From positions 682,001 through 746,000 of the forward strand of contig NZ_RBII01000001.1 in NCBI RefSeq assembly GCF_003634015.1: 64,000 nt of DNA, given 5' to 3'. Both the position numbers and the translations under genes were made by a program. The notes under the pieces are model-generated. The model was given only the letters and a program-made list of their open reading frames with translations, did no database searches and was not told the origin of the DNA. The stretch comes from Litorimonas taeanensis. GTDB taxonomy: Bacteria; Pseudomonadota; Alphaproteobacteria; Caulobacterales; Maricaulaceae. Shown in pieces: positions 1 to 64,000 of the stretch (position 1 is the first letter of the stretch; each line of letters opens with the position of its first letter).

Positions 1-2198
1 GCTTTCCAGTTTTGCTGCGGTATCAAATCGCCTACGGCTTGAGGGCCATGAGCATGTGCATCGACATAACCGGGAACAATGGTTTTCCCTTTAAGGTCAA
101 CCTTATTTGCTCCAAAGGGTATGGTTACATCCGTACCAATTTCGGTAATTCTATCACCTTTAATCAAAATAGTTCCGTTTTGAATTATCCCGCCTGCTTC
201 ATCCGCCATGGTGATAATTTTTGCATTTGTCAGTGCCGTGATTCCTGATGGTGTATCTTTTTTGACTGTCTGGGATAAGGTTGTGACAAATTTTGGCGTT
301 TCAGGCTGCTCTTTAGCTGATGGAGAGGCCGTAAATAATTTGGACCCAAGGCTCCAGTAAATTTGACCGTCATTTGTCCAGCTTGGATAGGTCGCTCCAT
401 TTTGGCTTAGTTTAGTGACGGGGAGGGCTTTTGCGCTCATTCCTGCAGCGACATTTTGAGGACCAGAAAGAAGCGGCATAGTATATAAATTATAGTTCTC
501 GCGGAAAGCGACCTGACGCCCATCCATTGAAACATGAAAGCTCTGCGCCATTTTTGAACTCGTGTGGACGCGTTTGTCGTGTCCCTGTAAATTAACACTG
601 ACCAAGGCATTCTTGCCGTCTTCGTTATTCGTTATAAATACACGATCATTATTTGGCCCAAAATGCGGTAAAGATCCAGATTTCGAAATTCGCGTTGGAG
701 TAATATTCTGCGTCAAAGACTTTACATAAATGCCTGTATTGGCTGACCATTCAGGAGCTGTAAGAAATCCACCGCTTCGTTTTTGGTAGGTCACATAATT
801 GCCGTTTGGTGATATAGCCGGATTAGCGTAATGCCCAGGATGTGATGTCACTGTATTTAGACGACGAGATGAGATATTAATTGTATGCACGTTACCTAAG
901 GATTTGTCGTCCCAAGTGACAAATGTCACTGTTCGCCCATCTTTTGAAAAGCTCGGGTGCAACTCTTTCACAGAATCAGGTAGGCGCGTTAAACGGTTTG
1001 CTGTGCCACCGGAAACAGGTTTGACATAAAGTTTGCCAAGGCTTTCAAAAACCACTGTGCGACCATTAGGTGATACATGAGTGAAACGAGGCATCGTAGT
1101 GTCGAAGGTGTCGGGTGCGACTTCTACAGATGGACGCGGACCTTTTAGAATTTCACGCGTGTCTTTGACATGGAAGTCAATATGTTCAACCTTCTGCGTC
1201 GTAACATTTAGTTTGTGAATTTGACCTTTTGCCCAAAAGAAAAGGCTTTGAGAATCAGGACTCCAGTCCATGTTAGGATAAAGACCGTGAACAGCCCATG
1301 TCTCTTGCATGTCGCGATCAAGGTGGTCAAAAATCTCGCGCTCTTCTCCACTTTGTACATCTTTGATAAAAAGGCGCGTGTCTCCGTCAACACGCTTAAC
1401 AAAGGCGAGATATTTCCCATCTGGGGACGGTGTCGGACGAACCGCACCGCCATAACCTCCCACTGCCGTAGAGATTTCGCCTGTGTTCATGTCATATTTT
1501 TTGATTTGAAATAGCTCACTATGTGAATCTTGAGCGTATTCGAATATTGGACCAGAGGTGATGTTTTGGCTGTAGTAAATTGCATTTCCATCAGGACTAA
1601 ACATGGGTTCTCCAAGTTCTTTCTGATGTGATTCGGATGGTTTTTTTACGAGTTGAATGCCTGAGCCGCCTTGAGTGCTATAAAGCCAAATTTCGCCCAC
1701 CCCAAGAGATCTGCTTGTTGTGAAATGTTTGCGGCCTGCAATGAAATCACCACTCGGGTGCCAGGTTGGATTATTAAGCAGCCTGAAAGTTTCTTTAGTC
1801 ACTTGTTCCAAGTCGGATCCATCAACGTTCATCGTCCAAATATTATCACCACCCGCACGGTCGGAAATGAAAGCAATGCGTTTACCATCGGGAGAAAAAC
1901 GTGGCTGCATTTCCCACGCCATACCTGAGGCGATATTGGTCGCGGTACCGCCAGTGATGGGCATTGTGTAAATGTCACCCAGTAAATCAAAGGCGATTGT
2001 TTGACCGTCAGGTGACACATCGAGGCTCATCCATGTGCCCTCGGTCACATCAATATTGATTGTGGATTTTTGTCCCGGAGGATTTGTGACGTCCCACTTT
2101 TCCTCTTCTTTCTTATTATCAACCTCCTCATCAGCATAAGCGAATGTAGAGAGAGAAGCCGCAGCAATTGAAGCGAGAAGAAAGGATTTTAGTGTCAT
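1..2198 (-). CDS. Amidohydrolase with N-terminal TolB-like beta-propeller (partial, C-terminus beyond left edge)
   Basis: The frame is open from the ATG at 2198 to the left edge, about 732 codons, so the end of the catalytic domain is missing. It begins with a signal peptide (hydrophobic run ending FAYA-DEE), so the product should be exported. The middle carries repeated blade motifs (VSPDGQT, FSPDGKR, PSPDGKY, VSPNGRT) typical of a TolB/WD40 propeller, up to about residue 620. Near residue 690 an amidohydrolase domain starts (ALTNAKIITM, then KTIVPGYVDAHAHG), with the HxH metal-binding pair at about residues 714-716. Proteins with this order are annotated as TolB-propeller amidohydrolases or prolidase-like peptidases; the substrate cannot be told. 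It lies among other exported hydrolases. Confidence 0.88.
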   Translation of the reverse strand, partial: MTLKSFLLASIAAASLSTFAYADEEVDNKKEEEKWDVTNPPGQKSTINIDVTEGTWMSLDVSPDGQTIAFDLLGDIYTMPITGGTATNIASGMAWEMQPRFSPDGKRIAFISDRAGGDNIWTMNVDGSDLEQVTKETFRLLNNPTWHPSGDFIAGRKHFTTSRSLGVGEIWLYSTQGGSGIQLVKKPSESHQKELGEPMFSPDGNAIYYSQNITSGPIFEYAQDSHSELFQIKKYDMNTGEISTAVGGYGGAVRPTPSPDGKYLAFVKRVDGDTRLFIKDVQSGEEREIFDHLDRDMQETWAVHGLYPNMDWSPDSQSLFFWAKGQIHKLNVTTQKVEHIDFHVKDTREILKGPRPSVEVAPDTFDTTMPRFTHVSPNGRTVVFESLGKLYVKPVSGGTANRLTRLPDSVKELHPSFSKDGRTVTFVTWDDKSLGNVHTINISSRRLNTVTSHPGHYANPAISPNGNYVTYQKRSGGFLTAPEWSANTGIYVKSLTQNITPTRISKSGSLPHFGPNNDRVFITNNEDGKNALVSVNLQGHDKRVHTSSKMAQSFHVSMDGRQVAFRENYNLYTMPLLSGPQNVAAGMSAKALPVTKLSQNGATYPSWTNDGQIYWSLGSKLFTASPSAKEQPETPKFVTTLSQTVKKDTPSGITALTNAKIITMADEAGGIIQNGTILIKGDRITEIGTDVTIPFGANKVDLKGKTIVPGYVDAHAHGPQAVGDLIPQQNWK

Positions 2199-2297
2199 GA
2201 TAAACCTTAAGTTTTTTCTTTTTGTAGGGTAATGTGCGGGGTAAATTATACCTAATTTATCCCTTGTTTGATTTATTAAGAAGAGAGCTGTGCTGAT

Positions 2298-3698
2298 TTA
2301 AAAGCGGCCTGCTGCTCCGGGGAACACAACGGGTGTTTGACTGCCATCTTTGGCGACTGCGCTGACACCGAAAAAATAGTTATCAATTACGAGATTTGTA
2401 AACTCCCATTCATTGACCTTGCCGACAAAGCGAGAGTGTGTCCACTCAGGCTCAGTGGTTAGACGCCAATGAACTCTGTAACCCGCAAGATTTGCCGCAT
2501 TTGAGGGGGTCTCCCAAGTCAGTTTTGCAGAAGGTTTGACTGCCCCACTGGCCTCTACATTCATCGGAAAGGGCGGAGCCCCAGCCATACCGGCTAAGGT
2601 GATGGCATTTAAAGCCGTAAGTTTTGCGGCATAATCAGAATCTACACCTTCCATAGTGTCCCCATATGTGACGCCATTTTCTTGACGTAAGTCTTGATGT
2701 TGCCGGTCATAATGTTCGTGTGTTTCCATTATACGTACACCAGGTATTCCAACTTTGTTGAAAGGGCGGTGATGCCCCCCACGCCCAAAACGATCTAAGC
2801 GGTAAACCATCATGACATCCAAATTAGTCATATATTGATCACTTTGAGATTTTACGTACCGGGCTAAATTACGTGACGGGCTGTCGACTTCTCCACCTGT
2901 AAAACGGCGTTGTCTGGCTTCCTCTGGCGTCTCATTGGCGCGCGTACCTTCGGAAAACACTCTAACTGTAGAATTGTTTATGACGCCATCTATGCCAGTG
3001 ATATTAGAAATCATATCATTATTCAGGACGCCTTTTATTTGCCATCCGTTTGCTAAGGCATGCTCGGCAACGATTTCTCCGCCAAAAAGTCCTTGCTCTT
3101 CACCGGAAAGCCCTGCGTAAATAATCGAACCAGCAAACTTGTATTTCGATAGTACTCTGGCGGCTTCTAAGGCGCCGGCCATGCCCGAAGCATTATCATT
3201 GGCGCCCGGGCTGTCTGAGGTGCCATTTAATGGGTCGGTTACGCGGCTATCAATATCACCGCTCATCATAACATATCTATTCGGGTCAATTGATCCACGT
3301 TGTATTGCGAGAACGCTAACGACTTCGGTTGGATTAGGAATTCGACTCTCACCTTGAATTGTGTCCGAAACATAAATGACCTCAAGACATCCACCACATT
3401 CGGATGAAATTTTTTGAAATTCAGAATGTATCCATCGCCGTGCCGCACCTATGCCGCGTGTCTCTGATTGTGTTTCTGATAACGTGTGACGTGTCCCAAA
3501 GTCGACCAATGTTTGGATGTCGTTTTGGATACGATCTGCAGAGGGGGCTTCTGCAATATCATAAAGGCTTAAAACCTCTGAGGGAGGTGCTTTAACGTCA
3601 TCTTGCGCATGACTGGTGTTAGGCAGGAATAGAACCGAACTTATGGCAATCATTGAAATGCCTGCAAGGCGTTTTGTGGGGAGCATAAATCTATCCAT
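2298..3698 (-). CDS. Secreted M28-family zinc aminopeptidase with C-terminal fibronectin III-like domain
   Basis: An exported peptidase of 466 residues. A longer frame begins at a TTG (3716) inside the upstream desaturase gene; the ATG at 3698, five bases after that gene's stop, is the better start and leads straight into a signal peptide cut after SHA. M28 hallmarks are GANDNASGMAG (metal Asp), SGEEQGLFGG (general-base Glu) and THEHYDRQHQD (C-terminal His). The usual first metal ligand, His in a GHxDS motif, is Asp here (SGDIDSR). After about residue 380 comes a fibronectin III-like beta domain (LTWETPSNAANLAGYRVHW). It probably releases N-terminal residues from peptides outside the inner membrane; substrate unknown. 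Confidence 0.88.
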   Translation of the reverse strand: MDRFMLPTKRLAGISMIAISSVLFLPNTSHAQDDVKAPPSEVLSLYDIAEAPSADRIQNDIQTLVDFGTRHTLSETQSETRGIGAARRWIHSEFQKISSECGGCLEVIYVSDTIQGESRIPNPTEVVSVLAIQRGSIDPNRYVMMSGDIDSRVTDPLNGTSDSPGANDNASGMAGALEAARVLSKYKFAGSIIYAGLSGEEQGLFGGEIVAEHALANGWQIKGVLNNDMISNITGIDGVINNSTVRVFSEGTRANETPEEARQRRFTGGEVDSPSRNLARYVKSQSDQYMTNLDVMMVYRLDRFGRGGHHRPFNKVGIPGVRIMETHEHYDRQHQDLRQENGVTYGDTMEGVDSDYAAKLTALNAITLAGMAGAPPFPMNVEASGAVKPSAKLTWETPSNAANLAGYRVHWRLTTEPEWTHSRFVGKVNEWEFTNLVIDNYFFGVSAVAKDGSQTPVVFPGAAGRF

Positions 3699-3702
3699 AT
3701 TG

Positions 3703-4626
3703 CTAATTAAGGGCAACTTGAGTGAGAACTTGAGAGTAGGAAGGGGCTTTCATCATGTGACTTTCATGCCCCTCATAAATTAGAGCTTTGTGCAATTTGG
3801 GAAGATTGAAACATGGCACAAACATATAAGCGTGATGTTCCACATGATAATTCACCCAATAAGGCGCTAAGAATATACGGGCCAGAAGATTTGCCTGGGT
3901 TGTTCGCGCGTGACGAAGGGGATTACCATTTTCTTCAGTCAGGGCGTGTTCAGCAATATTGCGCAATCGGAGTACCGCCATAAACCATGTCATCAGAGGG
4001 GCGAGCCATAATGCAAAGTAAATCCACCAATGTCCCGCAAGCGTAAAGAGGGTGAGGAGGCCCAAATTTATCCATATGACAGGGTTAGCGCTTATTTTGT
4101 CATTTGCCCCCTCAAAAGCTTCGCTGCCTTCTAAGCTTTGGTTTTTAAATTTTGCCAAGCGTAACCTTAGAAATGTTTGCCCCGTTAAGTCGCGAAAAAA
4201 TTTTCGTCGAAGGCTAGATCTACTGACAGGGAATTTTGCAGAAAGCGGGAGGTCAGGGTCATTGGCTGTCTGGGTATGACGATGATGTTTCAGGTGGTAC
4301 TGACGATAGGTTTTCATATTGCCACCATAAGGGGCCGCCAAAACATATTCGCCGACTAAATCATTGATTTTCCGTGATTTAAACAACACACCATGTGCTG
4401 CTTCATGCATCAAAATTGCCATGCCGTGTTGTCGAGAGCCGACCATCATAAAGGCAAAGACGAAAGTGAAAGCATTGGGAAAAGCTATAAAGAGGCAGAT
4501 AGAGCCGATAATTACGCCCCACACATGACAAGTTAGCCAAGCTCCCCAGAGGTTGGAACGTGCGGCAAGATTCTTTACGGTTGCACGGGGCAATAATTTG
4601 GAATCCATAGGCATCCTAAACTTCAT
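3703..4626 (-). CDS. Membrane fatty acid desaturase family protein
   Basis: An integral membrane di-iron desaturase of 307 residues. The three histidine boxes are visible: HEAAH at residues 74-78, HLKHH at 111-115 and HVEHH near residue 262, with hydrophobic segments around residues 35-65 and 185-215. The family inserts double bonds into acyl chains, or hydroxylates related lipids, using O2 and an electron donor. The ATG at 4626 is the first start; a second Met at residue 5 is possible. The stop lies five bases before the M28 peptidase ATG, so the two are probably co-transcribed. The substrate (fatty acid, sphingolipid or carotenoid) cannot be read from sequence. Confidence 0.88.
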   Translation of the reverse strand: MKFRMPMDSKLLPRATVKNLAARSNLWGAWLTCHVWGVIIGSICLFIAFPNAFTFVFAFMMVGSRQHGMAILMHEAAHGVLFKSRKINDLVGEYVLAAPYGGNMKTYRQYHLKHHRHTQTANDPDLPLSAKFPVSRSSLRRKFFRDLTGQTFLRLRLAKFKNQSLEGSEAFEGANDKISANPVIWINLGLLTLFTLAGHWWIYFALWLAPLMTWFMAVLRLRNIAEHALTEENGNPLRHARTTQANLLARIFLAPYWVNYHVEHHAYMFVPCFNLPKLHKALIYEGHESHMMKAPSYSQVLTQVALN

Positions 4627-4755
4627 TGCGCGCTAAGACCTTGCTGTCAATTCTATGGCCGTTCACAATTTTGACAGTATATACTGATCTGGTTGTTTTG
4701 TTTTTGAATGTAGTATGTCAGAAACAAGCCTCTGGAAACGGAAATGGGAGTAAAC

Positions 4756-5391
4756 ATGACCCACCCTAAAGAAGCTCTGATCGCAGGTTATAAATCTTTT
4801 AGAGCAGGAGATTATGCCGAGCAAAAATCACTTTATGAGACCCTAGGAACGCATGGGCAGAACCCGAAGATTATGATTATAGCGTGTGCGGATTCCCGTG
4901 TTGATCCCACCGATATTTTTAATGCTTACCCGGGTGAAATGTTTGTAGTGCGTAATGTGGCGAACATTGTTCCGCCGCTGGACCCAACGGGTGGATATCA
5001 TGGAACATCGGCGTCAATCGAATTCGCCGTAAAGGCCTTAAAAGTAGAATGCATTGTGGTTATGGGGCATGAAAGCTGTGGCGGCATTCAAGGATGCTTA
5101 CAAGGCATGGGGCAAGATGAGAATGCTGGCTATGTTGGACGTTGGCTATCGTTGATTAACGGTGTGCGAGAAACTGTTGTGGGGCGTAAAGTGCCTGAAG
5201 ACGAAATGCAGTTCGAAATGGAACTTGAAAATGTACGCCAGTCTTTGACGAATTTAATGACCTTTGATTTTGTCCGTGAAGCTGTCGCAAACAAAACATT
5301 AACACTGCAAGGCGCGTATTTCTCTATCATTCGCGCGCGCTTGTTATTGTCAGATGAGGCAGGTGTCTTCTCTGAAGTGGAATCAGTCTAA
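4756..5391 (+). CDS. Beta-class carbonic anhydrase
   Basis: Reversible hydration of CO2 to bicarbonate, a cytoplasmic zinc enzyme. The beta-class ligands are present: CADSR (zinc Cys and the Asp/Arg dyad, residues 44-48) and HESCGG (zinc His105 and Cys108), followed by the conserved NVANIVPP strand. An ATG also exists four codons upstream (4744), but GGGAG at 4746-4750 is spaced correctly for the ATG at 4756, giving 211 residues. It is divergent from the desaturase, and its last four bases overlap the end of the convergent GST gene. A TTGACA hexamer at 4671-4676 could be part of its promoter, but no good -10 follows. Confidence 0.93.
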   Translation: MTHPKEALIAGYKSFRAGDYAEQKSLYETLGTHGQNPKIMIIACADSRVDPTDIFNAYPGEMFVVRNVANIVPPLDPTGGYHGTSASIEFAVKALKVECIVVMGHESCGGIQGCLQGMGQDENAGYVGRWLSLINGVRETVVGRKVPEDEMQFEMELENVRQSLTNLMTFDFVREAVANKTLTLQGAYFSIIRARLLLSDEAGVFSEVESV

Positions 5392-6020
5392 GCTCTGGCA
5401 GAGGGTCTCTCTGAGACTTTTTTGTGCCAATTATGTAATGCCGTTAAGCCCTCATCAGGAGAGGCCTTCACCCATTTAGCAAAATCCATGCCCACCATGG
5501 CCGTTATATCGGCCATGGAGTAGGTGTCACCAGCTACGAAAGCGTTGTTCTGTAACTGTGCATTTAAATCTTCCCAAAATATTTCGATTCTTTGGCGACC
5601 GCGCTCGATTAAAGCTGGGATTTGCTCAATGTTCTTGCGTCCCGTCATTGCTCGGCCTTTCATATTAGGAGATGAGTTTCTTAGAATCTCAGCAATGGCT
5701 GCAAGACCATCAAACTCGCAACGCCAATTCCACTCAGAGATAGCGGCTTTTGAAATTGCATCCGTGCCCAATAGGGGTGGGTTAGGGAATTTTTCTTCTA
5801 GGTAGACGGCTATGGCTATGTTTTCACATATGATTGTTCCGTCTTCTGTGACGAGAGCGGGAACGGCACAGCGAGGGTTAATGGATTGAAATGATGCACC
5901 CATTTGTTCACCTGTGGTGAGGTCGACTTGCTTGCAATCATACGCAATGCCTTTCTCTGCCAAGAATATACGCGCACGACGCGGAGAGGGGGCGGGGTGG
6001 TAATCATACAGTGTAATCAT
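5388..6020 (-). CDS. Glutathione S-transferase family protein
   Basis: A soluble GST of 210 residues: N-terminal thioredoxin-like domain (residues 1-80; MITLYDYHPAPSPRRARIF, cis-Pro in CAVPALV, then the glutathione-binding E-N pair in TIICENIAIAVYLEEKF) followed by an all-helical C-terminal domain (about 90-210). No catalytic Cys is evident; the Ser in APSPRR is the likely thiol-activating residue. It probably conjugates glutathione to electrophiles. Divergent from the pirin gene with 28 bases between starts, and convergent with carbonic anhydrase with a 4-base overlap. The substrate is unknown. Confidence 0.88.
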   Translation of the reverse strand: MITLYDYHPAPSPRRARIFLAEKGIAYDCKQVDLTTGEQMGASFQSINPRCAVPALVTEDGTIICENIAIAVYLEEKFPNPPLLGTDAISKAAISEWNWRCEFDGLAAIAEILRNSSPNMKGRAMTGRKNIEQIPALIERGRQRIEIFWEDLNAQLQNNAFVAGDTYSMADITAMVGMDFAKWVKASPDEGLTALHNWHKKVSERPSARA

Positions 6021-6048
6021 TATCTATCCTAACAAACGAGAGGCACAT

Positions 6049-6918
6049 ATGACATCAGAACGGTCTATTCTCAAATCAATAAATCCGCATGTCAAACATT
6101 TAGGTGGGTTTGATGTCCGGCGATCAATTCCGCAAATTGGTCAGAGATCGATTGGCCCTTGGGTGTTCTTTGACCATTTTGGCCCTGTAGATTTTTTGCC
6201 AGGTGAGGGCATTAATGTTCGTCCGCATCCGCATATAAATTTAGCAACTGTATCCTATTTATTTCAAGGTGAGATATATCACAGAGATAGCCTTGGAAAT
6301 GCTCTAGCAATACATCCTGGCGCAATCAACTTAATGGTTGCAGGTAAGGGTATTGTGCACTCTGAACGTACACGTGAGGCCCTCAAGGAAACGGGCTACA
6401 AACTTCACGGTTTACAATTGTGGCATGCACTACCGAAATCTGTTGAAGAAATTGATCCGGCATTCTTTCATACGTCGGCTGAGGACATACCATGCGGTCA
6501 TAGTAAGGGGGTGGAATATAGAGTCATGATGGGAGAAGCCTATGGCTTGAAATCTCCAGTCAAAACCTATTCTCCTATTCTTTACCTAGAGGCAAAAATG
6601 TCAGCGGGAAGTAGTCTGGAATTACCCTTTGCCGATGAAATGGGTGTGTATGTCGTTAATGGACAAGCTGAAATTGATGGTGAGCCTAGTCCTGTTTATT
6701 CGATGAGCGTATTGTCGGACTCTGCAAAATTGATTAGCGCCAAGTCAGAGACGCGGCTTGCTATTATTGGGGGAGCCGCCCTAGGCAAACGCTATATGGA
6801 ATGGAATTTTATCTCATCCCGAAAGGACCGTATCGAGCAAGCTAAGGCGGATTGGCTACAAGGACGGTTTGATAAAATACCGAATGACGACGAAGAGTTT
6901 ATTCCACTTCCAGAATAA
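6049..6918 (+). CDS. Pirin family protein
   Basis: A two-domain cupin of 289 residues. The N-terminal cupin shows the metal-binding set of pirins (FDHFGP, then VRPHPHINLATVSYLFQGE, and GIVHSE); the C-terminal cupin starts near residue 180. Some pirins have quercetinase activity and others act as redox-sensitive regulators; the role here is not known. The ATG at 6049 follows GAGAGG at 6038-6043. An MDR-family dehydrogenase begins 31 bases downstream on the same strand, suggesting co-transcription. Confidence 0.9.
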   Translation: MTSERSILKSINPHVKHLGGFDVRRSIPQIGQRSIGPWVFFDHFGPVDFLPGEGINVRPHPHINLATVSYLFQGEIYHRDSLGNALAIHPGAINLMVAGKGIVHSERTREALKETGYKLHGLQLWHALPKSVEEIDPAFFHTSAEDIPCGHSKGVEYRVMMGEAYGLKSPVKTYSPILYLEAKMSAGSSLELPFADEMGVYVVNGQAEIDGEPSPVYSMSVLSDSAKLISAKSETRLAIIGGAALGKRYMEWNFISSRKDRIEQAKADWLQGRFDKIPNDDEEFIPLPE

Positions 6919-6949
6919 ATACGTTTAACACGAAAAAGAGAGAAATCTT

Positions 6950-8068
6950 ATGACAACTTATAAACAAATGCTTTCGACCATATCAGATGATGGCACATTA
7001 ACTATGGAGCTTGTCGATAGAGAGATGCCAATACCAAAATCCGATGAGATAATTGTTCGAGTTGATGCGACACCCATTAACCCTTCAGATCATGGTGTTA
7101 TGTTTGGTGCCGCAGATGTGAACGCTGGTTCGACGGTTGATGGTAAATTTGTTGCCCCTGTCTCCAAACAGCTTATGGGGCGCATGAAAGCCCGTGTTGG
7201 ACAAGCTTTGCCTGTCGGCAATGAAGGTGCAGGGGTCGTTATTGAGGCTGGAGACGATAAATACGCACAGTCGTTAATCGGAAAGACCGTCGCTGTAATG
7301 GGCGGCGGGATGTACGGGCAATATCGTTGTATAAAAGCGGTCATGGCTTTGCCTTTAAATGAAGGCTCAACGGCCAAAGATGGGGCGTCTAGTTTTGTGA
7401 ACCCTCTTACAGCTCTGTCTATGGTTGAAACAATGCGTTTAGAAGGTCATGAGGCACTGGTTCATACGGCCGCTGCGTCCAATCTCGGGCAAATGTTAAA
7501 CCGAATTTGCCAAGCTGATGGCGTCGAATTGGTCAACATTGTTCGCCGAGATGAGCAAGCGAATATCTTGAAAGAAATGGGCGCTAAATATGTCGTGAAT
7601 AGTAGTTCAGATAGCTTCATGAAAGACTTAACGGATGCCATTCATGAAACAGGTGCAACTCTGGCATTTGACGCAACAGGTGGCGGCTCTTTAGCATCAG
7701 ATATTTTAACGGCCATGGAGGCCGCAGCAGCACGTACTCCTGGTGCTTATAGTATCTATGGTTCAGTTAAACATAAGCAGGTCTATTTGTATGGCAGTTT
7801 GGATATGAGCCAGACGACTTTGACACGTGGTTACGGTATGGCTTGGGGTGTTGGGGGCTGGTTGTTGCCAAATTTCTTGGCCAAAGTAGGACCAGAAGTC
7901 GGCGTACGTTTACGGAAACGCGTGGCGGATGAACTGACAACGACTTTCGCTAGCCATTACAATCATGAAATTTCATTAGCAGAGGCTCTACAGGCGGATA
8001 TCGTGAAGGCCTATAATGCTAAGAAAACGGGTGAGAAATACCTACTTCTTCCCCAGAAAGATTTGTAA
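6950..8068 (+). CDS. Zinc-type alcohol dehydrogenase-like / quinone oxidoreductase (MDR superfamily)
   Basis: An NAD(P)H-dependent oxidoreductase of 372 residues. The GroES-like N-terminal domain carries DATPINPSDHGVMFG and GNEGAGVVIEAG; the Rossmann domain starts near residue 160 (EALVHTAAASNLGQML, then VNIVRRDEQANILKEMGA). No structural-zinc Cys cluster is present, which favours the zinc-independent quinone-reductase branch of the MDR family. It follows pirin closely. A stable hairpin lies 36 bases past the stop. The true substrate is unknown. Confidence 0.88.
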   Translation: MTTYKQMLSTISDDGTLTMELVDREMPIPKSDEIIVRVDATPINPSDHGVMFGAADVNAGSTVDGKFVAPVSKQLMGRMKARVGQALPVGNEGAGVVIEAGDDKYAQSLIGKTVAVMGGGMYGQYRCIKAVMALPLNEGSTAKDGASSFVNPLTALSMVETMRLEGHEALVHTAAASNLGQMLNRICQADGVELVNIVRRDEQANILKEMGAKYVVNSSSDSFMKDLTDAIHETGATLAFDATGGGSLASDILTAMEAAAARTPGAYSIYGSVKHKQVYLYGSLDMSQTTLTRGYGMAWGVGGWLLPNFLAKVGPEVGVRLRKRVADELTTTFASHYNHEISLAEALQADIVKAYNAKKTGEKYLLLPQKDL

Positions 8069-8103
8069 CCCAGTTTTTAAAAAGTAATTTTTACAATAGT
8101 TTA

Positions 8104-8129
8104 CTTCAAGCTCCTAAAGGGGCTTGAAG
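8104..8129. terminator. Strong hairpin after the MDR gene, possible terminator
   Basis: Arms CTTCAAGCTCC (8104-8114) and GGGGCTTGAAG (8119-8129) pair over 11 bp with one G-T wobble and a TAAA loop. There is no T-run on either side, so it may act as a processing or stabilising stem rather than an intrinsic terminator. A second stem, AAGCCA/TGGCTT (8127-8132 with 8139-8144), would compete with its right arm. The rest of the stretch 8145-8448 holds nothing recognisable. Confidence 0.5.
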
Positions 8130-8448
8130 CCAAGGAAATGGCTTGTAACCGCAATTAACTTACACATCTCAACTGTCTCATTTAGATACATGAAGGTGTA
8201 CTCAACCTCATGATAGCCGCCCTTAAGTTTTAGAATATATATGTGCTGCGGCTTTTGTTGACGGGTATTTCAAGGAAATGAAATTTTGGGATTAAATAAA
8301 GGGTAATCCTGATAGTGACTGTGGTGGTCGAGGTCGATCTGATGGCCAAATATTTATTAGATTTTCGTGGTTGAAACATACGCCTTTAAAATAACGCGAA
8401 ATTTCATAGCTTGTGCGGTATTGAGGCATACGGCTTGCATATAACTCT

Positions 8449-8460
8449 CCACTTAAGTGG
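8449..8460. promoter_or_regulatory. Perfect 12-bp palindrome just before a small ORF
   Basis: CCACTTAAGTGG reads the same on both strands and ends nine bases before the ATG at 8470. It could be an operator, or a small hairpin hiding the start site. No ribosome binding site is obvious between it and the ATG. It could also be chance. Confidence 0.3.
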
Positions 8461-8469
8461 ATTTGATAC

Positions 8470-8697
8470 ATGCAAGAATTAGAAAAAAGACCCTATACAT
8501 TTCCTGACACGGAGGCCCTTAAAATGGCCAACCGCCGGACGACCCTAGAGAAGCGTTTACAGGATTTAGATTGGCAAATTAAATTCGCAAAAAATCAAAT
8601 TTTCTATAATGAAGAAAAACGATTGCGGCATACTGAGCAACTGCAAGAGTTCCGAGATCGTGCGATTAAAGAACTTAATGGGCTTAACCAAGACTAA
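8470..8697 (+). CDS. Small coiled-coil protein of unknown function
   Basis: A 75-residue, highly charged and helical protein; residues 20-65 have the heptad-like pattern of a short coiled coil (LEKRLQDLDWQIKF, then EEKRLRHTEQLQEFR). I do not recognise the family. It has no signal peptide or membrane segment. The ribosome binding site is weak, and the ORF is preceded by about 400 bases of non-coding DNA with a palindrome at 8449-8460. Its stop overlaps by four bases the end of the convergent VOC gene, a tight packing seen elsewhere in this window, which supports it being real. Confidence 0.5.
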   Translation: MQELEKRPYTFPDTEALKMANRRTTLEKRLQDLDWQIKFAKNQIFYNEEKRLRHTEQLQEFRDRAIKELNGLNQD

Positions 8698-9116
8698 GGA
8701 GCGAATATTTGAGACCTATCCTTAAAGCTTTTAAATTCTAGCGCATTTCCACTTGGGTCCAGAAAAAACATGGTCGCTTGTTCTCCAGTCTCGCCTTTGA
8801 ACCGGATGTAAGGCTTGATAACAAATTCAATATTAAATTCGACTAAGCGATCACGTAGGACGTGCCAATCTTGCCAATCTAACACCGCTCCAAAATGACG
8901 GACGGGCACTTTCTTGCCATCAACATCATTTGTTACAGACGGTCCTGTAAAAGCATCAGGACGAATATGAAAAGATAGTTGGTGGCCGAAAAAATTGAAA
9001 TCAATCCAGTTCTTTGCTTCACGCCCCACTGAGCAACCTAAGATATCTCGATAAAACAGACGCGTGTCTTCTTTATCTTTGATAGGGTAGGCTAGGTGAA
9101 AGACGTCCGCTTGCAC
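8694..9116 (-). CDS. VOC (glyoxalase/bleomycin-resistance fold) family protein
   Basis: A 140-residue protein with the paired beta-alpha-beta-beta-beta modules of the vicinal oxygen chelate fold: VFHLAYPIKDKEDTRLFYRD at the start (metal His in FHLAYP), FFGHQLSFH in the middle, PVRHFGAVLDW opening the second module, and FFLDPSGNALEFKSF at the end (metal Glu). Members bind a divalent metal and act on small oxygenated substrates, but the reaction is not deducible. It starts at GTG 9116, three bases after the GST stop, so it is probably in one operon with that gene. Confidence 0.85.
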   Translation of the reverse strand: MQADVFHLAYPIKDKEDTRLFYRDILGCSVGREAKNWIDFNFFGHQLSFHIRPDAFTGPSVTNDVDGKKVPVRHFGAVLDWQDWHVLRDRLVEFNIEFVIKPYIRFKGETGEQATMFFLDPSGNALEFKSFKDRSQIFAP

Positions 9117-9119
9117 AGT

Positions 9120-9749
9120 TTACTTAGGCCCATATGCATATTCGCCGCCTTTTTCTAAAGCGGCTAAATACGCGGGGCGTGAATGTATTTTTACAACATA
9201 ATCAAGGCAGGCTTCATAACCGTGTAGCCTGCCTCGGGCTTTAGCGGCCTCTAAAGGAAAGATCATCTGAAAATCGGCGCCTGTCAAATCGTCCCCTGCA
9301 AAATATTCACTGCGAGTGAGCGAATATTCACAATAATCCAAGATGCCTTTGATTTCACTAATGATCATGGGCTGTATAGGGGCCGCTGCCTCGCCTAGAT
9401 ACCCTGTATAAAGGGATAAGAGGAGCGGTAGCATCGCAGACCCTTCTGCAAAATGAAGAAAGTGAACATAGTCCACATATTGCTGCGTCCCTTTTTCAGG
9501 TCGAAAACGGCCTTCGCCATATTTGTCTAGCAGGTAAACAATGATTGCCCCAGTTTCCGCAACGATTAAGCCGTCATCTTCTATAACCGGGCTTTTCCCT
9601 AGTGGATGGACGGCCTTTAATTCTGCTGGAGCGCGGCTTGTGTCTGGGTCTCGTTGATAATGTTTGATTTGATATTCGACACCAAGTTCTTCAAGCATCC
9701 AAAGGATACGTTGGGAGCGGGAGTTATTCAAATGGTGTACTATAAGCAT
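9120..9749 (-). CDS. Glutathione S-transferase family protein
   Basis: A 209-residue GST. The thioredoxin-like N-terminal domain (LIVHHLNNSRSQRILWMLEEL; cis-Pro in GKSPVIEDD; E-T in VAETGAIIVYLLDKYG) has the active-site Ser in NNSRSQR, a pattern of fungal/bacterial Ure2p-like or beta-like GSTs. The helical domain follows from about residue 90. ATG at 9749. The VOC gene follows after three bases, a combination suggesting a small detoxification operon (inference). Confidence 0.88.
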   Translation of the reverse strand: MLIVHHLNNSRSQRILWMLEELGVEYQIKHYQRDPDTSRAPAELKAVHPLGKSPVIEDDGLIVAETGAIIVYLLDKYGEGRFRPEKGTQQYVDYVHFLHFAEGSAMLPLLLSLYTGYLGEAAAPIQPMIISEIKGILDYCEYSLTRSEYFAGDDLTGADFQMIFPLEAAKARGRLHGYEACLDYVVKIHSRPAYLAALEKGGEYAYGPK

Positions 9750-9776
9750 AAGCCTGTATGAACAGAGCTTCGTGGT

Positions 9777-10307
9777 TTAGGCAAGTATATTTTTTCGTCC
9801 GTCCGACCCACGGAACTGTAGGGAGTGAACTTTGCCGTCTATGTAAACGTCAACATTGTTGATCTGGTTTAACACAAAACTTCGCATCATTTCAGCCGTG
9901 ATAGAGATTTCGCCCAGAGGGAGCTCTATTTTCCCTTCCTGATATGTCAGGACATTACCTCTGTCGATTTCGGCCCCCACTAATCTGAGGTCAATAGGTT
10001 CACCATTCTGCAAGATAGAGAATGTTTTTTCGACATAGAGGGCCATTTGGGCTCTTTGTCTCAGACGGGTTAAGTCGGGCATATCGATGATTTTGGCTTT
10101 AGCGAGCGCCACCTCTGCATCATGCGTGTGGAAAGTGTGAATGACCTGTACCAAACCCGTTTTTGTGGTGATTTCAACACGTGTTTCAGTTGTGGTAAGC
10201 TTATGTGCCAAAGCTTTTATGCCAAGCGATGAACAGCTTAATGAAGCAAGGCCAGTTAGTGTTGTTCTGCGTGTGCAAGCCGTAAGTAGAAAGTTACTGT
10301 TGAGCAT
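9777..10307 (-). CDS. DUF6702-like exported protein next to the M1 peptidase
   Basis: About 176 residues. A longer frame starts at TTG 10313; the ATG at 10307 is preferred. The N-terminus (LLTACTRRTTLTGLASLSCSSLGIKALAH) has a twin-arginine-like or weak signal segment ending at ALAH. The following AHKLTTTETRVEI, the histidine-rich HTFHTHDAEVAL stretch and the beta-rich tail resemble DUF6702 proteins, which often neighbour M1 metallopeptidases as here (35 bases downstream of that gene, same strand). No enzyme motif is seen. A peptidase accessory role is inference from the pairing only. Confidence 0.6.
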   Translation of the reverse strand: MLNSNFLLTACTRRTTLTGLASLSCSSLGIKALAHKLTTTETRVEITTKTGLVQVIHTFHTHDAEVALAKAKIIDMPDLTRLRQRAQMALYVEKTFSILQNGEPIDLRLVGAEIDRGNVLTYQEGKIELPLGEISITAEMMRSFVLNQINNVDVYIDGKVHSLQFRGSDGRKNILA

Positions 10308-10342
10308 AAACAAAACAACCTAACCGAGGTAAATGAAGGGCC

Positions 10343-12940
10343 TTAATCACGGCCCAACATTTTCTCCAATGTGCGACGTAAAGAAGACTTCTTTTTATCA
10401 TCTTCTTTAGTTGTTTTGGCATTCGATTTTTGTGGCGATTGCCCACTTGTCTCATCCGTTGTCAGAGGAACGGCTTTGTCGGAATCCGACTTGGCTTCTT
10501 TCTCATCACCTTTGAGTTCTGTCATCATATCAGCCATCATTGAAGAGGCCCGATAATTTGACTTATACATTTCGATTCTGTTTTCTGTGATAACAGGTGG
10601 AAAGCTATTATTGTTATAATTTGCGTCGGCTGTTTGATGTTTGGCATCAAGGGTAATCGACGTAATCTTACGGTCTCTGACAATAAGTTTTGTCACGGCT
10701 TCGCTATTACGGCGCCAAATCTCAACAGGAATCATCAAATCTTCGGTGTCACCATCGGCATAGGTAAGCGTTAAAGGTAAAGGAGATAGTAAGCCGCCAA
10801 TGTTCTTGAAATCGACGAAATAATAAAAATTATCGTCTTCCATTGCGCGTTCATATACTTCTTTTTCCCAGTCATTCAGACCAGATAAGAAGGATTTGAA
10901 CTTGTTTCTGTCCTTGTTTGTTACCGTAAAGCGGTCATGCTTATTGTAGAAATCATTAAGTTCTGGGAAACGCTCAAGGCGTGTTTCTATGCCTTCCTCG
11001 CGATTGCGTGTTTGAGTAATAGTTTCAGGTGTGCGTTCTGAGAACTCATCGCGATCTTTATCCTTCTCTGTTTCAGGGTCCTGAGAGGAGATCTTATATT
11101 GACGCACATCTGTCACAGCCATGTCCACATGCTCTGTGTCATAGAACCAACCGCGCCAAAACCAATCTAGGTCAACAGCAGAGGCGTCTTCCATAGTGCG
11201 GAAGAAATCAGCAGGAGTTGGTCGCTTAAATCTCCAACGTGTAGCGTATTCACGGAAAGCGAAATCAAAAAGCTCACGCCCCATCACTGTCTCACGCAAT
11301 ACCATCAAGGCGGCTGCAGGTTTAGAATAGGCGTTTGGACCGAACTGTAGGACAGAGTCTGACTGTGTCATGATAGGCACCTGATTAGCACTTGTCATAT
11401 AGCGCGATATGTCATCCATCGGGTTGTTTGACCCCCAACGGCTGATTGGGAAGTTTTCTTCCCACTCATATTCTGCTTGGTACTCAAGGAAAGTATTGAG
11501 GCCTTCATCCATCCATGTCCAACGGCGCTCATCAGAGTTAACCGTCATGGGGAAATAGATATGTCCAATCTCATGAATAATTACCCCGATTAGACCATAT
11601 TTAATCCCACGTGAGTAAGTGACATCACCTGTCTTTTCATTCTCACTTGGACGATAACCATTAAAGGTAATCATAGGGTATTCCATACCGCCACGTTCCC
11701 AAGAGTTTACGGATTGCGCGACAGGGTAGGGGTAATTAAAGGCAAATTTGTTGTAAACGTCCATTGTGTGTACAACGGCCTGTGTTGAATATTGTGACCA
11801 AATAGGGTCTGCTTCCTTTGGGAAGAAACTCATTGCCGTTACTGTTGGGTTGAATTCGTCGTCTTGTTCAAAGAGCATCGCGTCCCAAATATATTTACGG
11901 GAGCTAGACCAAGCAAAATCACGGACGTTTTCAGCTTTAAATTTCCAAGTTTTATTCCCACGCGCTTTGCTTTTCTCATTCGCTTCTGCCTCTTCTGGCG
12001 TGACGATATAGCGTGTTTCTTTGGTCGATAAATTACCTAAGCGATTGCGTTGCTCAGCGGTCAAGACCTCTCTTGGGTTCTGAAGAACGCCTGTTGCGGC
12101 TACGATATGATCCGAAGGGACGGTCAGGTTGACCTCATAATCGCCAAACTCAAGAGTGAACTCACCACGTCCTAAAAACTGTTTGTTTTGCCAACCCGTA
12201 TAATCTGTATATGCCGCAAGGCGAGGAAACCATTGCGCTAGGCCGAAGATATAATTCCCGTCTTCTTCAAAATATTCGTATCCACCACGGCCACCAATAG
12301 CGACTTCATCAATGATGTTGTGGTCCCAATTTATGTTAATTGTCGTGCGTGCGTCTGGTGCCAATGGAGTTGGCAAATCAATACGCATCATGGAGTCATT
12401 AATGGTGTAATTTAGTTTGCGACCATTTTTGTCCGTGACAGCTTTGAAATCAAATCCGTAATCTCTGTCTTCTTGAGCTTGGCTATAGCGCAGGCTAGAA
12501 AAAGTTACGCGGTCATTTGCGCTAGTGGCATCACCGCGCCGTGAGCCTGCAGAAGCGGCTGTTGCACTTTCGATCGCGAGACTGCCGTCTTTGAAACGGT
12601 TTTGATCCAATGCAACCCAAATGTAACGTAATGAGTCGGGTGAGTTGTTGATGTAGTCAATTGTGGATTTTGCACTAATGCTACGTTCGTCTTCATCTAG
12701 CGTAGCGTTGATGACGTAATTCGCTTGTTGTTGCCAATAGGCAGGACCAGGCGCGCCAGCGGCATTGCGGAATATATTGGGTGTTGGTAACTCTGTACCC
12801 AGTTGGCGAAATTTTGACACTTGATCAGTTTTGCTTCCGGCGGGGCCATCCGCAAAAGCTTCTGTAGCGATAACCAGTAGGCCAATAGAAACACCCACTG
12901 AAATAAAACTAAAGCGTAGCGCATTCGCTAATTTTGACAT
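10343..12940 (-). CDS. Exported M1-family zinc metallopeptidase
   Basis: An aminopeptidase-like metalloprotease of 865 residues with a signal peptide (residues 1-30, cut near AFA-DGP). The catalytic signature HEIGH followed 18 residues later by E (WMDEGLNTFLEYQ) is complete, and the upstream substrate-anchoring motif is GGMEYP in place of the usual GxMEN. The N-terminal beta-saddle domain precedes it. The last 60 residues are a charged, low-complexity Lys/Asp/Ser tail. ATG at 12940. It probably trims peptides in the periplasm or at the surface. It is followed by the DUF6702-like gene. Confidence 0.92.
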   Translation of the reverse strand: MSKLANALRFSFISVGVSIGLLVIATEAFADGPAGSKTDQVSKFRQLGTELPTPNIFRNAAGAPGPAYWQQQANYVINATLDEDERSISAKSTIDYINNSPDSLRYIWVALDQNRFKDGSLAIESATAASAGSRRGDATSANDRVTFSSLRYSQAQEDRDYGFDFKAVTDKNGRKLNYTINDSMMRIDLPTPLAPDARTTININWDHNIIDEVAIGGRGGYEYFEEDGNYIFGLAQWFPRLAAYTDYTGWQNKQFLGRGEFTLEFGDYEVNLTVPSDHIVAATGVLQNPREVLTAEQRNRLGNLSTKETRYIVTPEEAEANEKSKARGNKTWKFKAENVRDFAWSSSRKYIWDAMLFEQDDEFNPTVTAMSFFPKEADPIWSQYSTQAVVHTMDVYNKFAFNYPYPVAQSVNSWERGGMEYPMITFNGYRPSENEKTGDVTYSRGIKYGLIGVIIHEIGHIYFPMTVNSDERRWTWMDEGLNTFLEYQAEYEWEENFPISRWGSNNPMDDISRYMTSANQVPIMTQSDSVLQFGPNAYSKPAAALMVLRETVMGRELFDFAFREYATRWRFKRPTPADFFRTMEDASAVDLDWFWRGWFYDTEHVDMAVTDVRQYKISSQDPETEKDKDRDEFSERTPETITQTRNREEGIETRLERFPELNDFYNKHDRFTVTNKDRNKFKSFLSGLNDWEKEVYERAMEDDNFYYFVDFKNIGGLLSPLPLTLTYADGDTEDLMIPVEIWRRNSEAVTKLIVRDRKITSITLDAKHQTADANYNNNSFPPVITENRIEMYKSNYRASSMMADMMTELKGDEKEAKSDSDKAVPLTTDETSGQSPQKSNAKTTKEDDKKKSSLRRTLEKMLGRD

Positions 12941-13089
12941 TGTTGTTACCCTGTTACATATGAATAAATCTTGATAAGCGTTATAAACAGAAAATCACTA
13001 GCTTATTCTCATATAATGCGAAAAATTTTTGGGTTTTCATTCTGTGTGTGCATACATTGTAGGATAAGAATGCTTTGGAGGCGTATATT

Positions 13090-13173
13090 ATGATAGATAA
13101 TCGCATTATTAATGCTGAGGGTCTTTCTGTCGTCATGTCTCTTAGTCCATTGCAAGTCCCTTGGTCACTTTAA
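13090..13173 (+). CDS. 27-residue leader ORF coupled to the YrbL-like gene
   Basis: ATG at 13090 is preceded by a strong GGAGG (13077-13081). The frame encodes MIDNRIINAEGLSVV followed by MSLSPLQVPWSL and ends with TAA that shares its last A with the ATG of the downstream gene (TAATG, 13171-13175). The downstream ATG has no ribosome binding site of its own, so translation is probably coupled. There is no run of one regulatory amino acid as in classical attenuators. Whether the peptide has a function is unknown; it may simply load ribosomes. Confidence 0.5.
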   Translation: MIDNRIINAEGLSVVMSLSPLQVPWSL

Positions 13174-13871
13174 TGACGATTAACCCTAAACTTCCTGATT
13201 TCAATGAAACCGTTTCTTTAAACGAATCAGGTGCTTTTGCTGAGGGAGGAAACAGATTGTGTTTTGTTCACCCGCAAGACGCTCGACTATGCATCAAGGT
13301 GAGTAAACCAGGCGCTGTGAAGAAAGCGCGTGACGCGAAGCCACTCTATAAACGCGCGCGTTCTCTATCTGCTTTTGATGACAATATGGGGGAGTTCAAG
13401 GCGTATCATCAAAGCGCGATTCGGCACCCAAGAGTGTCTCAAGAGAGACTATGGGCGCATCTCCCCCGATGTTATGGCTGGCAAAACACTAGCCTTGGTT
13501 TGGGATTGGTTTCAGACTTTTATCAAAATGAGAATGGTGAGGCCGCGGCGTCATTAGAACATCTGTTGATAAATACAGATTTATTAGCGAGCTATAAGAA
13601 GAAGCTTCTCGAATTCTCTGATTATCTACGAGAGACTGGGGTGCTGACTAAGAATATCTTGCCCCATAACTTAGTTTTGGCAAATGATGGCCGTTTAAAA
13701 TTAATAGATGGTCTGGGTCGGTTGGGGTTTATACCAACAGTCGAGTGGAGTGAAAAAGCTCGCCGAAATTATATTGAAAGGCGGATTAAGAAAATGTTCC
13801 TCCGAGTTGAATGGGAATTCAACGGTAGAGAGAGACCATGGAACGAAGTCGAAAAAAAAGGAAGGTTATGA
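13173..13871 (+). CDS. YrbL-like protein (PhoP network protein family)
   Basis: A 232-residue cytoplasmic protein. The signature GNRLCFVHPQDARLCIKV near residue 30 matches the glycine-loop and lysine region of YrbL-family, kinase-like proteins, and HNLVLANDGRLKLIDGLG near residue 165 resembles a kinase catalytic loop and Asp motif. In enterobacteria yrbL responds to PhoP and PmrA; the biochemical role is not established. A TTG in frame at 13161 is possible, but the ATG at 13173 overlaps the stop of the leader ORF. The stop codon lies inside the left arm of the terminator at 13857-13889. Confidence 0.8.
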   Translation: MTINPKLPDFNETVSLNESGAFAEGGNRLCFVHPQDARLCIKVSKPGAVKKARDAKPLYKRARSLSAFDDNMGEFKAYHQSAIRHPRVSQERLWAHLPRCYGWQNTSLGLGLVSDFYQNENGEAAASLEHLLINTDLLASYKKKLLEFSDYLRETGVLTKNILPHNLVLANDGRLKLIDGLGRLGFIPTVEWSEKARRNYIERRIKKMFLRVEWEFNGRERPWNEVEKKGRL

Positions 13872-13889
13872 ATACTCATACCTTCCTTT
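13857..13889. terminator. Bidirectional terminator between convergent genes
   Basis: Arms at 13857-13871 (AAAGGAAGGTTATGA) and 13876-13889 pair almost fully, with one bulged T and an ATAC loop. The left flank is a run of A (T on the minus strand) and the right flank is T-rich, so it can terminate both the YrbL-like gene and the leftward M28 gene ending at 13912. Confidence 0.75.
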
Positions 13890-13911
13890 CTTATATAGAA
13901 TTAGTTCTAGA

Positions 13912-15582
13912 CTAATCTTTTAGCATGTCGTCGCGTAGGCTTCTAAATTCAGTGCCTTCATACCAATTTGGCCAATCTTCCGAATTGGCTATGTTAAGCC
14001 CAAGGTCATAGAAAATTTCTGTGACTTGCTTAATCCCCGTTAGGTCCCAGCTATTGTCGTATTCGTCACCAGGTTTGTGATAGCGCTCTTTTGTATAACC
14101 ATTAGCGAAGTCCTCTCCATATGTCAGGCCATTCATAAAGTGGTCGTTACCAAGGTCAGCATAAAGCATTGGAACGCCTTTTTTAGCGAGGCTAATATGG
14201 TCTGAACGGTAATAATATCCCGCTTCAGGCTTATCATCTGGAACAATATACATATCTCGTTCGTCCAAGACTGTTTTCAAACGGTCTTCAAGTTCGGAGG
14301 CGCCGAACCCCATAACTTTTACATCTTTGGTTTTCCCCAAAGGCAATATGGCGTCGATGTTTACACCTGCGACTGTGTTCTTAAGAGGAACAAGAGGCGC
14401 GTCACCATAATAAGCTGAACCAAGGAGGCCTGATTCTTCTGCTGTGACGGCGACAAAAATAACAGAACGCTCAGGCTTGGCCCCTTGAGCCATAGCCTCA
14501 CCAATTTCGATGATTGCAGCCGTGCCAGTGGCATTATCAACAGCGCCGTTATAAATTTTATCGTCGCCTTCTAAGTTGTCATTTTTCCCTAAATGATCCC
14601 AATGTGCCATGTAGAGAACATATTCATCTGGGCGGACAGCCCCCTTAATTTCCCCCGCGACATTGCGAGATGTGGTCGTTTGAACAGTCTGCTCAATTTT
14701 AGCGTTGAGGCGTAACTCACCCATAGGAACAGGTTTAAAGTCTTTCGTTACAGCTTGGTTTTTCAACTGCCCATAATCAAGACCAGCTGCTTCAAAAAGT
14801 TGTTTGGCCGCGTCTAGGTGAACCCATCCTTCTAACGCTGCACGAGAGGCGCCGCGATCAGGCCGTACAAGATCATATTGCGCCCCTGTCCAAGAGCCGG
14901 CAACGACATCCCACCCATAACTCGCTGGAGCTGTTTCATGTACTATGATAGCGCCTGCAGCACCTTGGCGCGCAGCTTCTTCATATTTATATGTCCAACG
15001 ACCATAATATGTCATGGCATTGCCTTTGAATAAGGCTTCATCTTTTGTAGCAAAACCTGGGTCGTTGACCAAGATTACGACGGTTTTTCCTTTAACGTCT
15101 AATCCTTCATAGTCATTCCAACCATATTCAGGGGCCGTGATTCCGTATCCCACAAATACAAGTTCTGATTCTGTAACGTTGACAGTTTTGTCTAAGCGTT
15201 TCGTCCAATAAACCGCATTCGTTTTTAGGTCAGCTTCAAGAATATTTGAATCATCACTGGCCTTATGAATGTTCATAAAAGAGCCAGCATTGACCGTGGC
15301 TTCGGTCAATTCTACATTTTGGAAATATGTCCCACTGTCACCCGCCGGAGAAAGGCCTGCTAGCGCCATTTCATCAGCAATATATTGAGAAGCGGCTTGT
15401 CCGCCGGGTGTCCCAGGCGCGCGACCTTCAAATTCATCAGACGCAAGGCGTTCAATTCTGCGGCCCAAATCTGCTGCGGAGATTGATGTATCCCCAAGGG
15501 TTGGTGTTGTGGGTTCTGAGCTGCAAGCTGTAAAAAGCATTGCAGTAAGACTTACAGTTGCTAGTAACTTTATGGGTGACAC
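13912..15582 (-). CDS. M28-family metallopeptidase lipoprotein with PA domain
   Basis: A 556-residue exported zinc peptidase. GTG start at 15582 is supported by AGGAG six bases upstream. The N-terminal hydrophobic stretch ends FTACSS, a plausible lipobox, so it is probably an outer-membrane lipoprotein. A PA (protease-associated) insert covers about residues 120-280 (GYGITAPEYGWNDYEGL, then GAAGAIIVHE). The M28 core has canonical ligands: MAHWDHLG, GAVDNATGTAA, TAEESGLLGS and RSDHISLAKKG. The next gene is another M28 peptidase on the opposite strand; the two share a 134-bp promoter region. Confidence 0.9.
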   Translation of the reverse strand: MSPIKLLATVSLTAMLFTACSSEPTTPTLGDTSISAADLGRRIERLASDEFEGRAPGTPGGQAASQYIADEMALAGLSPAGDSGTYFQNVELTEATVNAGSFMNIHKASDDSNILEADLKTNAVYWTKRLDKTVNVTESELVFVGYGITAPEYGWNDYEGLDVKGKTVVILVNDPGFATKDEALFKGNAMTYYGRWTYKYEEAARQGAAGAIIVHETAPASYGWDVVAGSWTGAQYDLVRPDRGASRAALEGWVHLDAAKQLFEAAGLDYGQLKNQAVTKDFKPVPMGELRLNAKIEQTVQTTTSRNVAGEIKGAVRPDEYVLYMAHWDHLGKNDNLEGDDKIYNGAVDNATGTAAIIEIGEAMAQGAKPERSVIFVAVTAEESGLLGSAYYGDAPLVPLKNTVAGVNIDAILPLGKTKDVKVMGFGASELEDRLKTVLDERDMYIVPDDKPEAGYYYRSDHISLAKKGVPMLYADLGNDHFMNGLTYGEDFANGYTKERYHKPGDEYDNSWDLTGIKQVTEIFYDLGLNIANSEDWPNWYEGTEFRSLRDDMLKD

Positions 15583-15716
15583 TCTACACTCCTGTCGCGG
15601 CGATATACGAATTTGTTTTACGCCTCTTGCTTGAAATATTGTTGAAAGTGTTCAACCACATTCCAGAGCGCTTTAAAAGATGTAATCAGGCGATGCTTGA
15701 ATTAGGAAATAAAATT

Positions 15717-17144
15717 ATGGGTATAAAATTAAAGGCTGTTTTATCTGCAGCGATTTTATTTTGTCTCGCGCTTAACGCTTGTTCAGATGCGGCTGTCAAC
15801 AATGATACAGTCAATTCTGTCAAGGCTGTTCAGGAACATGTCAGCTTATCACCCGAGTTAAAGACACTGATCGACACGGCGATGGAAGGCACCCATGGGT
15901 ATGATATTACGCGCGAACTGACGACTGAGGTTGGACCGAGATTGGCAGGAACAGACGCTGAGGCGAGAGCGCGGGATTGGGCTGTTGACAAGTTTAAAGA
16001 GCTTGGCCTTCAAAATGTAAGAATTGAACCCTTTACAATACCCGGCTGGGTGCGAGGCGTTGAGACAGCCTCTATACTCTCGCCATATCCTCAAGATCTA
16101 TACATTACGGCTTTGGGCGGGTCTGTTGCGACCCCTGATGAGGGCGTGAAGGCTGAGATTGCTTATTTCCCAACATTTGAAGATTTAGAATCCGCCCCCG
16201 AAGGTGGGTTAGAAGGTAAAATTGTCTTTATATCGGGTAAGATGGAAAAGGCGCCGGATGGGGCTGGCTATGGTCCTGCCAATCGCAAACGACGTTCGGG
16301 AGCCACTGAAGCCGGAAGGCGCGGCGCCATAGCCGTCGTTATTCGTTCTGTCGGTACGGATAGCCACAGGTTTCCACATACAGGGCAAATGCGTTATTCT
16401 CCTGATGTGAAACCTATTCCTATCGGCGCTCTATCAGCGCCAGATGCCGACCAGTTGGAACGTATGTTGACCTCAGGTGAGACGGTGTCTTTGCATTTAA
16501 CCATGACGCCGCGAGCGGTTGGTGATTTACCCTCAGGGAATGTTGTTGGAGAGATTGTTGGGACAGAAAGACCTGAAGAAATAGTGCTTATCAGCGGTCA
16601 CTTAGATAGCTGGGATCTTGGGACTGGTGCGATTGATGATGGTGCAGGTATTGGGATTTCTGCAGGCGCGGCTCAAGTGCTCATTGAATCAGGTTTAAAG
16701 CCAAAACGTACAATTCGTGTTGTCGCCTTTGGCGCTGAAGAGGTGGGTTTGTTAGGGGGCTTTGCTTATGCTGAACATCACAAAAATGATTTAATTAATC
16801 ATGTTTTAGCAACAGAATCTGACTTCGGCGCAGGGTTGGTTTATGAAGTTCAATCAGGTGCGAAGGCCGGGAACGAAGTAATTGAAGCCATGGCAAAAGC
16901 CATGGGGCTCCCGATGAGCCAAACCCCGACAAATGGGGGGCCTGATATTTTCCCATTATTCAATAAAGGTGTGCCGGCCATGCGGTTCCAGCAAGATGGC
17001 ACAGATTACTTCGACCTACATCATACACCTGACGATACTTTTGATAAAATTAAGCCTGAGGAAATGGCGCAAAATGTTGCTGCCTTCGCCACCATGATTT
17101 GGTTGGCGGGCAATGCAGAGACAAATTTTCGTTTAGAAGACTGA
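15717..17144 (+). CDS. M28-family carboxypeptidase Q-like lipoprotein
   Basis: A 475-residue exported peptidase. The frame is open upstream to 15558, but the ATG at 15717 has TAGGAAA at the right distance and gives a lipoprotein signal (CLALNACSD). Metal ligands are canonical: SGHLDSWDLG, GAIDDGAG, GAEEVGLLGG, TESDFGAG and FDLHHTPDDT, the set of the M28 subgroup containing plasma glutamate carboxypeptidase (dipeptidase). A PA-like region covers residues about 110-260. It probably cleaves dipeptides in the periplasm. Divergent from the preceding M28 gene. Confidence 0.9.
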   Translation: MGIKLKAVLSAAILFCLALNACSDAAVNNDTVNSVKAVQEHVSLSPELKTLIDTAMEGTHGYDITRELTTEVGPRLAGTDAEARARDWAVDKFKELGLQNVRIEPFTIPGWVRGVETASILSPYPQDLYITALGGSVATPDEGVKAEIAYFPTFEDLESAPEGGLEGKIVFISGKMEKAPDGAGYGPANRKRRSGATEAGRRGAIAVVIRSVGTDSHRFPHTGQMRYSPDVKPIPIGALSAPDADQLERMLTSGETVSLHLTMTPRAVGDLPSGNVVGEIVGTERPEEIVLISGHLDSWDLGTGAIDDGAGIGISAGAAQVLIESGLKPKRTIRVVAFGAEEVGLLGGFAYAEHHKNDLINHVLATESDFGAGLVYEVQSGAKAGNEVIEAMAKAMGLPMSQTPTNGGPDIFPLFNKGVPAMRFQQDGTDYFDLHHTPDDTFDKIKPEEMAQNVAAFATMIWLAGNAETNFRLED

Positions 17145-17182
17145 TAAATTAACTTACGACCTTTATTTCGGAGACTCATAAT

Positions 17183-18142
17183 ATGTCACTACCCCCAATT
17201 TTAAGCCGGCTGGAATTACCTGTCGTGGCTGCCCCTATGTTTATCGTTAGTGGTCCTGACCTTGTTATTGCACAGTGCAAGGCAGGTATTGTGGGGTCGT
17301 TTCCTGCGCTAAATGCACGGCCGCCTGAGCTTTTGGAAAAATGGATTGTAAGAATCAAGTTAGAGCTTGAACAATATCAAGCAGAGAACCCGGATAAAAA
17401 GGTCGCGCCTTTTGCCGTCAACCAAATTTGCCATGGGTCAAATAATCGCCTTGAGCAAGACATGGAAATCTGCGTTAAGCACGAGGTTCCCATTATCATT
17501 ACATCTCTTCAAGCCTCAAAGATGGTTTACGATGCCACCCATAGCTATGGCGGAATAATCCTTCATGACGTTATTAATATCCGTCACGCCAAAAAAGCAC
17601 TTTCTATGGGCGCTGATGGTTTAATCGCAGTTTGTGCAGGGGCAGGTGGTCATGCTGGTCGATTGTCACCATTCGCTTTGATACCAGAAATTCGTCAATT
17701 CCATGATGGCCCGCTCCTTTTGTCAGGCTCGATTTCCACGGGTGGGTCGATTGCTGCGGCTCAAGCTATGGGGGCTGATCTCGCCTATATGGGAACGCGT
17801 TTTATAGCTTCTGAAGAGGCGAATGCAGAGCAGGGTTACAAAGATGAGATTATCAACTCGTCGGGTGAGGACATTGTTTACTCATCCTTGTTTACGGGTG
17901 TTCACGGAAATTATTTGCGGGGTTCAATTGAGAAAGCAGGGCTAGATCCAGACAATCTTGCTGACGCTTCTAAGGCCGCTATGAATTTTGGGTCAGGCGG
18001 AAATACGGACGCCAAGGCTTGGAAAGATATATGGGGCGCTGGACAAGGCGTCGGAAGCGTAACTTCAGCACCATCAGTTTCCGAAATCGTTGATGAATTA
18101 AAAGAAGAATATGTAGAAGCAAAATCTCGTATTGTTGTTTAA
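17183..18142 (+). CDS. Nitronate monooxygenase family (FMN-dependent) protein
   Basis: A 319-residue TIM-barrel flavoprotein. Family features seen: LPVVAAPMFIVSGPDLVIAQ at the first strand, AGAGGHAGRLSPFA (FMN phosphate loop and catalytic His), and GADLAYMGTRFIASEEA near residue 210. It oxidises nitronates such as propionate-3-nitronate to keto-acids; some relatives act on 2-nitropropane or are enoyl reductases. ATG at 17183 with GGAG upstream. It follows the M28 gene by 38 bases and may share its transcript. No terminator is obvious in 18143-18284, which only shows a loose AATTGAG/CTCAATT inverted pair. Confidence 0.88.
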   Translation: MSLPPILSRLELPVVAAPMFIVSGPDLVIAQCKAGIVGSFPALNARPPELLEKWIVRIKLELEQYQAENPDKKVAPFAVNQICHGSNNRLEQDMEICVKHEVPIIITSLQASKMVYDATHSYGGIILHDVINIRHAKKALSMGADGLIAVCAGAGGHAGRLSPFALIPEIRQFHDGPLLLSGSISTGGSIAAAQAMGADLAYMGTRFIASEEANAEQGYKDEIINSSGEDIVYSSLFTGVHGNYLRGSIEKAGLDPDNLADASKAAMNFGSGGNTDAKAWKDIWGAGQGVGSVTSAPSVSEIVDELKEEYVEAKSRIVV

Positions 18143-18323
18143 ACGCAACAATTGAGTTGATTCTAATTATTCTAAACTGTCTCAATTAATTCTGTTGTTT
18201 TCAGCAAAATTGGTTGAGAATATCTCTGTTTGCACCTCTATTAGCATTGCAACCTAAATCGGCATCGTCTAAACCAAGCGCGGGATGAGTCCGTATTGGG
18301 CTCAGTGTTTAGGGAGGATTGCC

Positions 18324-19406
18324 ATGGGTAAATGGTTACTCGGAATTATTTGTTTAGCGATTGTGGCGTTAGTCTACGCACTTATTGTTGGGCCAAAGTA
18401 TTCTGGAATAATGGGTTCAGATATTGAACGTGCGCTTAGTGCTAATGGATATGAAAATGTCTCTGTTGAGATGCACGGACATGTTGCAACGCTTAAGGGT
18501 GAAGTCGCCAGCATGGATGATATGCGCGGCGCCGTTGAGACAGCTCAAACAGCCGAATGTTCTAATTGCGAGGCTAAGTCACCTTGGCACAAAGTTTTAA
18601 GCGATTTGACAGTAAAGAAAGTCGTTACTCCGGTTCAGACTCCTTATACGTTCGACATTATCAAAGATGAAGACGGTTCTATCACGTTAAATGGTTTCGT
18701 CGAAAATACAGAAGAGCGTGACGCTCTGCTTATGAAGGCGCGCTCAACATTTTCTGGTACGATCAATGACAATAAAATCAAACTTGCGAATGGCGCGCCT
18801 GATGCGAATTGGTTGAATGTTATTCAGTCTGGCATGGATGAATTAAACTTGTTGGAAAAGGGTCGTTTTCAAATGGAAGACACTGGCTTTTTGATTAATG
18901 GTGAAGCGTCATCTGTTGATGTACGTAACCGTATTAATGAAATGTCAGCTAAAGTTTCTGCGCCATATTCAGGTGCTGCGAACATCCAAGTTGAGAACCT
19001 TGCAGCCGATGCGATCGGTGATGTTACATCAAAAACGATTTGTCAGTCGCTGTTTGACGATCTTAAGTCAGGACGCGAGATTAACTTTGAATCTGCTCGT
19101 GCGGAAATTAAAGGGAACTCTAGTTTTGATCTTTTGGGTGAGCTTGCTTCGGCGGCAAACCAATGCGAAAGTTTTCGTATAAAAATTGAAGGCCATACGG
19201 ATAGTTTAGGTGATGATGATTTCAATCAGGATCTATCAGAACGCCGCGCGAACACTGTTCTGGCTTTTCTTTCCGCTCAGGGTGTTGCCCGTGACCGGAT
19301 GAGTGCTGTTGGATATGGGGAGACGCTTCCTATTGCAGACAATTCTACGGCCGAAGGGCGCGTTCAAAATCGTAGAACCGCCTTTACATTAACACAAGTT
19401 CAATAG
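18324..19406 (+). CDS. OmpA-family peptidoglycan-binding protein with BON-like repeats
   Basis: A 360-residue envelope protein. The start at 18324 is chosen because AGGGAGG precedes it; an ATG 13 codons earlier lacks a site. It has one N-terminal membrane anchor (WLLGIICLAIVALVYALIV), then two or three BON-like modules (VEMHGHVATLKGEV near residue 45; ITLNGFVENTEERDAL near 120; GFLINGEASSVDVRN near 190), then an OmpA C-terminal domain (IEGHTDSLGDDDFNQDLSE, then RRANTVLAFL; GYGETLPIADN) that binds diaminopimelate in peptidoglycan. Forty-two bases on lies a second membrane-anchored gene, probably in one operon. Confidence 0.87.
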   Translation: MGKWLLGIICLAIVALVYALIVGPKYSGIMGSDIERALSANGYENVSVEMHGHVATLKGEVASMDDMRGAVETAQTAECSNCEAKSPWHKVLSDLTVKKVVTPVQTPYTFDIIKDEDGSITLNGFVENTEERDALLMKARSTFSGTINDNKIKLANGAPDANWLNVIQSGMDELNLLEKGRFQMEDTGFLINGEASSVDVRNRINEMSAKVSAPYSGAANIQVENLAADAIGDVTSKTICQSLFDDLKSGREINFESARAEIKGNSSFDLLGELASAANQCESFRIKIEGHTDSLGDDDFNQDLSERRANTVLAFLSAQGVARDRMSAVGYGETLPIADNSTAEGRVQNRRTAFTLTQVQ

Positions 19407-19448
19407 GGGCTTTGGACTTTTTCATATTCCTGAACGGAGACTATTAAA

Positions 19449-20588
19449 ATGAATCTATCATATATTATTTGCTACCTAATATTACCTTTGCTCGTAGCGG
19501 GGTTATTAGGTTTGTTCTTGGGCTGGCTTCTTTTCAGAGGAAAGAAGCAAGATGGTGATCTTTCTATTGAAGGTGAAGGCGCATTGAAGGCAGAAGCCGA
19601 CCAGCTACGTGCAGAGAATCAAAGCCTTCGCGGTCGTATTGCAACAAGCGAAACAGATGTAAGCGATCTGAAAAGTAAGCTTGCATTAGCGGGCGCTGCT
19701 GCGGCAGCTGGCGGCGCTGTTGCTGCAAGTGCAAGCAATGATGATGAATCATATGCGCTTGAGTGGCGTAATCGTTACTTAGCAGCCCGTGTAAAGTATC
19801 TAGAGGGCCGTCTTGGTGATTCAGCTGAGCCAAAGAAAAAGGCGCCGGCTAAAAAAGCTCCTGCTAAAAAGAAACCTGCCCTTAAGGCGACGGCTAAACC
19901 AAAGGTTCTTTATACAGATGGTCCAACTGAGGGTACGCCTGATGACTTGAAAGTTATCAAGGGTATTGGCCCAAAATTTGAAAAAGACCTAAACAGTAAG
20001 GGCATCTATTATTATCGTCAGATCGCCGCTTGGAAAGCTGCTGATGTGAAAATGGTGGAAGGTGTAATTGATTCTATTCCGGGTCGTATCAAACGGGATG
20101 AGTGGGTTAAGCAAGCCAAAGGTTTTGCCACGAAAGGTGTTGCACCAAAAGCCAAGCGTAAGCCAGGACCAAAACCTGGGACTAAGCGCGGCGCGCTTAC
20201 TGCAACGGGTGCACCACGTAAGAAGCCTGGGCCTAAGCCAAGCTCAGCTAAGCCTAAAATGAGCGCAGCTGAAGCGGCATTTGAGAAGTACTATACAAAT
20301 GTCAAAAAATATGACCCGAAAGCCAAACGTAAATCGGTTGAGAATATCGTGAAATATTGTGGTATTGCTCTTAAATCTCGTGACAGCTCGCTTGTGGCTT
20401 GTTCTGATGAAGCCGAACTTAAGCGTGTTGCGGACGGTTTTGTAACTAAGAAATTAGGCAAGACAACGGGCCAGATGGAGCTCGTTAAAGATGTCTGCCA
20501 AGAAATGAAGAGTGATCGCTTTAAGTCTCGCGTCACATTCTATTACTTAGCTGCGAAAAAAGCCCGTAAAATGAGCATCTTTGCTTAA
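19449..20588 (+). CDS. Membrane-anchored fusion: coiled coil, HhH domain, AT-hook-like tract and DUF2853
   Basis: A 379-residue mosaic. Residues 1-27 form a membrane anchor (YLILPLLVAGLLGLFLGWLLF); 40-75 are a coiled coil; a Lys/Ala/Pro tract follows (KKKAPAKKAPAKKKP, about 125-140); a helix-hairpin-helix-like module covers about 160-220 (DDLKVIKGIGPKFEKDLNSK); a basic tract with two AT-hook-like cores (KRKPGPKPG and RKKPGPKPS) spans about 235-270; and the C-terminal 110 residues match DUF2853 (KYCGIALKSRDSSLVACSD, then VTKKLG). The basic tracts suggest DNA or RNA binding at the membrane, which is inference. A clear terminator follows at 20633-20658. Confidence 0.75.
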   Translation: MNLSYIICYLILPLLVAGLLGLFLGWLLFRGKKQDGDLSIEGEGALKAEADQLRAENQSLRGRIATSETDVSDLKSKLALAGAAAAAGGAVAASASNDDESYALEWRNRYLAARVKYLEGRLGDSAEPKKKAPAKKAPAKKKPALKATAKPKVLYTDGPTEGTPDDLKVIKGIGPKFEKDLNSKGIYYYRQIAAWKAADVKMVEGVIDSIPGRIKRDEWVKQAKGFATKGVAPKAKRKPGPKPGTKRGALTATGAPRKKPGPKPSSAKPKMSAAEAAFEKYYTNVKKYDPKAKRKSVENIVKYCGIALKSRDSSLVACSDEAELKRVADGFVTKKLGKTTGQMELVKDVCQEMKSDRFKSRVTFYYLAAKKARKMSIFA

Positions 20589-20632
20589 GGCGATTAGAGT
20601 GCGGTTTTAATCCGCGCATAAAAATCTATATT

Positions 20633-20658
20633 AACCCGCCTTTATGGCGGGTTTTTTT
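20633..20658 (+). terminator. Rho-independent terminator
   Basis: AACCCGCC (20633-20640), a TTTAT loop and GGCGGGTT (20646-20653) are followed by a continuous T-run to 20658. It ends the OmpA/BON and DUF2853-fusion operon. A smaller stem, GCGG/CCGC, lies just before it at about 20601-20615. Confidence 0.9.
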
Positions 20659-20698
20659 ATTGCATCCACGTCATTGGCCCTACGGCTATTATGTGCCT

Positions 20699-21100
20699 AT
20701 GGAAGATGAAACGACCAGGTTTTTGGATTATTCTCAGTGGCCTAATTTCACACGAGAAGAATTGGCCTGTCGTCATTGCGGTGAAATATATTTTTGGCCT
20801 GATTTCATGGATGGGCTACAATCGCTTCGTGACGCAATCGGAAGGCCGTTGAATATATTATCAGGCCACAGGTGCAGTTTACATAATGCCTATATCGGCG
20901 GAGCGCCTTTATCAGAACATTTGAGACTTGCAGTAGATGTAGACCTTAACGGTCATAATCGTTTCATTCTTGCTGAACAGGCCAAGCAGGCAGGTTTTAC
21001 TGGCTTTGGTTTTTATACGACATTCATTCACTTAGATATGGGCCGGCCACGCCACTGGTATGGCGGCGAGAAAGCGAGAGCGATATGGCAAGCATTTTAA
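20699..21100 (+). CDS. M15-type (D-Ala-D-Ala carboxypeptidase-like) peptidase, phage-like endolysin
   Basis: A small zinc peptidase, 133 residues from the ATG at 20699 or 146 from a TTG at 20660 that abuts the upstream terminator. The Peptidase_M15_3 pattern is clear: FTREELACRHCG at the start, LSGHRCSLHNAYIGGAPLSE (zinc His follows in SEH), VDVD (zinc Asp) and FIHLDMGRPRHWYGG at the end (third His). There is no signal peptide, as in phage endolysins that need a holin. The next gene, a holin-like membrane protein, overlaps by 16 bases. Together they look like a lysis module. Confidence 0.8.
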   Translation: MEDETTRFLDYSQWPNFTREELACRHCGEIYFWPDFMDGLQSLRDAIGRPLNILSGHRCSLHNAYIGGAPLSEHLRLAVDVDLNGHNRFILAEQAKQAGFTGFGFYTTFIHLDMGRPRHWYGGEKARAIWQAF

Positions 21101-21543
21101 ATCTTGGGATAGACGCTGCTGCAGGCGGCTTGTTTGGAATAGTTGGTACTGCCTTAGGACGAGTGGCCGGATATTTTGAAAGACGTCAATTACACGAGCA
21201 AGAACAGGCGAGGTGGGGACATGAATACCGTCTTCATGAGCTTAACATGCAGGCCCGCCATCAGGAAACAGAACTGGAACTTGCCCTTACAGCTCAGGCT
21301 GGATCATGGAACGGGCTTGAGGCTTCATTGAAGGCTGAGGCCTCATTGGGCAAAGCCAGCCTATGGGTAATCAACATATTACGACTCGTTCGTCCTGCTA
21401 TTACGCTTATCCTATGGGGTGTAACAGCCACCATATTTATGGTGACACAAGACAAGGCTATAGTTGATGCTAGTGTATTTGCTGCGACCGCGGCTACATT
21501 GTGGTGGTTTGGAGACAGAGCGCCAAAGCCTGTACCGAGGTGA
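21085..21543 (+). CDS. Holin-like small membrane protein
   Basis: A 152-residue protein with an N-terminal glycine-rich hydrophobic segment (AAGGLFGIVGTALGRVAGYF), a charged central helix (about 30-75) and two C-terminal membrane segments (RPAITLILWGVTATIFMV; IVDASVFAATAATLWWF). This layout resembles the three-TM holin family found in alphaproteobacterial phages and gene transfer agents. It overlaps the M15 peptidase gene by 16 bases, so the two are translated together. Holins open the inner membrane to release endolysin; that role is inferred from topology and neighbour. Confidence 0.65.
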   Translation: MASILNLGIDAAAGGLFGIVGTALGRVAGYFERRQLHEQEQARWGHEYRLHELNMQARHQETELELALTAQAGSWNGLEASLKAEASLGKASLWVINILRLVRPAITLILWGVTATIFMVTQDKAIVDASVFAATAATLWWFGDRAPKPVPR

Positions 21544-21545
21544 TT

Positions 21546-22769
21546 TTAGACCGTGTCGAAATAGCCTTGAATGCCAAATATTGTCAGGCTGAGCACAATG
21601 GTCATCATAACAAACAGGTATAGGCTGGCCACGCCATAGGCTGTCCAGACGGTTTTAACTGGACCTCGCCTGAACATTCTTCGCAAACTAAGGGGTAGAT
21701 AAATGAGAATGTAAATAATCGTTGTAAGGACTATAAATGAGTTCGGAATAAAAGAAAGGCGGCCTAAAATTACCCCTAAAAGTATAAGAAAGAATAGGAC
21801 CGCATGTACATATGCGGCATGAACAAGGTGGTCATATAGAAAGGCATTGCCACGCCCCCGAATGAATAATGCGCCAATAAACATCGTAAAGGGCATCATT
21901 AAAAACATAATTCTGGGTAAATATTTCGAAAAGGTTTCGTTAAAGTCAGAAGGGTCTTTCATAAATCCAATAACCGCTTTTTGTAAGCCGTTGCTACTGA
22001 TGTCCACTCTTTTTCGATTGAGGGTTAAATAGTTGCCGTCATTGCTTTCATCCATAATCGGCGAAGTGTCAGTAATATGGTTTTCACTGGTTTGTGGCTT
22101 ACTTTCTTCATCCAATAGAGAGGGTGAAGTATTAAGGGCGGCCGACGCCTCTTCTTTTTTTCTTTCAAAGAAAACACCGTTTTCAGTCAGATCGTAATTA
22201 TGGTCTGAGTCTTCGAAAACCATTCTTATATAATCGAAGTTTCTTTCTGTATTACGTTCGTCAATTTCATATTTTGTTTCGAACAGGCTAAAATTGAAAG
22301 TCATTTTCAGATCTTCAAGTGATATGTTTTCTTCAGCCGTTACGGAATCCGCTCTCTTTTGAACATTTATGTCAAGGCTGATTAACTGAGTCTGGGTTAT
22401 GGCGATATAACCAAACAAGAGCAGGCTCATCGCAAGATATATACGGATGGGGCTACTCCATTGCGTGCGTTTTCCATCAGCAAATTCTCTGGCAACGCGC
22501 CCGGGTTGGCTTAATAATGTCCACCAACTTCGCCACATTCGCGATTCAAGGGAGAAAATAGAGGTAAAGGTTTCTATTCCTAGCGAAAATATAGACCGTC
22601 TGAAGTCATCATTTTTTTGGCCGCAGTCTTTACAGTACAGGCCTAACATCTTGGACTGGCAGGAAAAACATGTTTCGCTCTGATTGTTATTGGGGATATT
22701 ATCAGAGTCCAACACGCTAGTGGCAATCAAACCTTCTACCTCTATCGTTTCTGATGGGCCGCTATTCAC
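21546..22769 (-). CDS. DUF3667 family membrane protein with zinc ribbon
   Basis: A 407-residue inner-membrane protein. A CxxC...CxxC zinc ribbon (CFSCQSKMLGLYCKDCGQ, about residues 34-51) opens the protein, followed by the conserved RMWRSWWTLLSQPGRVAREF region and several membrane segments: one near residue 115 and four from about 285 to the end. The region between is acidic and probably periplasmic. GTG start at 22769 with GGGGAAA upstream. The function of DUF3667 is not known. It ends two bases from the holin-like gene, in convergent orientation. Confidence 0.82.
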   Translation of the reverse strand: MNSGPSETIEVEGLIATSVLDSDNIPNNNQSETCFSCQSKMLGLYCKDCGQKNDDFRRSIFSLGIETFTSIFSLESRMWRSWWTLLSQPGRVAREFADGKRTQWSSPIRIYLAMSLLLFGYIAITQTQLISLDINVQKRADSVTAEENISLEDLKMTFNFSLFETKYEIDERNTERNFDYIRMVFEDSDHNYDLTENGVFFERKKEEASAALNTSPSLLDEESKPQTSENHITDTSPIMDESNDGNYLTLNRKRVDISSNGLQKAVIGFMKDPSDFNETFSKYLPRIMFLMMPFTMFIGALFIRGRGNAFLYDHLVHAAYVHAVLFFLILLGVILGRLSFIPNSFIVLTTIIYILIYLPLSLRRMFRRGPVKTVWTAYGVASLYLFVMMTIVLSLTIFGIQGYFDTV

Positions 22770-22826
22770 AGATTTGTTTCCCCTTTGAGCTTACTACACT
22801 ATATCTCTATCATAATGCAGACCGTT

Positions 22827-22849
22827 GTCATGACGAAATCAGTCGTGAC
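22827..22849. promoter_or_regulatory. Tandem palindromic motif upstream of the SDR operon
   Basis: GTCATGAC (a perfect palindrome) and GTCGTGAC are spaced seven bases apart, 30 bases before the ATG of the first SDR gene and between divergent transcription units. Two copies of an 8-bp element at 15-bp periodicity look like a repressor operator, but no cognate regulator gene is in the window. Confidence 0.35.
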
Positions 22850-22878
22850 TTCTAGATATAAATAAAAAAGGAAGCTGT

Positions 22879-23664
22879 ATGTTTGAGGGAAAAGTTGTGG
22901 CCATTACGGGGGCTACAGGTGGTATTGGTCGTGGGATTGCCGAAATGTTCCTCGCTGAGGGCGCGAAAGTCGCTATTAGCGATTACAAGACATGTGAGAC
23001 AACGGGAAAAGAGATTGGTGCTTCCGCGTATATTTGTGATGTTAGCGTAGAAAGCTCTGTTCAGAAGTTTATCTCTGATGTTGAAGCTGATCTGGGCGAG
23101 ATTGATATTTATGTTTCTAATGCTGGTGTTGGCGATGGTAACGGACGATATGTCGGCGGCGGCAGTAATGAAGGTTGGCAAAGGTCATGGGATATTAACG
23201 TCATGGGCTCTGTTTATGCTGCTCGTGACTTGATGCCAAAATGGGTGGAGCGCGGTTCAGGACGTTTTGTTATTACAGCCTCTGCAGCGGGATTGTTAAA
23301 TCAAATTGGTAGTGCTTCATATTCTTGTACGAAACATGCTGCCGTTTCATTTGCTGAGTCTATACAAATAGAACATGGTGCCAATGGCATCAAAGCAAAT
23401 TGTATCTGCCCACAATATGTGAGATCTGCTTTGACCGAGGGCATGGCAATGGCAGAAAGTAGCAAGGACGGTTTCTTAGAACCAAAAGATGTTGCAGATG
23501 CATTGAAAGCCTCAATTGAGAAAGATGAGTTTTACGTGTTTTCTCATCCAATTGTACATGAATATTTCAAGCATCGGGCACATGCGCCAGACGAGTATTT
23601 ACAAGGCATGGGAAAGCTTAAACAAAAAGTTGGGCGTCCATTTGGTAAGCCGAAAAGCACTTAA
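22879..23664 (+). CDS. Short-chain dehydrogenase/reductase (SDR)
   Basis: A 261-residue classical SDR. Cofactor motif TGATGGIGRGIAE at residues 10-22, the NAG motif in SNAGVGDGNG, catalytic Ser in ITASAAGLL, then Tyr and Lys in ASYSCTKHAAV (YxxxK). Asp at the end of strand 2 (ISDY) favours NAD(H). ATG with AAGGAAG upstream. It is the first gene of an operon SDR - SDR - phosphotransferase - acyl-CoA dehydrogenase, suggesting it oxidises or reduces a hydroxyacyl intermediate of a CoA pathway. Confidence 0.88.
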   Translation: MFEGKVVAITGATGGIGRGIAEMFLAEGAKVAISDYKTCETTGKEIGASAYICDVSVESSVQKFISDVEADLGEIDIYVSNAGVGDGNGRYVGGGSNEGWQRSWDINVMGSVYAARDLMPKWVERGSGRFVITASAAGLLNQIGSASYSCTKHAAVSFAESIQIEHGANGIKANCICPQYVRSALTEGMAMAESSKDGFLEPKDVADALKASIEKDEFYVFSHPIVHEYFKHRAHAPDEYLQGMGKLKQKVGRPFGKPKST

Positions 23665-23694
23665 TAGTAACGATTACAGCTGAGGAGAATGTTG

Positions 23695-24456
23695 ATGACG
23701 CATCGATTTAATCTTGAAGGAAAAGTAGCCCTCGTAGCAGGAGCTAGTCGCGGAATCGGTGAAGCTGTAGCTCACGGATTAGCCGAACATGGTGCGACAG
23801 TTATTTGCTCCAGTCGTAAACAAGCGGATTGCGAAAAAGTTGCCGAAGCTATTCGAGCTAAGGGCGGGAAAGCTATATCTGCACAACTTCACTTGGGAGA
23901 ACTGTCTGATCATGACGCTGTGCTGGCCATGATTGAAAAGGAATTCGGGCGTTTAGACATTTTAATCAATAACGGCGCGACTAGTCCGCATTTTGGCCCT
24001 GCTCATGAAGCGAGCGAGGCAGCGTTTGATAAAACAATTGAAGTCAATACACGCGGTCCTTATTTTCTAACGACCAAAGCTTTTAAATTACTCAAAGCTG
24101 ATGGCGGCGGGTCTGTCGTAAATGTTGCTTCAATTGACGGCATCCAACCTGCAGAGTTTCGTGTTATTTATGGCATGAGTAAATCAGCCTTAATCGCAAT
24201 GACACAAGGGTTGGCCAAAGAATATTCACAACATGGCGTAAGAGTAAACGCACTCCTGCCAGGGTTTACAGATACAAAATTAGCAAGCGCCCTGAAAGAC
24301 AACCCTGTCATGGATATGTATGTTAAAATGAACCTTGCAATCAAACGCATGGCCCAACCTGAGGAAATGGTTGGGGCTGTTCTTTACATGGTGTCTGATG
24401 AAGCGAGCTACTTCACAGGGCAGGGAATGGTTGTTGATGGTGGAGCCATAATTTAA
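23695..24456 (+). CDS. Short-chain dehydrogenase/reductase (SDR)
   Basis: A 253-residue SDR with GASRGIGEAVA (cofactor loop), NNGATSP, a catalytic Ser in VNVASIDG and YGMSKSA (YxxxK), ending in the common GQGMVVDGG tail. The cofactor loop is followed by SSRKQADCE, with Arg/Lys favouring NADP(H). An ATG two codons earlier (23689) sits directly on the GAGGAG site, so 23695 is chosen. Its stop overlaps the ATG of the phosphotransferase by one base, indicating tight coupling. Confidence 0.88.
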   Translation: MTHRFNLEGKVALVAGASRGIGEAVAHGLAEHGATVICSSRKQADCEKVAEAIRAKGGKAISAQLHLGELSDHDAVLAMIEKEFGRLDILINNGATSPHFGPAHEASEAAFDKTIEVNTRGPYFLTTKAFKLLKADGGGSVVNVASIDGIQPAEFRVIYGMSKSALIAMTQGLAKEYSQHGVRVNALLPGFTDTKLASALKDNPVMDMYVKMNLAIKRMAQPEEMVGAVLYMVSDEASYFTGQGMVVDGGAII

Positions 24457-25520
24457 TGAGCGCTGAAAACTTAACCGTAGACGTTCGTAAAGGCGAAGAG
24501 TTAAATATCGCAGCCGTTGAAGCGGCTTTGAAAACAGTTCTGCCAGATTTAAGTGGCGAAGCTAAAGTCACCCAATACCCGTCAGGGGCTTCTAATCTTA
24601 CTTATGCTTTAGACTACCCAGACCGTCGATTAGTTCTGCGTCGTCCGCCTTTTGGTGACAAGCCTAAATCAGGTCATGATATGCATCGGGAATACCGCGT
24701 CATGACTGCGCTTAAGGGGCATGTGCCAGTACCCGAAACTGTATTTTACACAGATGACACGGCGATAATTGGAGCGGAATTCTATGTAATGAATCGTTCT
24801 GAAGGGCCTCTTGTTCATAAGACGATTCCAGGAGATTGGAATTGGGGTGAAAAAGAAGGGCGAGCGCTTTGTGAAAATTTCTTCCAGACACTCGTCGACA
24901 TGCACAGCGTCGACTACAAGGCTGTTGGTTTGGGAGACTTCGGCAAGCCAGAGGGCTATGTGAATCGTCAAATTACAGGGTGGAACCGTCGTTTCGAGGC
25001 GGCTTGGACGGATGACGTCGAAAAGTTTGAGGATGTCCAAGAGTGGCTCATAAATAATATGCCAGCAAAAGAACGCGGTGCTGCCATCATTCATGGTGAT
25101 TACCGTATAGATAATTGTATCTTGAAAGATGGTGATCCCACACAAATTGAAGCGATTCTGGACTGGGAAATTTCGGCGCTAGGCGACCCTATGATGGATC
25201 TTGGGAACACCTTGGCCTATTGGATTCATGCTGATGATCCACCTTTCATGCAAATGATGATACGCCAACCTTCGGTGGCACCAGGTATGATGCGTCGCCA
25301 AGAGATTTTAGACTTTTATGCTGAGAAAACTGGAGCGAATGTCTCTGGTTTTCAATTCTATTATGTCTACGGGATTTGGCGGTTAGCCGTGATTATACAG
25401 CAAATATATGCTCGCTTCTATCGAGGGCAAAATGACAATCCAAGGTTCAAAGATTATGGTCAAATGACAACAGCCTTAGGTCAATTGGCAAGATTAAAGA
25501 TTAAAACAGGCGAATTGTAA
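24456..25520 (+). CDS. APH-family phosphotransferase (ACAD10/11- and LvaA-like kinase)
   Basis: A 354-residue aminoglycoside-phosphotransferase-fold kinase of the group that accompanies acyl-CoA dehydrogenases. Visible motifs: SGASNLTYALDY (nucleotide loop), RLVLRRPPFG (Lys-equivalent region), IIHGDYRIDNCIL (catalytic HGD...N) and AILDWEISALGDPMMDLG (metal-binding DWE, then GDP). In animal ACAD10/11 and in the Pseudomonas levulinate (lva) pathway, such kinases phosphorylate 4-hydroxyacyl-CoA. Its place between SDR and dehydrogenase genes supports a similar job, which is inference. Confidence 0.85.
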   Translation: MSAENLTVDVRKGEELNIAAVEAALKTVLPDLSGEAKVTQYPSGASNLTYALDYPDRRLVLRRPPFGDKPKSGHDMHREYRVMTALKGHVPVPETVFYTDDTAIIGAEFYVMNRSEGPLVHKTIPGDWNWGEKEGRALCENFFQTLVDMHSVDYKAVGLGDFGKPEGYVNRQITGWNRRFEAAWTDDVEKFEDVQEWLINNMPAKERGAAIIHGDYRIDNCILKDGDPTQIEAILDWEISALGDPMMDLGNTLAYWIHADDPPFMQMMIRQPSVAPGMMRRQEILDFYAEKTGANVSGFQFYYVYGIWRLAVIIQQIYARFYRGQNDNPRFKDYGQMTTALGQLARLKIKTGEL

Positions 25521-25535
25521 GAGAGAGAGTAAAAT

Positions 25536-26783
25536 ATGTCACAAATGGATTTAGGAATGTCGGAGCGGGTGAAACCACTCGTCGAAAAAGTTCGCCGTAT
25601 GATGCAGGATGAAATCCTAGCGGCTGATGCTGAATATCATGCCGAGGTTGGCAAAGCAGGAGACCGATTCAAGTTTACAGATCGCCAAAATGAAATTCGC
25701 GAAGGTCTAAAAGCCAAGGCAAAGGAGCAAGGGCTTTGGAACTTTTGGTTGACGGATTCTGAACGTGGCTATGGCTTAAATACTGTTGAATATGCTTATT
25801 TGGCAGAGGAAATGGGATGGTGTGTGCTCGGGCCAGAAATCTTTAACTGCTCAGCACCTGACACAGGTAATATGGAAGTTCTTGAGCGGTATGGCACTGA
25901 AGAGCATAAAAAGAAGTGGCTGAAACCATTATTAGAAGGCAAAATTCGTTCAGCATTTTTAATGACTGAACCAGATGTTGCTTCCTCTGATGCGACAAAC
26001 CTTGATTTTAAAGCCGAAAAAGACGGTGATGAATGGGTCTTTAATGGCGAGAAATACTGGTCCTCTGGAGCCGGTGATCCGCGTTGTTCTGTCTACATTT
26101 TGATGGCACGTACAGCCGCAAGAGATAGCGGTGTTCCGCGGCATAGTCAGCATTCAATGTTTGCCATTGAAGCGGGTCTTCCGGGTGTGGAAATTTTACG
26201 CCCAATGACTGTGTTCGGTCATGATGATGCTCCACATGGGCATATGCATATTCGATTTACAAATGTCCGAGTGCCGGCTGACGCGCTTTTAATTGGTGAA
26301 GGTCGCGGCTTTGAAGTTAGTCAAGGCCGCCTAGGGCCTGGTCGTATTCATCATTGTATGCGCGCGGTTGGACAGGCTGAACGCGCCTTGAAACTGATGT
26401 GCGAACGTTCTTTAAATAGAACAGCTTTTGGCCGCCCTCTTGCTAAGCTTGGCGCCAATTATGACATCATTGCCGAATGCCGTATTGCTATCGAACAAGC
26501 GCGTCTACTATGCTTGAAAGCGGCTTGGATGATGGATCAAGGTGATGCCCGTGCAGCAGCCCCGTATATTTCTCAGATTAAAGTTGCGGCCCCTAATATG
26601 GCTCTGAAAGTCATAGATGAGGCTATGCAGATGTTTGGCGGAACAGGTGTGAGTCAGGATACACCATTGGCAGATATGTATGCTGGTATGCGGACGTTAC
26701 GCTTTGCTGATGGACCTGATGCTGTGCATAGAATGCAGGTCGCTCGTAAAGAATTAAAGCCCTATACGAACACCAAAGTTTAA
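25536..26783 (+). CDS. Acyl-CoA dehydrogenase family protein (ACAD11-like)
   Basis: A 415-residue flavoenzyme with the usual three domains. Seen: AFLMTEPDVASSDATNL (FAD contact), GEKYWSSGAGDPRC (beta domain), RTAFGRPLAKLGAN, and QMFGGTGVSQDTPLADMY (C-terminal FAD and CoA motif). MYAGMRTLRFADGPDAVH places the active-site region as in the ACAD10/11 group. It follows the APH-family kinase by 15 bases, like the kinase and dehydrogenase domains fused in animal ACAD11. A perfect hairpin follows at 26806-26839. Confidence 0.9.
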   Translation: MSQMDLGMSERVKPLVEKVRRMMQDEILAADAEYHAEVGKAGDRFKFTDRQNEIREGLKAKAKEQGLWNFWLTDSERGYGLNTVEYAYLAEEMGWCVLGPEIFNCSAPDTGNMEVLERYGTEEHKKKWLKPLLEGKIRSAFLMTEPDVASSDATNLDFKAEKDGDEWVFNGEKYWSSGAGDPRCSVYILMARTAARDSGVPRHSQHSMFAIEAGLPGVEILRPMTVFGHDDAPHGHMHIRFTNVRVPADALLIGEGRGFEVSQGRLGPGRIHHCMRAVGQAERALKLMCERSLNRTAFGRPLAKLGANYDIIAECRIAIEQARLLCLKAAWMMDQGDARAAAPYISQIKVAAPNMALKVIDEAMQMFGGTGVSQDTPLADMYAGMRTLRFADGPDAVHRMQVARKELKPYTNTKV

Positions 26784-26805
26784 CTCTGGGCCAACATTAG
26801 AGTTT

Positions 26806-26839
26806 ATAAAGCCACCTTTCAAAAGAGAGGTGGCTTTAT
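26806..26839. terminator. Hairpin terminator after the acyl-CoA dehydrogenase operon
   Basis: ATAAAGCCACCT (26806-26817) pairs perfectly with AGGTGGCTTTAT (26828-26839) around a 10-base loop. The right arm carries CTTTATT in place of a long T-run. It separates the dehydrogenase operon from the YajQ gene. Confidence 0.75.
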
Positions 26840-26913
26840 TACGTTCTATGATAGAGTTATTGAAAAAGATGACTAAGGTCGATATGGCCCCTGTCTTTAA
26901 ATAGGAGTGAGAA

Positions 26914-27399
26914 ATGCCAAGTTTTGATATCGTTTCAGAAGCTGATATGGCTGAAGTGGACAATGCTATTCAAAATGTGATGCGCGAGATTACAGTTCGT
27001 TATGACTTTAAAGGCTCTAAATCCACAGTCGAAAGTACAGATGGACAGATCAAGGTCTTTGCAGATGATGATTTAAAATTGAAACAAATGCACGAAATTC
27101 TTCGTGGAAACCTACACAAACGCGGAATTGAACCTGGTCAACTAGATTACCAAAAGGTTGAACCTGCTGCGGGTCAATCCGTCCGCCAGACTATCCTTGT
27201 TAAAGATGGGATTGATAAAGAAATGGCGAAGAAAATCGTCAAGGAAATCAAAGCGTCGAAAAGTAAAGTTCAAGTTTCCATCCAAGGCGACACTTTGCGT
27301 GTTGTAGGCAAGAAACGCGATGACCTACAGCAGACAATTCAATTCGTTAAAGACCTTGGATTAGAACAACCTGTACAATTCAAGAACTTCCGAGATTAA
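26914..27399 (+). CDS. YajQ family nucleotide-binding protein (UPF0234)
   Basis: A 161-residue protein matching YajQ from end to end: MPSFDIVSEADMAEVDNA at the start, YDFKGSKSTVE, the KQMHEILRGNLHKRGIE helix, and RVVGKKRDDLQQTIQFVK near the end. The fold is two RNP-like modules. YajQ binds nucleotides, and in Xanthomonas a homologue binds cyclic di-GMP and acts with a transcription factor. AGGAG precedes the ATG. It is a single-gene unit, with a terminator upstream and a convergent gene downstream. Confidence 0.93.
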   Translation: MPSFDIVSEADMAEVDNAIQNVMREITVRYDFKGSKSTVESTDGQIKVFADDDLKLKQMHEILRGNLHKRGIEPGQLDYQKVEPAAGQSVRQTILVKDGIDKEMAKKIVKEIKASKSKVQVSIQGDTLRVVGKKRDDLQQTIQFVKDLGLEQPVQFKNFRD

Positions 27400-27418
27400 A
27401 CACCGAATTACATTAGGC

Positions 27419-29134
27419 CTATTTGTTTTTTGATTGATAGGCCATTTCACCATTTACCATGGTGAAGAGAGGCTGACTCTCTAATATCTCTGGACCTGAG
27501 GCCGTCATAATATCGGTATTGAAGGCACTGAAATCTGCCTGTTTCCCGACGGCTATAGTTCCAATTGTTTGCTCTGTGAATGCGCCATATGCTGGCCAAA
27601 TGGTCAGCATTTTCAAAGCCTCTTGAGGCGTAACTTTTTCACTCGGAAACCAATTTTCATTGCTATATCCGTTTAAATCCTTGCGCTGCGTTGCCGCGTA
27701 AAATTCTATCCTTGGGTCTCCAACCTCTACAGGAGCGTCCGAACCTCCGATAATGCGGGCTCCGGAATCGATTAAACTACGCCAAGCATATCCGCCGGCA
27801 AGCCTATCTTTTCCAAGGCGGTCCTCAGCAAAGTGTAAATCACCAATAGCATGGCTCGGCTGCATAGAGGGGATAATGCCATATTTTGCGAAAAGTGGAA
27901 TGTCGTCTGTATGAATAATTTGAGAATGTTCGATCCGCCATCGCGGGTCTTTCACTTTCCAATTTGATTTTGGCACAGCGTCAAAAGCGTTTTTATACCA
28001 CTGCAGAACATAGCGGTTGGCTTTATCGCCTATGGCATGCGTATTAACTTGGATGCCGTTCCGCAGAGCCGTGTTGAGAAAGGCTTCAACTTGTACCTCT
28101 CTTAATGTCATTAAGCCTTCATTTTCTGGATCGTCAGAATAGGGAGCTAATAAAGCAGCCCCTCGTGAGCCTAGAGCTCCATCAGCATAAAGCTTAATAG
28201 CTCGTGTAACGACCAAACCGTTCTCATAAGTTTCATCTAGCCCCATGGTTTGCATAGTTCTATCGGTTGGAATATCCAACGAATTATAAACCCGGATTTT
28301 AATCTCGCCTGACTTGGCCAAATTATTCAGGAGAGGGATGTCATTAGGGTTTACAGACATTGAGTGAATACTTGTCCATCCACGAGACGCATAGAGTTCC
28401 GCTCCACGAATATAGGCTTCTCGGCGACGTTCTTCAGTTAAAGCTGGGACAAGCTCACTAATCAGGTTAGCAGCATTGTCGACAAGCATACCCGTGGGGG
28501 TGCCATTAGAATCCTTATTTATGGCTCCACCAAAAGGATTCTCAGTATTGGCATCAATATTGGCTAACTCTAAAGCTTTGGAATTAACCACAACGGCATG
28601 GCCATCTGAGCGTTCCAAAATTATCGGGCGGTCTGTGGCTATAGCATCAAGATCGTCTTTGTTTGGGAAGCGGCCTTCAGGCCAATGCGTTTCAATCCAA
28701 CCCCGTCCATAAATTACTGCATCTTGTGGTTTAGCCTGAGTTTCTGCGCGAACCTTGTCTTGTAAATCCTCAATTGAGGCTGTGCCTTCTAAGTTTAAGG
28801 TCATTTCCCTTAAGCCAATTCCAAGCAAATGCCCGTGGCCATCTGTTAACCCAGGGTATAAAGTGCCGCCCTTTAAATCGATGTGACGGTTTTCGGGGTG
28901 AGGGCACCATCCCCCTCCTGATGACCCTGTATACTCGATAACTCCATCTGTAACGACAATCGCTTCTGTAGTAGGATTGGTGTCGATAGCTGTATAAATC
29001 GGTCCACCTGATATGCACCAATTTGCTGCCTTTTGTATCAGGTCATTATCATTTTTGGACGTCAATGGGACATCACTACAGCCAATCAATAAAGACGCTG
29101 TAAAACTTAGACCAAATCCAGATAATGTACGCAT
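27419..29134 (-). CDS. YtcJ-type amidohydrolase lipoprotein
   Basis: A 571-residue amidohydrolase-superfamily enzyme of the YtcJ/AepA-like group. The N-terminus is a lipoprotein signal (ASLLIGCSDV). Metal motifs: YPGLTDGHGHLLG (HxH), then NTHAIGDKANR and RIEHSQIIH (His ligands), and GSDAPVE (Asp). The family includes N-substituted formamide deformylase and many uncharacterised enzymes, so the substrate is not known. ATG at 29134. Forty-eight bases separate it from the histidine kinase stop; both are leftward. Confidence 0.87.
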   Translation of the reverse strand: MRTLSGFGLSFTASLLIGCSDVPLTSKNDNDLIQKAANWCISGGPIYTAIDTNPTTEAIVVTDGVIEYTGSSGGGWCPHPENRHIDLKGGTLYPGLTDGHGHLLGIGLREMTLNLEGTASIEDLQDKVRAETQAKPQDAVIYGRGWIETHWPEGRFPNKDDLDAIATDRPIILERSDGHAVVVNSKALELANIDANTENPFGGAINKDSNGTPTGMLVDNAANLISELVPALTEERRREAYIRGAELYASRGWTSIHSMSVNPNDIPLLNNLAKSGEIKIRVYNSLDIPTDRTMQTMGLDETYENGLVVTRAIKLYADGALGSRGAALLAPYSDDPENEGLMTLREVQVEAFLNTALRNGIQVNTHAIGDKANRYVLQWYKNAFDAVPKSNWKVKDPRWRIEHSQIIHTDDIPLFAKYGIIPSMQPSHAIGDLHFAEDRLGKDRLAGGYAWRSLIDSGARIIGGSDAPVEVGDPRIEFYAATQRKDLNGYSNENWFPSEKVTPQEALKMLTIWPAYGAFTEQTIGTIAVGKQADFSAFNTDIMTASGPEILESQPLFTMVNGEMAYQSKNK

Positions 29135-29182
29135 GCCATGCCCTCTTAATTATGGGCAAGATAACGATTTTCTACAAATTAG

Positions 29183-31438
29183 CTAGGCTATGTTAGAGGC
29201 TTTCTGAAGGCTCTGGGTTCCATGTTCTAGTACTGAATCAAATGCCGCTAAAATTTCAGCCAATTTAACAGGTTTAGCGAGGGCCTCATCCATACCTATG
29301 TTTAAACAGAGACGTTTTTGTTGATATTGAGGGTCGGCCGTCAGGGCGATGATTGGGATATCTGAATAGGACTCGTTTGAACTGCGGATAGAAAGTGTAG
29401 CTTCAATGCCATCCATCACTGGCATATGAATATCCATCAATACCACATCAAACTCCTGCGTTTTAAGCGTCTCTATAGCCTCCATACCGTCATTTGCTGT
29501 GACAATACTGCCGACAACGGAGTCTAATAACGAGGCAACAACCATATGATTGGTTGCGTTGTCATCAACGACGAGGAGCTTAATATCCGAATATTTGGTC
29601 CTATTCGGTTGCGAGGTTTCCAGCAATGAACCGACGAGTTTTGAACTCGACTCCTCGTTTATTGTTTGGGGCGAAGGCGGCGTAGTGGCCGTTTTGTCCT
29701 CTGCCTCTTCAGGGAGTTTGTGTGATACTGGTTCCGGACTGGCATTATTTTTTTGGGCCGATGTTTCAGAAACGACTTCTTCAGGTGTGGTTTGATTGTT
29801 TTCTGAAGCCACTACTTCCGTTGTTGGGGCAGGTAATGACTGTTCTGATTTCATGGGGATGGAAATAACAAACATGGCACCCTGACCAAGGGCAGATTTC
29901 ACTTTGATTGTGCCCCCCATCATTTCCGTGATTTGCTTTGTAATGGTCATGCCAAGACCCGTGCCGCCAAAGCGACTGGCAATTGTTTTGTCCGCTTGGG
30001 TATATGGCTCAAAAATTTGTTTTTGTTGTTCAGGTGTCATGCCAATGCCGTCATCCTTGACCGCAAGTACAAGGTTGTCATGACCTGCGCCGCTACTAAC
30101 TTTGGTGAGAACAACTTGTACTGTGCCATTTTCAGAAAATTTTGTGGCATTAGACAAAAGGTTGTTGACGCATTGGTCATATCGATAACCATCCATCAGA
30201 ATTGAAGACGGTAAATTAGGGTCAATACGATATGTAAAGGTGATGTTGTTTTTCTTAGCTTGAAGCTCCCATAACTTACAGACGTTTTCGACGCATTTTT
30301 TTGGATCTGTTGGTTTGGGATCAAGAGTCACCATGCCCTCTTCAAACTTACTATGAGTAAGCGACTCATCAACAATACGAAGAATTTTCTCAGCAGAATT
30401 TTGAATCAACTCTAGTTTTGGTGTGATCTCTGGATCTGAGTGATGGAATATAAGAGCGTCGGATATGCCGATAACGGCATTCATAGGAGTGCGAACTTCA
30501 TGGCTAAGGCGTGACAAAAAGCTATTTTTAGCAGTCAATGCTTTGCGAGCCGTCTTTGTCGCGAGTCTTTGTTGGGCCTGCAACAGCATTTGCTCTGAAA
30601 CATTTGTATAATAACAGAAAACACTGATTACATTTCCGTTTTCTGCTATACGGGGAATGCCAAATCCTCTGTACCAGACAGTTTCTCCAGTCTTAGAGAT
30701 TAATCGGGCTTTTAAATCCCAACTTTCACCTTTTTGGAGGCAGTTTTCCCACGCTAGTAAACAATGCGCCCTGTCATCTTCATGTATTAAATGAGCAATG
30801 CCTTCGGTTTTAGCTAATTGGATTCGATCTTTTCCGAACAGGCTACCTAGATATTTAGATGAGATTTTCCATTCCCCATCTTCAATATTATATGACCAAT
30901 AACCAGCAGACCCAACTTTCATAGCCAGGTCTAGCATACGCTTACTTTCATATTCTTCTGTGATGTCTGTCACAGCCAATAGCATTCGACCGTCTTGACC
31001 AAAACTTTGATTCAAGCTCAACCTACGACCTGAAGGCGTGCTGACCTCATAGGTTTCGCGCATTTCTGGTTCTTGTGAACGCGCTTTCGCTTTTAAGTCT
31101 GTAGACAGTGACTTCAGAGTGGATTTAGCGCCTTGGCCAAAATCCCCGCGGTTTACGCAGTGCTCAATGAATTCGTCATAACTGTTAAGCGATGCAAGCT
31201 CTTGCTCATCAAAATCGAAAAGTGTGAGGGTCAGTTTATTAGCAAACTCAAAACTAAGATCTGTGTCGAACATCAACAAGGCTTGATTAGACATATCACC
31301 CAATCGCTTTAGCCAAAAGTAATCTTCTGCTCGCCGTGCTGACTGGCGTCTGTCTGTATTCGGTCCTTCAGGACTACCTAATAACTGACTATATGGATTT
31401 TTAATGTTTTTCCCTGACAGAATCATCGAAGTCCCCAT
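29183..31438 (-). CDS. Soluble hybrid histidine kinase with PAS domains and receiver
   Basis: About 751 residues from the ATG at 31438 (a TTG at 31474 would add 12). There is no membrane segment. Two PAS-like sensor domains cover about 40-150 and 160-280 (KVGSAGYWSYNIEDGEW). The kinase core has SRLSHEVRTPMNAVIG (phospho-His), NLLSNATKFS (N box), DDGIGMT and GTGLGMTI (ATP lid). After a Ser/Thr/Glu-rich linker comes a receiver domain (LLVVDDNATNH; DVVLMDIHMP with phospho-Asp; ALTAD; AKPVK). The signal and output partner are unknown. A TTAA-N7-TTAA CtrA-type site lies upstream. Confidence 0.92.
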   Translation of the reverse strand: MGTSMILSGKNIKNPYSQLLGSPEGPNTDRRQSARRAEDYFWLKRLGDMSNQALLMFDTDLSFEFANKLTLTLFDFDEQELASLNSYDEFIEHCVNRGDFGQGAKSTLKSLSTDLKAKARSQEPEMRETYEVSTPSGRRLSLNQSFGQDGRMLLAVTDITEEYESKRMLDLAMKVGSAGYWSYNIEDGEWKISSKYLGSLFGKDRIQLAKTEGIAHLIHEDDRAHCLLAWENCLQKGESWDLKARLISKTGETVWYRGFGIPRIAENGNVISVFCYYTNVSEQMLLQAQQRLATKTARKALTAKNSFLSRLSHEVRTPMNAVIGISDALIFHHSDPEITPKLELIQNSAEKILRIVDESLTHSKFEEGMVTLDPKPTDPKKCVENVCKLWELQAKKNNITFTYRIDPNLPSSILMDGYRYDQCVNNLLSNATKFSENGTVQVVLTKVSSGAGHDNLVLAVKDDGIGMTPEQQKQIFEPYTQADKTIASRFGGTGLGMTITKQITEMMGGTIKVKSALGQGAMFVISIPMKSEQSLPAPTTEVVASENNQTTPEEVVSETSAQKNNASPEPVSHKLPEEAEDKTATTPPSPQTINEESSSKLVGSLLETSQPNRTKYSDIKLLVVDDNATNHMVVASLLDSVVGSIVTANDGMEAIETLKTQEFDVVLMDIHMPVMDGIEATLSIRSSNESYSDIPIIALTADPQYQQKRLCLNIGMDEALAKPVKLAEILAAFDSVLEHGTQSLQKASNIA

Positions 31439-31493
31439 GAAGTAATCAGCTTCAGAATTACGCCAAATAAACAAGATGTGGTTAACAATACGG

Positions 31494-31508
31494 TTAAATG
31501 CCCGTTAA
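31494..31508. promoter_or_regulatory. Putative CtrA binding site upstream of the hybrid kinase
   Basis: TTAAATGCCCGTTAA fits TTAA-N7-TTAA, the full-site consensus of the cell-cycle regulator CtrA in Caulobacterales relatives. Extra TTAA half-sites lie at 31482-31485 and 31522-31525. It is 56-70 bases from the kinase ATG. The match rests on a short, AT-rich consensus, so chance is possible. Confidence 0.4.
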
Positions 31509-31673
31509 ATTGGGCTTATCGTTAAGGTATTGTGATTATTGTGGAGGATTGACCACTATAACTGCCGGCTAATATTAGAATCATTCAAGCCAAATCGACC
31601 TCACATTCGCAGACGAGAAGGCGGATGCACTGAACCAAAGGGTTCTTTTACTACACTAGATAGGGGTTAAATC

Positions 31674-31748
31674 TGGTGCCGCGAGGGAGAATTGAACTCC
31701 CGACCTCATCATTACCAATGATGCGCTCTACCACTGAGCTACCGCGGC
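31674..31748 (-). tRNA. tRNA-Thr (anticodon GGT)
   Basis: The minus strand folds into a full cloverleaf: acceptor GCCGCGG with TCGCGGC (one G-T pair), D arm GCTC/GAGC, anticodon arm CATCA/TGATG with loop TTGGTAA, T arm GGGAG/CTCCC with TTCAATT loop, and an encoded CCA end at 31674-31676. Confidence 0.96.
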
Positions 31749-31819
31749 TTGGAAGGCGTGGCTATAGCCGAGTGAATTCAAATTGAAAAGACTATTTGCA
31801 CCTCATATGCGCTCTGATT

Positions 31820-31966
31820 ATGAATAGTGAAATGAATGATAAGGCCAACAGTAAAAAAATGACCAGAGAAGAGCGGTTAGCGAAGTCTTTGCGGGATAAT
31901 TTACGCAGAAGAAAAGCCGCGACCCGTAAAATGTCTGCTCCAAAGCCCAACGATACAAGCGTTTAG
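31820..31966 (+). CDS. Small basic conserved-type protein upstream of murA
   Basis: A 48-residue protein, too short for usual ORF cut-offs. It is dominated by REERLAKSLRDNLRRRKAAT, an Arg/Lys-rich helix of the kind found in small proteins encoded near murA in many alphaproteobacteria (recognised by pattern, not by search). No function is known. It lies between tRNA-Thr and murA, on the murA strand, 177 bases before murA. There is no clear Shine-Dalgarno, and an internal Met at residue 5 is possible. Confidence 0.55.
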   Translation: MNSEMNDKANSKKMTREERLAKSLRDNLRRRKAATRKMSAPKPNDTSV

Positions 31967-32143
31967 ACTGACCGTAGGCCTTAGTCTACAGTTCCGTTTC
32001 AAACACAGCGAGACTTATCTTGGTCACTTTTAAAACATCCTCATGCCGTAATGTTTTGTAATCTGAAAGTGTCGTTACAGAAAATATGACTTTGGTGTGA
32101 CAAGAGGGTTGCACTGTAAACGCTCACTGAATAGGCACAGCAT

Positions 32144-33412
32144 ATGGATAAAATCGTTATTAATGGTGGCACTCCCTTGGTTGGAGAGATTGCAATTAGC
32201 GGGGCAAAAAACTCTGCTATCAAGTTAATGGCGGTGTCGCTTCTGACCGACCAAAAGGTTACACTCACAAATATGCCGCGTCTGCGTGACACGCGCTCTA
32301 TGGCGCAACTACTAAATCATCTAGGGGTTGCGGTAGAGGATGATGCAGGAAATGAAATGACGCTTCATGCCGCCAAGCTGAATGGTGCCACGGCGCCTTA
32401 TGACTTGGTTCGAAAGATGCGTGCCACGTTCAATGTTTTGGGGCCGTTATTAGCCAGAGAAGGGCATGCAAAAGTCTCTTTACCGGGCGGCTGCGCTATT
32501 GGAGCGCGACCTGTTGACCTACATTTAAAAGCTCTGGAGCAATTAGGCGCAACTATCGAATTGGAAGAGGGGTACGTTGTTGCCTCCGCCAAAGGAGGTT
32601 TGAAAGGCGCAGATATCACATTCCCTTTCATTAGTGTTGGCGCGACAGAACATGCCATGTTGTCCGCAGTGCTCGCATCAGGGGTTACGACATTGTTCAA
32701 TGCGGCGCGCGAGCCAGAAATTATTGATTTAGCGGCATGTTTGAATGGAATGGGCGCTAAGATTACTGGGGCGGGCCGCTCTGAAGTTAGAATCGAAGGT
32801 GTGTCGAAGCTCTCTGGAGTTACGCATTCTGTAGTTCCTGACAGAATTGAGGCGGGTACATATGCTTTGGCAGCAGCAACTGCCGGTGGCTCTGTGAGAC
32901 TTACAAATATCCGCTCCGATCACCTTGGCGCTTTATGGCCTTTAATTGCACAAGCAGGCGCGAAAGTTAGTTTGGATGAAACGACTGTACTAATCGAAAG
33001 GGACGGCGGCCGGCCAAGGGCGGTTGATATGGAGACACAAGCATATCCGGGTTTTCCAACGGATTTGCAGGCACAATTTATGGGGCTTATGTGTTTAGCA
33101 GATGGTGTGTCAATCATTCGTGAAAATATATTCGAAAACCGGTTTATGCATTGCCCTGAGCTCTCTAGAATGGGAGCAGATATTACAGTACGCGGTCGGG
33201 AGGCAGTAGTTCGCGGTGTTGAGCAATTGAGAGGAGCGCCTGTCATGGCAACGGATTTACGGGCTTCTGCTTCACTTATTAATTGCGCCTTAGCTGCTAA
33301 GGGAGAAACGCATATAGGCCGAGTTTATCACTTGGACCGAGGGTTTGAGCATATAGAAGTAAAATTAGGACAATGCGGCGCGAATATTAAACGTGTCCCT
33401 GATAATGGATAA
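32144..33412 (+). CDS. murA: UDP-N-acetylglucosamine 1-carboxyvinyltransferase
   Basis: First committed step of peptidoglycan synthesis: transfer of enolpyruvate from PEP to UDP-GlcNAc, in the cytoplasm. 422 residues, the normal length. MurA motifs are all present: [12 protein letters not shown] near residue 20, [15 protein letters not shown], and the loop [14 protein letters not shown] with the fosfomycin-target Cys at residue 117, then [13 protein letters not shown]. It heads a block of overlapping or closely spaced genes running to yacG. The start of the DUF2948 gene overlaps its stop. Confidence 0.97.
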
Positions 33413-33848
33413 AAATATGGCAATGCCTAAAGTTCAACACCTTCGATTGAAGGCAGACACAGTTGAAGACTTAAACCTTGTATCTGGGGCCGTACAAGAC
33501 TCTATCCTTCGTGTGGCAGGTATTGTTTATGACGCCCAAAAACGAAGTCTGACATTAGGGCTGCAACGTCTACGTCGCGAAGCAAAGGGGAAAACACGTA
33601 TTTTTAGTGGTCTACGCTTTGACAGCGTGTTGTCACTGAAAAGCACTGGCATAGAACGTTCAAACGACAATGCGTTTCTTGTATTGTTGTCACTTAACTT
33701 CGTTGAAGGGGATGCGCCTGGCGGAACGCTTCTGTTGGAATTTGCAGGTGGGGGAAGATTAATGGCAGAGCTTGAATGTTTAGATGCGGTGCTCCTTGAT
33801 CAAGGTGAGGCGTGGCCCGCTAAATCTACACCAAAGCATGATCTCTAA
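33405..33848 (+). CDS. DUF2948 family protein
   Basis: About 147 residues; starts at GTG 33393, ATG 33405 and ATG 33417 are all in frame, and 33405 overlaps the murA stop by eight bases. The pattern [27 protein letters not shown], here partial ([14 protein letters not shown]), with LRRE and FDSVLSLKS, is that of DUF2948, an alphaproteobacterial family found next to murA. The structure predicted is beta-rich and soluble. Function unknown; the constant neighbourhood with cell-wall and RNA genes hints at a housekeeping role. Confidence 0.85.
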
Positions 33849-33851
33849 ATA

Positions 33852-34352
33852 ATGGTCGATGATAGTCATATCGACCCGGCGGAAGAGCATTATATCTCAG
33901 AGCTTCATATTGATGATGAAAGCTTACCTGTTAGCTCTGTAGAAATGCAGCACGAACGCCGCGTGGCAATATTTGATTTACTAGAAGACAATTTGTTTCG
34001 TCCCCTTGAGAGCTCCCGCGGCCCCTATATGGTCAAATTGTCGTTGATGGATGGGAATCGCCTTCATTTAGACGTCACCCGCACAAATGGTGGAGAGCGG
34101 GGGAGCTTTAAAATTTCGCTTGTCCCATTCCGACGTGTCATCAAAGACTATTTTATGATTTGCGAAAGCTATCATAATGCTATTCGAACGGCGACTTCCG
34201 CACAGATTGAAGCTATCGATATGGGGCGTAGAGGGCTCCATAATGAAGGGTCACGGATGCTGACTGATAGTTTGCGGAATATGATAGAAATTGACTTTAA
34301 TACATCGCGCCGTCTGTTTACTCTGATTTGCGCTTTACACAGACGGAATTAG
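33852..34352 (+). CDS. UPF0262 family protein
   Basis: A 166-residue protein of an alphaproteobacteria-specific family. Recognisable stretches: HERRVAIFDLLEDNLFRPLE, then GPYMVKLSLMDGNRLHLDV, LVPFRRVIKDYFMICESYHN, and GRRGLHNEGSRML. The conserved GRR-LHNEG motif is a hallmark. Function unknown. It begins three bases after the DUF2948 stop and is followed directly by the low-Mr phosphatase, so it is part of the murA transcript. Confidence 0.9.
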   Translation: MVDDSHIDPAEEHYISELHIDDESLPVSSVEMQHERRVAIFDLLEDNLFRPLESSRGPYMVKLSLMDGNRLHLDVTRTNGGERGSFKISLVPFRRVIKDYFMICESYHNAIRTATSAQIEAIDMGRRGLHNEGSRMLTDSLRNMIEIDFNTSRRLFTLICALHRRN

Positions 34353-34354
34353 AT

Positions 34355-34789
34355 ATGAGCAAGCCGCAATCCGTTCTCTTTATCTGTCAAATGAATATGG
34401 TGCGCTCTCCAATGGCTGAGGGACTAATGCGCAAACATTATTCAAGTTCTTATCAGGTTAAATCATGTGGTTTATCCCAGGGCGAAGCCGACCAGCTTGT
34501 CCAATCCGTTATGTCTGAAATTGGTGTCGATATGAGCCAGCATGAACCTATGACCTTAGGCGCGTTTGAACCTAATGACTTTGATATTGTGATTGCCTTT
34601 ACTTCTGCTGCTAATGAAGCGGCAAAAGCCTATTTTGAAGGTGCAAAAGCTGAAGTCCTCTATTGGCCATTACCAGATCCCGGTGAAGGGTCATTGGATG
34701 TTCGGGCTATAATGAATAATTACAGAGCGATGAGAGACGTCATAAAATCCAGATTAATCCGTCATTTTGGGGCTCCAGACACCGTTTAG
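34355..34789 (+). CDS. Low-molecular-weight protein tyrosine phosphatase / arsenate-reductase-like protein
   Basis: A 144-residue phosphatase starting at ATG 34355, two bases after the UPF0262 stop. The P-loop CQMNMVRS (Cys11, Arg17) fits C-x5-R-S, and the general-acid loop is PDPGEG near residue 110. Such proteins dephosphorylate phosphotyrosine or, in related forms, reduce arsenate; no extra Cys pair typical of arsenate reductase is evident. Its place in the murA-infA block is a stable alphaproteobacterial arrangement. The partner kinase is not in the window. Confidence 0.87.
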
Positions 34790-34874
34790 GCGTAATAAAC
34801 CCTGTTATATCCGTAAAAAATGCCTATATAGCCTCACGAACCCCCAATTTTGGGAATCAAATAAAGGAATAGAT

Positions 34875-35093
34875 TTGGCTAAAGAAGAATTACTTGAGTT
34901 TGAAGGGGAGGTTGTAGAACTTCTGCCTAACGCGACATTTCGCGTCAAACTCATCAATGATCACGAAATTATCGCTCACACGGCTGGCCGTATGCGCAAA
35001 AACCGTATTCGTGTTCTTGCTGGTGACCGTGTAACTGTCGAAATGACACCCTACGACTTGACTAAAGGTCGTATCACTTACCGCTTTAAGTAA
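34875..35093 (+). CDS. infA: Translation initiation factor IF-1, TTG start
   Basis: A 72-residue OB-fold protein, exactly the family length, when read from the TTG at 34875 (TTG GCT AAA GAA = MAKE...). AAAGGAA lies six bases upstream. The sequence [19 protein letters not shown] and [20 protein letters not shown] is nearly the family consensus. IF-1 occupies the ribosomal A site with IF-2 and IF-3. An upstream in-frame extension overlaps the phosphatase gene and is not part of the protein. Confidence 0.96.
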
Positions 35094-35099
35094 ATTGCC

Positions 35100-35672
35100 A
35101 TGCGTTTCATTTTAGCGAGCGCTTCGCCGAGGCGTTTGTCGCTGCTGAAACAAATTCACGTTACGCCAGATGATGTAATTCCGGCGGAAATAAATGAAGA
35201 CCCTATTCTGGGCGAGGTTCCACGTCCTCATGCATTACGACTTGCGAGCGAGAAATGCGCGGTAATCGCCGCTCGTGAACCCGATTCTGTTGTGCTTGCT
35301 GCCGATACTGTGGTCGGGGTCGGCAGAAGAATATTGCCCAAAGCCGAAACCCCTGAACAAGCCCTCGAATGTTTAAAGCGACTAACTGGGCGTGCGCATC
35401 AAGTGTATACGGGCATAGCAATCTATTCTCCCAATAAAGGCCTTCAAAGCCGCGTTGTAGAAACACGTTTGAAATTCAAAACGTTGTCGCCTCAAGAAAT
35501 TGAATATTATCTTGCCTCCGAAGAATGGCACGGCAAGGCAGGCGGGTATGGCATTCAAGGTTATGCTGAAGCCTTTATACAAAAACTCTCAGGTTCATAT
35601 TCTAATGTGGTCGGTTTGCCTTTGACTGAGACACGACATTACCTTTTAGAGCATGGGGTAATAACTCCATGA
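35100..35672 (+). CDS. maf: Maf-family nucleotide pyrophosphatase
   Basis: A 190-residue house-cleaning enzyme that hydrolyses non-canonical or modified NTPs (dTTP, UTP and m7GTP in the different Maf types). Motifs: ILASASPRRLSLL at the N-terminus, VLAADTVVGVG (catalytic Asp), LKRLTGRAHQVYTGIAI and GKAGGYGIQGYAEAFI. ATG at 35100, six bases after infA. The last four bases overlap the RNase E/G gene (ATGA). Maf next to infA is a common alphaproteobacterial arrangement. Confidence 0.93.
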   Translation: MRFILASASPRRLSLLKQIHVTPDDVIPAEINEDPILGEVPRPHALRLASEKCAVIAAREPDSVVLAADTVVGVGRRILPKAETPEQALECLKRLTGRAHQVYTGIAIYSPNKGLQSRVVETRLKFKTLSPQEIEYYLASEEWHGKAGGYGIQGYAEAFIQKLSGSYSNVVGLPLTETRHYLLEHGVITP

Positions 35673-36691
35673 AACGTAGGGCCGTAATAGAAGAGGCAAT
35701 AGGGGAAACACGTGCAGCCGTTTATGAAGGCCGCCGCCTCGTTGAACTCCATTTAACTCGCGAAACCGAGGCAGGCTTACCACAAGCCGGTGATATATAT
35801 GTTGGGCGCGTCACACAGCTAGAACCTAGCTTGAATGGAGCTTTTTTGAAACTGGGCGCGAATTTAAGTGGGTTCGTAAGTTTCGCGAATAATCGTGGAA
35901 TGCCTAAGCTTGTTGAAGGACAGTTGATTGAGGGCGTAGTTGCTCAAGCCGCTGGTGAGGGGAAAGCCTGTCGTGTTCGGTTCTCTCAAGTCATCACATC
36001 AGGCGATGTTGGGGTGGTGAAAAAAACGACACTGAAGGAGAGACTATCATCTCGTTTTGAAGCTATCTCATTCGATGAGGCGTCAGTTTCTGTAATAGAT
36101 GAAGCGACAGAACGAAAAATTTCGCTAAAGGGAGGGGGAACGGTCACATTTGACCAAACAGAGGCTCTCCTCGCTATTGATGTTGATAAAGCCCAAGGTG
36201 GTAGCGCTTTAGAGGTTTGTCTAACTGCATTAGACCTTATTGCTGCGCAGCTGAGATTAAGAGGTTTAGGAGGATTAATCGTTATCGATTTTCCAAATTT
36301 ACGCCAAGCAAAACATAGAAATCAACTTTTGAAGGCCGCGGAGCGCGCTTTTGAAAATGACCCTGCTATTGTAAAACTTGCCACATTATCCCGATTTGGG
36401 TGTTTAGAGATGACGCGTTCCAAAGACTACCCTTCACTGGATAGTTTGATGAACACTCGTTTTGGAGAGGCGACGGCGGAGACCCGTGCCATTAGAGCGC
36501 TAAGGCAATTGGAAAGAGAGGCGTTAGCCAATCGGGGAGCGAATCTAACCTTATCCGTCGACTCCGGCATTTCGTCTTGGCTTGAGAGTAATGTGATTGA
36601 TTGGAATGACGCGCTTCATGCGCGCATCGGCGCGCGCTATAAAATTAATGTAGTGGATACTAAAGGTTTTTCTGTACAAGCGGATCGATAA
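35669..36691 (+). CDS. Short RNase E/G family ribonuclease
   Basis: A 340-residue member of the RNase E/G family, much shorter than E. coli RNase G (489). An N-terminal S1-like segment (GDIYVGRVTQLEPSLNGAFL) is followed by the catalytic part with the Mg-binding Asp pair in LLAIDVDKAQGG and GLIVIDFPNLRQAKHR. The zinc-link Cys pair and the C-terminal scaffold are absent, as in other short alphaproteobacterial forms encoded after maf. It likely processes RNA, but loss of the zinc link suggests a monomer. Overlaps maf by four bases. Confidence 0.88.
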   Translation: MKRRAVIEEAIGETRAAVYEGRRLVELHLTRETEAGLPQAGDIYVGRVTQLEPSLNGAFLKLGANLSGFVSFANNRGMPKLVEGQLIEGVVAQAAGEGKACRVRFSQVITSGDVGVVKKTTLKERLSSRFEAISFDEASVSVIDEATERKISLKGGGTVTFDQTEALLAIDVDKAQGGSALEVCLTALDLIAAQLRLRGLGGLIVIDFPNLRQAKHRNQLLKAAERAFENDPAIVKLATLSRFGCLEMTRSKDYPSLDSLMNTRFGEATAETRAIRALRQLEREALANRGANLTLSVDSGISSWLESNVIDWNDALHARIGARYKINVVDTKGFSVQADR

Positions 36692-36692
36692 T

Positions 36693-36857
36693 ATGCCTGA
36701 AACAAAGTGTACGATTTGCAAAACTAAACCCGTTTCAGAGGCGTATAAACCTTTTTGCTCTAAACGTTGCGCAGATGTTGATCTTGGTCGTTGGTTGAAA
36801 GGTGGGTACTCAATACCAAGCGATGAGCGGCCACCTGATCCTATTAATGATGCCTAG
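36693..36857 (+). CDS. yacG: DNA gyrase inhibitor YacG (zinc ribbon)
   Basis: A 54-residue zinc protein, missed by usual length cut-offs. The four Cys (KCTICK and FCSKRC) and the tail LGRWLKGGYSIP match YacG throughout. YacG binds GyrB and blocks DNA binding by gyrase. ATG at 36693 comes one base after the RNase stop, so it is the last gene of the murA block. It ends three bases from the convergent GDPD gene. Confidence 0.93.
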   Translation: MPETKCTICKTKPVSEAYKPFCSKRCADVDLGRWLKGGYSIPSDERPPDPINDA

Positions 36858-36860
36858 CTC

Positions 36861-37673
36861 CTACCGTTCAATGAGATAATCAAATAAGTCTTTATTGTCG
36901 CTGAAATAGTCGTTTAGTTTTAATTTCTTGCTTTCTGATTCCAATATATTCGCGTCTGTGTAAGAGAAGGCGCTGACTTTTATATTATCCCGTTGATATT
37001 GCCGAACGAGTTCAGGCCAAACTTGACCAGCTGGCACGCAAACATGAGTCAAAATACGCCTTAAGTCCCCACGAAGCGGGCCATCCACAAACCACCCAGA
37101 GCGCTCTCCGACAACTACTTTTCTGTCTGGACGAGGGATATGACCTTTTTGAGCAAAGAAAACATGATGGATAGCGCGAGTGTTACGTCCCGGTCTTCTG
37201 CACCAATGGCTGAGGCATAATTGTTGGTCAGGTTTGATATCGTTGAGCGCATATAAAACTTCGGGTAGCCAGCTAACCCAAACCACTCTGTTTTCCAGCT
37301 TATAGGCCATGACTAAGGCGTATATTGCCTCTTCAAATCCAGCATCTTTGATGTCTATAAGAAGTGTGCAATTTTTATTGGCATGGTCTGCTATTGCTTT
37401 GAAGAGAGCCTCTGCTGTTGGCATCTGAGAGAAGTCTCCGCCTAACGCATTTATTCCATCCGCCATCAAATCACAAATGTGATGCGTTTTTCCTTGAGCG
37501 TCTTTGGCATGTTCATCATGGTAAATTAGGGGGGTGCCACAACGTGTGACCCGAATGTCAAATTCAACTTGTTTGACGCCAAACTCTAATGCTGCGTTTA
37601 ACCCGTCAATCGTGTTTTCCTTATCTGTAAAGCCTCTAAACCGATGTGAAATGAGTGCGCTAAATTCAACCAT
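36861..37673 (-). CDS. Glycerophosphodiester phosphodiesterase family protein
   Basis: A 270-residue TIM-barrel esterase. Metal and substrate residues appear in ISHRFRGFTDKENTIDGLNA (His/Arg, then EN), VEFDIRVTRCGTPLIYHDE (Glu/Asp and HD) and LLIDIKDAG. No signal peptide, so cytoplasmic. It cleaves glycerophosphodiesters to glycerol-3-phosphate and an alcohol; short and related forms act on other phosphodiesters. ATG at 37673, single gene, convergent with yacG. Confidence 0.88.
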   Translation of the reverse strand: MVEFSALISHRFRGFTDKENTIDGLNAALEFGVKQVEFDIRVTRCGTPLIYHDEHAKDAQGKTHHICDLMADGINALGGDFSQMPTAEALFKAIADHANKNCTLLIDIKDAGFEEAIYALVMAYKLENRVVWVSWLPEVLYALNDIKPDQQLCLSHWCRRPGRNTRAIHHVFFAQKGHIPRPDRKVVVGERSGWFVDGPLRGDLRRILTHVCVPAGQVWPELVRQYQRDNIKVSAFSYTDANILESESKKLKLNDYFSDNKDLFDYLIER

Positions 37674-37719
37674 GAATATGGCATAACAGTTCGAGGCGAA
37701 ACTTCAAAGGGATATGAGT

Positions 37720-38145
37720 TTAACGGATGTCGAATCCACCCCAAAGCACAGAAAAGGCTTCGCAATGAATCACGACACTTTCATAGTCAGATAAGTCTAT
37801 TGTGTCTGGGATAATGTAACTTTGCTGTCCTTTTTTAGACTTTAACACGCCGATTTTAACACTGGTTTGATCAACAGTCTCGCCTTCGAGTTCTGATACA
37901 GGCTTTTTTGAAAGATAGACTTTCAAATCAGGGCCGCCTTTAGTTTTAAAATCATCCGAAAATTGAATTTCATACCCGTTTTCGCTTTTAGAAAGCATGG
38001 CTGTGCCGTCAATTTTATATCGTTTTTTTTCAAATTTATGTTGTGATGATTGAACGGTATTGGCGTTTATTTGCGCCACGGCAGTTCCTGCTGAAAGAAT
38101 AGAAACGCTAAAAATAGCGGCTGTGATAATAGATGTAATTTTCAT
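37720..38145 (-). CDS. Secreted DM13-domain protein
   Basis: A 141-residue exported protein; signal peptide residues 1-24, cut after AVA. The rest is one DM13 domain: YKIDGTAMLSKSENGYEIQF, DDFKTKGGPDLKVYLSKKP, KSKKGQQSYIIPDTIDLSDY and the closing VVIHCEAFSVLWGGFDI with its conserved Cys. DM13 domains are proposed to take part in redox or electron-transfer steps on the cell surface; the role here is unknown. It is probably a single-gene unit: the next leftward gene upstream (38264-38524) ends 118 bases away. Confidence 0.85.
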   Translation of the reverse strand: MKITSIITAAIFSVSILSAGTAVAQINANTVQSSQHKFEKKRYKIDGTAMLSKSENGYEIQFSDDFKTKGGPDLKVYLSKKPVSELEGETVDQTSVKIGVLKSKKGQQSYIIPDTIDLSDYESVVIHCEAFSVLWGGFDIR

Positions 38146-38263
38146 GATTTTCTATTCCCACAAATATATCTCAAACACCAATCACATGGCCGTGAAAATG
38201 AGGTGTTCAAAAACTCTGTTTTTGCCGCGGGGCTCGCGATTGTTTGCTTTGTTAGCGGTTTTA

Positions 38264-38524
38264 CTAAGGCATACCCCCAACAAAGGCCTCCGTGTCGCCT
38301 AGGAAAGGCTTAGCGACTCTAAACTTGCGACAGCCGCATCCAAATTGCGGACAGATGATGAGTTTAGCTATCTCATCAACGAAGAGGTATTTGTGACAGG
38401 GGTGTCCCACCCATTCATCCACATCATGATACCATTGATAGGAACATTTTAGGCAGGTGATATGCAGCCGCTCATGCGGTTCCATATCTTGTAATTGAGT
38501 TTCACTTTGCCAAGAGAGTGTCAA
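38264..38524 (-). CDS. Small Cys-rich zinc-ribbon protein co-transcribed with the Y-family polymerase
   Basis: An 86-residue protein starting at TTG 38524, which overlaps the polymerase stop (TTGA) and has GGAGGA inside the polymerase coding end. Eight Cys/His-rich positions stand out: ITCLKCSYQWYHD (CxxC), GHPCHKY, and CPQFGCGCRKF, likely one or two zinc sites. No family recognised. Because it shares the LexA-controlled transcript with the lesion-bypass polymerase, it may be a damage-induced nucleic-acid-binding partner (inference). Confidence 0.7.
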   Translation of the reverse strand: MTLSWQSETQLQDMEPHERLHITCLKCSYQWYHDVDEWVGHPCHKYLFVDEIAKLIICPQFGCGCRKFRVAKPFLGDTEAFVGGMP

Positions 38525-39792
38525 AAGAAGTCCTCCGCTGCTGGTATGCGTGTGAAAGAGATTTTACCGCCTGCTAGAGAGCCGGCTTTCATGGGCCATG
38601 GACCAAGGGATATGGCTGTTCTTCCAAACCGTCTGTTTAAGTCGTCCGTTGTACGGGTTAGCACTTCCCATCTTTGCCGAGTGCTGTCGTCATAATGTAA
38701 GAGATCGAGCTGTCGTTCTTGAACATCGTAGAGGTCAACAAGCACAACTCCGATTTGATAAATACGATCACATTCATTGATGACGGATGCTGCGCGCTCC
38801 CATAATTTCATTAAGGCTCCTAATATAGCTTGGTCGTCTGAGACATGGGGTAAGGAGAGGCTATCCCGATAGGTGCGATTATAAAGGGCAGCTGTAAAAT
38901 AAAGTCCAGCCGCCCTAAACCCATCTCTGCGCATCCGCCTGGCGGCTTTGGTGAGTAAGATACGGCTAAAAGCTCTCACATCAGGTACGGCCCGCTCATC
39001 AGGAGGGAGAATACGGGAATGCCCAAACATACCGCGCTTAGAAGGTTGGGCTTTGACATCATAACCGTGAAGAGCATACCAAAGCCGCTCACCATTCACA
39101 TTACCCCAGAGTTTTCTGATTTGCTTGGGCTCGCTCTCCCAGAGCCGTGTCATATTCACGATTCCTGCTGAATACAGCCGGCGTATATTGCCTGGGCCAA
39201 TGCCAGGAATGTCATCAAAAGACAGAGAGAGTAAGGGCCCTGGCAAGTCATGAGGATGTAAGATCGTTAGTCCGTTGGGTTTGTCGAGCTTACAGGCAAT
39301 TTTGGACAACATACGATTGGCACTCATACCAATAGAGCAGGTAATTTGTTCGCCTATGGCCTGCCTTATGCGAGTTTTGATAGCTTGTGCTAAGCTTTCA
39401 GGGTCACGCTGCCCGCCCGCATCAACGATGCAGGTAATCTCATCAATTGATTTTCGCTTATCAATGGGTATGACTCTCTCAATTTCATTCAAGAGCGCGT
39501 CTTGGGCACGGCGGTAAAGGTCTGGCTTTTGGGCAACGAGAATGAGTTCGGGACAACGCTCTTTCGCTTCTTGGGATTTCATGACATTGGTAAGGCCTGC
39601 AGCCTTGGCCTCTTTAGAGCACGCAATCATTGCGCCTGGGTAAATACCGCGATGGTCTGGCTTTGTGGCCCCTTCAAAAGCGACAACCCCTACAGGGCGT
39701 CCGCGCAATAGCGAATTGCATTGCTGTTCGACCGACGCAAAGAACCCGTCAAAGTCCAGATAGAGGCTTTCAATGTTAGCAACACTTCTCAT
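38521..39792 (-). CDS. Y-family DNA polymerase (DinB/Pol IV-like, lesion bypass)
   Basis: A 423-residue translesion polymerase. Palm motifs: YLDFDGFFASVEQQ (metal Asp), RKSIDEITC (SxDE), SIGMSANRMLSKIACKLDKP. The finger region and helix-hairpin-helix (FDDIPGIGPGNIRRLYSAGI) follow, with the little-finger domain after residue 230. No clear beta-clamp QLxLF end is visible. ATG at 39792 lies inside a perfect inverted repeat, and a LexA box is 29 bases upstream, so it should be SOS-induced. dinB is the likely orthologue but the long C-terminal region leaves umuC-like naming open. Confidence 0.9.
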   Translation of the reverse strand: MRSVANIESLYLDFDGFFASVEQQCNSLLRGRPVGVVAFEGATKPDHRGIYPGAMIACSKEAKAAGLTNVMKSQEAKERCPELILVAQKPDLYRRAQDALLNEIERVIPIDKRKSIDEITCIVDAGGQRDPESLAQAIKTRIRQAIGEQITCSIGMSANRMLSKIACKLDKPNGLTILHPHDLPGPLLSLSFDDIPGIGPGNIRRLYSAGIVNMTRLWESEPKQIRKLWGNVNGERLWYALHGYDVKAQPSKRGMFGHSRILPPDERAVPDVRAFSRILLTKAARRMRRDGFRAAGLYFTAALYNRTYRDSLSLPHVSDDQAILGALMKLWERAASVINECDRIYQIGVVLVDLYDVQERQLDLLHYDDSTRQRWEVLTRTTDDLNRRFGRTAISLGPWPMKAGSLAGGKISFTRIPAAEDFF

Positions 39793-39808
39793 AGGAAAAC
39801 TTTCCTAT
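39791..39808. promoter_or_regulatory. Perfect inverted repeat covering the polymerase start and ribosome binding site
   Basis: ATAGGAAA (39791-39798) and TTTCCTAT (39801-39808) flank AC. On the mRNA this contains both the AGGAAA ribosome binding site and the first bases of the ATG, so an 8-bp stem could hide the start. The loop is only two bases, so the stem would have to fray slightly. Confidence 0.45.
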
Positions 39809-39820
39809 TGCAAGGGCCGG

Positions 39821-39835
39821 GAACATTGCAAGAAC
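39821..39835 (-). promoter_or_regulatory. LexA (SOS) box upstream of the Y-family polymerase
   Basis: On the minus strand this reads GTTCTTGCAATGTTC, a perfect match to GTTC-N7-GTTC, the LexA site of alphaproteobacteria. It lies 29-43 bases before the ATG at 39792. TTGCAAT is repeated 18 bases apart here (39807-39813 and 39825-39831 on the plus strand as ATTGCAA). Confidence 0.82.
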
Positions 39836-40005
39836 AAAAAGGCTTTGTTCCTGTGTGTAACTTTAGTGCCACCAAATTTTATACAGGAACCGCATAAATT
39901 TAGAATAAAAATTAGAGCTAACTAAATACTCAAGTTAATGCGCCGCAAGTGAGGGCAAAAGCGATCAATATAGTAAAAGCTAAAGTAATATGAAAGGAGA
40001 GGAAA

Positions 40006-40081
40006 TGGTGCCCGAACCTGGATTTGAACCAGGGACACACGGATTTTCAATCCGTTGCTCTACCAACTGAGCTATTCGGGC
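40006..40081 (-). tRNA. tRNA-Phe (anticodon GAA)
   Basis: The minus strand gives acceptor GCCCGAA with TTCGGGC, D arm GCTC/GAGC, anticodon arm ACGGA/TCCGT with loop TTGAAAA, T arm CCTGG/CCAGG with loop TTCAAAT, and an encoded CCA at 40006-40008. Confidence 0.97.
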
Positions 40082-40245
40082 ATTGAATGAAAATGAATGT
40101 CTCACTTTCAAATCGAAGCGCCTTATAGGGAATGGGTTTTCCTCTGTCCATGCCCAATTTTGTGTTATTTCTTTATATTTTCACATAAGGCTTTTTCAGC
40201 AAGAAAACATGATTTCACCCATGAATCTCCTTTATTTCTAGTTAT

Positions 40246-40257
40246 GTTAGCGCTAAC
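40246..40257. promoter_or_regulatory. GTTAGCGCTAAC palindrome upstream of transketolase, LacI-family-like operator
   Basis: A perfect 12-bp palindrome with central CG, in the context ATGTTAGCGCTAAC, about 110 bases before the tkt ATG. Central-CG palindromes of this form are typical operators of LacI-family sugar regulators. No such regulator gene is in the window. The remaining DNA from 40082 to 40368 shows no gene. Confidence 0.45.
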
Positions 40258-40368
40258 TATTTATAAGATTGAAAAAACACAAACCGAAGTTGGTAATTTA
40301 TAACAGACTGTGACATTGACGCAGGGTATTTACCTAAACGAATCTCTTTTTATTTTTCCAGGTGCGAA

Positions 40369-42363
40369 ATGACTGAACTTTCTAAATCTCAACGTGAACA
40401 TAGAGACATGGCAAATGCCATTGCCGCCTTGTCTATGGATGCCGTTCAAAAGGCGAACTCTGGCCATCCAGGCATGCCAATGGGAATGGCAGATGTTGCT
40501 ACAGTTCTGTTTTCTAAGTTTTTAAAGTTTGACCCAAAAGCACCAAATTGGGCTGACCGAGATCGGTTTATTCTGTCGGCCGGACATGGTTCAATGTTGA
40601 TTTATAGCTTGTTGCACCTGACAGGATATAAAGCTGTGACGATGGATCAGATTAAAAACTTCCGTCAATTAGGCTCAATTACAGCGGGCCATCCGGAATA
40701 TGGCCATGTACCTGGTGTGGAAACAACAACGGGTCCATTGGGGCAGGGGATTTCCAATGCTGTTGGTTTTGCTTTGGCTGAACGTCATTTGAATGCGCGC
40801 TATAGCGATGACCTTGTTAATCACTACACTTATGTCATTGCAGGAGATGGCTGCCTAATGGAAGGGATCAGTCAAGAGGCTATCTCTCTGGCTGGCCACT
40901 TGAAGCTAAACAAATTGATCGTCTTCTGGGATGACAACAACATTACAATTGATGGTCCAGTTACTCTGTCGGACTCTACGAGCCAAAAGAAACGATTTGA
41001 GGCAAGTGGTTGGAAAGTTATTGAAATTGATGGTCATAACCCAACGCAAATTGCCAATGCTGTGCGGCGGGCACATAAATCTGATGTTCCAACCCTTATT
41101 GCCTGTAAAACGGCAATTGGGAAAGGTGCCCCTAATAAAGAAGGAACAAACAAAGCTCATGGATCACCATTAGGAGATGATGAAATTCAAGCGACGCGTG
41201 ACGCACGCGGCTGGCCTCACGCTCCATTTGAGATCCCTAGCGATGTATACAGCCTTTGGAAACGTCCTGGCCGCAAAGGCCGTAAGGCCCATAAAGCCTG
41301 GGAAGAGCGGCTCAATGCATCAAAACAGGCCGACGACTTTAAGCGGTCTATGGCAGGTGGCTTAAATGAAGGGTGGCTCGAAAAGTTCCAAAGCTACAAA
41401 GACAGTATTGCCGTAGAAAAGCCGACCATGGCGACTCGTGCTTCTTCGGGTAAGGCTTTGATTCCACTCACAGAAGCCCTGACAGATATGATATCTGGTT
41501 CAGCAGATCTGGAAGGGTCAAATAAAACAAAAACGCCTGCAACTTCGAATGAAATCCAAGCCGGAAATTACGGGGGGCGTTACATAAATTATGGCATCCG
41601 TGAGCATGGCATGGCGGCGGCTATGAATGGTATGGCGTTGCATGGCGGTATTTTACCGTATTCTGGCCTATTCATGGTATTTATGGATTATTGTCGTCCT
41701 TCCGTCCGCTTGGCTGCACTTATGGGTATACAGTCAATTTATGTGGCCACGCATGACTCTATTGGCGTTGGCGAAGATGGCCCAACACATCAACCTGTGG
41801 AACATTTGGCGTCCCTTAGAGCGATACCAAATTGCTATACTTATCGACCTGCGGATGCGCTTGAAACTGCAGAATGTTGGGAGTTGGCCGTGCAGCGCAA
41901 AGATAGCCCGTCGATTATGGCACTTACACGTCAAAACTTACCCGCCATACGAGATGATGCTTCAACCAATATGTGTGCCCGCGGAGGTTATGTCCTCAGG
42001 CCGGGTGCAGGAGCCGATGATATTGTTTTAATCGCATCAGGATCCGAAGTTAGCCTTGCGGTCGAAGCGCATGAACAGCTAGCAGAGCAAGGTATATCAG
42101 CCCGTATTGTCTCTATACCCTCAATGGATATTTTCTTAGAGCAAGACGAGAAATATATTCGTTCCGTCTTGGGTAAGGCGCTGCCTAAGATTGCGATTGA
42201 GGCAGGCATTCGCCAAGGGTGGGATGCCTTAATTGGCCGCGATGGTGGATTTATTGGTATGGATAGTTTTGGTGCTTCTGCCCCTGGCGCACAGCTGTTT
42301 GAACATTTCGGCATAACCGTCGAAGCGATAGTTGAAATGGCAAAGTCTAAGGTTAAAGGCTAA
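40369..42363 (+). CDS. tkt: Transketolase
   Basis: A 664-residue thiamine-diphosphate enzyme that moves two-carbon units between sugar phosphates in the pentose phosphate pathway (and Calvin cycle where present). Seen: SGHPGMPMGMADVA near residue 27, GPLGQGISNAVGFALAE, the ThDP motif GDGCLMEGISQEA...WDDNN, and the C-terminal part with YGIREHGMAAAMNG (catalytic Glu) and HDSIGVGEDGPTHQPVE. ATG at 40369 follows AGGTGCG. A possible LacI-type operator lies upstream. The TIGR01244 gene starts three bases after its stop. Confidence 0.96.
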   Translation: MTELSKSQREHRDMANAIAALSMDAVQKANSGHPGMPMGMADVATVLFSKFLKFDPKAPNWADRDRFILSAGHGSMLIYSLLHLTGYKAVTMDQIKNFRQLGSITAGHPEYGHVPGVETTTGPLGQGISNAVGFALAERHLNARYSDDLVNHYTYVIAGDGCLMEGISQEAISLAGHLKLNKLIVFWDDNNITIDGPVTLSDSTSQKKRFEASGWKVIEIDGHNPTQIANAVRRAHKSDVPTLIACKTAIGKGAPNKEGTNKAHGSPLGDDEIQATRDARGWPHAPFEIPSDVYSLWKRPGRKGRKAHKAWEERLNASKQADDFKRSMAGGLNEGWLEKFQSYKDSIAVEKPTMATRASSGKALIPLTEALTDMISGSADLEGSNKTKTPATSNEIQAGNYGGRYINYGIREHGMAAAMNGMALHGGILPYSGLFMVFMDYCRPSVRLAALMGIQSIYVATHDSIGVGEDGPTHQPVEHLASLRAIPNCYTYRPADALETAECWELAVQRKDSPSIMALTRQNLPAIRDDASTNMCARGGYVLRPGAGADDIVLIASGSEVSLAVEAHEQLAEQGISARIVSIPSMDIFLEQDEKYIRSVLGKALPKIAIEAGIRQGWDALIGRDGGFIGMDSFGASAPGAQLFEHFGITVEAIVEMAKSKVKG

Positions 42364-42366
42364 ATT

Positions 42367-42795
42367 ATGCACGAACTGCCTGGAAAAGTTTTTGTCACAG
42401 GACAGCTTTTACCTGAGCAACTGATTGACCTCCATGAGAAGGGGGTTCAATCACTCATCAATAATCGACCCGAACGTGAAGCGTTAAATCAGCCCACATC
42501 TGATGAAATCGAATCCGCCGCGCTTGCCATAGATATGCCTTATAATTTCATACCTATGGCAGGCGGGCTTTCACTGGAAATTATTGAAGCTAGTGTAGAG
42601 GCGTATGGTGAAATGCCTCGGCCGATTGTGGCTTATTGTGCCAGTGGGATGCGCTCGGCAGCGCTTTGGGGGTTTGCTCATGTTAAATCTATGGGAGCAG
42701 ACAGCGTTATCGAGGCTTTAAACAATTCCCCGTATAATCTAGAGCAGATTTATCCTTCGCTCAGAGCTTTTTCCCAAGACGAAGGTGGTGCATAA
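42367..42795 (+). CDS. TIGR01244 family phosphatase/sulfur transferase-like protein (Blh-type)
   Basis: A 142-residue dual-specificity-phosphatase-fold protein. The active-site loop is YCASGMRSAALW (C-x5-R), preceded by KVFVTGQLLPEQL and LINNRPERE typical of TIGR01244/DUF442 proteins. Members are annotated as beta-lactamase-hydrolase-like or sulfur transferases and are often near sulfide-handling or SulP genes. Here a SulP transporter follows after 23 bases, so a role in sulfur or sulfate metabolism is plausible but inferred. Confidence 0.85.
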   Translation: MHELPGKVFVTGQLLPEQLIDLHEKGVQSLINNRPEREALNQPTSDEIESAALAIDMPYNFIPMAGGLSLEIIEASVEAYGEMPRPIVAYCASGMRSAALWGFAHVKSMGADSVIEALNNSPYNLEQIYPSLRAFSQDEGGA

Positions 42796-42818
42796 GCGCC
42801 AGAAACGGAAACTTTACA

Positions 42819-44564
42819 ATGAGCGTGAAGCACTCTTTTAAACAGCATTTTGAATGGCTCGATGGCTATTCGACCTCTGTTTTAAGTGATGATTTGATTG
42901 CTTCTGTTATTGTTTCTATCTTGCTTGTTCCACAATGCCTAGCATATGCTTTGCTGGCGGGACTGCCCCCGCAACTAGGCATTTACGTATCAATCTTTCC
43001 CCTAATTGCTTATGCTCTACTGGGGTCTTCTCGGCAGTTATCAGTTGGCCCAACTGCCGTCATTTCTCTTATGACGGCAGCATGTATTGCAACATTGCCA
43101 GAAGAAACACGCTTGGTAAGCGCCGCACTATTGGCATTTATGACAGGCATAATGTTGATGATTGCAGGGCTTTTACGAGGGGGGTTTCTCATGAACTTTG
43201 TTTCTCGCCCTGTGGTTTCAGCCTATATAACAGGGGCTGCCCTTCTTATCATCATCTCCCAAATCAAACACATTTTTGGAATTTCAGCATCAGGAACGAC
43301 TGCATTAGGACTAGTGACCTCCTTCTCTAGCAATTTACCGAATGCAAAACCCATTGCCATGATAGTGGGGATATCGGCCTGTGTAATTTTGTTCTTAGTT
43401 AACCGCTATATGGCTTTTGCTTTGGTGAAGACAGGTGTCAAAGCTAAGCTCGCTAAGCTTATATCTAAACTTACACCGATTGCGGTTATTTTTGTTTATA
43501 TCGGTATAAGCTCTAGCTTTGGTTTATATAAAAATTACGACTTATCAATCGTTGGGATGGTGCCAGGAGGACTGCCGCCATTTGCTGTGCCTACGCTCTC
43601 ATTTGGAGCGATGGAAGGGTTGCTCATGTCAGCCGCTGTTATTGCTATTGTGGCCTTTGTGGATAGCACATCTACGGCTCAAGAATTCGCAGCTCGTAAT
43701 CGAACAAAATTAGACACAAATCGTGAGTTGTTGGGGCTTGGAGCTTCGAATTTTGTTGCTGGAATGACAGGAGGTTACCCAATCAATGGGAGCATGTCCC
43801 GCACTGCCGTCAATGTATCGGCTGGCGGACGGACGCCGATGGTAAATATATTTACAGCGCTTTTCATGGCTTTAACGGCATTATACTTAACCCCTTTGCT
43901 AAAAGCTTTGCCCCTAGCCGTCTTAGCGGCATTGATTATTGTCGCTTGTTTATCTTTATTAGACTTCAAAAATATTTGGCGGACTTGGGTGTACAGCCGC
44001 GCAGATGGCATGACAGCAATGGCAACCTTCCTCTCTGTGCTAATGTTCGGTGTGCAATGGGGTGTGTTGATAGGTGTAATTCTGGCAATGGCACTACATA
44101 TTCGTCAAACTTTGCGGCCGCATATAGCTGAAGTTGGTCGCTTTCCGGGTACTGAGCACTATCGTGATGCTTCGCGTTTCATTGTTGAGACAAACGAGCA
44201 AGTGAAGACGCTGCGAATAGACGAGAGCCTTTATTATGCAAATGCAAGATATCTAGAAGAGCGCGTTTCGGAACTAATTTCTAATAGTCCTGAAATGCGT
44301 GACCTTGTGCTGATGTGTACGGCTGTTAGCCGAATTGATGCTAGTGCACTCTCTAGTTTGCACGAAATTAATAAGCGCTTGAAAATGCTAAATATCGACC
44401 TACATTTTTCCGATATGCAAAGCCGCGTGAAAGAACGCTTGTTTCGTTCAAATTTGTTGGATGAATTGAGTGGGGAAATTTTTCTTTCGCAACATGATGC
44501 GATGGAGGCCTTAAGGCCTGAGCCTGATTGGTCGCAATTTTCCGATCATATTGATATTCATTAG
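42819..44564 (+). CDS. SulP-family inorganic anion transporter with STAS domain
   Basis: A 581-residue inner-membrane permease. About 10-14 membrane segments cover residues 20-430; the family stretch LVPQCLAYALLAGLPPQLGIY is near residue 35, with SVGPTAVISLMTA after it and NFVAGMTGGYPINGSMSRTAVN near 315. A cytoplasmic STAS domain follows (about 460-570; LRIDESLYYANARYLEERV, then DASALSSLHEI). SulP members carry sulfate or bicarbonate; the carbonic anhydrase found in this window is far away and gives no direct hint. It lies in the tkt operon. Confidence 0.92.
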   Translation: MSVKHSFKQHFEWLDGYSTSVLSDDLIASVIVSILLVPQCLAYALLAGLPPQLGIYVSIFPLIAYALLGSSRQLSVGPTAVISLMTAACIATLPEETRLVSAALLAFMTGIMLMIAGLLRGGFLMNFVSRPVVSAYITGAALLIIISQIKHIFGISASGTTALGLVTSFSSNLPNAKPIAMIVGISACVILFLVNRYMAFALVKTGVKAKLAKLISKLTPIAVIFVYIGISSSFGLYKNYDLSIVGMVPGGLPPFAVPTLSFGAMEGLLMSAAVIAIVAFVDSTSTAQEFAARNRTKLDTNRELLGLGASNFVAGMTGGYPINGSMSRTAVNVSAGGRTPMVNIFTALFMALTALYLTPLLKALPLAVLAALIIVACLSLLDFKNIWRTWVYSRADGMTAMATFLSVLMFGVQWGVLIGVILAMALHIRQTLRPHIAEVGRFPGTEHYRDASRFIVETNEQVKTLRIDESLYYANARYLEERVSELISNSPEMRDLVLMCTAVSRIDASALSSLHEINKRLKMLNIDLHFSDMQSRVKERLFRSNLLDELSGEIFLSQHDAMEALRPEPDWSQFSDHIDIH

Positions 44565-44565
44565 G

Positions 44566-44578
44566 CGGACCTAGTCCG
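44566..44578 (+). other. Short hairpin at the end of the SulP gene
   Basis: CGGAC-CTA-GTCCG directly after the SulP stop, just before the terminator hairpin at 44585. Confidence 0.4.
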
Positions 44579-44584
44579 TACCGT

Positions 44585-44601
44585 TGCACAAAGTGCATTT
44601 T
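44585..44601 (+). terminator. Probable Rho-independent terminator of the tkt-SulP operon
   Basis: TGCAC-AAA-GTGCA (44585-44597) is followed by TTTT (44598-44601). The stem is short (5 bp), so efficiency may be modest. Confidence 0.55.
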
Positions 44602-44634
44602 CAGATTTACGACAACATTTTAATCCGTTAGCAA

Positions 44635-44677
44635 GGTAGGGAACCGGCGGTGAAGCGCGACATCTCGCGATCCTGCC
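44635..44677 (+). ncRNA. Possible structured 5' leader of the ppx transcript
   Basis: GGTAGG (44635-44640) can pair with CCTGCC (44672-44677, one wobble), enclosing a perfect CGCGA-CATC-TCGCG hairpin (44656-44669). The segment is far richer in G and C than its surroundings and ends 19 bases before the ppx ATG. Two further stems, GCCGGAC/GTCCGGC (44698-44719) and GCCCGT/ACGGGC (44774-44789), fall in the first codons. No known riboswitch is matched. Confidence 0.35.
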
Positions 44678-44695
44678 ACAAAGAGAGAGAAGACC

Positions 44696-45889
44696 ATGCC
44701 GGACACGGAACCGTCCGGCTCCGCGACGCCGACGGTATCTGACCAAGGCAAGCGGAGACGGTCCCGCAGGCGAGCCCGTAAAAACGGGCAGGCGTCTGCT
44801 ACATTTGCGGCCTTAGACTTAGGGACGAATAATTGTCGCCTTCTAATTGCCAAAGAGCATGGTGAGAGCTTTCGTATAATCGATAGCTACTCAAAAGTTG
44901 TGCGTCTTGGTCAGGGTTTAGCGAGTAGTGGAGCTTTATCGCAAACAAGTATGGATGCAGCGGTTGAAGCGCTAGGCGTTTGCGCGCGGAAAATGAAATC
45001 CAAAAAGGTGAAACGCTGGCGCTGTATCGCTACTGAAGCCTGCCGCCGTGCGAGTAATGGAGAAGCCTTTCTTAAAAGGGTTAAAGAGGAAACGGGTATT
45101 TCTCTTGAAATTATTTCTCCCCGAGTCGAAGCCAGATTAGCGGTTATGGGATGCATTAATCTTGTGGACCCCACAAAAGATGTTGCTTTGGTTGTAGATA
45201 TTGGCGGGGGGTCGACAGAGTTAAGCTGGGTGGACATACGTAAGCTACGCGACCCTAACCATGAAATGCGCATTCATAGACCGCCAATAAGCGCTTGGGC
45301 ATCCTTACCTGTGGGGGTTGTCACGCTTTCAGAGCGTATCCCTGAGACCGATGACCGAGAAACTTGGTATGAAGAAATGAAACAACTCGTACGAGATACA
45401 ATAGATGAGGTGGGTTGCAGCACGCGGTTCACGCGTAGTTTCGAGCAAGGCAAAGGTCACATTATCGGAACCTCAGGCACCATTACGTCCCTCGCCAGTA
45501 TTCACCTTAAACTTCCTTATTACCAAAGAGATAAGGTCGATGGCCTTTGGTTCCGATCTTCTGACGCTGTGAAAGTCGCGCGTGATATGGCCAGCCGTAG
45601 CCCCCTTGAGCGAGCGAAGGAGCCATGTATTGGGGCTGATCGTTCGCGTTTGTTAGTGGCGGGTTGTGCCATTACGGATGTACTTTGTGAAAAGTGGCCC
45701 AGCAAAATGATCCGAGTCGCAGACAGAGGACTTCGAGAAGGCATGCTAATGGGGTTAATGAATCTCAAGCAGAGTGTTAGGCAATTACCATCTGAGGTAA
45801 GAGCGAAAAATGAGACTGAGACGGTCTTGTCTGTTAAAGCTGATACTGAAACGACGCTAGATACAACAGGACTAAGCCATGACGGGTGA
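44696..45889 (+). CDS. Ppx/GppA family phosphatase
   Basis: A 397-residue exopolyphosphatase or guanosine pentaphosphate phosphatase. After a basic, GC-rich N-terminal tail (KRRRSRRRARKNG) the actin-like ATPase fold starts with FAALDLGTNNCRLLIA; VALVVDIGGGSTELSWV gives the second phosphate loop, and GTSGTITSLASIHLKL the third region. It breaks down polyphosphate or pppGpp. ATG at 44696 with GAGAGAGA upstream. Its last 11 bases overlap the rlmE gene. Confidence 0.9.
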   Translation: MPDTEPSGSATPTVSDQGKRRRSRRRARKNGQASATFAALDLGTNNCRLLIAKEHGESFRIIDSYSKVVRLGQGLASSGALSQTSMDAAVEALGVCARKMKSKKVKRWRCIATEACRRASNGEAFLKRVKEETGISLEIISPRVEARLAVMGCINLVDPTKDVALVVDIGGGSTELSWVDIRKLRDPNHEMRIHRPPISAWASLPVGVVTLSERIPETDDRETWYEEMKQLVRDTIDEVGCSTRFTRSFEQGKGHIIGTSGTITSLASIHLKLPYYQRDKVDGLWFRSSDAVKVARDMASRSPLERAKEPCIGADRSRLLVAGCAITDVLCEKWPSKMIRVADRGLREGMLMGLMNLKQSVRQLPSEVRAKNETETVLSVKADTETTLDTTGLSHDG

Positions 45890-46640
45890 CACTCCAAAGC
45901 GCATGAGCGGATCAAAGCCGACATCCCCTAAACGCGGCCGAAAAACGCCTAAGGCTGACAAAGATAATGCGACGCGCATGATGCATAAAAAGGTTAAAAC
46001 GGCTCGCGGGCGTAAAATTTCCTCTAAGTTATGGATCGAACGCCAAATTAATGACCCTTATGTGAAGGAAGCCAAGATAAAAGGGTATCGTTCTCGGGCG
46101 GCATTTAAATTGGAAGAGCTTGATGATAAATTTGGTCTTATAAAAAAAGATAGCCTTGTTGTTGATTTGGGCTGCGCGCCAGGCGGTTGGGTTCAAATCG
46201 CGATGAAGCGCGGCGCTGAGCAAGTTATCGGTATAGATTTATTGCCAGTGGATGTTATCGCAGGAGCAACGCTACTTGAATATGATTTCATGGCCGAAGA
46301 TGCGCCTGACAAGATAAAGAGTTTATTAGGTCGCGCTCCTGATGTGGTTTTGTCAGATCTTGCGGCCAATACGACAGGGCATAAAAATACTGACCATTTG
46401 AAAACCGTCGCGCTTGTAGAAGCGGCAGCTGATTTTGCTATGAGAACTTTACGCCCAGGGGGACACTTTGCGACAAAGGTTTTCCAAGGCGGCGCTGAAA
46501 AAAGATTATTAAGTGAGCTGAAATCTCGTTTTCAGACGGTGAAGCACGCAAAGCCAAAATCCTCTCGGGCCGGAAGTCCTGAAATCTATTTGGTGGCACT
46601 AAATCTTCAAAATCCGAAATCAGACTTAGAAGGCATATAA
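45879..46640 (+). CDS. rlmE: 23S rRNA (uridine-2'-O-)-methyltransferase RlmE
   Basis: A 253-residue SAM-dependent methyltransferase of the FtsJ/RrmJ family that modifies U2552 of 23S rRNA. Motifs: YRSRAAFKLEELDDKF (first catalytic Lys), VVDLGCAPGGWVQIA (SAM), LSDLAANTTGHKNTD (catalytic Asp), HFATKVFQGG (Lys) and SPEIYLVAL (Glu). A basic N-terminal extension of about 50 residues precedes the core. The ATG lies inside the end of the ppx gene. Confidence 0.94.
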   Translation: MTGDTPKRMSGSKPTSPKRGRKTPKADKDNATRMMHKKVKTARGRKISSKLWIERQINDPYVKEAKIKGYRSRAAFKLEELDDKFGLIKKDSLVVDLGCAPGGWVQIAMKRGAEQVIGIDLLPVDVIAGATLLEYDFMAEDAPDKIKSLLGRAPDVVLSDLAANTTGHKNTDHLKTVALVEAAADFAMRTLRPGGHFATKVFQGGAEKRLLSELKSRFQTVKHAKPKSSRAGSPEIYLVALNLQNPKSDLEGI

Positions 46641-46722
46641 AGCTAGAATAAGTCTATAAAATTGTGTTTTAGATTTGCGAGTCTTAAAAATTACTGATAA
46701 CCCCCGCTTGCAAAAGAGATAG

Positions 46723-48189
<1,467 letters not shown>

Positions 48190-48198
48190 GGGTATGAA

Positions 48199-48606
48199 AT
48201 GGAAGACAACGCCCTTTATTTACCAATCCTCGTTCAGGTAACGCTTTCTGTTTCCATTCTCTTTTGGCTGGCGTGGTCTCGCGTAAGTCGAGTTGCAAAA
48301 GAAGGTATCAAAGAAATACGCAAGACAGGTTTTCCTGTTCATGTTGTAAATGCAAGCGACAACTATAAAAATCAGTTCGAACTCCCCGTTTTGTTTTACG
48401 TATTATGTTTGTTTTTCATTCTGACAGAAACAATAACGCAAACTATCATCGTTTCAGCTTGGGTGTTTGTGGTGGCGCGTATCGTTCACGCCTTCGTTCA
48501 ATTAACAAAGAACATAATCTTTCCTTGGCGTTTCCTTAGTTTCTTAGTGAGTACGCTCGCTGTGACTTTTCTTTTATTACATGCGTTTATACAGGTGTTT
48601 TCATAA
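48199..48606 (+). CDS. MAPEG family membrane protein
   Basis: A 135-residue inner-membrane protein with four membrane segments (VTLSVSILFWLAWSRV; FELPVLFYVLCLFFI; VSAWVFVVARIVHAFVQ; FLVSTLAVTFLLLHAFI) and the conserved FELPVLFY and RIVHAF motifs of MAPEG proteins (membrane glutathione transferase / eicosanoid family). The biochemical role in bacteria is mostly unknown. It lies nine bases after guaB, and its stop overlaps the next ATG. Confidence 0.87.
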   Translation: MEDNALYLPILVQVTLSVSILFWLAWSRVSRVAKEGIKEIRKTGFPVHVVNASDNYKNQFELPVLFYVLCLFFILTETITQTIIVSAWVFVVARIVHAFVQLTKNIIFPWRFLSFLVSTLAVTFLLLHAFIQVFS

Positions 48607-49901
48607 TGCGATTAGGTGGACGTATCCAAGCTGCTGCGGAGGTGTTGAAAGACATTCTGGAGCGTAAGACCCCGGCGACTATGGCGTTACGTGACTGGGG
48701 AAAAGCCCACAGATTTGCAGGGTCAAAAGATCGTTCTGCAATTGGCAATTATGTTCACGACGCCTTGCGGTGTAAAAGCTCTCTCGCGTTTCGAATGGAT
48801 GACGACAGTCCTCGTTCTCTTGCTTTGGCATCGGCTGTGTTTATGGGCGGAAGAACCGTTCAAGAATTAATGGACGCATTTGAAGGGGACGAACATGCGC
48901 CCACAATGCTTTCCAATGACGAGCAAGCTAAACTCTCTGGAAGCATAAATATCGAAGCGGCACCAGACTGGATTAAAGCGGATGTACCAGAATGGTTATG
49001 GCCCGCCTTTGAAACCAATTTTGATGAAGAGGCCTTAACCGAAGGTAAGGCCTTAACTAGCCGTCCGCCCTTGGATTTACGTGTCAATACGATAAAGGCC
49101 AAACGAAGTGAGATCTTGAAATCTCTGAATGTTGAAAATATCAAGCCTACCGAAATTTCTCCGATTGGATTGAGGGTAGAAGCCGCTTTGGCTGATGCAC
49201 GTCTGCCAAATGTTCAAATTGAAGAAGAATACCAGACTGGTGCGATTGAAATTCAGGATGAAGGCTCTCAAATCGTTAGCCTTCTGGTGGATGCAAAACC
49301 TGGTGAAAAGGTACTCGATTACTGCGCAGGCGGCGGGGGGAAGTCATTAGCTCTTGCGGCCGATATGGAAAATAAGGGCTCCGTCTTCGGTTTTGATATT
49401 GATAAAAGGCGTTTATCCCCACTTTATCAAAGAGCGCAAAGAGCGGGAGCCTCTATTATTGATGTTCGGCAGCCTCCCTCTGAGTCACTTAAAGACCTTG
49501 TTGGGAAAATGGACCGCGTTCTGGTTGATGCTCCATGTACTGGCGTAGGAACATGGCGCCGTAAACCGGATGCAAAATGGCGCTTATCTGAAGACGCTCT
49601 TGTAAGACGCAACAATGAGCAACGTTCAGTCTTAAACAGTGCTAAAGGCTTTGTACGGCCAGGTGGTTTATTATTTTATGTGACCTGCTCTATGCTTGCC
49701 GAGGAAAACGAAGCGCAAGTCTATGAGTTTTTAGAAAACCATGAAAACTTTGCCCTATTATCCGCCGGTGAAGTTTGGGAAGAAAAATTTGGTGTAGATG
49801 CACCAAAACCATGGTCTGCCGATGGATGTAGTTTGACACTAACACCAGCATCAACTCAAACAGACGGGTTCTTTTTTGCCGTTATGGAAAGACAAAAATG
49901 A
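48606..49901 (+). CDS. RsmB/NOP family rRNA (cytosine-5) methyltransferase
   Basis: A 431-residue SAM methyltransferase. The N-terminal helical part (about 1-135) resembles the RNA-binding NusB-like region. The core has [19 protein letters not shown] (SAM), [29 protein letters not shown] (Cys of motif IV) and [17 protein letters not shown] (catalytic Cys of motif VI). Substrate is probably 16S rRNA C967 as for RsmB, but other RsmB-like enzymes act elsewhere. Start overlaps MAPEG by one base and its end overlaps guaA by four. Confidence 0.9.
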
Positions 49902-51478
49902 CAGATACGCATGAAAAAATTGTCGATCAGCACGAGCAATTGTTGATAGTTGATTTTGGATCACAAGTTACAAAGCTTATTGCGCGCCGCGTACGAGAAA
50001 GTGGTGTCTATAGTGAAGTTCATCCCTATAATCGTGTCGATGAGGCCTTGCTTGAAAAGTTTTCTCCCAAAGCTGTCATTCTTTCAGGCGGACCAAGCAG
50101 TGTCATAGGGACAGGTACCCCGCGTGCGCATGAAGCCATTTGGCGATTAGGTGTGCCGGTCTTAGGGATTTGCTACGGTCAGCAAACTATGTGTGCTCAA
50201 TTAGGCGGTTCTGTAGAAACTTCGGACGAACAAGAGTTTGGTCGTGCTGATTTAGAAGTCGTTGCCAAAAGCCCTTTATTTGAAGGTATAGCTGATGTTG
50301 GGCAAGTTGAGCGGGTCTGGATGTCACATGGTGACCGCGTTAATAAATTACCAGAAGGGTTTGAAATTATTGGAAAATCTCCAAACGCCCCTTTCGCTGC
50401 GATAGCAGATGAGGGCCGAAAGTTTTATGGCGTGCAGTTCCATCCCGAAGTTATGCATACTCAGAACGGGGCTGAAGTGCTTCGCAACTTCACTCACAAG
50501 GTGGCTGGTTTCAAAGGCGACTGGACTATGGCGGCCTTTAAAGATGAAATGATCGCAGCAATCCAATCTCAAGTTGGCTCAGGTAAGGTTATTTGCGGCT
50601 TATCGGGCGGGGTGGACAGCTCTGTTGCGGCCATACTTATTCACCAAGCCATCGGTGACCAATTAACCTGTGTTTACGTTGATACAGGCATGATGCGGAA
50701 AGGTGAGAGCGAGCAAGTCACTTCACTGTTCCGAGATCATTATGACATCAACCTTATTCACGTTGATGCAGGTAAAGAGTTTTTAGGGTTATTAGACGGG
50801 GTTAGTGACCCAGAGAAAAAACGTAAAATTATCGGTGGAACTTTCATTGATATTTTTGAACGAGAGGCCAAATCCGTTGGCGGCGCAAAATTCCTCGCAC
50901 AAGGCACTCTATATCCTGATGTGATTGAGAGCGTGTCATTTGATGGTGGCCCATCCGTGACGATTAAGTCTCATCATAATGTAGGCGGGTTACCTGAGCG
51001 TATGGACTTGGAGCTCGTGGAGCCTCTACGGGAATTATTTAAGGATGAGGTGCGTGCATTAGGTCGTGAATTAGGATTGCACGATGACTTTGTGGAACGT
51101 CACCCTTTCCCTGGGCCCGGACTCGCAATTCGTTGCCCAGGTGAAATCACCAAAGAGCGTTTAGACATCTTGCGTGAGGCAGATGCTATCTATCTTGATC
51201 AAATAAAGAAACATGGTCTTTATAATGATATTTGGCAGGCCTTCGCGGTTATTCTGCCAGTAAAAACTGTTGGCGTAATGGGAGACAGTCGGACATATGA
51301 TTATGTTTTGGCGCTTAGGGCTGTGACATCTACGGATGGAATGACGGCCGATTACTATCCCTATAGCCATGAGTTTTTAGGGGAGACCGCCACACGCATT
51401 ATTAATGAAGTACGTGGAGTGAACCGAGTGGTTTATGATGTAACTTCAAAGCCCCCCGGAACGATTGAGTGGGAATAG
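49898..51478 (+). CDS. guaA: GMP synthase (glutamine-hydrolysing)
   Basis: A 526-residue bifunctional enzyme: glutamine amidotransferase class I (residues about 15-205; [15 protein letters not shown] with the catalytic Cys, [10 protein letters not shown] with His/Glu) and the ATP pyrophosphatase domain (P-loop [12 protein letters not shown] near 233), then the dimer domain ending KPPGTIEWE. It aminates XMP to GMP, the step after GuaB. Full length, start overlapping the methyltransferase gene (ATGA). Confidence 0.97.
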
Positions 51479-51522
51479 AATAATCGTTTTTTGGCGGCCC
51501 GGGTAATTGATAGGGTTTACGA

Positions 51523-52122
51523 GTGAAATTATTTTGTCTTTCCATATCCCCATTTGCCCGGAAGGCGATGATACTATCTCGGTTACACGGTTTAGATGTA
51601 GAGGAAGTTGAGCCTAAAAAAGATAGCAAAAAAGGGTATCTAGCCGGAGATAATCCCTTAGGTAAAATCCCCGCGTTAGAATGGCAAAAAGGGCAGTTTC
51701 TTTTCGATAGTCCCGTTATTTGTGAATATTTAGATAGTCTGTCCGATACACCTTTATTGCCAAGAGATAATCATTTGCACTTCTTGAATAAGTGGCAACA
51801 CGCTCTTGGTGATGGGTTGGGAGACGCTGTTTATAATTATAAACAGGAAACTGTACGACCTGAGGCGCTGCATTGGAATTCGATGATTTTACGCCATGAA
51901 ACCGCTATTTTACAGAGTATCGAAACATTGGATAAGATATCACAATGGCTAGGTGATAGTTGGACATTCGGAAACGTCGCCATAATTGCCTCTTTAGATT
52001 ATGCTTCATGGCGGGCGGCTCACATTAACTGGCATGAGCGGGCGCCTAATTTGGCACAATGGCATGCCAAATTTGTCAATGACCCTCATTATAAGGCCAC
52101 CTACGGTTACCCTGATGCGTAA
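51523..52122 (+). CDS. Glutathione S-transferase family protein
   Basis: A 199-residue GST-fold protein from a GTG at 51523. The N-terminal domain (LFCLSISPFARKAMILSRL; cis-Pro in LGKIPALEW; DSPVICEYLDSL) resembles the YibF-like branch, with a Ser-Pro-Phe active-site region. The helical domain follows from residue 85. Probably glutathione-dependent, substrate unknown. Its stop overlaps the start of the alpha/beta hydrolase gene, so the pair is co-translated. Confidence 0.86.
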   Translation: MKLFCLSISPFARKAMILSRLHGLDVEEVEPKKDSKKGYLAGDNPLGKIPALEWQKGQFLFDSPVICEYLDSLSDTPLLPRDNHLHFLNKWQHALGDGLGDAVYNYKQETVRPEALHWNSMILRHETAILQSIETLDKISQWLGDSWTFGNVAIIASLDYASWRAAHINWHERAPNLAQWHAKFVNDPHYKATYGYPDA

Positions 52123-53185
52123 AATTTTTATCCTTCTAGTTATTGGTGTTGTAAGTCTAATTTTAGCGTGCCTTTTTTGGCCTGAAAAACGTTATAAACC
52201 GTTTGAGGTGACTGCAGACTATCAGTCCCAAGTTGACAAGTTTAGCGTACCGTCCATGCCGCAAGACTGGGTATGGAAAACATTCGATACCAGTGATGGA
52301 ACTCAATTGAGATGGGGAGAAACTGGTAATCAAGGGGCCGCTGATACATCTTTAATTCTTATACCTGGCTATACGGCGACTTTATCCATGTATGGGGAGC
52401 ATATTGACTTGTTAGCCGAACGAGGATTTCACGTCATTGGTTTGGACTTACGCGGGCAGGGTGGATCTGACAGACATTTCAAAAGCCAACCAGAAAAACT
52501 ATGGGTCGATGATTTTTCAATCTATTCCGACGACGTTGCCGACTTCATAAAATCTCAGAACTTTAATCAGGAACAAACAATTATACCTTTGGGCATTTCA
52601 TTTGGTGGGCATGTTGCTCTGCGTCTGGCAGGGGATCATCCAGGTCTAGTTGATGGATTAGCTCTTTTAGCCCCGGCAATTGAGCCAAAGGCAGGCGAAA
52701 TGGAGTTTAATAAAGCTCTTAAGTTAATGAATTTCATGCGTTCTATTGGGCAATCAAAACGTTACGTTTTTGGGGGAGGAAACTGGAAACCAGTTGGCGA
52801 AGACTATACAGTTGCGGGTATTGAGCTCTGCAGTTCAAATCCCAAACGCCTATATTTACGTGACGCAGTGTTTACAAATAGGCCTAATGAGCGGGTTGGC
52901 GACGTGACAAACCAGTGGGGTGCAGAGTTTTTTGAGAGTAGCCTCTACATTCGCGAAGAAGGTTATTTAGAGAGCATTCGTGTGCCCATTTACATAGCGA
53001 GTGCAGAAATAGATAGTTTCGTTTCGAATGCCACAAATCAAATGGCGTGTCAGGACCGACTTCCACATTGTAGAGCTGTGACTTACCCTGGAACAGGGCA
53101 TTGTTTACCCCAAGAATCAAATGCCGTTGTATTTTCGATATTTCAAGAAATAGAAACACTGGCAGAAAGCATTAAAGGCAAATAA
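52115..53185 (+). CDS. Membrane-anchored alpha/beta hydrolase (monoacylglycerol-lipase-like)
   Basis: A 356-residue lipase-like enzyme. The ATG at 52115 lies inside the GST stop region and gives a single N-terminal membrane anchor (IFILLVIGVVSLILACLFW). The fold has LILIPGYTATLSMYGEH (oxyanion), GLDLRGQGGSD, the nucleophile elbow GISFGGH (Ser), ASAEIDSF (Asp) and GTGHCLPQE (His). HxGxG-like relatives cleave monoacylglycerols or lysophospholipids. Upstream in-frame codons back to 52001 belong to the GST gene. Confidence 0.86.
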   Translation: MRKIFILLVIGVVSLILACLFWPEKRYKPFEVTADYQSQVDKFSVPSMPQDWVWKTFDTSDGTQLRWGETGNQGAADTSLILIPGYTATLSMYGEHIDLLAERGFHVIGLDLRGQGGSDRHFKSQPEKLWVDDFSIYSDDVADFIKSQNFNQEQTIIPLGISFGGHVALRLAGDHPGLVDGLALLAPAIEPKAGEMEFNKALKLMNFMRSIGQSKRYVFGGGNWKPVGEDYTVAGIELCSSNPKRLYLRDAVFTNRPNERVGDVTNQWGAEFFESSLYIREEGYLESIRVPIYIASAEIDSFVSNATNQMACQDRLPHCRAVTYPGTGHCLPQESNAVVFSIFQEIETLAESIKGK

Positions 53186-53208
53186 TTACAGGCCTTTAGA
53201 GCATCTTA

Positions 53209-54876
53209 TTAAAGATTAAAGAAGTCAGGTACAACTCCACCAAAACCAGCATCTTTATTCTCTGGCAAACCATTTCTGTCACGTGATTTTTGTTTGTTTC
53301 TGTCCTGACGTGACTGATTTGAACTCGTTTTTTTCTTATTGGCGCTATTGTTACGTCGTGAGTTTGAAGGCTTTTCTTTTGCCCCGTTATTGCTATCCAG
53401 ATGCGTTAAATCTTTTTCTTCTGAATTCTTTGCTTCTATTTTGTCGTCTGTTGTCGAAACTTTTCGCGGTGCTTTACGTCTCGATGATTTAGGTTTGCTT
53501 GATGTATCCGTTTTAACGGATTCTATTTTTGCGCCTTCCGTGTTCGAGGCTTGACTGTTAGCTTGTTTGCTATCCTCTGACTTATTACGAGAAGGTCGAT
53601 TACCCCGATCAGTTCGGCCTCGATTGTTTCGAGTTCCTTTTTTATCGCTTCGTCCCCGTGATTGACGGCGTCCGCCGTCCTTAGGGAAGTCTTCTATACC
53701 CGGGACTTCAATTTCTTCGATAGAATCCACCTTAATAAGGTCAAGAATATCTTGATAGTTACGCTCATCTAGACGCGCAACAAGCATAACCGTATCGCCT
53801 TCACGGCCTGCACGACCTGTTCGGCCAATACGATGGACATAGTCTTCAGAATGGTTGGGAACATCATAATTGAAAACATGACTAACCGTGGGTACATCAA
53901 GGCCACGCGCAGCCACATCACTCGCCACTAAGAATTTAATTTCACCATTTTTGAATGACTCCAAAGTCTCTGTACGTAAGGATTGTGCTAAGTCCCCATG
54001 AATCGGCGCTGCAGACTTTCCATGAACGGAAAGAGATTTGGCGACGATGTCGACATCTTTTTTGCGGTTGCAGAATATAATGCCATTATCGACATCTTCT
54101 TGGTCTATTATCCATCTTAACGCTGTCCGCTTTTGTTTCGGATCTGAGGAGGGCATGCGGATAATCCGCTGACGTACTGTTTCAGCCGTTGTTGACTGGC
54201 GCGCCACTTGGATGGTGACAGGCTGGTGAAGAAATTGGTCAACCAGCCGTTTAATTTCATTTGGCATAGTCGCCGAGAAGAACAGTACCTGACGCGTAAA
54301 TGGCGTTAACTTAAATATCTTTTCGATATCAGGTATGAACCCCATATCAAGCATACGATCTGCTTCATCAACGACAAGCGTTTGAACACCTGTCATTAAA
54401 ATCTTACCTCGTTCAAATTGATCCAACAGTCGACCAGGGGTGGCAATTAGAATGTCCACTCCCTTCATCAACTTTTTGTCTTGCTCTGCAAAAGAAACGC
54501 CGCCTATCAAAAGGGCCATTTCTAGTTTTAAATATTTTCCATAAAGTTCGACATTTTCTGCCGCCTGTGCCGCTAATTCACGAGTGGGGCAAATGATAAG
54601 GCATCTTGGCATGCGTGCGCGTGCGCGGCCTTTTGAGAGCTTATGTAATGTCGGTAGAGTAAAGGCTCCTGTTTTCCCTGTGCCAGTTTGAGCTATGCCC
54701 AAAACGTCACGTTGCTGCAACGCAGCAGGAATAGCGCGCGCCTGAATAGGCGTCGGCTTCTCATAGCCCATATCATCAAGGGCTTTGAGAATTTTAGGGG
54801 CCAAGCCTAACGCTTTGAAAGTTACGTCAACGGCTTCGTCCGCAGGGACTTCTGTGATATCTTCGGAGGCGCTCAA
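53209..54876 (-). CDS. DEAD-box ATP-dependent RNA helicase
   Basis: A 555-residue RNA helicase. Core: PTPIQARAIP (Q motif), AQTGTGKT (I), PTRELAAQAA (Ia), VVDEADRMLDMGF (II), FFSATMP (III), and HRIGRTGRAGREGD (VI). A basic, low-complexity tail of about 140 residues (Arg/Lys/Ser/Asn) follows, like the RNA-binding tails of RhlE/CsdA relatives. It starts at TTG 54876; a stop codon lies three codons upstream and the family needs the whole N-terminus, so TTG is likely right. The 5' leader contains a GCGGG/CCCGC hairpin at 54904-54918. Confidence 0.92.
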   Translation of the reverse strand: MSASEDITEVPADEAVDVTFKALGLAPKILKALDDMGYEKPTPIQARAIPAALQQRDVLGIAQTGTGKTGAFTLPTLHKLSKGRARARMPRCLIICPTRELAAQAAENVELYGKYLKLEMALLIGGVSFAEQDKKLMKGVDILIATPGRLLDQFERGKILMTGVQTLVVDEADRMLDMGFIPDIEKIFKLTPFTRQVLFFSATMPNEIKRLVDQFLHQPVTIQVARQSTTAETVRQRIIRMPSSDPKQKRTALRWIIDQEDVDNGIIFCNRKKDVDIVAKSLSVHGKSAAPIHGDLAQSLRTETLESFKNGEIKFLVASDVAARGLDVPTVSHVFNYDVPNHSEDYVHRIGRTGRAGREGDTVMLVARLDERNYQDILDLIKVDSIEEIEVPGIEDFPKDGGRRQSRGRSDKKGTRNNRGRTDRGNRPSRNKSEDSKQANSQASNTEGAKIESVKTDTSSKPKSSRRKAPRKVSTTDDKIEAKNSEEKDLTHLDSNNGAKEKPSNSRRNNSANKKKTSSNQSRQDRNKQKSRDRNGLPENKDAGFGGVVPDFFNL

Positions 54877-54997
54877 ACAGTGTCAACTTTTCGACGAAAT
54901 ACGGCGGGTTCGTCCCGCTTAATTCCGCGCAACATAGTCATGGATTATTCCACGTCAAGTCGTGAGACAATACAACAGGGCTGAACGGCTGAATCGT

Positions 54998-55636
54998 TCA
55001 AATTAAGGTCCTCACATCAATATTGCCTGTTTGAAACTTTGCTTCGCTTTGCAGAGCTTGTTTTAGATGTTTTTGGTATATCCTTCGCGGTATTTCAATT
55101 CCACCAAGGCTTGCTAGATGGGGCGTTAGAAACTGCGTATCTAATAATTGATAGCCCTGCTGATTTAGTGCTTTAACCAAACCAACAAGGGCGACTTTGC
55201 TTGCGTTGGTTCTACGTGAAACCATACTCTCTCCAAAAAAGGCCGCCCCAATGCTTACCCCGTATAAGCCCCCTATAAGTTTGTCATCCTCATAAACAGC
55301 CACTGAATAGGCATATCCTTTTTCATGCAAAGCAATATATAAACTCTCCAAACCGAAGCTAATCCACGTATCTTTTCGATCTTCAGCGAGTTCTGCGCAG
55401 AGTTCGATTACGGAAGCAAAATCCGCATTATATCGCACTGTCCAATCTGATTTGCGCATAAACTTTCTAAGCGATTTAGATATATGAAGTCCATCTAGAG
55501 GGATTACGCCGCGTAGTTCTGGGTCTAAGACAAAAACAGATGTGTCGTCCCGGGAATCTGACATAGGAAAAACGCCGTCTTTATAACACTGCAACAAAGC
55601 TTCGACGGCTGAGTTTAGATGCGTAGTTTCAGTCAT
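54998..55636 (-). CDS. aat: Leucyl/phenylalanyl-tRNA-protein transferase
   Basis: A 212-residue enzyme that adds Leu or Phe to N-terminal Lys/Arg of proteins, marking them for ClpSAP. Features: CYKDGVFPMSD near residue 17, WISFGLESLYIALHEKGYAYS, then VYEDDKLIGGLYGVSIGAAF, the family signature GESMVSRRTNASKVAL, and LLDTQFLTPHLASLGGIEI. It is the last gene of the carotenoid operon, with its ATG eight bases inside crtZ, an unusual position for aat. A TGAACG/CGTTCA stem overlaps its stop. Confidence 0.92.
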   Translation of the reverse strand: MTETTHLNSAVEALLQCYKDGVFPMSDSRDDTSVFVLDPELRGVIPLDGLHISKSLRKFMRKSDWTVRYNADFASVIELCAELAEDRKDTWISFGLESLYIALHEKGYAYSVAVYEDDKLIGGLYGVSIGAAFFGESMVSRRTNASKVALVGLVKALNQQGYQLLDTQFLTPHLASLGGIEIPRRIYQKHLKQALQSEAKFQTGNIDVRTLI

Positions 55637-56132
55637 GATTGCCGTTTTGCATTGAGTCTTTTGGCGTGTGTGTCTTTTTCAACTGCGCCTTAAGCTTTCG
55701 GATGTCTTGCGCATATAAAAACCCATAAGACACAGCACCCTCACGCGTATGCACTGCGTGATGTAGTCTATGGGCCTGTACAAGACGCTTTAGATATCCG
55801 TTGGGCGTGCGGATATATACGGGCCACCTTCGATGCACCAAACCATCATGCACAATGCCATACAGCACGCCATAAACAGTCAACCCAAGAGCGACCATCC
55901 AAATAACGGGGTGCCCCATAGACCCAATTATGAATAAAGTTGCAGCAATAAAACTAAAGCAAATTGTATAAAGGTCATTTTTTTCAAATGGGCCCTTTGT
56001 TTCAATGTGATGGCTTTCATGCCACCTCCATCCAAGGCGGCCATGCATGATGAATTTATGAACTATCCAGGCGAAAGCCTCCATCCCAATTACGCTCACA
56101 GTAAGAATCAATAAAGCGGTAAGCCAATTCAT
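55629..56132 (-). CDS. crtZ: Beta-carotene 3-hydroxylase (CrtZ type)
   Basis: A 167-residue inner-membrane di-iron hydroxylase that adds 3-OH groups to beta-ionone rings, giving zeaxanthin or, after ketolation, astaxanthin. His motifs: HKFIMHG near residue 25, WHESHH near 37, HDGLVH near 95 and HRLHH near 117. Length and four membrane segments are normal for CrtZ. It overlaps crtW by four bases (ATGA) and aat by eight. Confidence 0.93.
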   Translation of the reverse strand: MNWLTALLILTVSVIGMEAFAWIVHKFIMHGRLGWRWHESHHIETKGPFEKNDLYTICFSFIAATLFIIGSMGHPVIWMVALGLTVYGVLYGIVHDGLVHRRWPVYIRTPNGYLKRLVQAHRLHHAVHTREGAVSYGFLYAQDIRKLKAQLKKTHTPKDSMQNGNHD

Positions 56133-56872
56133 GTGTTTGTGGCCTTATGGTTTTTTCTAAGTGGCAGTCTCCACCAAGGCTCGTGTGGATAAAGGTGATG
56201 TTCGTGATGATAACCAAAATGAAAACATGTCAAAAGGGAGAGCAAACGGGGATAGTTATTACTACGGGCGTTATGATGATCAGAAAACGCCGTTCTTTGT
56301 CTGTGCGTAAGATAAGTGCCGAAATAAAACAGCTGAACGGATGACAACAATGCGGGGATAGCCCACATCACGATCGTATTTAAATAGCTAGCCTTCAAGA
56401 CAAAGAGATAGATTAAGGTAAAGGTTATGAGTGTTAAGACCTGTCGCAACCCAAAATATTGCCGGAAAAACTTAAAGTACCAAGGCCAAAAATCATGAGG
56501 GTTTTTAGAATGAAAGTCTGGATCCTTTGAGGAACCAGAGTATCTATGATGGTCAAGGTGAGCATGTTTAAGCGTGGTCCAGTTAAACCCAGCGTAAATG
56601 AACAGAATAACGTGACCAACGACGCTGTTGAATTTTGGATGTCTCGGAAATAATGAGCCGTGCATAGTGTCATGCGCGACAATAAACACGCCTGTATATA
56701 GCCAGCACTGTAATGTAATCAGGCCAAGAGTTTGCCATAATGGCGCGTTTAAGTCGTGGACGAAGACGCTGTAGAGGTGCACGCACATCCAAGCAGAGAC
56801 AATGATAAAGGCTAAACCAAGGCCATAGAGCCAATTATACGGCTTTCGACTTATGACATGCGCCTTACTCAA
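56129..56872 (-). CDS. crtW: Beta-carotene 4-ketolase (CrtW type)
   Basis: A 247-residue membrane desaturase-fold ketolase that puts 4-keto groups on beta-ionone rings (echinenone, canthaxanthin; astaxanthin with CrtZ). His boxes: FIVAHDTMHGSLFP near residue 64, HAHLDHHRYSG near 102, and HFGYHHEHHLYPHEPWWRLP near 222, the tail being a CrtW hallmark. TTG start at 56872, immediately after the permease stop (TGA-TTG). GAGAAG lies upstream within the permease end. Confidence 0.92.
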   Translation of the reverse strand: MSKAHVISRKPYNWLYGLGLAFIIVSAWMCVHLYSVFVHDLNAPLWQTLGLITLQCWLYTGVFIVAHDTMHGSLFPRHPKFNSVVGHVILFIYAGFNWTTLKHAHLDHHRYSGSSKDPDFHSKNPHDFWPWYFKFFRQYFGLRQVLTLITFTLIYLFVLKASYLNTIVMWAIPALLSSVQLFYFGTYLTHRQRTAFSDHHNARSNNYPRLLSLLTCFHFGYHHEHHLYPHEPWWRLPLRKNHKATNT

Positions 56873-57976
56873 TCAGCTTCTCATTAATTTGTAAGTAATA
56901 ATACTCGTCGTTAAAAATAGCACGATAGACGAAATATAGATAACACCAAAAATTGGCAAAATATCTAAGGCCGATTGCCCTCGCTGCAGAAGACCATAAT
57001 ACCCCTCTATGACCCAATAATTTGGCGTAATCATTCCTGCATCTTGGAGCCAGCTTGGCATCATGAAACGAGGGACCATGGATCCGCCGATTGCAGCAAA
57101 CAACAAAACGATAAAAGTAGAAACGGAATGCATTTGGGACTGCGTGCTGCAAAGTGAAGCCGTAAAGAGTGCTAAGGCCGAAGAAAGCAGTGCCGCACCG
57201 AATGACATGAGCGTTAGCGAGCCAATTAGAGACAATACTTCTAATTCAAAAAAAATGGCCGCAACAGCGATAATCGTCAAGCTCTGTATAAACCCTATAA
57301 GCGTCAAGAACAATAATTTACCCGCCAACATTAACAGGCTTCCTTTTAAACCGACCATCAAGCGTTCTGACAAGCCTGAGCGACGCTCTTCTATTGATAT
57401 TGCGGCCCCTTGCATAGCTGCGAACATCAAAAACAAAATAGCGGTCGCGCCGACATAATAAGTCACCGACTTATCTAAACGATCAGAGCCCTCACGTGCC
57501 GGCATCGCCGTCAAGGTTGTAAACAAACTGTTTTGTGAGTTTCCGCTCAGAGATTCAACCTCATTGGCCTCACTTAAAATTTGACGAAGTTGCCCTTTCA
57601 CAACTGATGTGGCGACCTTACGGTTTGGGTCTTCGAAAATAGTAAAATGAGGGTAGGGGGCATTTTCGTGAATGATGAGCCCAATGTCCACATCTCCTAG
57701 ACGCACTTGTTTCTTAATATCTTCGGCGTCCCAATTGTCATTTGTGATAACCTCAAAAGCAGCACTTTCATGTATCGCCTTTGACAGTTGAGATGCGAGT
57801 TGAGAGTTATCATCTACCAAAAGGCCAACTCTTAAATCTAACTCACCGCCTGATGCGGTCGAGAATATAGCCGCGAAAACTGCAAAAATAAAACCAGGTA
57901 GTAGAAAAGCCAAGACGAGCGCGCCTTTATCGCGCCATAACCGCAAAGCCATAGTTTTCATCACAGCGTAAATCAT
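56873..57976 (-). CDS. ABC-2 type transporter permease
   Basis: A 367-residue inner-membrane permease: one N-terminal membrane segment (ALVLAFLLPGFIFAVFAAIF), a large extracytoplasmic domain (about 45-190) and five C-terminal segments, as in YhfN/YadH-like ABC-2 exporters with a soluble loop. No substrate can be read. The ATG overlaps the ATPase stop (ATGA) and its stop abuts the crtW start. The setting between crtE and crtW suggests a role in moving an isoprenoid, carotenoid or a membrane lipid, which is inference. Confidence 0.88.
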   Translation of the reverse strand: MIYAVMKTMALRLWRDKGALVLAFLLPGFIFAVFAAIFSTASGGELDLRVGLLVDDNSQLASQLSKAIHESAAFEVITNDNWDAEDIKKQVRLGDVDIGLIIHENAPYPHFTIFEDPNRKVATSVVKGQLRQILSEANEVESLSGNSQNSLFTTLTAMPAREGSDRLDKSVTYYVGATAILFLMFAAMQGAAISIEERRSGLSERLMVGLKGSLLMLAGKLLFLTLIGFIQSLTIIAVAAIFFELEVLSLIGSLTLMSFGAALLSSALALFTASLCSTQSQMHSVSTFIVLLFAAIGGSMVPRFMMPSWLQDAGMITPNYWVIEGYYGLLQRGQSALDILPIFGVIYISSIVLFLTTSIITYKLMRS

Positions 57977-58917
57977 TGTGATGTCTCTAAAAGGGTAAAC
58001 AAGTCTGTTATATCAGGCCTGTCAAAGGAAACACTTCGGACATGTTCCTTTTGCTCACCAAGTGCAAGATTAAGATCTTTGATAAATAAGGACTCCTGCC
58101 TTGACGTTTCAGTAGTCCACTGTGTCTTAGCAACATTACTTGGCACAAACTTGAATGTTCTCAGGATGTTTTTAACAGACGGGCTTGGTAGAGAACTCAG
58201 TTTTAGATTAACTTTGAGCTTAGCTTCGAAATGAGATAACAGAATCTTTCTTGGGCTATCAAAGGCAAAGCATTCCCCGTGTTGCAATATCAATAGTTTG
58301 TCACACAAAGATTCGATGAGCTCCAATTCATGGCTCACTAAAATGACGACTTTGCCTTGCTTGGCAATTTTCCATGCTAAATGATAAACCGACTCCCTAG
58401 CAGGCGTATCAATACCAGCGGTAGGTTCATCAAAAATAATGATTGATGGATCGTGCATTATCGCTGCCGCAACATTTAACCTGCGTTTCATTCCGCCTGA
58501 AAGAGACGATACAAGGCTATTCGCCTTATTTGTCAAACCAACGGTTTGTAAGGCTTCTTGAACCCGTTCTTTGCGATGTCTGTTTTTCACCCCTATCATG
58601 CGTGCAAGGACGTCTAAATTCTCCTGTGCAGTTAAGTAAGGATAGAGGCCAATGTCTTGGGGTACGAGACCGATAAGATTGCGGCGGTCTTGTCTTTGCT
58701 TTATCGGGTGACCTTCAATTAATATTCGCCCCTGCGATTGAACGTGTCCACATAAAGCTTTGATAAAACTTGTCTTGCCAGCGCCGTTGGGGCCGATAAC
58801 CCCTATAAGTTCACCAGTTTCAACATCCAAAGACAAGCTTTTGACAGCTTGATAGGCCCCATAAGAAACAGATAATTCTGAAACAGATAAGGCCGGGCTG
58901 TAAGGTCCATTCACCAC
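57973..58917 (-). CDS. ABC transporter ATP-binding protein
   Basis: A 314-residue ATPase. Walker A GPNGAGKTS near residue 41, Q-loop LVPQDIGLY, signature SSLSGGMKRRLN, Walker B IIIFDEPTAGID, and H-loop LVSHELE. A C-terminal extension of about 80 residues follows, as in exporters of the ABC-2 class. GTG start at 58917 shares one base with the crtE TAG stop. It pairs with the permease gene immediately downstream. Confidence 0.92.
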   Translation of the reverse strand: MVNGPYSPALSVSELSVSYGAYQAVKSLSLDVETGELIGVIGPNGAGKTSFIKALCGHVQSQGRILIEGHPIKQRQDRRNLIGLVPQDIGLYPYLTAQENLDVLARMIGVKNRHRKERVQEALQTVGLTNKANSLVSSLSGGMKRRLNVAAAIMHDPSIIIFDEPTAGIDTPARESVYHLAWKIAKQGKVVILVSHELELIESLCDKLLILQHGECFAFDSPRKILLSHFEAKLKVNLKLSSLPSPSVKNILRTFKFVPSNVAKTQWTTETSRQESLFIKDLNLALGEQKEHVRSVSFDRPDITDLFTLLETSQ

Positions 58918-59894
58918 TACACTTGATTTAAAAATGCGAATTGTCGCTCAATCAACGCATCAAGCGCCGTCGCATTCTGCAATCCAGCTTTTTGTAAAGA
59001 AGATTTGGCGGAATCGAGATAAGAAAGTAGAGTCTTTTTGGAGTTTTTTGTACCTAAGAGTGCTAATATAGTTGTTTTGCCAATATCGCGACCCACAGAC
59101 TTTTCAGCTTCAACCTCCTTCATCTGAACATCTTTCAAGTCATCTAAGAGCTGAAAGGCTAAACCCAGATGATATGAAAAATCTTTTAGCTCTTCTTTTT
59201 GACCTACAGATAAATTAGTCAAAATAGCGGCGCTGTAGATAGCATATTCAAACAAGGCCCCGGTTTTAAGGTAGTTAAGACGTTCAACGTCCTGAAGATT
59301 ATTGTCAGGGCTATGATTAGCAAGGTCGGCCATTTGACCTGCGATTAGACCCGTAGAACCAACTGAATAAGACAGTAAATCAACTAATGCGACGCGTGTT
59401 TCAGGAATTATATTGTGTAGGCGCGACAAAACACCAAAGGCACGATTTAAAAGCGCCGTTGCGCTTAAAATGGCTGTGCTTTCATCAAAAGCTAAATGCG
59501 TTGTCGGCTGGTTGCGACGCAGTGCAGCATTGTCCATACAAGGTAAATCATCGAGTATCAGAGAGGCCGCGTGAACCATTTCGGCCACGCAACCTACATC
59601 TATAGAGGCTTTACGCAAGATTGGATCATTGGACGCGCCATGAGTTATCAGCACACATAATAACGGCCGAAAGCGTTTACCCGGAGAGAGCAGGGCGTGT
59701 CTTTGTGCCTCATGGAGGCGCACTGGCCAAGTTTTATCTGAGGGCACTAATTCGGTGAGGCGGGCCTCTATTGCAGCCTGAATAATGTCAACATCGGCGC
59801 TAGCATTCAAGGAATGGATATTTGACTGGGTATCGCTCACGCGGCTTGCCTCATTGCCATGTTTACACATAATAACATCAGTATTGTTTGGCAT
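58917..59894 (-). CDS. crtE: Polyprenyl synthetase family protein, probable geranylgeranyl diphosphate synthase (CrtE)
   Basis: An isoprenoid chain-elongating enzyme, 325 residues from the ATG at 59894 (a TTG at 59924 and an ATG at 59870 are alternatives). GKRFRPLL (IPP binding), first Asp-rich motif DDLPCMDN with RRNQPTTH, and second Asp-rich motif LLDDLKDVQ near residue 235 are intact. Motif spacing suits GGPP or FPP synthases; adjacency to crtW and crtZ favours GGPP for carotenoids. It is the first gene of a six-gene overlapping operon, 42 bases after the FAN1-fusion gene. Confidence 0.85.
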   Translation of the reverse strand: MPNNTDVIMCKHGNEASRVSDTQSNIHSLNASADVDIIQAAIEARLTELVPSDKTWPVRLHEAQRHALLSPGKRFRPLLCVLITHGASNDPILRKASIDVGCVAEMVHAASLILDDLPCMDNAALRRNQPTTHLAFDESTAILSATALLNRAFGVLSRLHNIIPETRVALVDLLSYSVGSTGLIAGQMADLANHSPDNNLQDVERLNYLKTGALFEYAIYSAAILTNLSVGQKEELKDFSYHLGLAFQLLDDLKDVQMKEVEAEKSVGRDIGKTTILALLGTKNSKKTLLSYLDSAKSSLQKAGLQNATALDALIERQFAFLNQV

Positions 59895-59943
59895 CTTAAA
59901 GGGTAAATTACTATTCAAAATCAAAAATAATGCCTCTTAATTC

Positions 59944-59958
59944 ATCAGTAAAACTGAT
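59944..59958. other. Small hairpin between the FAN1 fusion and crtE
   Basis: ATCAGT-AAA-ACTGAT, a perfect 6-bp stem without an adjacent T-run on the minus strand. It may be a weak terminator, so read-through from the upstream gene into the carotenoid operon is possible. Confidence 0.4.
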
Positions 59959-59966
59959 CCGAAGCC

Positions 59967-62189
59967 TCACTCGGTTTGAATGTCTATACGCTTATCATTC
60001 ACCATGTTTAATAATTCGGCGGCTGCCTTGGCGTCACAAAGCGCTCTATGATGTGCCTCTAAATCTATCTGAAATTCCAAGCAAAGGTTTTTAAGGCTGT
60101 AGGAAGGATAGCCAGGGTAAAGCTTTCTCATTGATGCGCAGGTGCAAATTTTGGGGTGTTTAAAATTACGATCTATCATCTGAAATTCAGATCTTATGAA
60201 GCCGTAGTCAAAGTTTACATTATGAGCCGCAAAAATTGCGTCCCCCATGAATTCCGTAAAACTATCTGCGATTTCGGCAAAGATAGGGGCGTCAGCCACC
60301 ATATTTTCGTCGATGCCGGTAATTCGTGTTATGTTTGATGGAATAGAACGTTGAGGATTAATAAGGCTTGACCACTCGCCAATAATTTCGCCATTTTGAA
60401 GTTTAACGGCCCCAATTTCGGTGACGCGATGTAGGCCTGGGCGGCCTCCCGTTGTTTCTACATCAACCACGACATAAACTTGGTCAGGATCAATATGCCA
60501 TTCAACACGAATGATATTAGCCGTAAATCCAGCGGCCTGTAATTGCCGCAACCGTGTCAATTGATTACGGCGCAATACATCCCCTTTGGCTTTGACTTCA
60601 ACAAATCGAGCTTCTCCGTGTTCAATCAGCATTAGATCTGGGAAACCATCTTTCGTTCTCATGAAATTCTGTGCCATGTGCCGTAACATTGAGACAAGCG
60701 CTGCTTTAGGAGCATGCCGCACCAATAGTTTGATACGCTCCACCGACTTGGGATCCCAATTAAAAACACCGTTTTTGGTGTTATGATGCTTTGTGATTGT
60801 TTTCAGCAAAGGCAACAGCGTTGACCCAGTTAAAGCCAAATCGCTTAGTTTACTTTCGATTGACTTCTTATGGTGTTGATAAAAACTATTTTTTTTGAGG
60901 CTTAAGGGTAAAGACCAAGCTTTTGGTGCTTCATCGGCATATATTTCATCCCAAAATAGAAGCCCGAAGAGGCTCAGCCATAACTGATTTTCTGTTCTAT
61001 ATGCTGCGAGGCCTTTTTTCTTGTAGTAATTTACCACGGCGCGCTCTGGCGCATGTCGGAATCCTTCATCCAAAAATATAGTATGACTTTCGCGCAATAA
61101 ATCCGTGACTTCGCTCGTGCGTTTCTTTTTAAATTTGCGAGCGTAAAAGTCATTCGCGAACGTATGCTCGTCATCGCTTTCCGGATTTTCAATCATCTCC
61201 TCAAGACGTTTTTGTACCCAATTCCGATCATCGTTTTCATTTCGGCGGTATCGAATGCGAACAACGCGTTCGTTGCAATTATCGCTATCACTCTGGGCGT
61301 AAAGGCCAAGTGCGGCCTCAATATTGCCTTTACGTTCAGATAGTCCTCCTAATTTTTGTAAAAGCTTACCGCGTTTAATTTTTGTTAGTTCATCCACAGG
61401 CCTAGGCCATAACTCCACTGTATCAATTAGGGTCTGTATCGAAGCTTGATCGTTGGCGCCTAAGCTAAATAAAGCTTTGGCATAAAAATAGGCGCATTTA
61501 GCTTGACTGTAATTGGTAAAGGCTAATTTGGGCGATACATTGCGGGTAGGGCGGACTACACCTAAAACGCCTAATGTTTTGGCCTGCAAACTGTTTTCAA
61601 TCCGTCCAAAGTACAGGAAAAGAAGGTACTGATAAGCCTTAAGTCTGGATTGCACCACAAAGCTATCGGAAATAAGCACGTCATCAAAATCTATGTGTTC
61701 TAAGCAAATGTCTATCAGTTTTGATTTCTTCCAAGACCGCCTGTATAATGTTTCACACAGACGCTCTTCAATCAATTGAACTAAATCTGGCTTTGTCATC
61801 GACAATAGAAAGTCTTTGAAATCAGAGCTCTCAACAGGTTTGACAAAGTTGTTTTGTAAGAGCGTGTCAAACTGTTCTGGGATGTTTTTGATTTCAACAT
61901 ACCGAAGATGGTACATATTGAAAATCTTTCCCTTTCGCCCAGCTATCCGGGCGTAGGTGCACTGCGCTTCAAAGGGCAGGGCATCGAAATCCTGTATGAA
62001 ACGCGTGTGTTCAGGTCCCATTAAATCTGTATATCGGGTACTAACATAAGTAAGCATGTCACAAAAATTTCTATGATAATAAAATTGGGGTAAATCTTTA
62101 ACCGACCAAGCTTGGCCCTTAGCAGCGCGTCGAAAGCGTCTTTGCTCGGCTTTGATGTAATTTTGAGCTTTCACGCTTAAACAACTCAC
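59967..62189 (-). CDS. FAN1-like VRR-NUC nuclease fused to a DnaQ-type 3'-5' exonuclease
   Basis: A 740-residue two-nuclease fusion. The first 570 residues look like a bacterial FAN1: long helical N-terminal part with TPR-like repeats, then ENQLWLSLFGLLFWDEIY (Glu400), GVFNWDP, and the VRR-NUC core GFPDLMLI (Asp518) and FVEVKAKGD (Glu531, Lys533). Residues 571-740 form a DEDDh exonuclease: VVDVETTGG (Asp576, Glu578), NFDYGF (Asp661), HHRALCDA (His714, Asp719). FAN1 enzymes unhook DNA interstrand crosslinks with 5' flap and exonuclease activity; a linked 3'-5' exonuclease would widen this. GTG start at 62189, no clear ribosome site. A LexA box lies 47 bases upstream. Confidence 0.85.
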   Translation of the reverse strand: MSCLSVKAQNYIKAEQRRFRRAAKGQAWSVKDLPQFYYHRNFCDMLTYVSTRYTDLMGPEHTRFIQDFDALPFEAQCTYARIAGRKGKIFNMYHLRYVEIKNIPEQFDTLLQNNFVKPVESSDFKDFLLSMTKPDLVQLIEERLCETLYRRSWKKSKLIDICLEHIDFDDVLISDSFVVQSRLKAYQYLLFLYFGRIENSLQAKTLGVLGVVRPTRNVSPKLAFTNYSQAKCAYFYAKALFSLGANDQASIQTLIDTVELWPRPVDELTKIKRGKLLQKLGGLSERKGNIEAALGLYAQSDSDNCNERVVRIRYRRNENDDRNWVQKRLEEMIENPESDDEHTFANDFYARKFKKKRTSEVTDLLRESHTIFLDEGFRHAPERAVVNYYKKKGLAAYRTENQLWLSLFGLLFWDEIYADEAPKAWSLPLSLKKNSFYQHHKKSIESKLSDLALTGSTLLPLLKTITKHHNTKNGVFNWDPKSVERIKLLVRHAPKAALVSMLRHMAQNFMRTKDGFPDLMLIEHGEARFVEVKAKGDVLRRNQLTRLRQLQAAGFTANIIRVEWHIDPDQVYVVVDVETTGGRPGLHRVTEIGAVKLQNGEIIGEWSSLINPQRSIPSNITRITGIDENMVADAPIFAEIADSFTEFMGDAIFAAHNVNFDYGFIRSEFQMIDRNFKHPKICTCASMRKLYPGYPSYSLKNLCLEFQIDLEAHHRALCDAKAAAELLNMVNDKRIDIQTE

Positions 62190-62235
62190 ACTTTATAACG
62201 GTTTTATCCCCAATGATATTCACAAACGCGAATGA

Positions 62236-62250
62236 GAACATATAAAGAAC
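62236..62250 (-). promoter_or_regulatory. LexA (SOS) box upstream of the FAN1-DnaQ fusion
   Basis: The plus strand GAACATATAAAGAAC is GAAC-N7-GAAC; on the minus strand it is GTTC-N7-GTTC, the alphaproteobacterial LexA consensus. It lies 47-61 bases before the GTG start. The rest of 62190-62425 shows no gene. Confidence 0.78.
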
Positions 62251-62425
62251 ATTGTATATACCCACATAGATTGCAATCAAGTAATTTCTAGATGTTCCAC
62301 ACTATTGCTCGGGAATATGTTTGAGCATTATTCGCTTGTTCCGCAAGGGATAGACCTTCGTACAAAATAATGTAGGGTCGACAATAAGGGCCTAAAGTAA
62401 GCGTGCTCAATGTCGCGGGGAAAGA

Positions 62426-63292
62426 ATGGAAAAGTCTATAAAGCTAGTTATCGCGATTCTTATTTTCACGGCTGTGGGCTTAACGGTGTCGTATATCGCG
62501 GGAGGTGAGGGGAAAGTCGCACACGATCACTCCATATTTTTTCTGTGTGCTTTGTGGGCTTACTTCGTAAATTGGGTCGCTTTTATCCCTGCTAGAGTGT
62601 TTAAAACTGAAAAATACTACGACTTAACCGGTGCCTTTACTTATATCACCATGATTGGCTTGGCTGTCTATTTGTCAGATGATTTAAGTTTGCGATCACT
62701 CGTCATAGTGGCCTTAGTGTGCCTTTGGTCACTAAGGCTGGGCAGTTTTCTTTTTCTAAGAATCAGACGTGACAAGGGTGACAAACGGTTTGACGACATA
62801 AAAGAAAATGGCCTTAGATTTTTTCTAACTTGGACCCTACAGGCCACATGGGTTGTCCTAACTAGCGCTTGTGCTTTAGCTGTGATTACGGCTTCAAAAG
62901 CCACGTCATGGGACATATTTGCAAGTTTAGGGCTTATTCTATGGGCCATTGGGATTAGCTTTGAAATCATAGCGGACGCGCAAAAGTCAGCCTTTCGTAA
63001 AAACCCAGCAAATGCAGGGCGTTTCATTTCGACTGGCTTGTGGTCACGTTCACAGCACCCAAATTATTTTGGCGAGATATTATTGTGGATTGGTATCTCT
63101 GTTATGGCGATTCCGGTTTTAGAAGGATGGGCTTGGTTAGCTATGATATCACCATTCTTTGTCGCATTTTTAATATTACGTGTCAGTGGCGTTCCGCTAC
63201 TGCAGAAGTCTGCCAAAAAGAAATGGGGAGACGATCCACGATACATTGATTATCATTCCAAAACACCAATCTTAATTCCCAGATTGTTTTGA
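62426..63292 (+). CDS. DUF1295 family membrane protein (steroid 5-alpha-reductase-like)
   Basis: A 288-residue integral membrane protein with about seven membrane segments and the C-terminal family motif SQHPNYFGEILLWIGI, then WGDDPRYIDYHSKTPILIP. DUF1295 proteins resemble steroid 5-alpha-reductases and isoprenylcysteine methyltransferases; the FxxRxRRDKGDKRFDD loop (residues about 112-125) is typical. Substrate unknown; NADPH-dependent reduction of a lipid is a family-based guess. ATG at 62426 follows GGGGAAAG. A 16-bp perfect inverted repeat lies 64 bases downstream. Confidence 0.88.
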   Translation: MEKSIKLVIAILIFTAVGLTVSYIAGGEGKVAHDHSIFFLCALWAYFVNWVAFIPARVFKTEKYYDLTGAFTYITMIGLAVYLSDDLSLRSLVIVALVCLWSLRLGSFLFLRIRRDKGDKRFDDIKENGLRFFLTWTLQATWVVLTSACALAVITASKATSWDIFASLGLILWAIGISFEIIADAQKSAFRKNPANAGRFISTGLWSRSQHPNYFGEILLWIGISVMAIPVLEGWAWLAMISPFFVAFLILRVSGVPLLQKSAKKKWGDDPRYIDYHSKTPILIPRLF

Positions 63293-63355
63293 TAAAGCAA
63301 ATTTGTCGGTAAATAGTCAGAATAACTCCACATAAATTCCAAAAATACACGAATA

Positions 63356-63391
63356 TTTAATACAACATAATGCAGATTATGTTGTATTAAA
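63356..63391. repeat. 16-bp perfect inverted repeat upstream of the integrase
   Basis: TTTAATACAACATAAT (63356-63371) and its exact complement ATTATGTTGTATTAAA (63376-63391) flank GCAG. It sits between the DUF1295 stop and the recombinase ATG (35 bases away). It may be a terminator lacking a T-run, an operator, or a recombinase binding site. Confidence 0.7.
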
Positions 63392-63426
63392 CCTGTAAAG
63401 TATAGCAGTTTATCGTTAGGGCTCTT

Positions 63427-64000
63427 ATGTTGTCACCCCGTCACTCTTCTGACCCATCATCTTACGTTCCACCGGATTTCGTCAAACGAAATGGACGGAA
63501 AATGGTCACTGCTTATTCTGAGTTTTTTGCACTGAACATCAATGCGAATACTAATGATGCATATGCCAACGGATTAAAATTATTTTTTGAACATTGTGAA
63601 AAAATAGGCATTTCTGATGTGCTTGATATTGAGCCAATTCACGTACAAGATTTCAATGTTACAATATTGGGTGCAGGTTACGGCACTGCAAGCTTGAGAC
63701 AATATTTATCAGCCATCAGAATGTTTTTTGATAGCTGTGTTGTCCGAGGTGTTTTGAGTGTGAACCCTGCTAAGGCTGTAAAACTACCGCGGTCAAGCAC
63801 AGGCACGGGTAAAACACCCGTAATCGTATCTGATCAGGTACGGCAAATTTTAGACTCAATTCCCCGTATGCGAGAAATCGACTTGCGCGATCGCGCTTTA
63901 ATCGGCCTTATGGTGTATTCATTTTTTCGTATTTCGGCGGCTCTTTCGTTGAAGGTACGTGATTATGAACTCCGCGGCAATCAGAGATGGCTAGTTGGCG
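63427..64000 (+). CDS. Tyrosine recombinase/integrase (partial, C-terminus beyond right edge)
   Basis: 191 codons are visible from the ATG at 63427 and the frame is still open at the edge. An N-terminal SAM-like DNA-binding domain covers about residues 25-120 (VTAYSEFFALNINANTNDAY; IEPIHVQDFNVTILGAGYG), followed by NPAKAVKLPRSS and the start of the catalytic domain with LRDRALIGLMVYSFFRISAA (active-site Arg in FFRIS). The His, second Arg and Tyr lie outside the window. It resembles phage- or plasmid-type integrases more than XerC/XerD. It may mark the left end of a mobile element. Confidence 0.85.
   Translation, partial: MLSPRHSSDPSSYVPPDFVKRNGRKMVTAYSEFFALNINANTNDAYANGLKLFFEHCEKIGISDVLDIEPIHVQDFNVTILGAGYGTASLRQYLSAIRMFFDSCVVRGVLSVNPAKAVKLPRSSTGTGKTPVIVSDQVRQILDSIPRMREIDLRDRALIGLMVYSFFRISAALSLKVRDYELRGNQRWLVG

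What the first reader, a model, noticed from the sequence alone, without database searches (positions are those of the whole stretch)
59967..62189. FAN1-like crosslink-repair nuclease fused to a DEDDh exonuclease
The sequence shows two complete nuclease active sites in one 740-residue chain: a PD-(D/E)xK VRR-NUC site (Glu400, Asp518, Glu531, Lys533) and a DnaQ-type DEDDh site (Asp576, Glu578, Asp661, His714, Asp719). Known FAN1 proteins (human, Pseudomonas) have no exonuclease partner. A fusion would join 5'-flap/5'-3' activity to a 3'-5' exonuclease, a plausible one-protein unhooking and gap-processing machine. I am not aware of a characterised example.
Basis: partly seen in the sequence, partly recalled or inferred. 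Interest (0 to 1): 0.72.

Follow-up and report, generated by a model that had tools for sequence, protein, structure and literature searches.

The report
SOS-controlled FAN1 nuclease fused to exonuclease
Some bacteria carry a DNA-crosslink-repair-type nuclease (FAN1) joined in one protein to a second DNA-trimming enzyme and apparently switched on by the DNA-damage alarm, which suggests a one-protein tool for removing DNA crosslinks.

Summary
On the minus strand (59967-62189), one 740-residue chain carries a complete FAN1 (FAN1_HTH, helical middle, VRR-NUC) and, after a linker of a few residues, a complete DEDDh exonuclease. It is not a one-off: it belongs to a FAN1-DEDDh family seen in records titled Alphaproteobacteria, Gammaproteobacteria and Verrucomicrobiales. 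Fused and unfused FAN1s in my tree fall on two sides of one branch. In 76 of 76 aligned proteins the spacing between the nucleases is the same; eight catalytic residues never vary, the ninth varies once. Added here: an alphaproteobacterial LexA box (GTTC-N7-GTTC) lies 46 nt before the start codon, and 49 of 55 alphaproteobacterial loci have such a box at the gene or at a Y-family polymerase gene overlapping it. Y-family polymerases lie beside the gene in 11 of 80 loci. DEDDh exonucleases (MrfB, exo-DinG) act in mitomycin or crosslink tolerance in Gram-positive bacteria. Best reading: an SOS-induced FAN1 incises beside a crosslink while the attached exonuclease trims a 3' end before translesion synthesis. 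No activity was tested.

The parts
59967..62189 (-). FAN1-DEDDh fusion gene, 740 aa, GTG start at 62189
   Evidence: relatives align along the whole length
61839..62084 (-). FAN1_HTH domain (residues 36-117)
   Evidence: Pfam PF21315, 68 bits, cut-off 27
61008..61838 (-). Helical middle region equivalent to PaFAN1's middle part (residues 118-394)
   Evidence: phmmer alignment to 4r89; helices in the model
60498..60806 (-). VRR_NUC nuclease domain (residues 462-564); active site E400, D518, E531, K533
   Evidence: Pfam PF08774, 53.6 bits; four residues invariant in 76 of 76
60477..60491 (-). Junction D-P-x-Q-x (residues 567-571), same length in all aligned relatives
   Evidence: 13 residues from position 564 to 576 in 76 of 76 sequences; strands 556-565 and 571-579 nearly abut in the model
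60009..60473 (-). DEDDh exonuclease domain (residues 573-727); D576, E578, D661, H714, D719
   Evidence: Pfam RNase_T, 126 bits; Foldseek match to SaDinG exonuclease, rmsd 1.4; residues conserved
62236..62250 (-). LexA box GTTCTTTATATGTTC, 46 nt between box and start codon
   Evidence: listed there as distance 47; the identical 15-mer precedes uvrA in the same genome

Best explanation
This is a FAN1 structure-specific nuclease with a DEDDh (expected 3'-5') exonuclease fixed to the end of its VRR-NUC domain, made as one enzyme when LexA is cleaved in the SOS response. Most likely it repairs replication-blocking damage, interstrand crosslinks first. The FAN1 part binds a 5' flap or gapped branch at the lesion and incises the flap strand in steps past the crosslink. 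The DEDDh domain, held at a fixed short distance, trims a 3' end at the same junction: the 3' end made by incision, or a stalled or mismatched primer end. That leaves a gap whose 3' terminus a Y-family polymerase can extend opposite the unhooked remnant. Shown here: domains, intact active sites, constant junction, one fused group in the tree, LexA boxes, neighbouring polymerase genes in some lineages. Inferred: substrate, polarity, order of steps, crosslinks as the main target.
For: Whole-length match to PaFAN1 by sequence and fold (5y7q, E 1e-22). The best-ranked DEDDh match by fold is SaDinG (8zef, rmsd 1.4, 34% identity), whose exonuclease is needed for mitomycin C and formaldehyde resistance (PMC12345164, passages); MrfB is a DEDDh 3'-5' exonuclease for mitomycin C tolerance (PMC11194089, passages). 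Both active sites are kept in 76 of 76 proteins except one E578G, with constant junction length. Fused and unfused FAN1 lie on two sides of one branch, SH-aLRT 100 (81 and 37 rows). LexA box from 250 nt upstream to 20 nt inside the called gene in 45 of 55 usable alphaproteobacterial loci (window not counted), plus 4 where it lies at a Y-family polymerase gene overlapping FAN1 by 4 nt: 49 of 55. Permuted controls 0 and 2 of 55; spacings N6 and N8 2 and 0 of 55. The window genome has lexA with a box 36 nt before its start, recA with two, uvrA with the identical box, three Y-family polymerase genes and a YifB-family gene. A Y-family polymerase or a piece of one lies directly beside the gene (10 loci) or one small ORF away (L139): 11 of 80 loci. 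SRAP adjoins it in 4 of 80 loci and on a Bradyrhizobium plasmid. PaFAN1's gene PA1865 is induced by UV-C and ciprofloxacin (PMC12796719, passage).
Against: No nuclease activity, substrate or phenotype was tested. MrfB's authors think MrfAB acts on mitomycin monoadducts or intrastrand crosslinks rather than interstrand ones, so the DEDDh precedent does not point to interstrand crosslinks alone. The gene is patchy: 4 of 17 other genomes of the genus lack it (two of them under 80% complete), as do 35 of 42 of the family outside the genus and 40 of 40 of the order outside the family. None of 17 gammaproteobacterial or 5 usable Verrucomicrobiota loci has GTTC-N7-GTTC or CTGT-N8-ACAG, so SOS control is supported only for Alphaproteobacteria. 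The motif is not enriched genome-wide (64 sites against 106 for the reversed pattern), and several box-bearing genes show no evident link to repair; the argument rests on placement in relatives. PA1865 is reported as repressed by hydrogen peroxide. Exonuclease lesions with an intact FAN1 part exist (L060/L146 E578G; L122 frame lost; L125 stop), though draft errors are possible. Polymerase linkage is in a minority of loci, and the window's own direct neighbours are not repair genes by their translations.
Confidence: 0.6

Rival explanations
1. General SOS fork or recombination nuclease: the FAN1 part removes 5' flaps at stalled forks or gaps and the DEDDh domain proofreads or resects 3' ends for error-prone polymerases; interstrand crosslinks are a minor substrate.
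For: A Y-family polymerase gene lies beside the fusion in 11 of 80 loci and overlaps it in 4 Hellea loci. The DEDDh domain also resembles PolC and DnaQ proofreading domains. MrfAB is thought to act on monoadducts or intrastrand crosslinks. SRAP neighbours point to abasic-site or fork damage (recalled).
Against: Exo-DinG deletion gives sensitivity to crosslinkers specifically, and PaFAN1 is credited with crosslink unhooking (stated in PMC12796719, passage; primary papers not read).
Confidence: 0.25
2. The DEDDh domain is mainly structural or DNA-binding and adds no catalytic step in vivo; the enzyme works as an ordinary FAN1.
For: Three relatives have a damaged exonuclease part with an intact FAN1 part. 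Most FAN1-bearing genomes of the phylum sample lack the domain (44 of 55: 37 loci read, 7 judged by open-frame length).
Against: D576, D661, H714 and D719 are invariant in 76 of 76 and E578 in 75 of 76, which a scaffold would not need.
Confidence: 0.08
3. A mobile-element-borne conflict nuclease rather than a cellular repair enzyme.
For: Present on a conjugative Bradyrhizobium plasmid and other large replicons, with patchy distribution. VRR-NUC domains also occur in interbacterial toxins (PMC9635880, passages).
Against: No tblastn match to its FAN1 part in 50,697 phage records at E 1e-5. It has the repair-type FAN1 architecture, LexA boxes like those of recA and uvrA, and a conserved neighbourhood in its own group.
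Confidence: 0.04

Closest known systems
PaFAN1 (Pseudomonas aeruginosa PA1865; PDB 4r89, 5y7g) and human FAN1
   Same: HTH domain, helical middle and VRR-NUC with E/D/E-x-K site; PaFAN1 aligned over residues 34-567
   Different: They end where VRR-NUC ends; no DEDDh domain. 22-23% identity to PaFAN1 in the structural alignments. Fused FAN1s are one group in my tree
Staphylococcus aureus DinG (DEDDh + SF2 helicase)
   Same: DEDDh exonuclease fused to another DNA enzyme, needed for crosslinker resistance (PMC12345164, passages); best-ranked DEDDh match by fold
   Different: Partner is a helicase, not a structure-specific endonuclease; DEDDh is N-terminal
Bacillus subtilis MrfB (with helicase MrfA)
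   Same: DEDDh 3'-5' DNA exonuclease for mitomycin C damage (PMC11194089, passages)
   Different: Separate protein working with a helicase; thought to act on monoadducts or intrastrand crosslinks; no VRR-NUC mentioned in the passages seen
Exonuclease domain of PolC / DnaQ (2p1j, 1j53)
   Same: DEDDh fold and motif; 2p1j is the best sequence match in PDB (E 6.6e-27)
   Different: Belongs to replicative polymerases; not attached to a repair nuclease
PRK07883-type DEDD exonuclease proteins (NCBIfam NF005906)
   Same: Best NCBIfam match, exonuclease region only (167 bits, cut-off 495)
   Different: The rest of the chain does not match; their partner domain (GIY-YIG type) is recalled, not tested

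Membership tests
FAN1 (KIAA1018-type VRR-NUC) family | FAN1-specific N-terminal HTH domain | tested here: met
   PF21315, 68 bits, cut-off 27
FAN1 (KIAA1018-type VRR-NUC) family | VRR-NUC domain with E...D...E-x-K catalytic set | tested here: met
   PF08774; E400, D518, E531, K533 invariant in 76 of 76
FAN1 (KIAA1018-type VRR-NUC) family | Whole-length homology and fold shared with PaFAN1 / human FAN1 | tested here: met
FAN1 (KIAA1018-type VRR-NUC) family | Two-helix insertion in VRR-NUC that keeps the enzyme monomeric (PMC4103454, passages) | not tested
   not mapped onto the model
FAN1 (KIAA1018-type VRR-NUC) family | 5'-flap endonuclease and crosslink unhooking | not testable with these tools
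   needs purified protein
DEDDh (DnaQ-like) exonucleases | Exonuclease motifs with D, E, D, H, D | tested here: met
   RNase_T 126 bits; residues at 576, 578, 661, 714, 719
DEDDh (DnaQ-like) exonucleases | Metal-dependent 3'-5' exonuclease activity | not testable with these tools
   inferred from fold and motif only
Alphaproteobacterial LexA (SOS) regulon | GTTC-N7-GTTC box in the promoter | tested here: met
   62236-62250; 49 of 55 alphaproteobacterial relatives directly or through an overlapping upstream gene
Alphaproteobacterial LexA (SOS) regulon | LexA binding and damage induction | not testable with these tools
   lexA and its own box are present; induction not measurable here

The most novel reading that the evidence does not exclude
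A dedicated SOS-induced bacterial crosslink-repair module: a FAN1-DEDDh enzyme that incises from the 5' side and trims from the 3' side at one junction, paired by gene overlap or by co-regulation with its own Y-family polymerase (and in Bradyrhizobium with SRAP). It would be a compact bacterial counterpart of the unhook, trim and bypass steps of the eukaryotic Fanconi pathway.
Probability: 0.4. Interest if true: 0.78.

Novelty: new variant of a known kind. Interest (0 to 1): 0.6.

Why it matters
FAN1 is a human disease gene (crosslink repair, kidney disease, Huntington's modifier; abstracts in the listing), and how its incision product is finished is, as I recall, open. Here evolution welded a second nuclease of opposite expected polarity to FAN1 at a fixed distance, put it under a LexA box, and in Hellea overlapped its gene with a translesion polymerase gene. 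That gives a testable single-chain model for coupling unhooking, end trimming and bypass. With exo-DinG and MrfB it suggests that a DEDDh exonuclease is a recurrent partner in bacterial repair of crosslinker damage, attached to different first-step enzymes in different lineages.

Tried and rejected
Chance ORF or frame artefact: rejected; three over-threshold Pfam domains and 19 full-length relatives in related genomes.

Assembly chimera of two genes: rejected; the same junction with the same length occurs in 76 of 76 aligned proteins, from many assemblies.

Degenerate exonuclease: rejected for this gene; possible in L060 (the same place as L146), L122 and L125.

Fusion unique to this genome or genus: rejected.

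Phage origin: no match to the FAN1 part in 50,697 phage records.

An E. coli-type box for gammaproteobacterial fused genes: none of 17. Unfused FAN1 genes: 5 of 37 have CTGT-N8-ACAG, against 0 of 37 for each of three permuted palindromes, so damage control of FAN1 may be older than the fusion.

Genome-wide enrichment of GTTC-N7-GTTC: not seen (64 against 106 for the reversed pattern). The regions around 50 of the 64 sites were read for downstream genes, 14 were not; some genes listed there (for example L169, L187, L198, L203) show no evident link to repair by their translations.

Y-family polymerase as the commonest neighbour of all: not borne out. Before the Pfam count I left out the block of neighbours that the window's own group shares. 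A polyprenyl-synthase-like gene (cluster 2, judged from its translation) is directly beside the fusion in 14 loci and cluster 11 in 7. In what remained, the Y-family polymerase domain came first with 8 of 118, next ABC_tran and AAA_21 with 7 each.

The first genome-contig scan with the single protein found no relative (31 stretches, none confirmed); a FAN1-part alignment was used for the second. A tRNA scan had no bearing.

One search was a naive extraction that ignored strand for some loci; superseded. Neighbour genes were called by a crude longest-ORF script that missed SRAP in two loci (L122, L127); found later by phmmer.
Full report
WHAT IS THERE. The longest frame at 59967-62189 is on the minus strand: 740 codons, GTG start at 62189. 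Pfam finds FAN1_HTH (36-117), VRR_NUC (462-564) and RNase_T (573-727), all above the curated cut-offs. Against PDB sequences, PaFAN1 aligns over residues 34-567, and the remainder matches DEDDh exonucleases, best the PolC exonuclease domain 2p1j and S. aureus DinG. No NCBIfam model covers the whole chain; among the 25 of 30 rows shown, only the DnaQ subfamily-domain model TIGR00573 (124.6 bits, cut-off 71.5) passes its cut-off.

STRUCTURE. AlphaFold2 with 76 aligned proteins gives mean pLDDT 92.9 and pTM 0.82. The first 23 Foldseek matches in PDB are PaFAN1 and human FAN1 chains (5y7q E 1e-22); the next are SaDinG exonuclease (8zef, rmsd 1.4, 34% identity), the DnaQ epsilon subunit and PolC. 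The last VRR-NUC strand (556-565) runs almost directly into the first DEDDh strand (571-579). From position 564 to 576 all 76 proteins have exactly 13 residues, and Q570 and Y572 are invariant. I read this as a rigid coupling that holds the two sites at a fixed geometry (inference; no inter-domain error map was available).

DISTRIBUTION. Of 17 other genomes of the genus, 13 have the full-length fusion; of 42 in other genera of the family, 6 do and one more has a piece at a contig end; of 40 in other families of the order, none. All 19 full-length loci carry both parts. In an even sample of the class, 4 of 385 genomes (own included) have a FAN1_HTH match, and all 4 are fused. In an even sample of the phylum, 55 of 398 do: own, 4 of the same class and 6 of one family of another class are fused (one of these six, G491, with a broken frame), and 44 are not; of the 44, 37 loci were read and lack the exonuclease, while 7 were judged only by open frames of 539-581 aa. 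A scan of the GTDB-220 species genomes gave 281 relatives, of which the best 80 were kept. 79 of 80 show the exonuclease following FAN1; the exception (L151) ends at the contig edge. Of the 79, one is cut by a contig end (L156), one loses the frame (L122) and one has a stop (L125) inside the exonuclease. Record titles name Hellea, Litorimonas, Algimonas, Robiginitomaculum, Asticcacaulis, Bradyrhizobium, Mesorhizobium, Rhodomicrobium, Denitrobaculum, Neomegalonema, Woeseiaceae and Verrucomicrobiales. This scan used patterns from fused FAN1s and cannot count unfused ones. Pseudoalteromonas records carry it too. In the tree of FAN1 parts (118 rows), fused (81) and unfused (37) are the two sides of one branch, SH-aLRT 100 (quick search, no bootstrap, midpoint root for drawing only, long end branches in L061, L063 and L074-L076), so a single origin followed by joint inheritance is the simplest reading but is not proved.

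CONSERVATION OF BOTH SITES. In 76 proteins E400, D518, E531, K533, D576, D661, H714 and D719 never vary; E578 is Gly once. Both nucleases are therefore probably used.

SOS CONTROL. [quoted passage not shown] One such site in 64 kb proves little (3 found, 1.57 expected, 16 of 100 shuffles reach 3), so I tested placement across relatives. Of 80 named loci I assigned 57 to Alphaproteobacteria by title; 55 had enough upstream sequence. 45 of 55 have the exact box between 250 nt upstream and 20 nt inside the called gene. Four more (L080, L083, L089, L134) have a Y-family polymerase gene overlapping FAN1 by 4 nt, with the box just before that polymerase gene. Six lack it (L078, L084, L095, L124, L125, L156). 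Permuted controls hit 0 and 2 of 55; spacings of 6 and 8 hit 2 and 0. Many loci are close relatives, so these are not independent events, but the spacers differ between lineages. In the window genome the same motif precedes lexA (36 nt), recA (two boxes), uvrA (the identical 15-mer), three Y-family polymerase genes (in one, L192, the box overlaps the called start) and a YifB-family gene; other motif-bearing genes there have no evident link to repair. Genome-wide the motif is not enriched (64 against 106 reversed). Fused genes of Gammaproteobacteria (0 of 17) and Verrucomicrobiota (0 of 5) have neither GTTC-N7-GTTC nor CTGT-N8-ACAG. Unfused FAN1s have the E. coli-type box in 5 of 37, against 0 of 37 for three controls, and PA1865 (PaFAN1) is reported induced by UV-C and ciprofloxacin but repressed by hydrogen peroxide (PMC12796719, passage).

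NEIGHBOURS. A Y-family polymerase gene or piece lies beside the fused gene in 11 of 80 loci: four Hellea loci with overlapping genes, and seven of Bradyrhizobium or Mesorhizobium type (L131, L132, L138, L139, L140, L142, L154) in several orientations, in L139 with one small ORF between. In a Pfam scan of 118 neighbours, after leaving out the block shared by the window's own group, this domain was the most frequent (8 members; ABC_tran and AAA_21 had 7 each). Counting that block, a polyprenyl-synthase-like gene is the commonest neighbour (14 loci, all of the window's own group), which reflects shared descent. The window genome's homologue of the Hellea polymerase (48% identity over 416 residues) lies on another contig (C2) with its own LexA box: unlinked but apparently co-regulated. 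SRAP (SOS-response-associated peptidase) genes adjoin the fusion in four loci (L122, L127, L128, L131) and on the conjugative plasmid p172_1 of Bradyrhizobium sp. 172, where a box lies between the two genes.

MECHANISM. FAN1 enzymes cut 5' flaps a few nucleotides past the branch and have 5'-3' exonuclease activity (PMC4103454 and PMC9635880, passages). DEDDh enzymes of the closest repair type digest 3'-5' and are needed for mitomycin or crosslinker tolerance (MrfB, PMC11194089; SaDinG, PMC12345164; passages of both); MrfAB is thought to act on monoadducts or intrastrand crosslinks, SaDinG on crosslinker damage more widely. The simplest joint model is incision around the lesion by FAN1, trimming of a 3' end by DEDDh at the same junction, then bypass by a Y-family polymerase. 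The order and the substrate are inferred.

NOVELTY. Of ten searches of the open PMC library, seven were aimed at the fusion and three at context. None of the listed titles and abstract openings describes a FAN1-DEDDh fusion; two strict queries found zero papers, but several looser listings were capped. Subscription papers and domain-architecture databases were not searched, and I expect such databases already list the combination. Public records that annotate it call it 'exonuclease domain-containing protein'. I file it as a member of FAN1 with a new architecture: a new variant of a known kind.

Noticed in passing
window 38521-39792 (-), box 39821-39835: A Y-family polymerase gene in the window with a LexA box just upstream (distance 29), 36% identical to the polymerase that overlaps the fused gene in Hellea. 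Window coordinates derived from locus L175.
   Followed up: partly
L192 (G000:C2 about 379800): Homologue of the Hellea FAN1-adjacent Y-family polymerase, unlinked here but with its own LexA box at the start of the gene.
   Followed up: partly
L210 (plasmid p172_1 of Bradyrhizobium sp. 172), 4191-7172: SRAP gene directly followed by the FAN1-DEDDh gene on a conjugative plasmid, with a LexA box between them and a GTPase-associated system protein annotated nearby.
   Followed up: partly
L122, L125, L060 (same place as L146), L066: Relatives with a damaged exonuclease part (L122 frame lost, L125 stop, L060 E578G) or a broken N-terminal frame (L066); decay or draft errors.
   Followed up: no
L044, L046, L049, L051, L057: Unfused FAN1 genes with an E. 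coli-type LexA box near the start, hinting at SOS control of ordinary bacterial FAN1.
   Followed up: partly
window 63427-63999 (+, open at the window end): Start of a gene that looks like a tyrosine recombinase, close to the fused gene; judged from its translation only.
   Followed up: no
L188 (G000:C1 about 1116613): A cytosine methyltransferase-type gene (dcm model, 257 bits) with a LexA-type box just upstream (distance 33) in the window genome.
   Followed up: no
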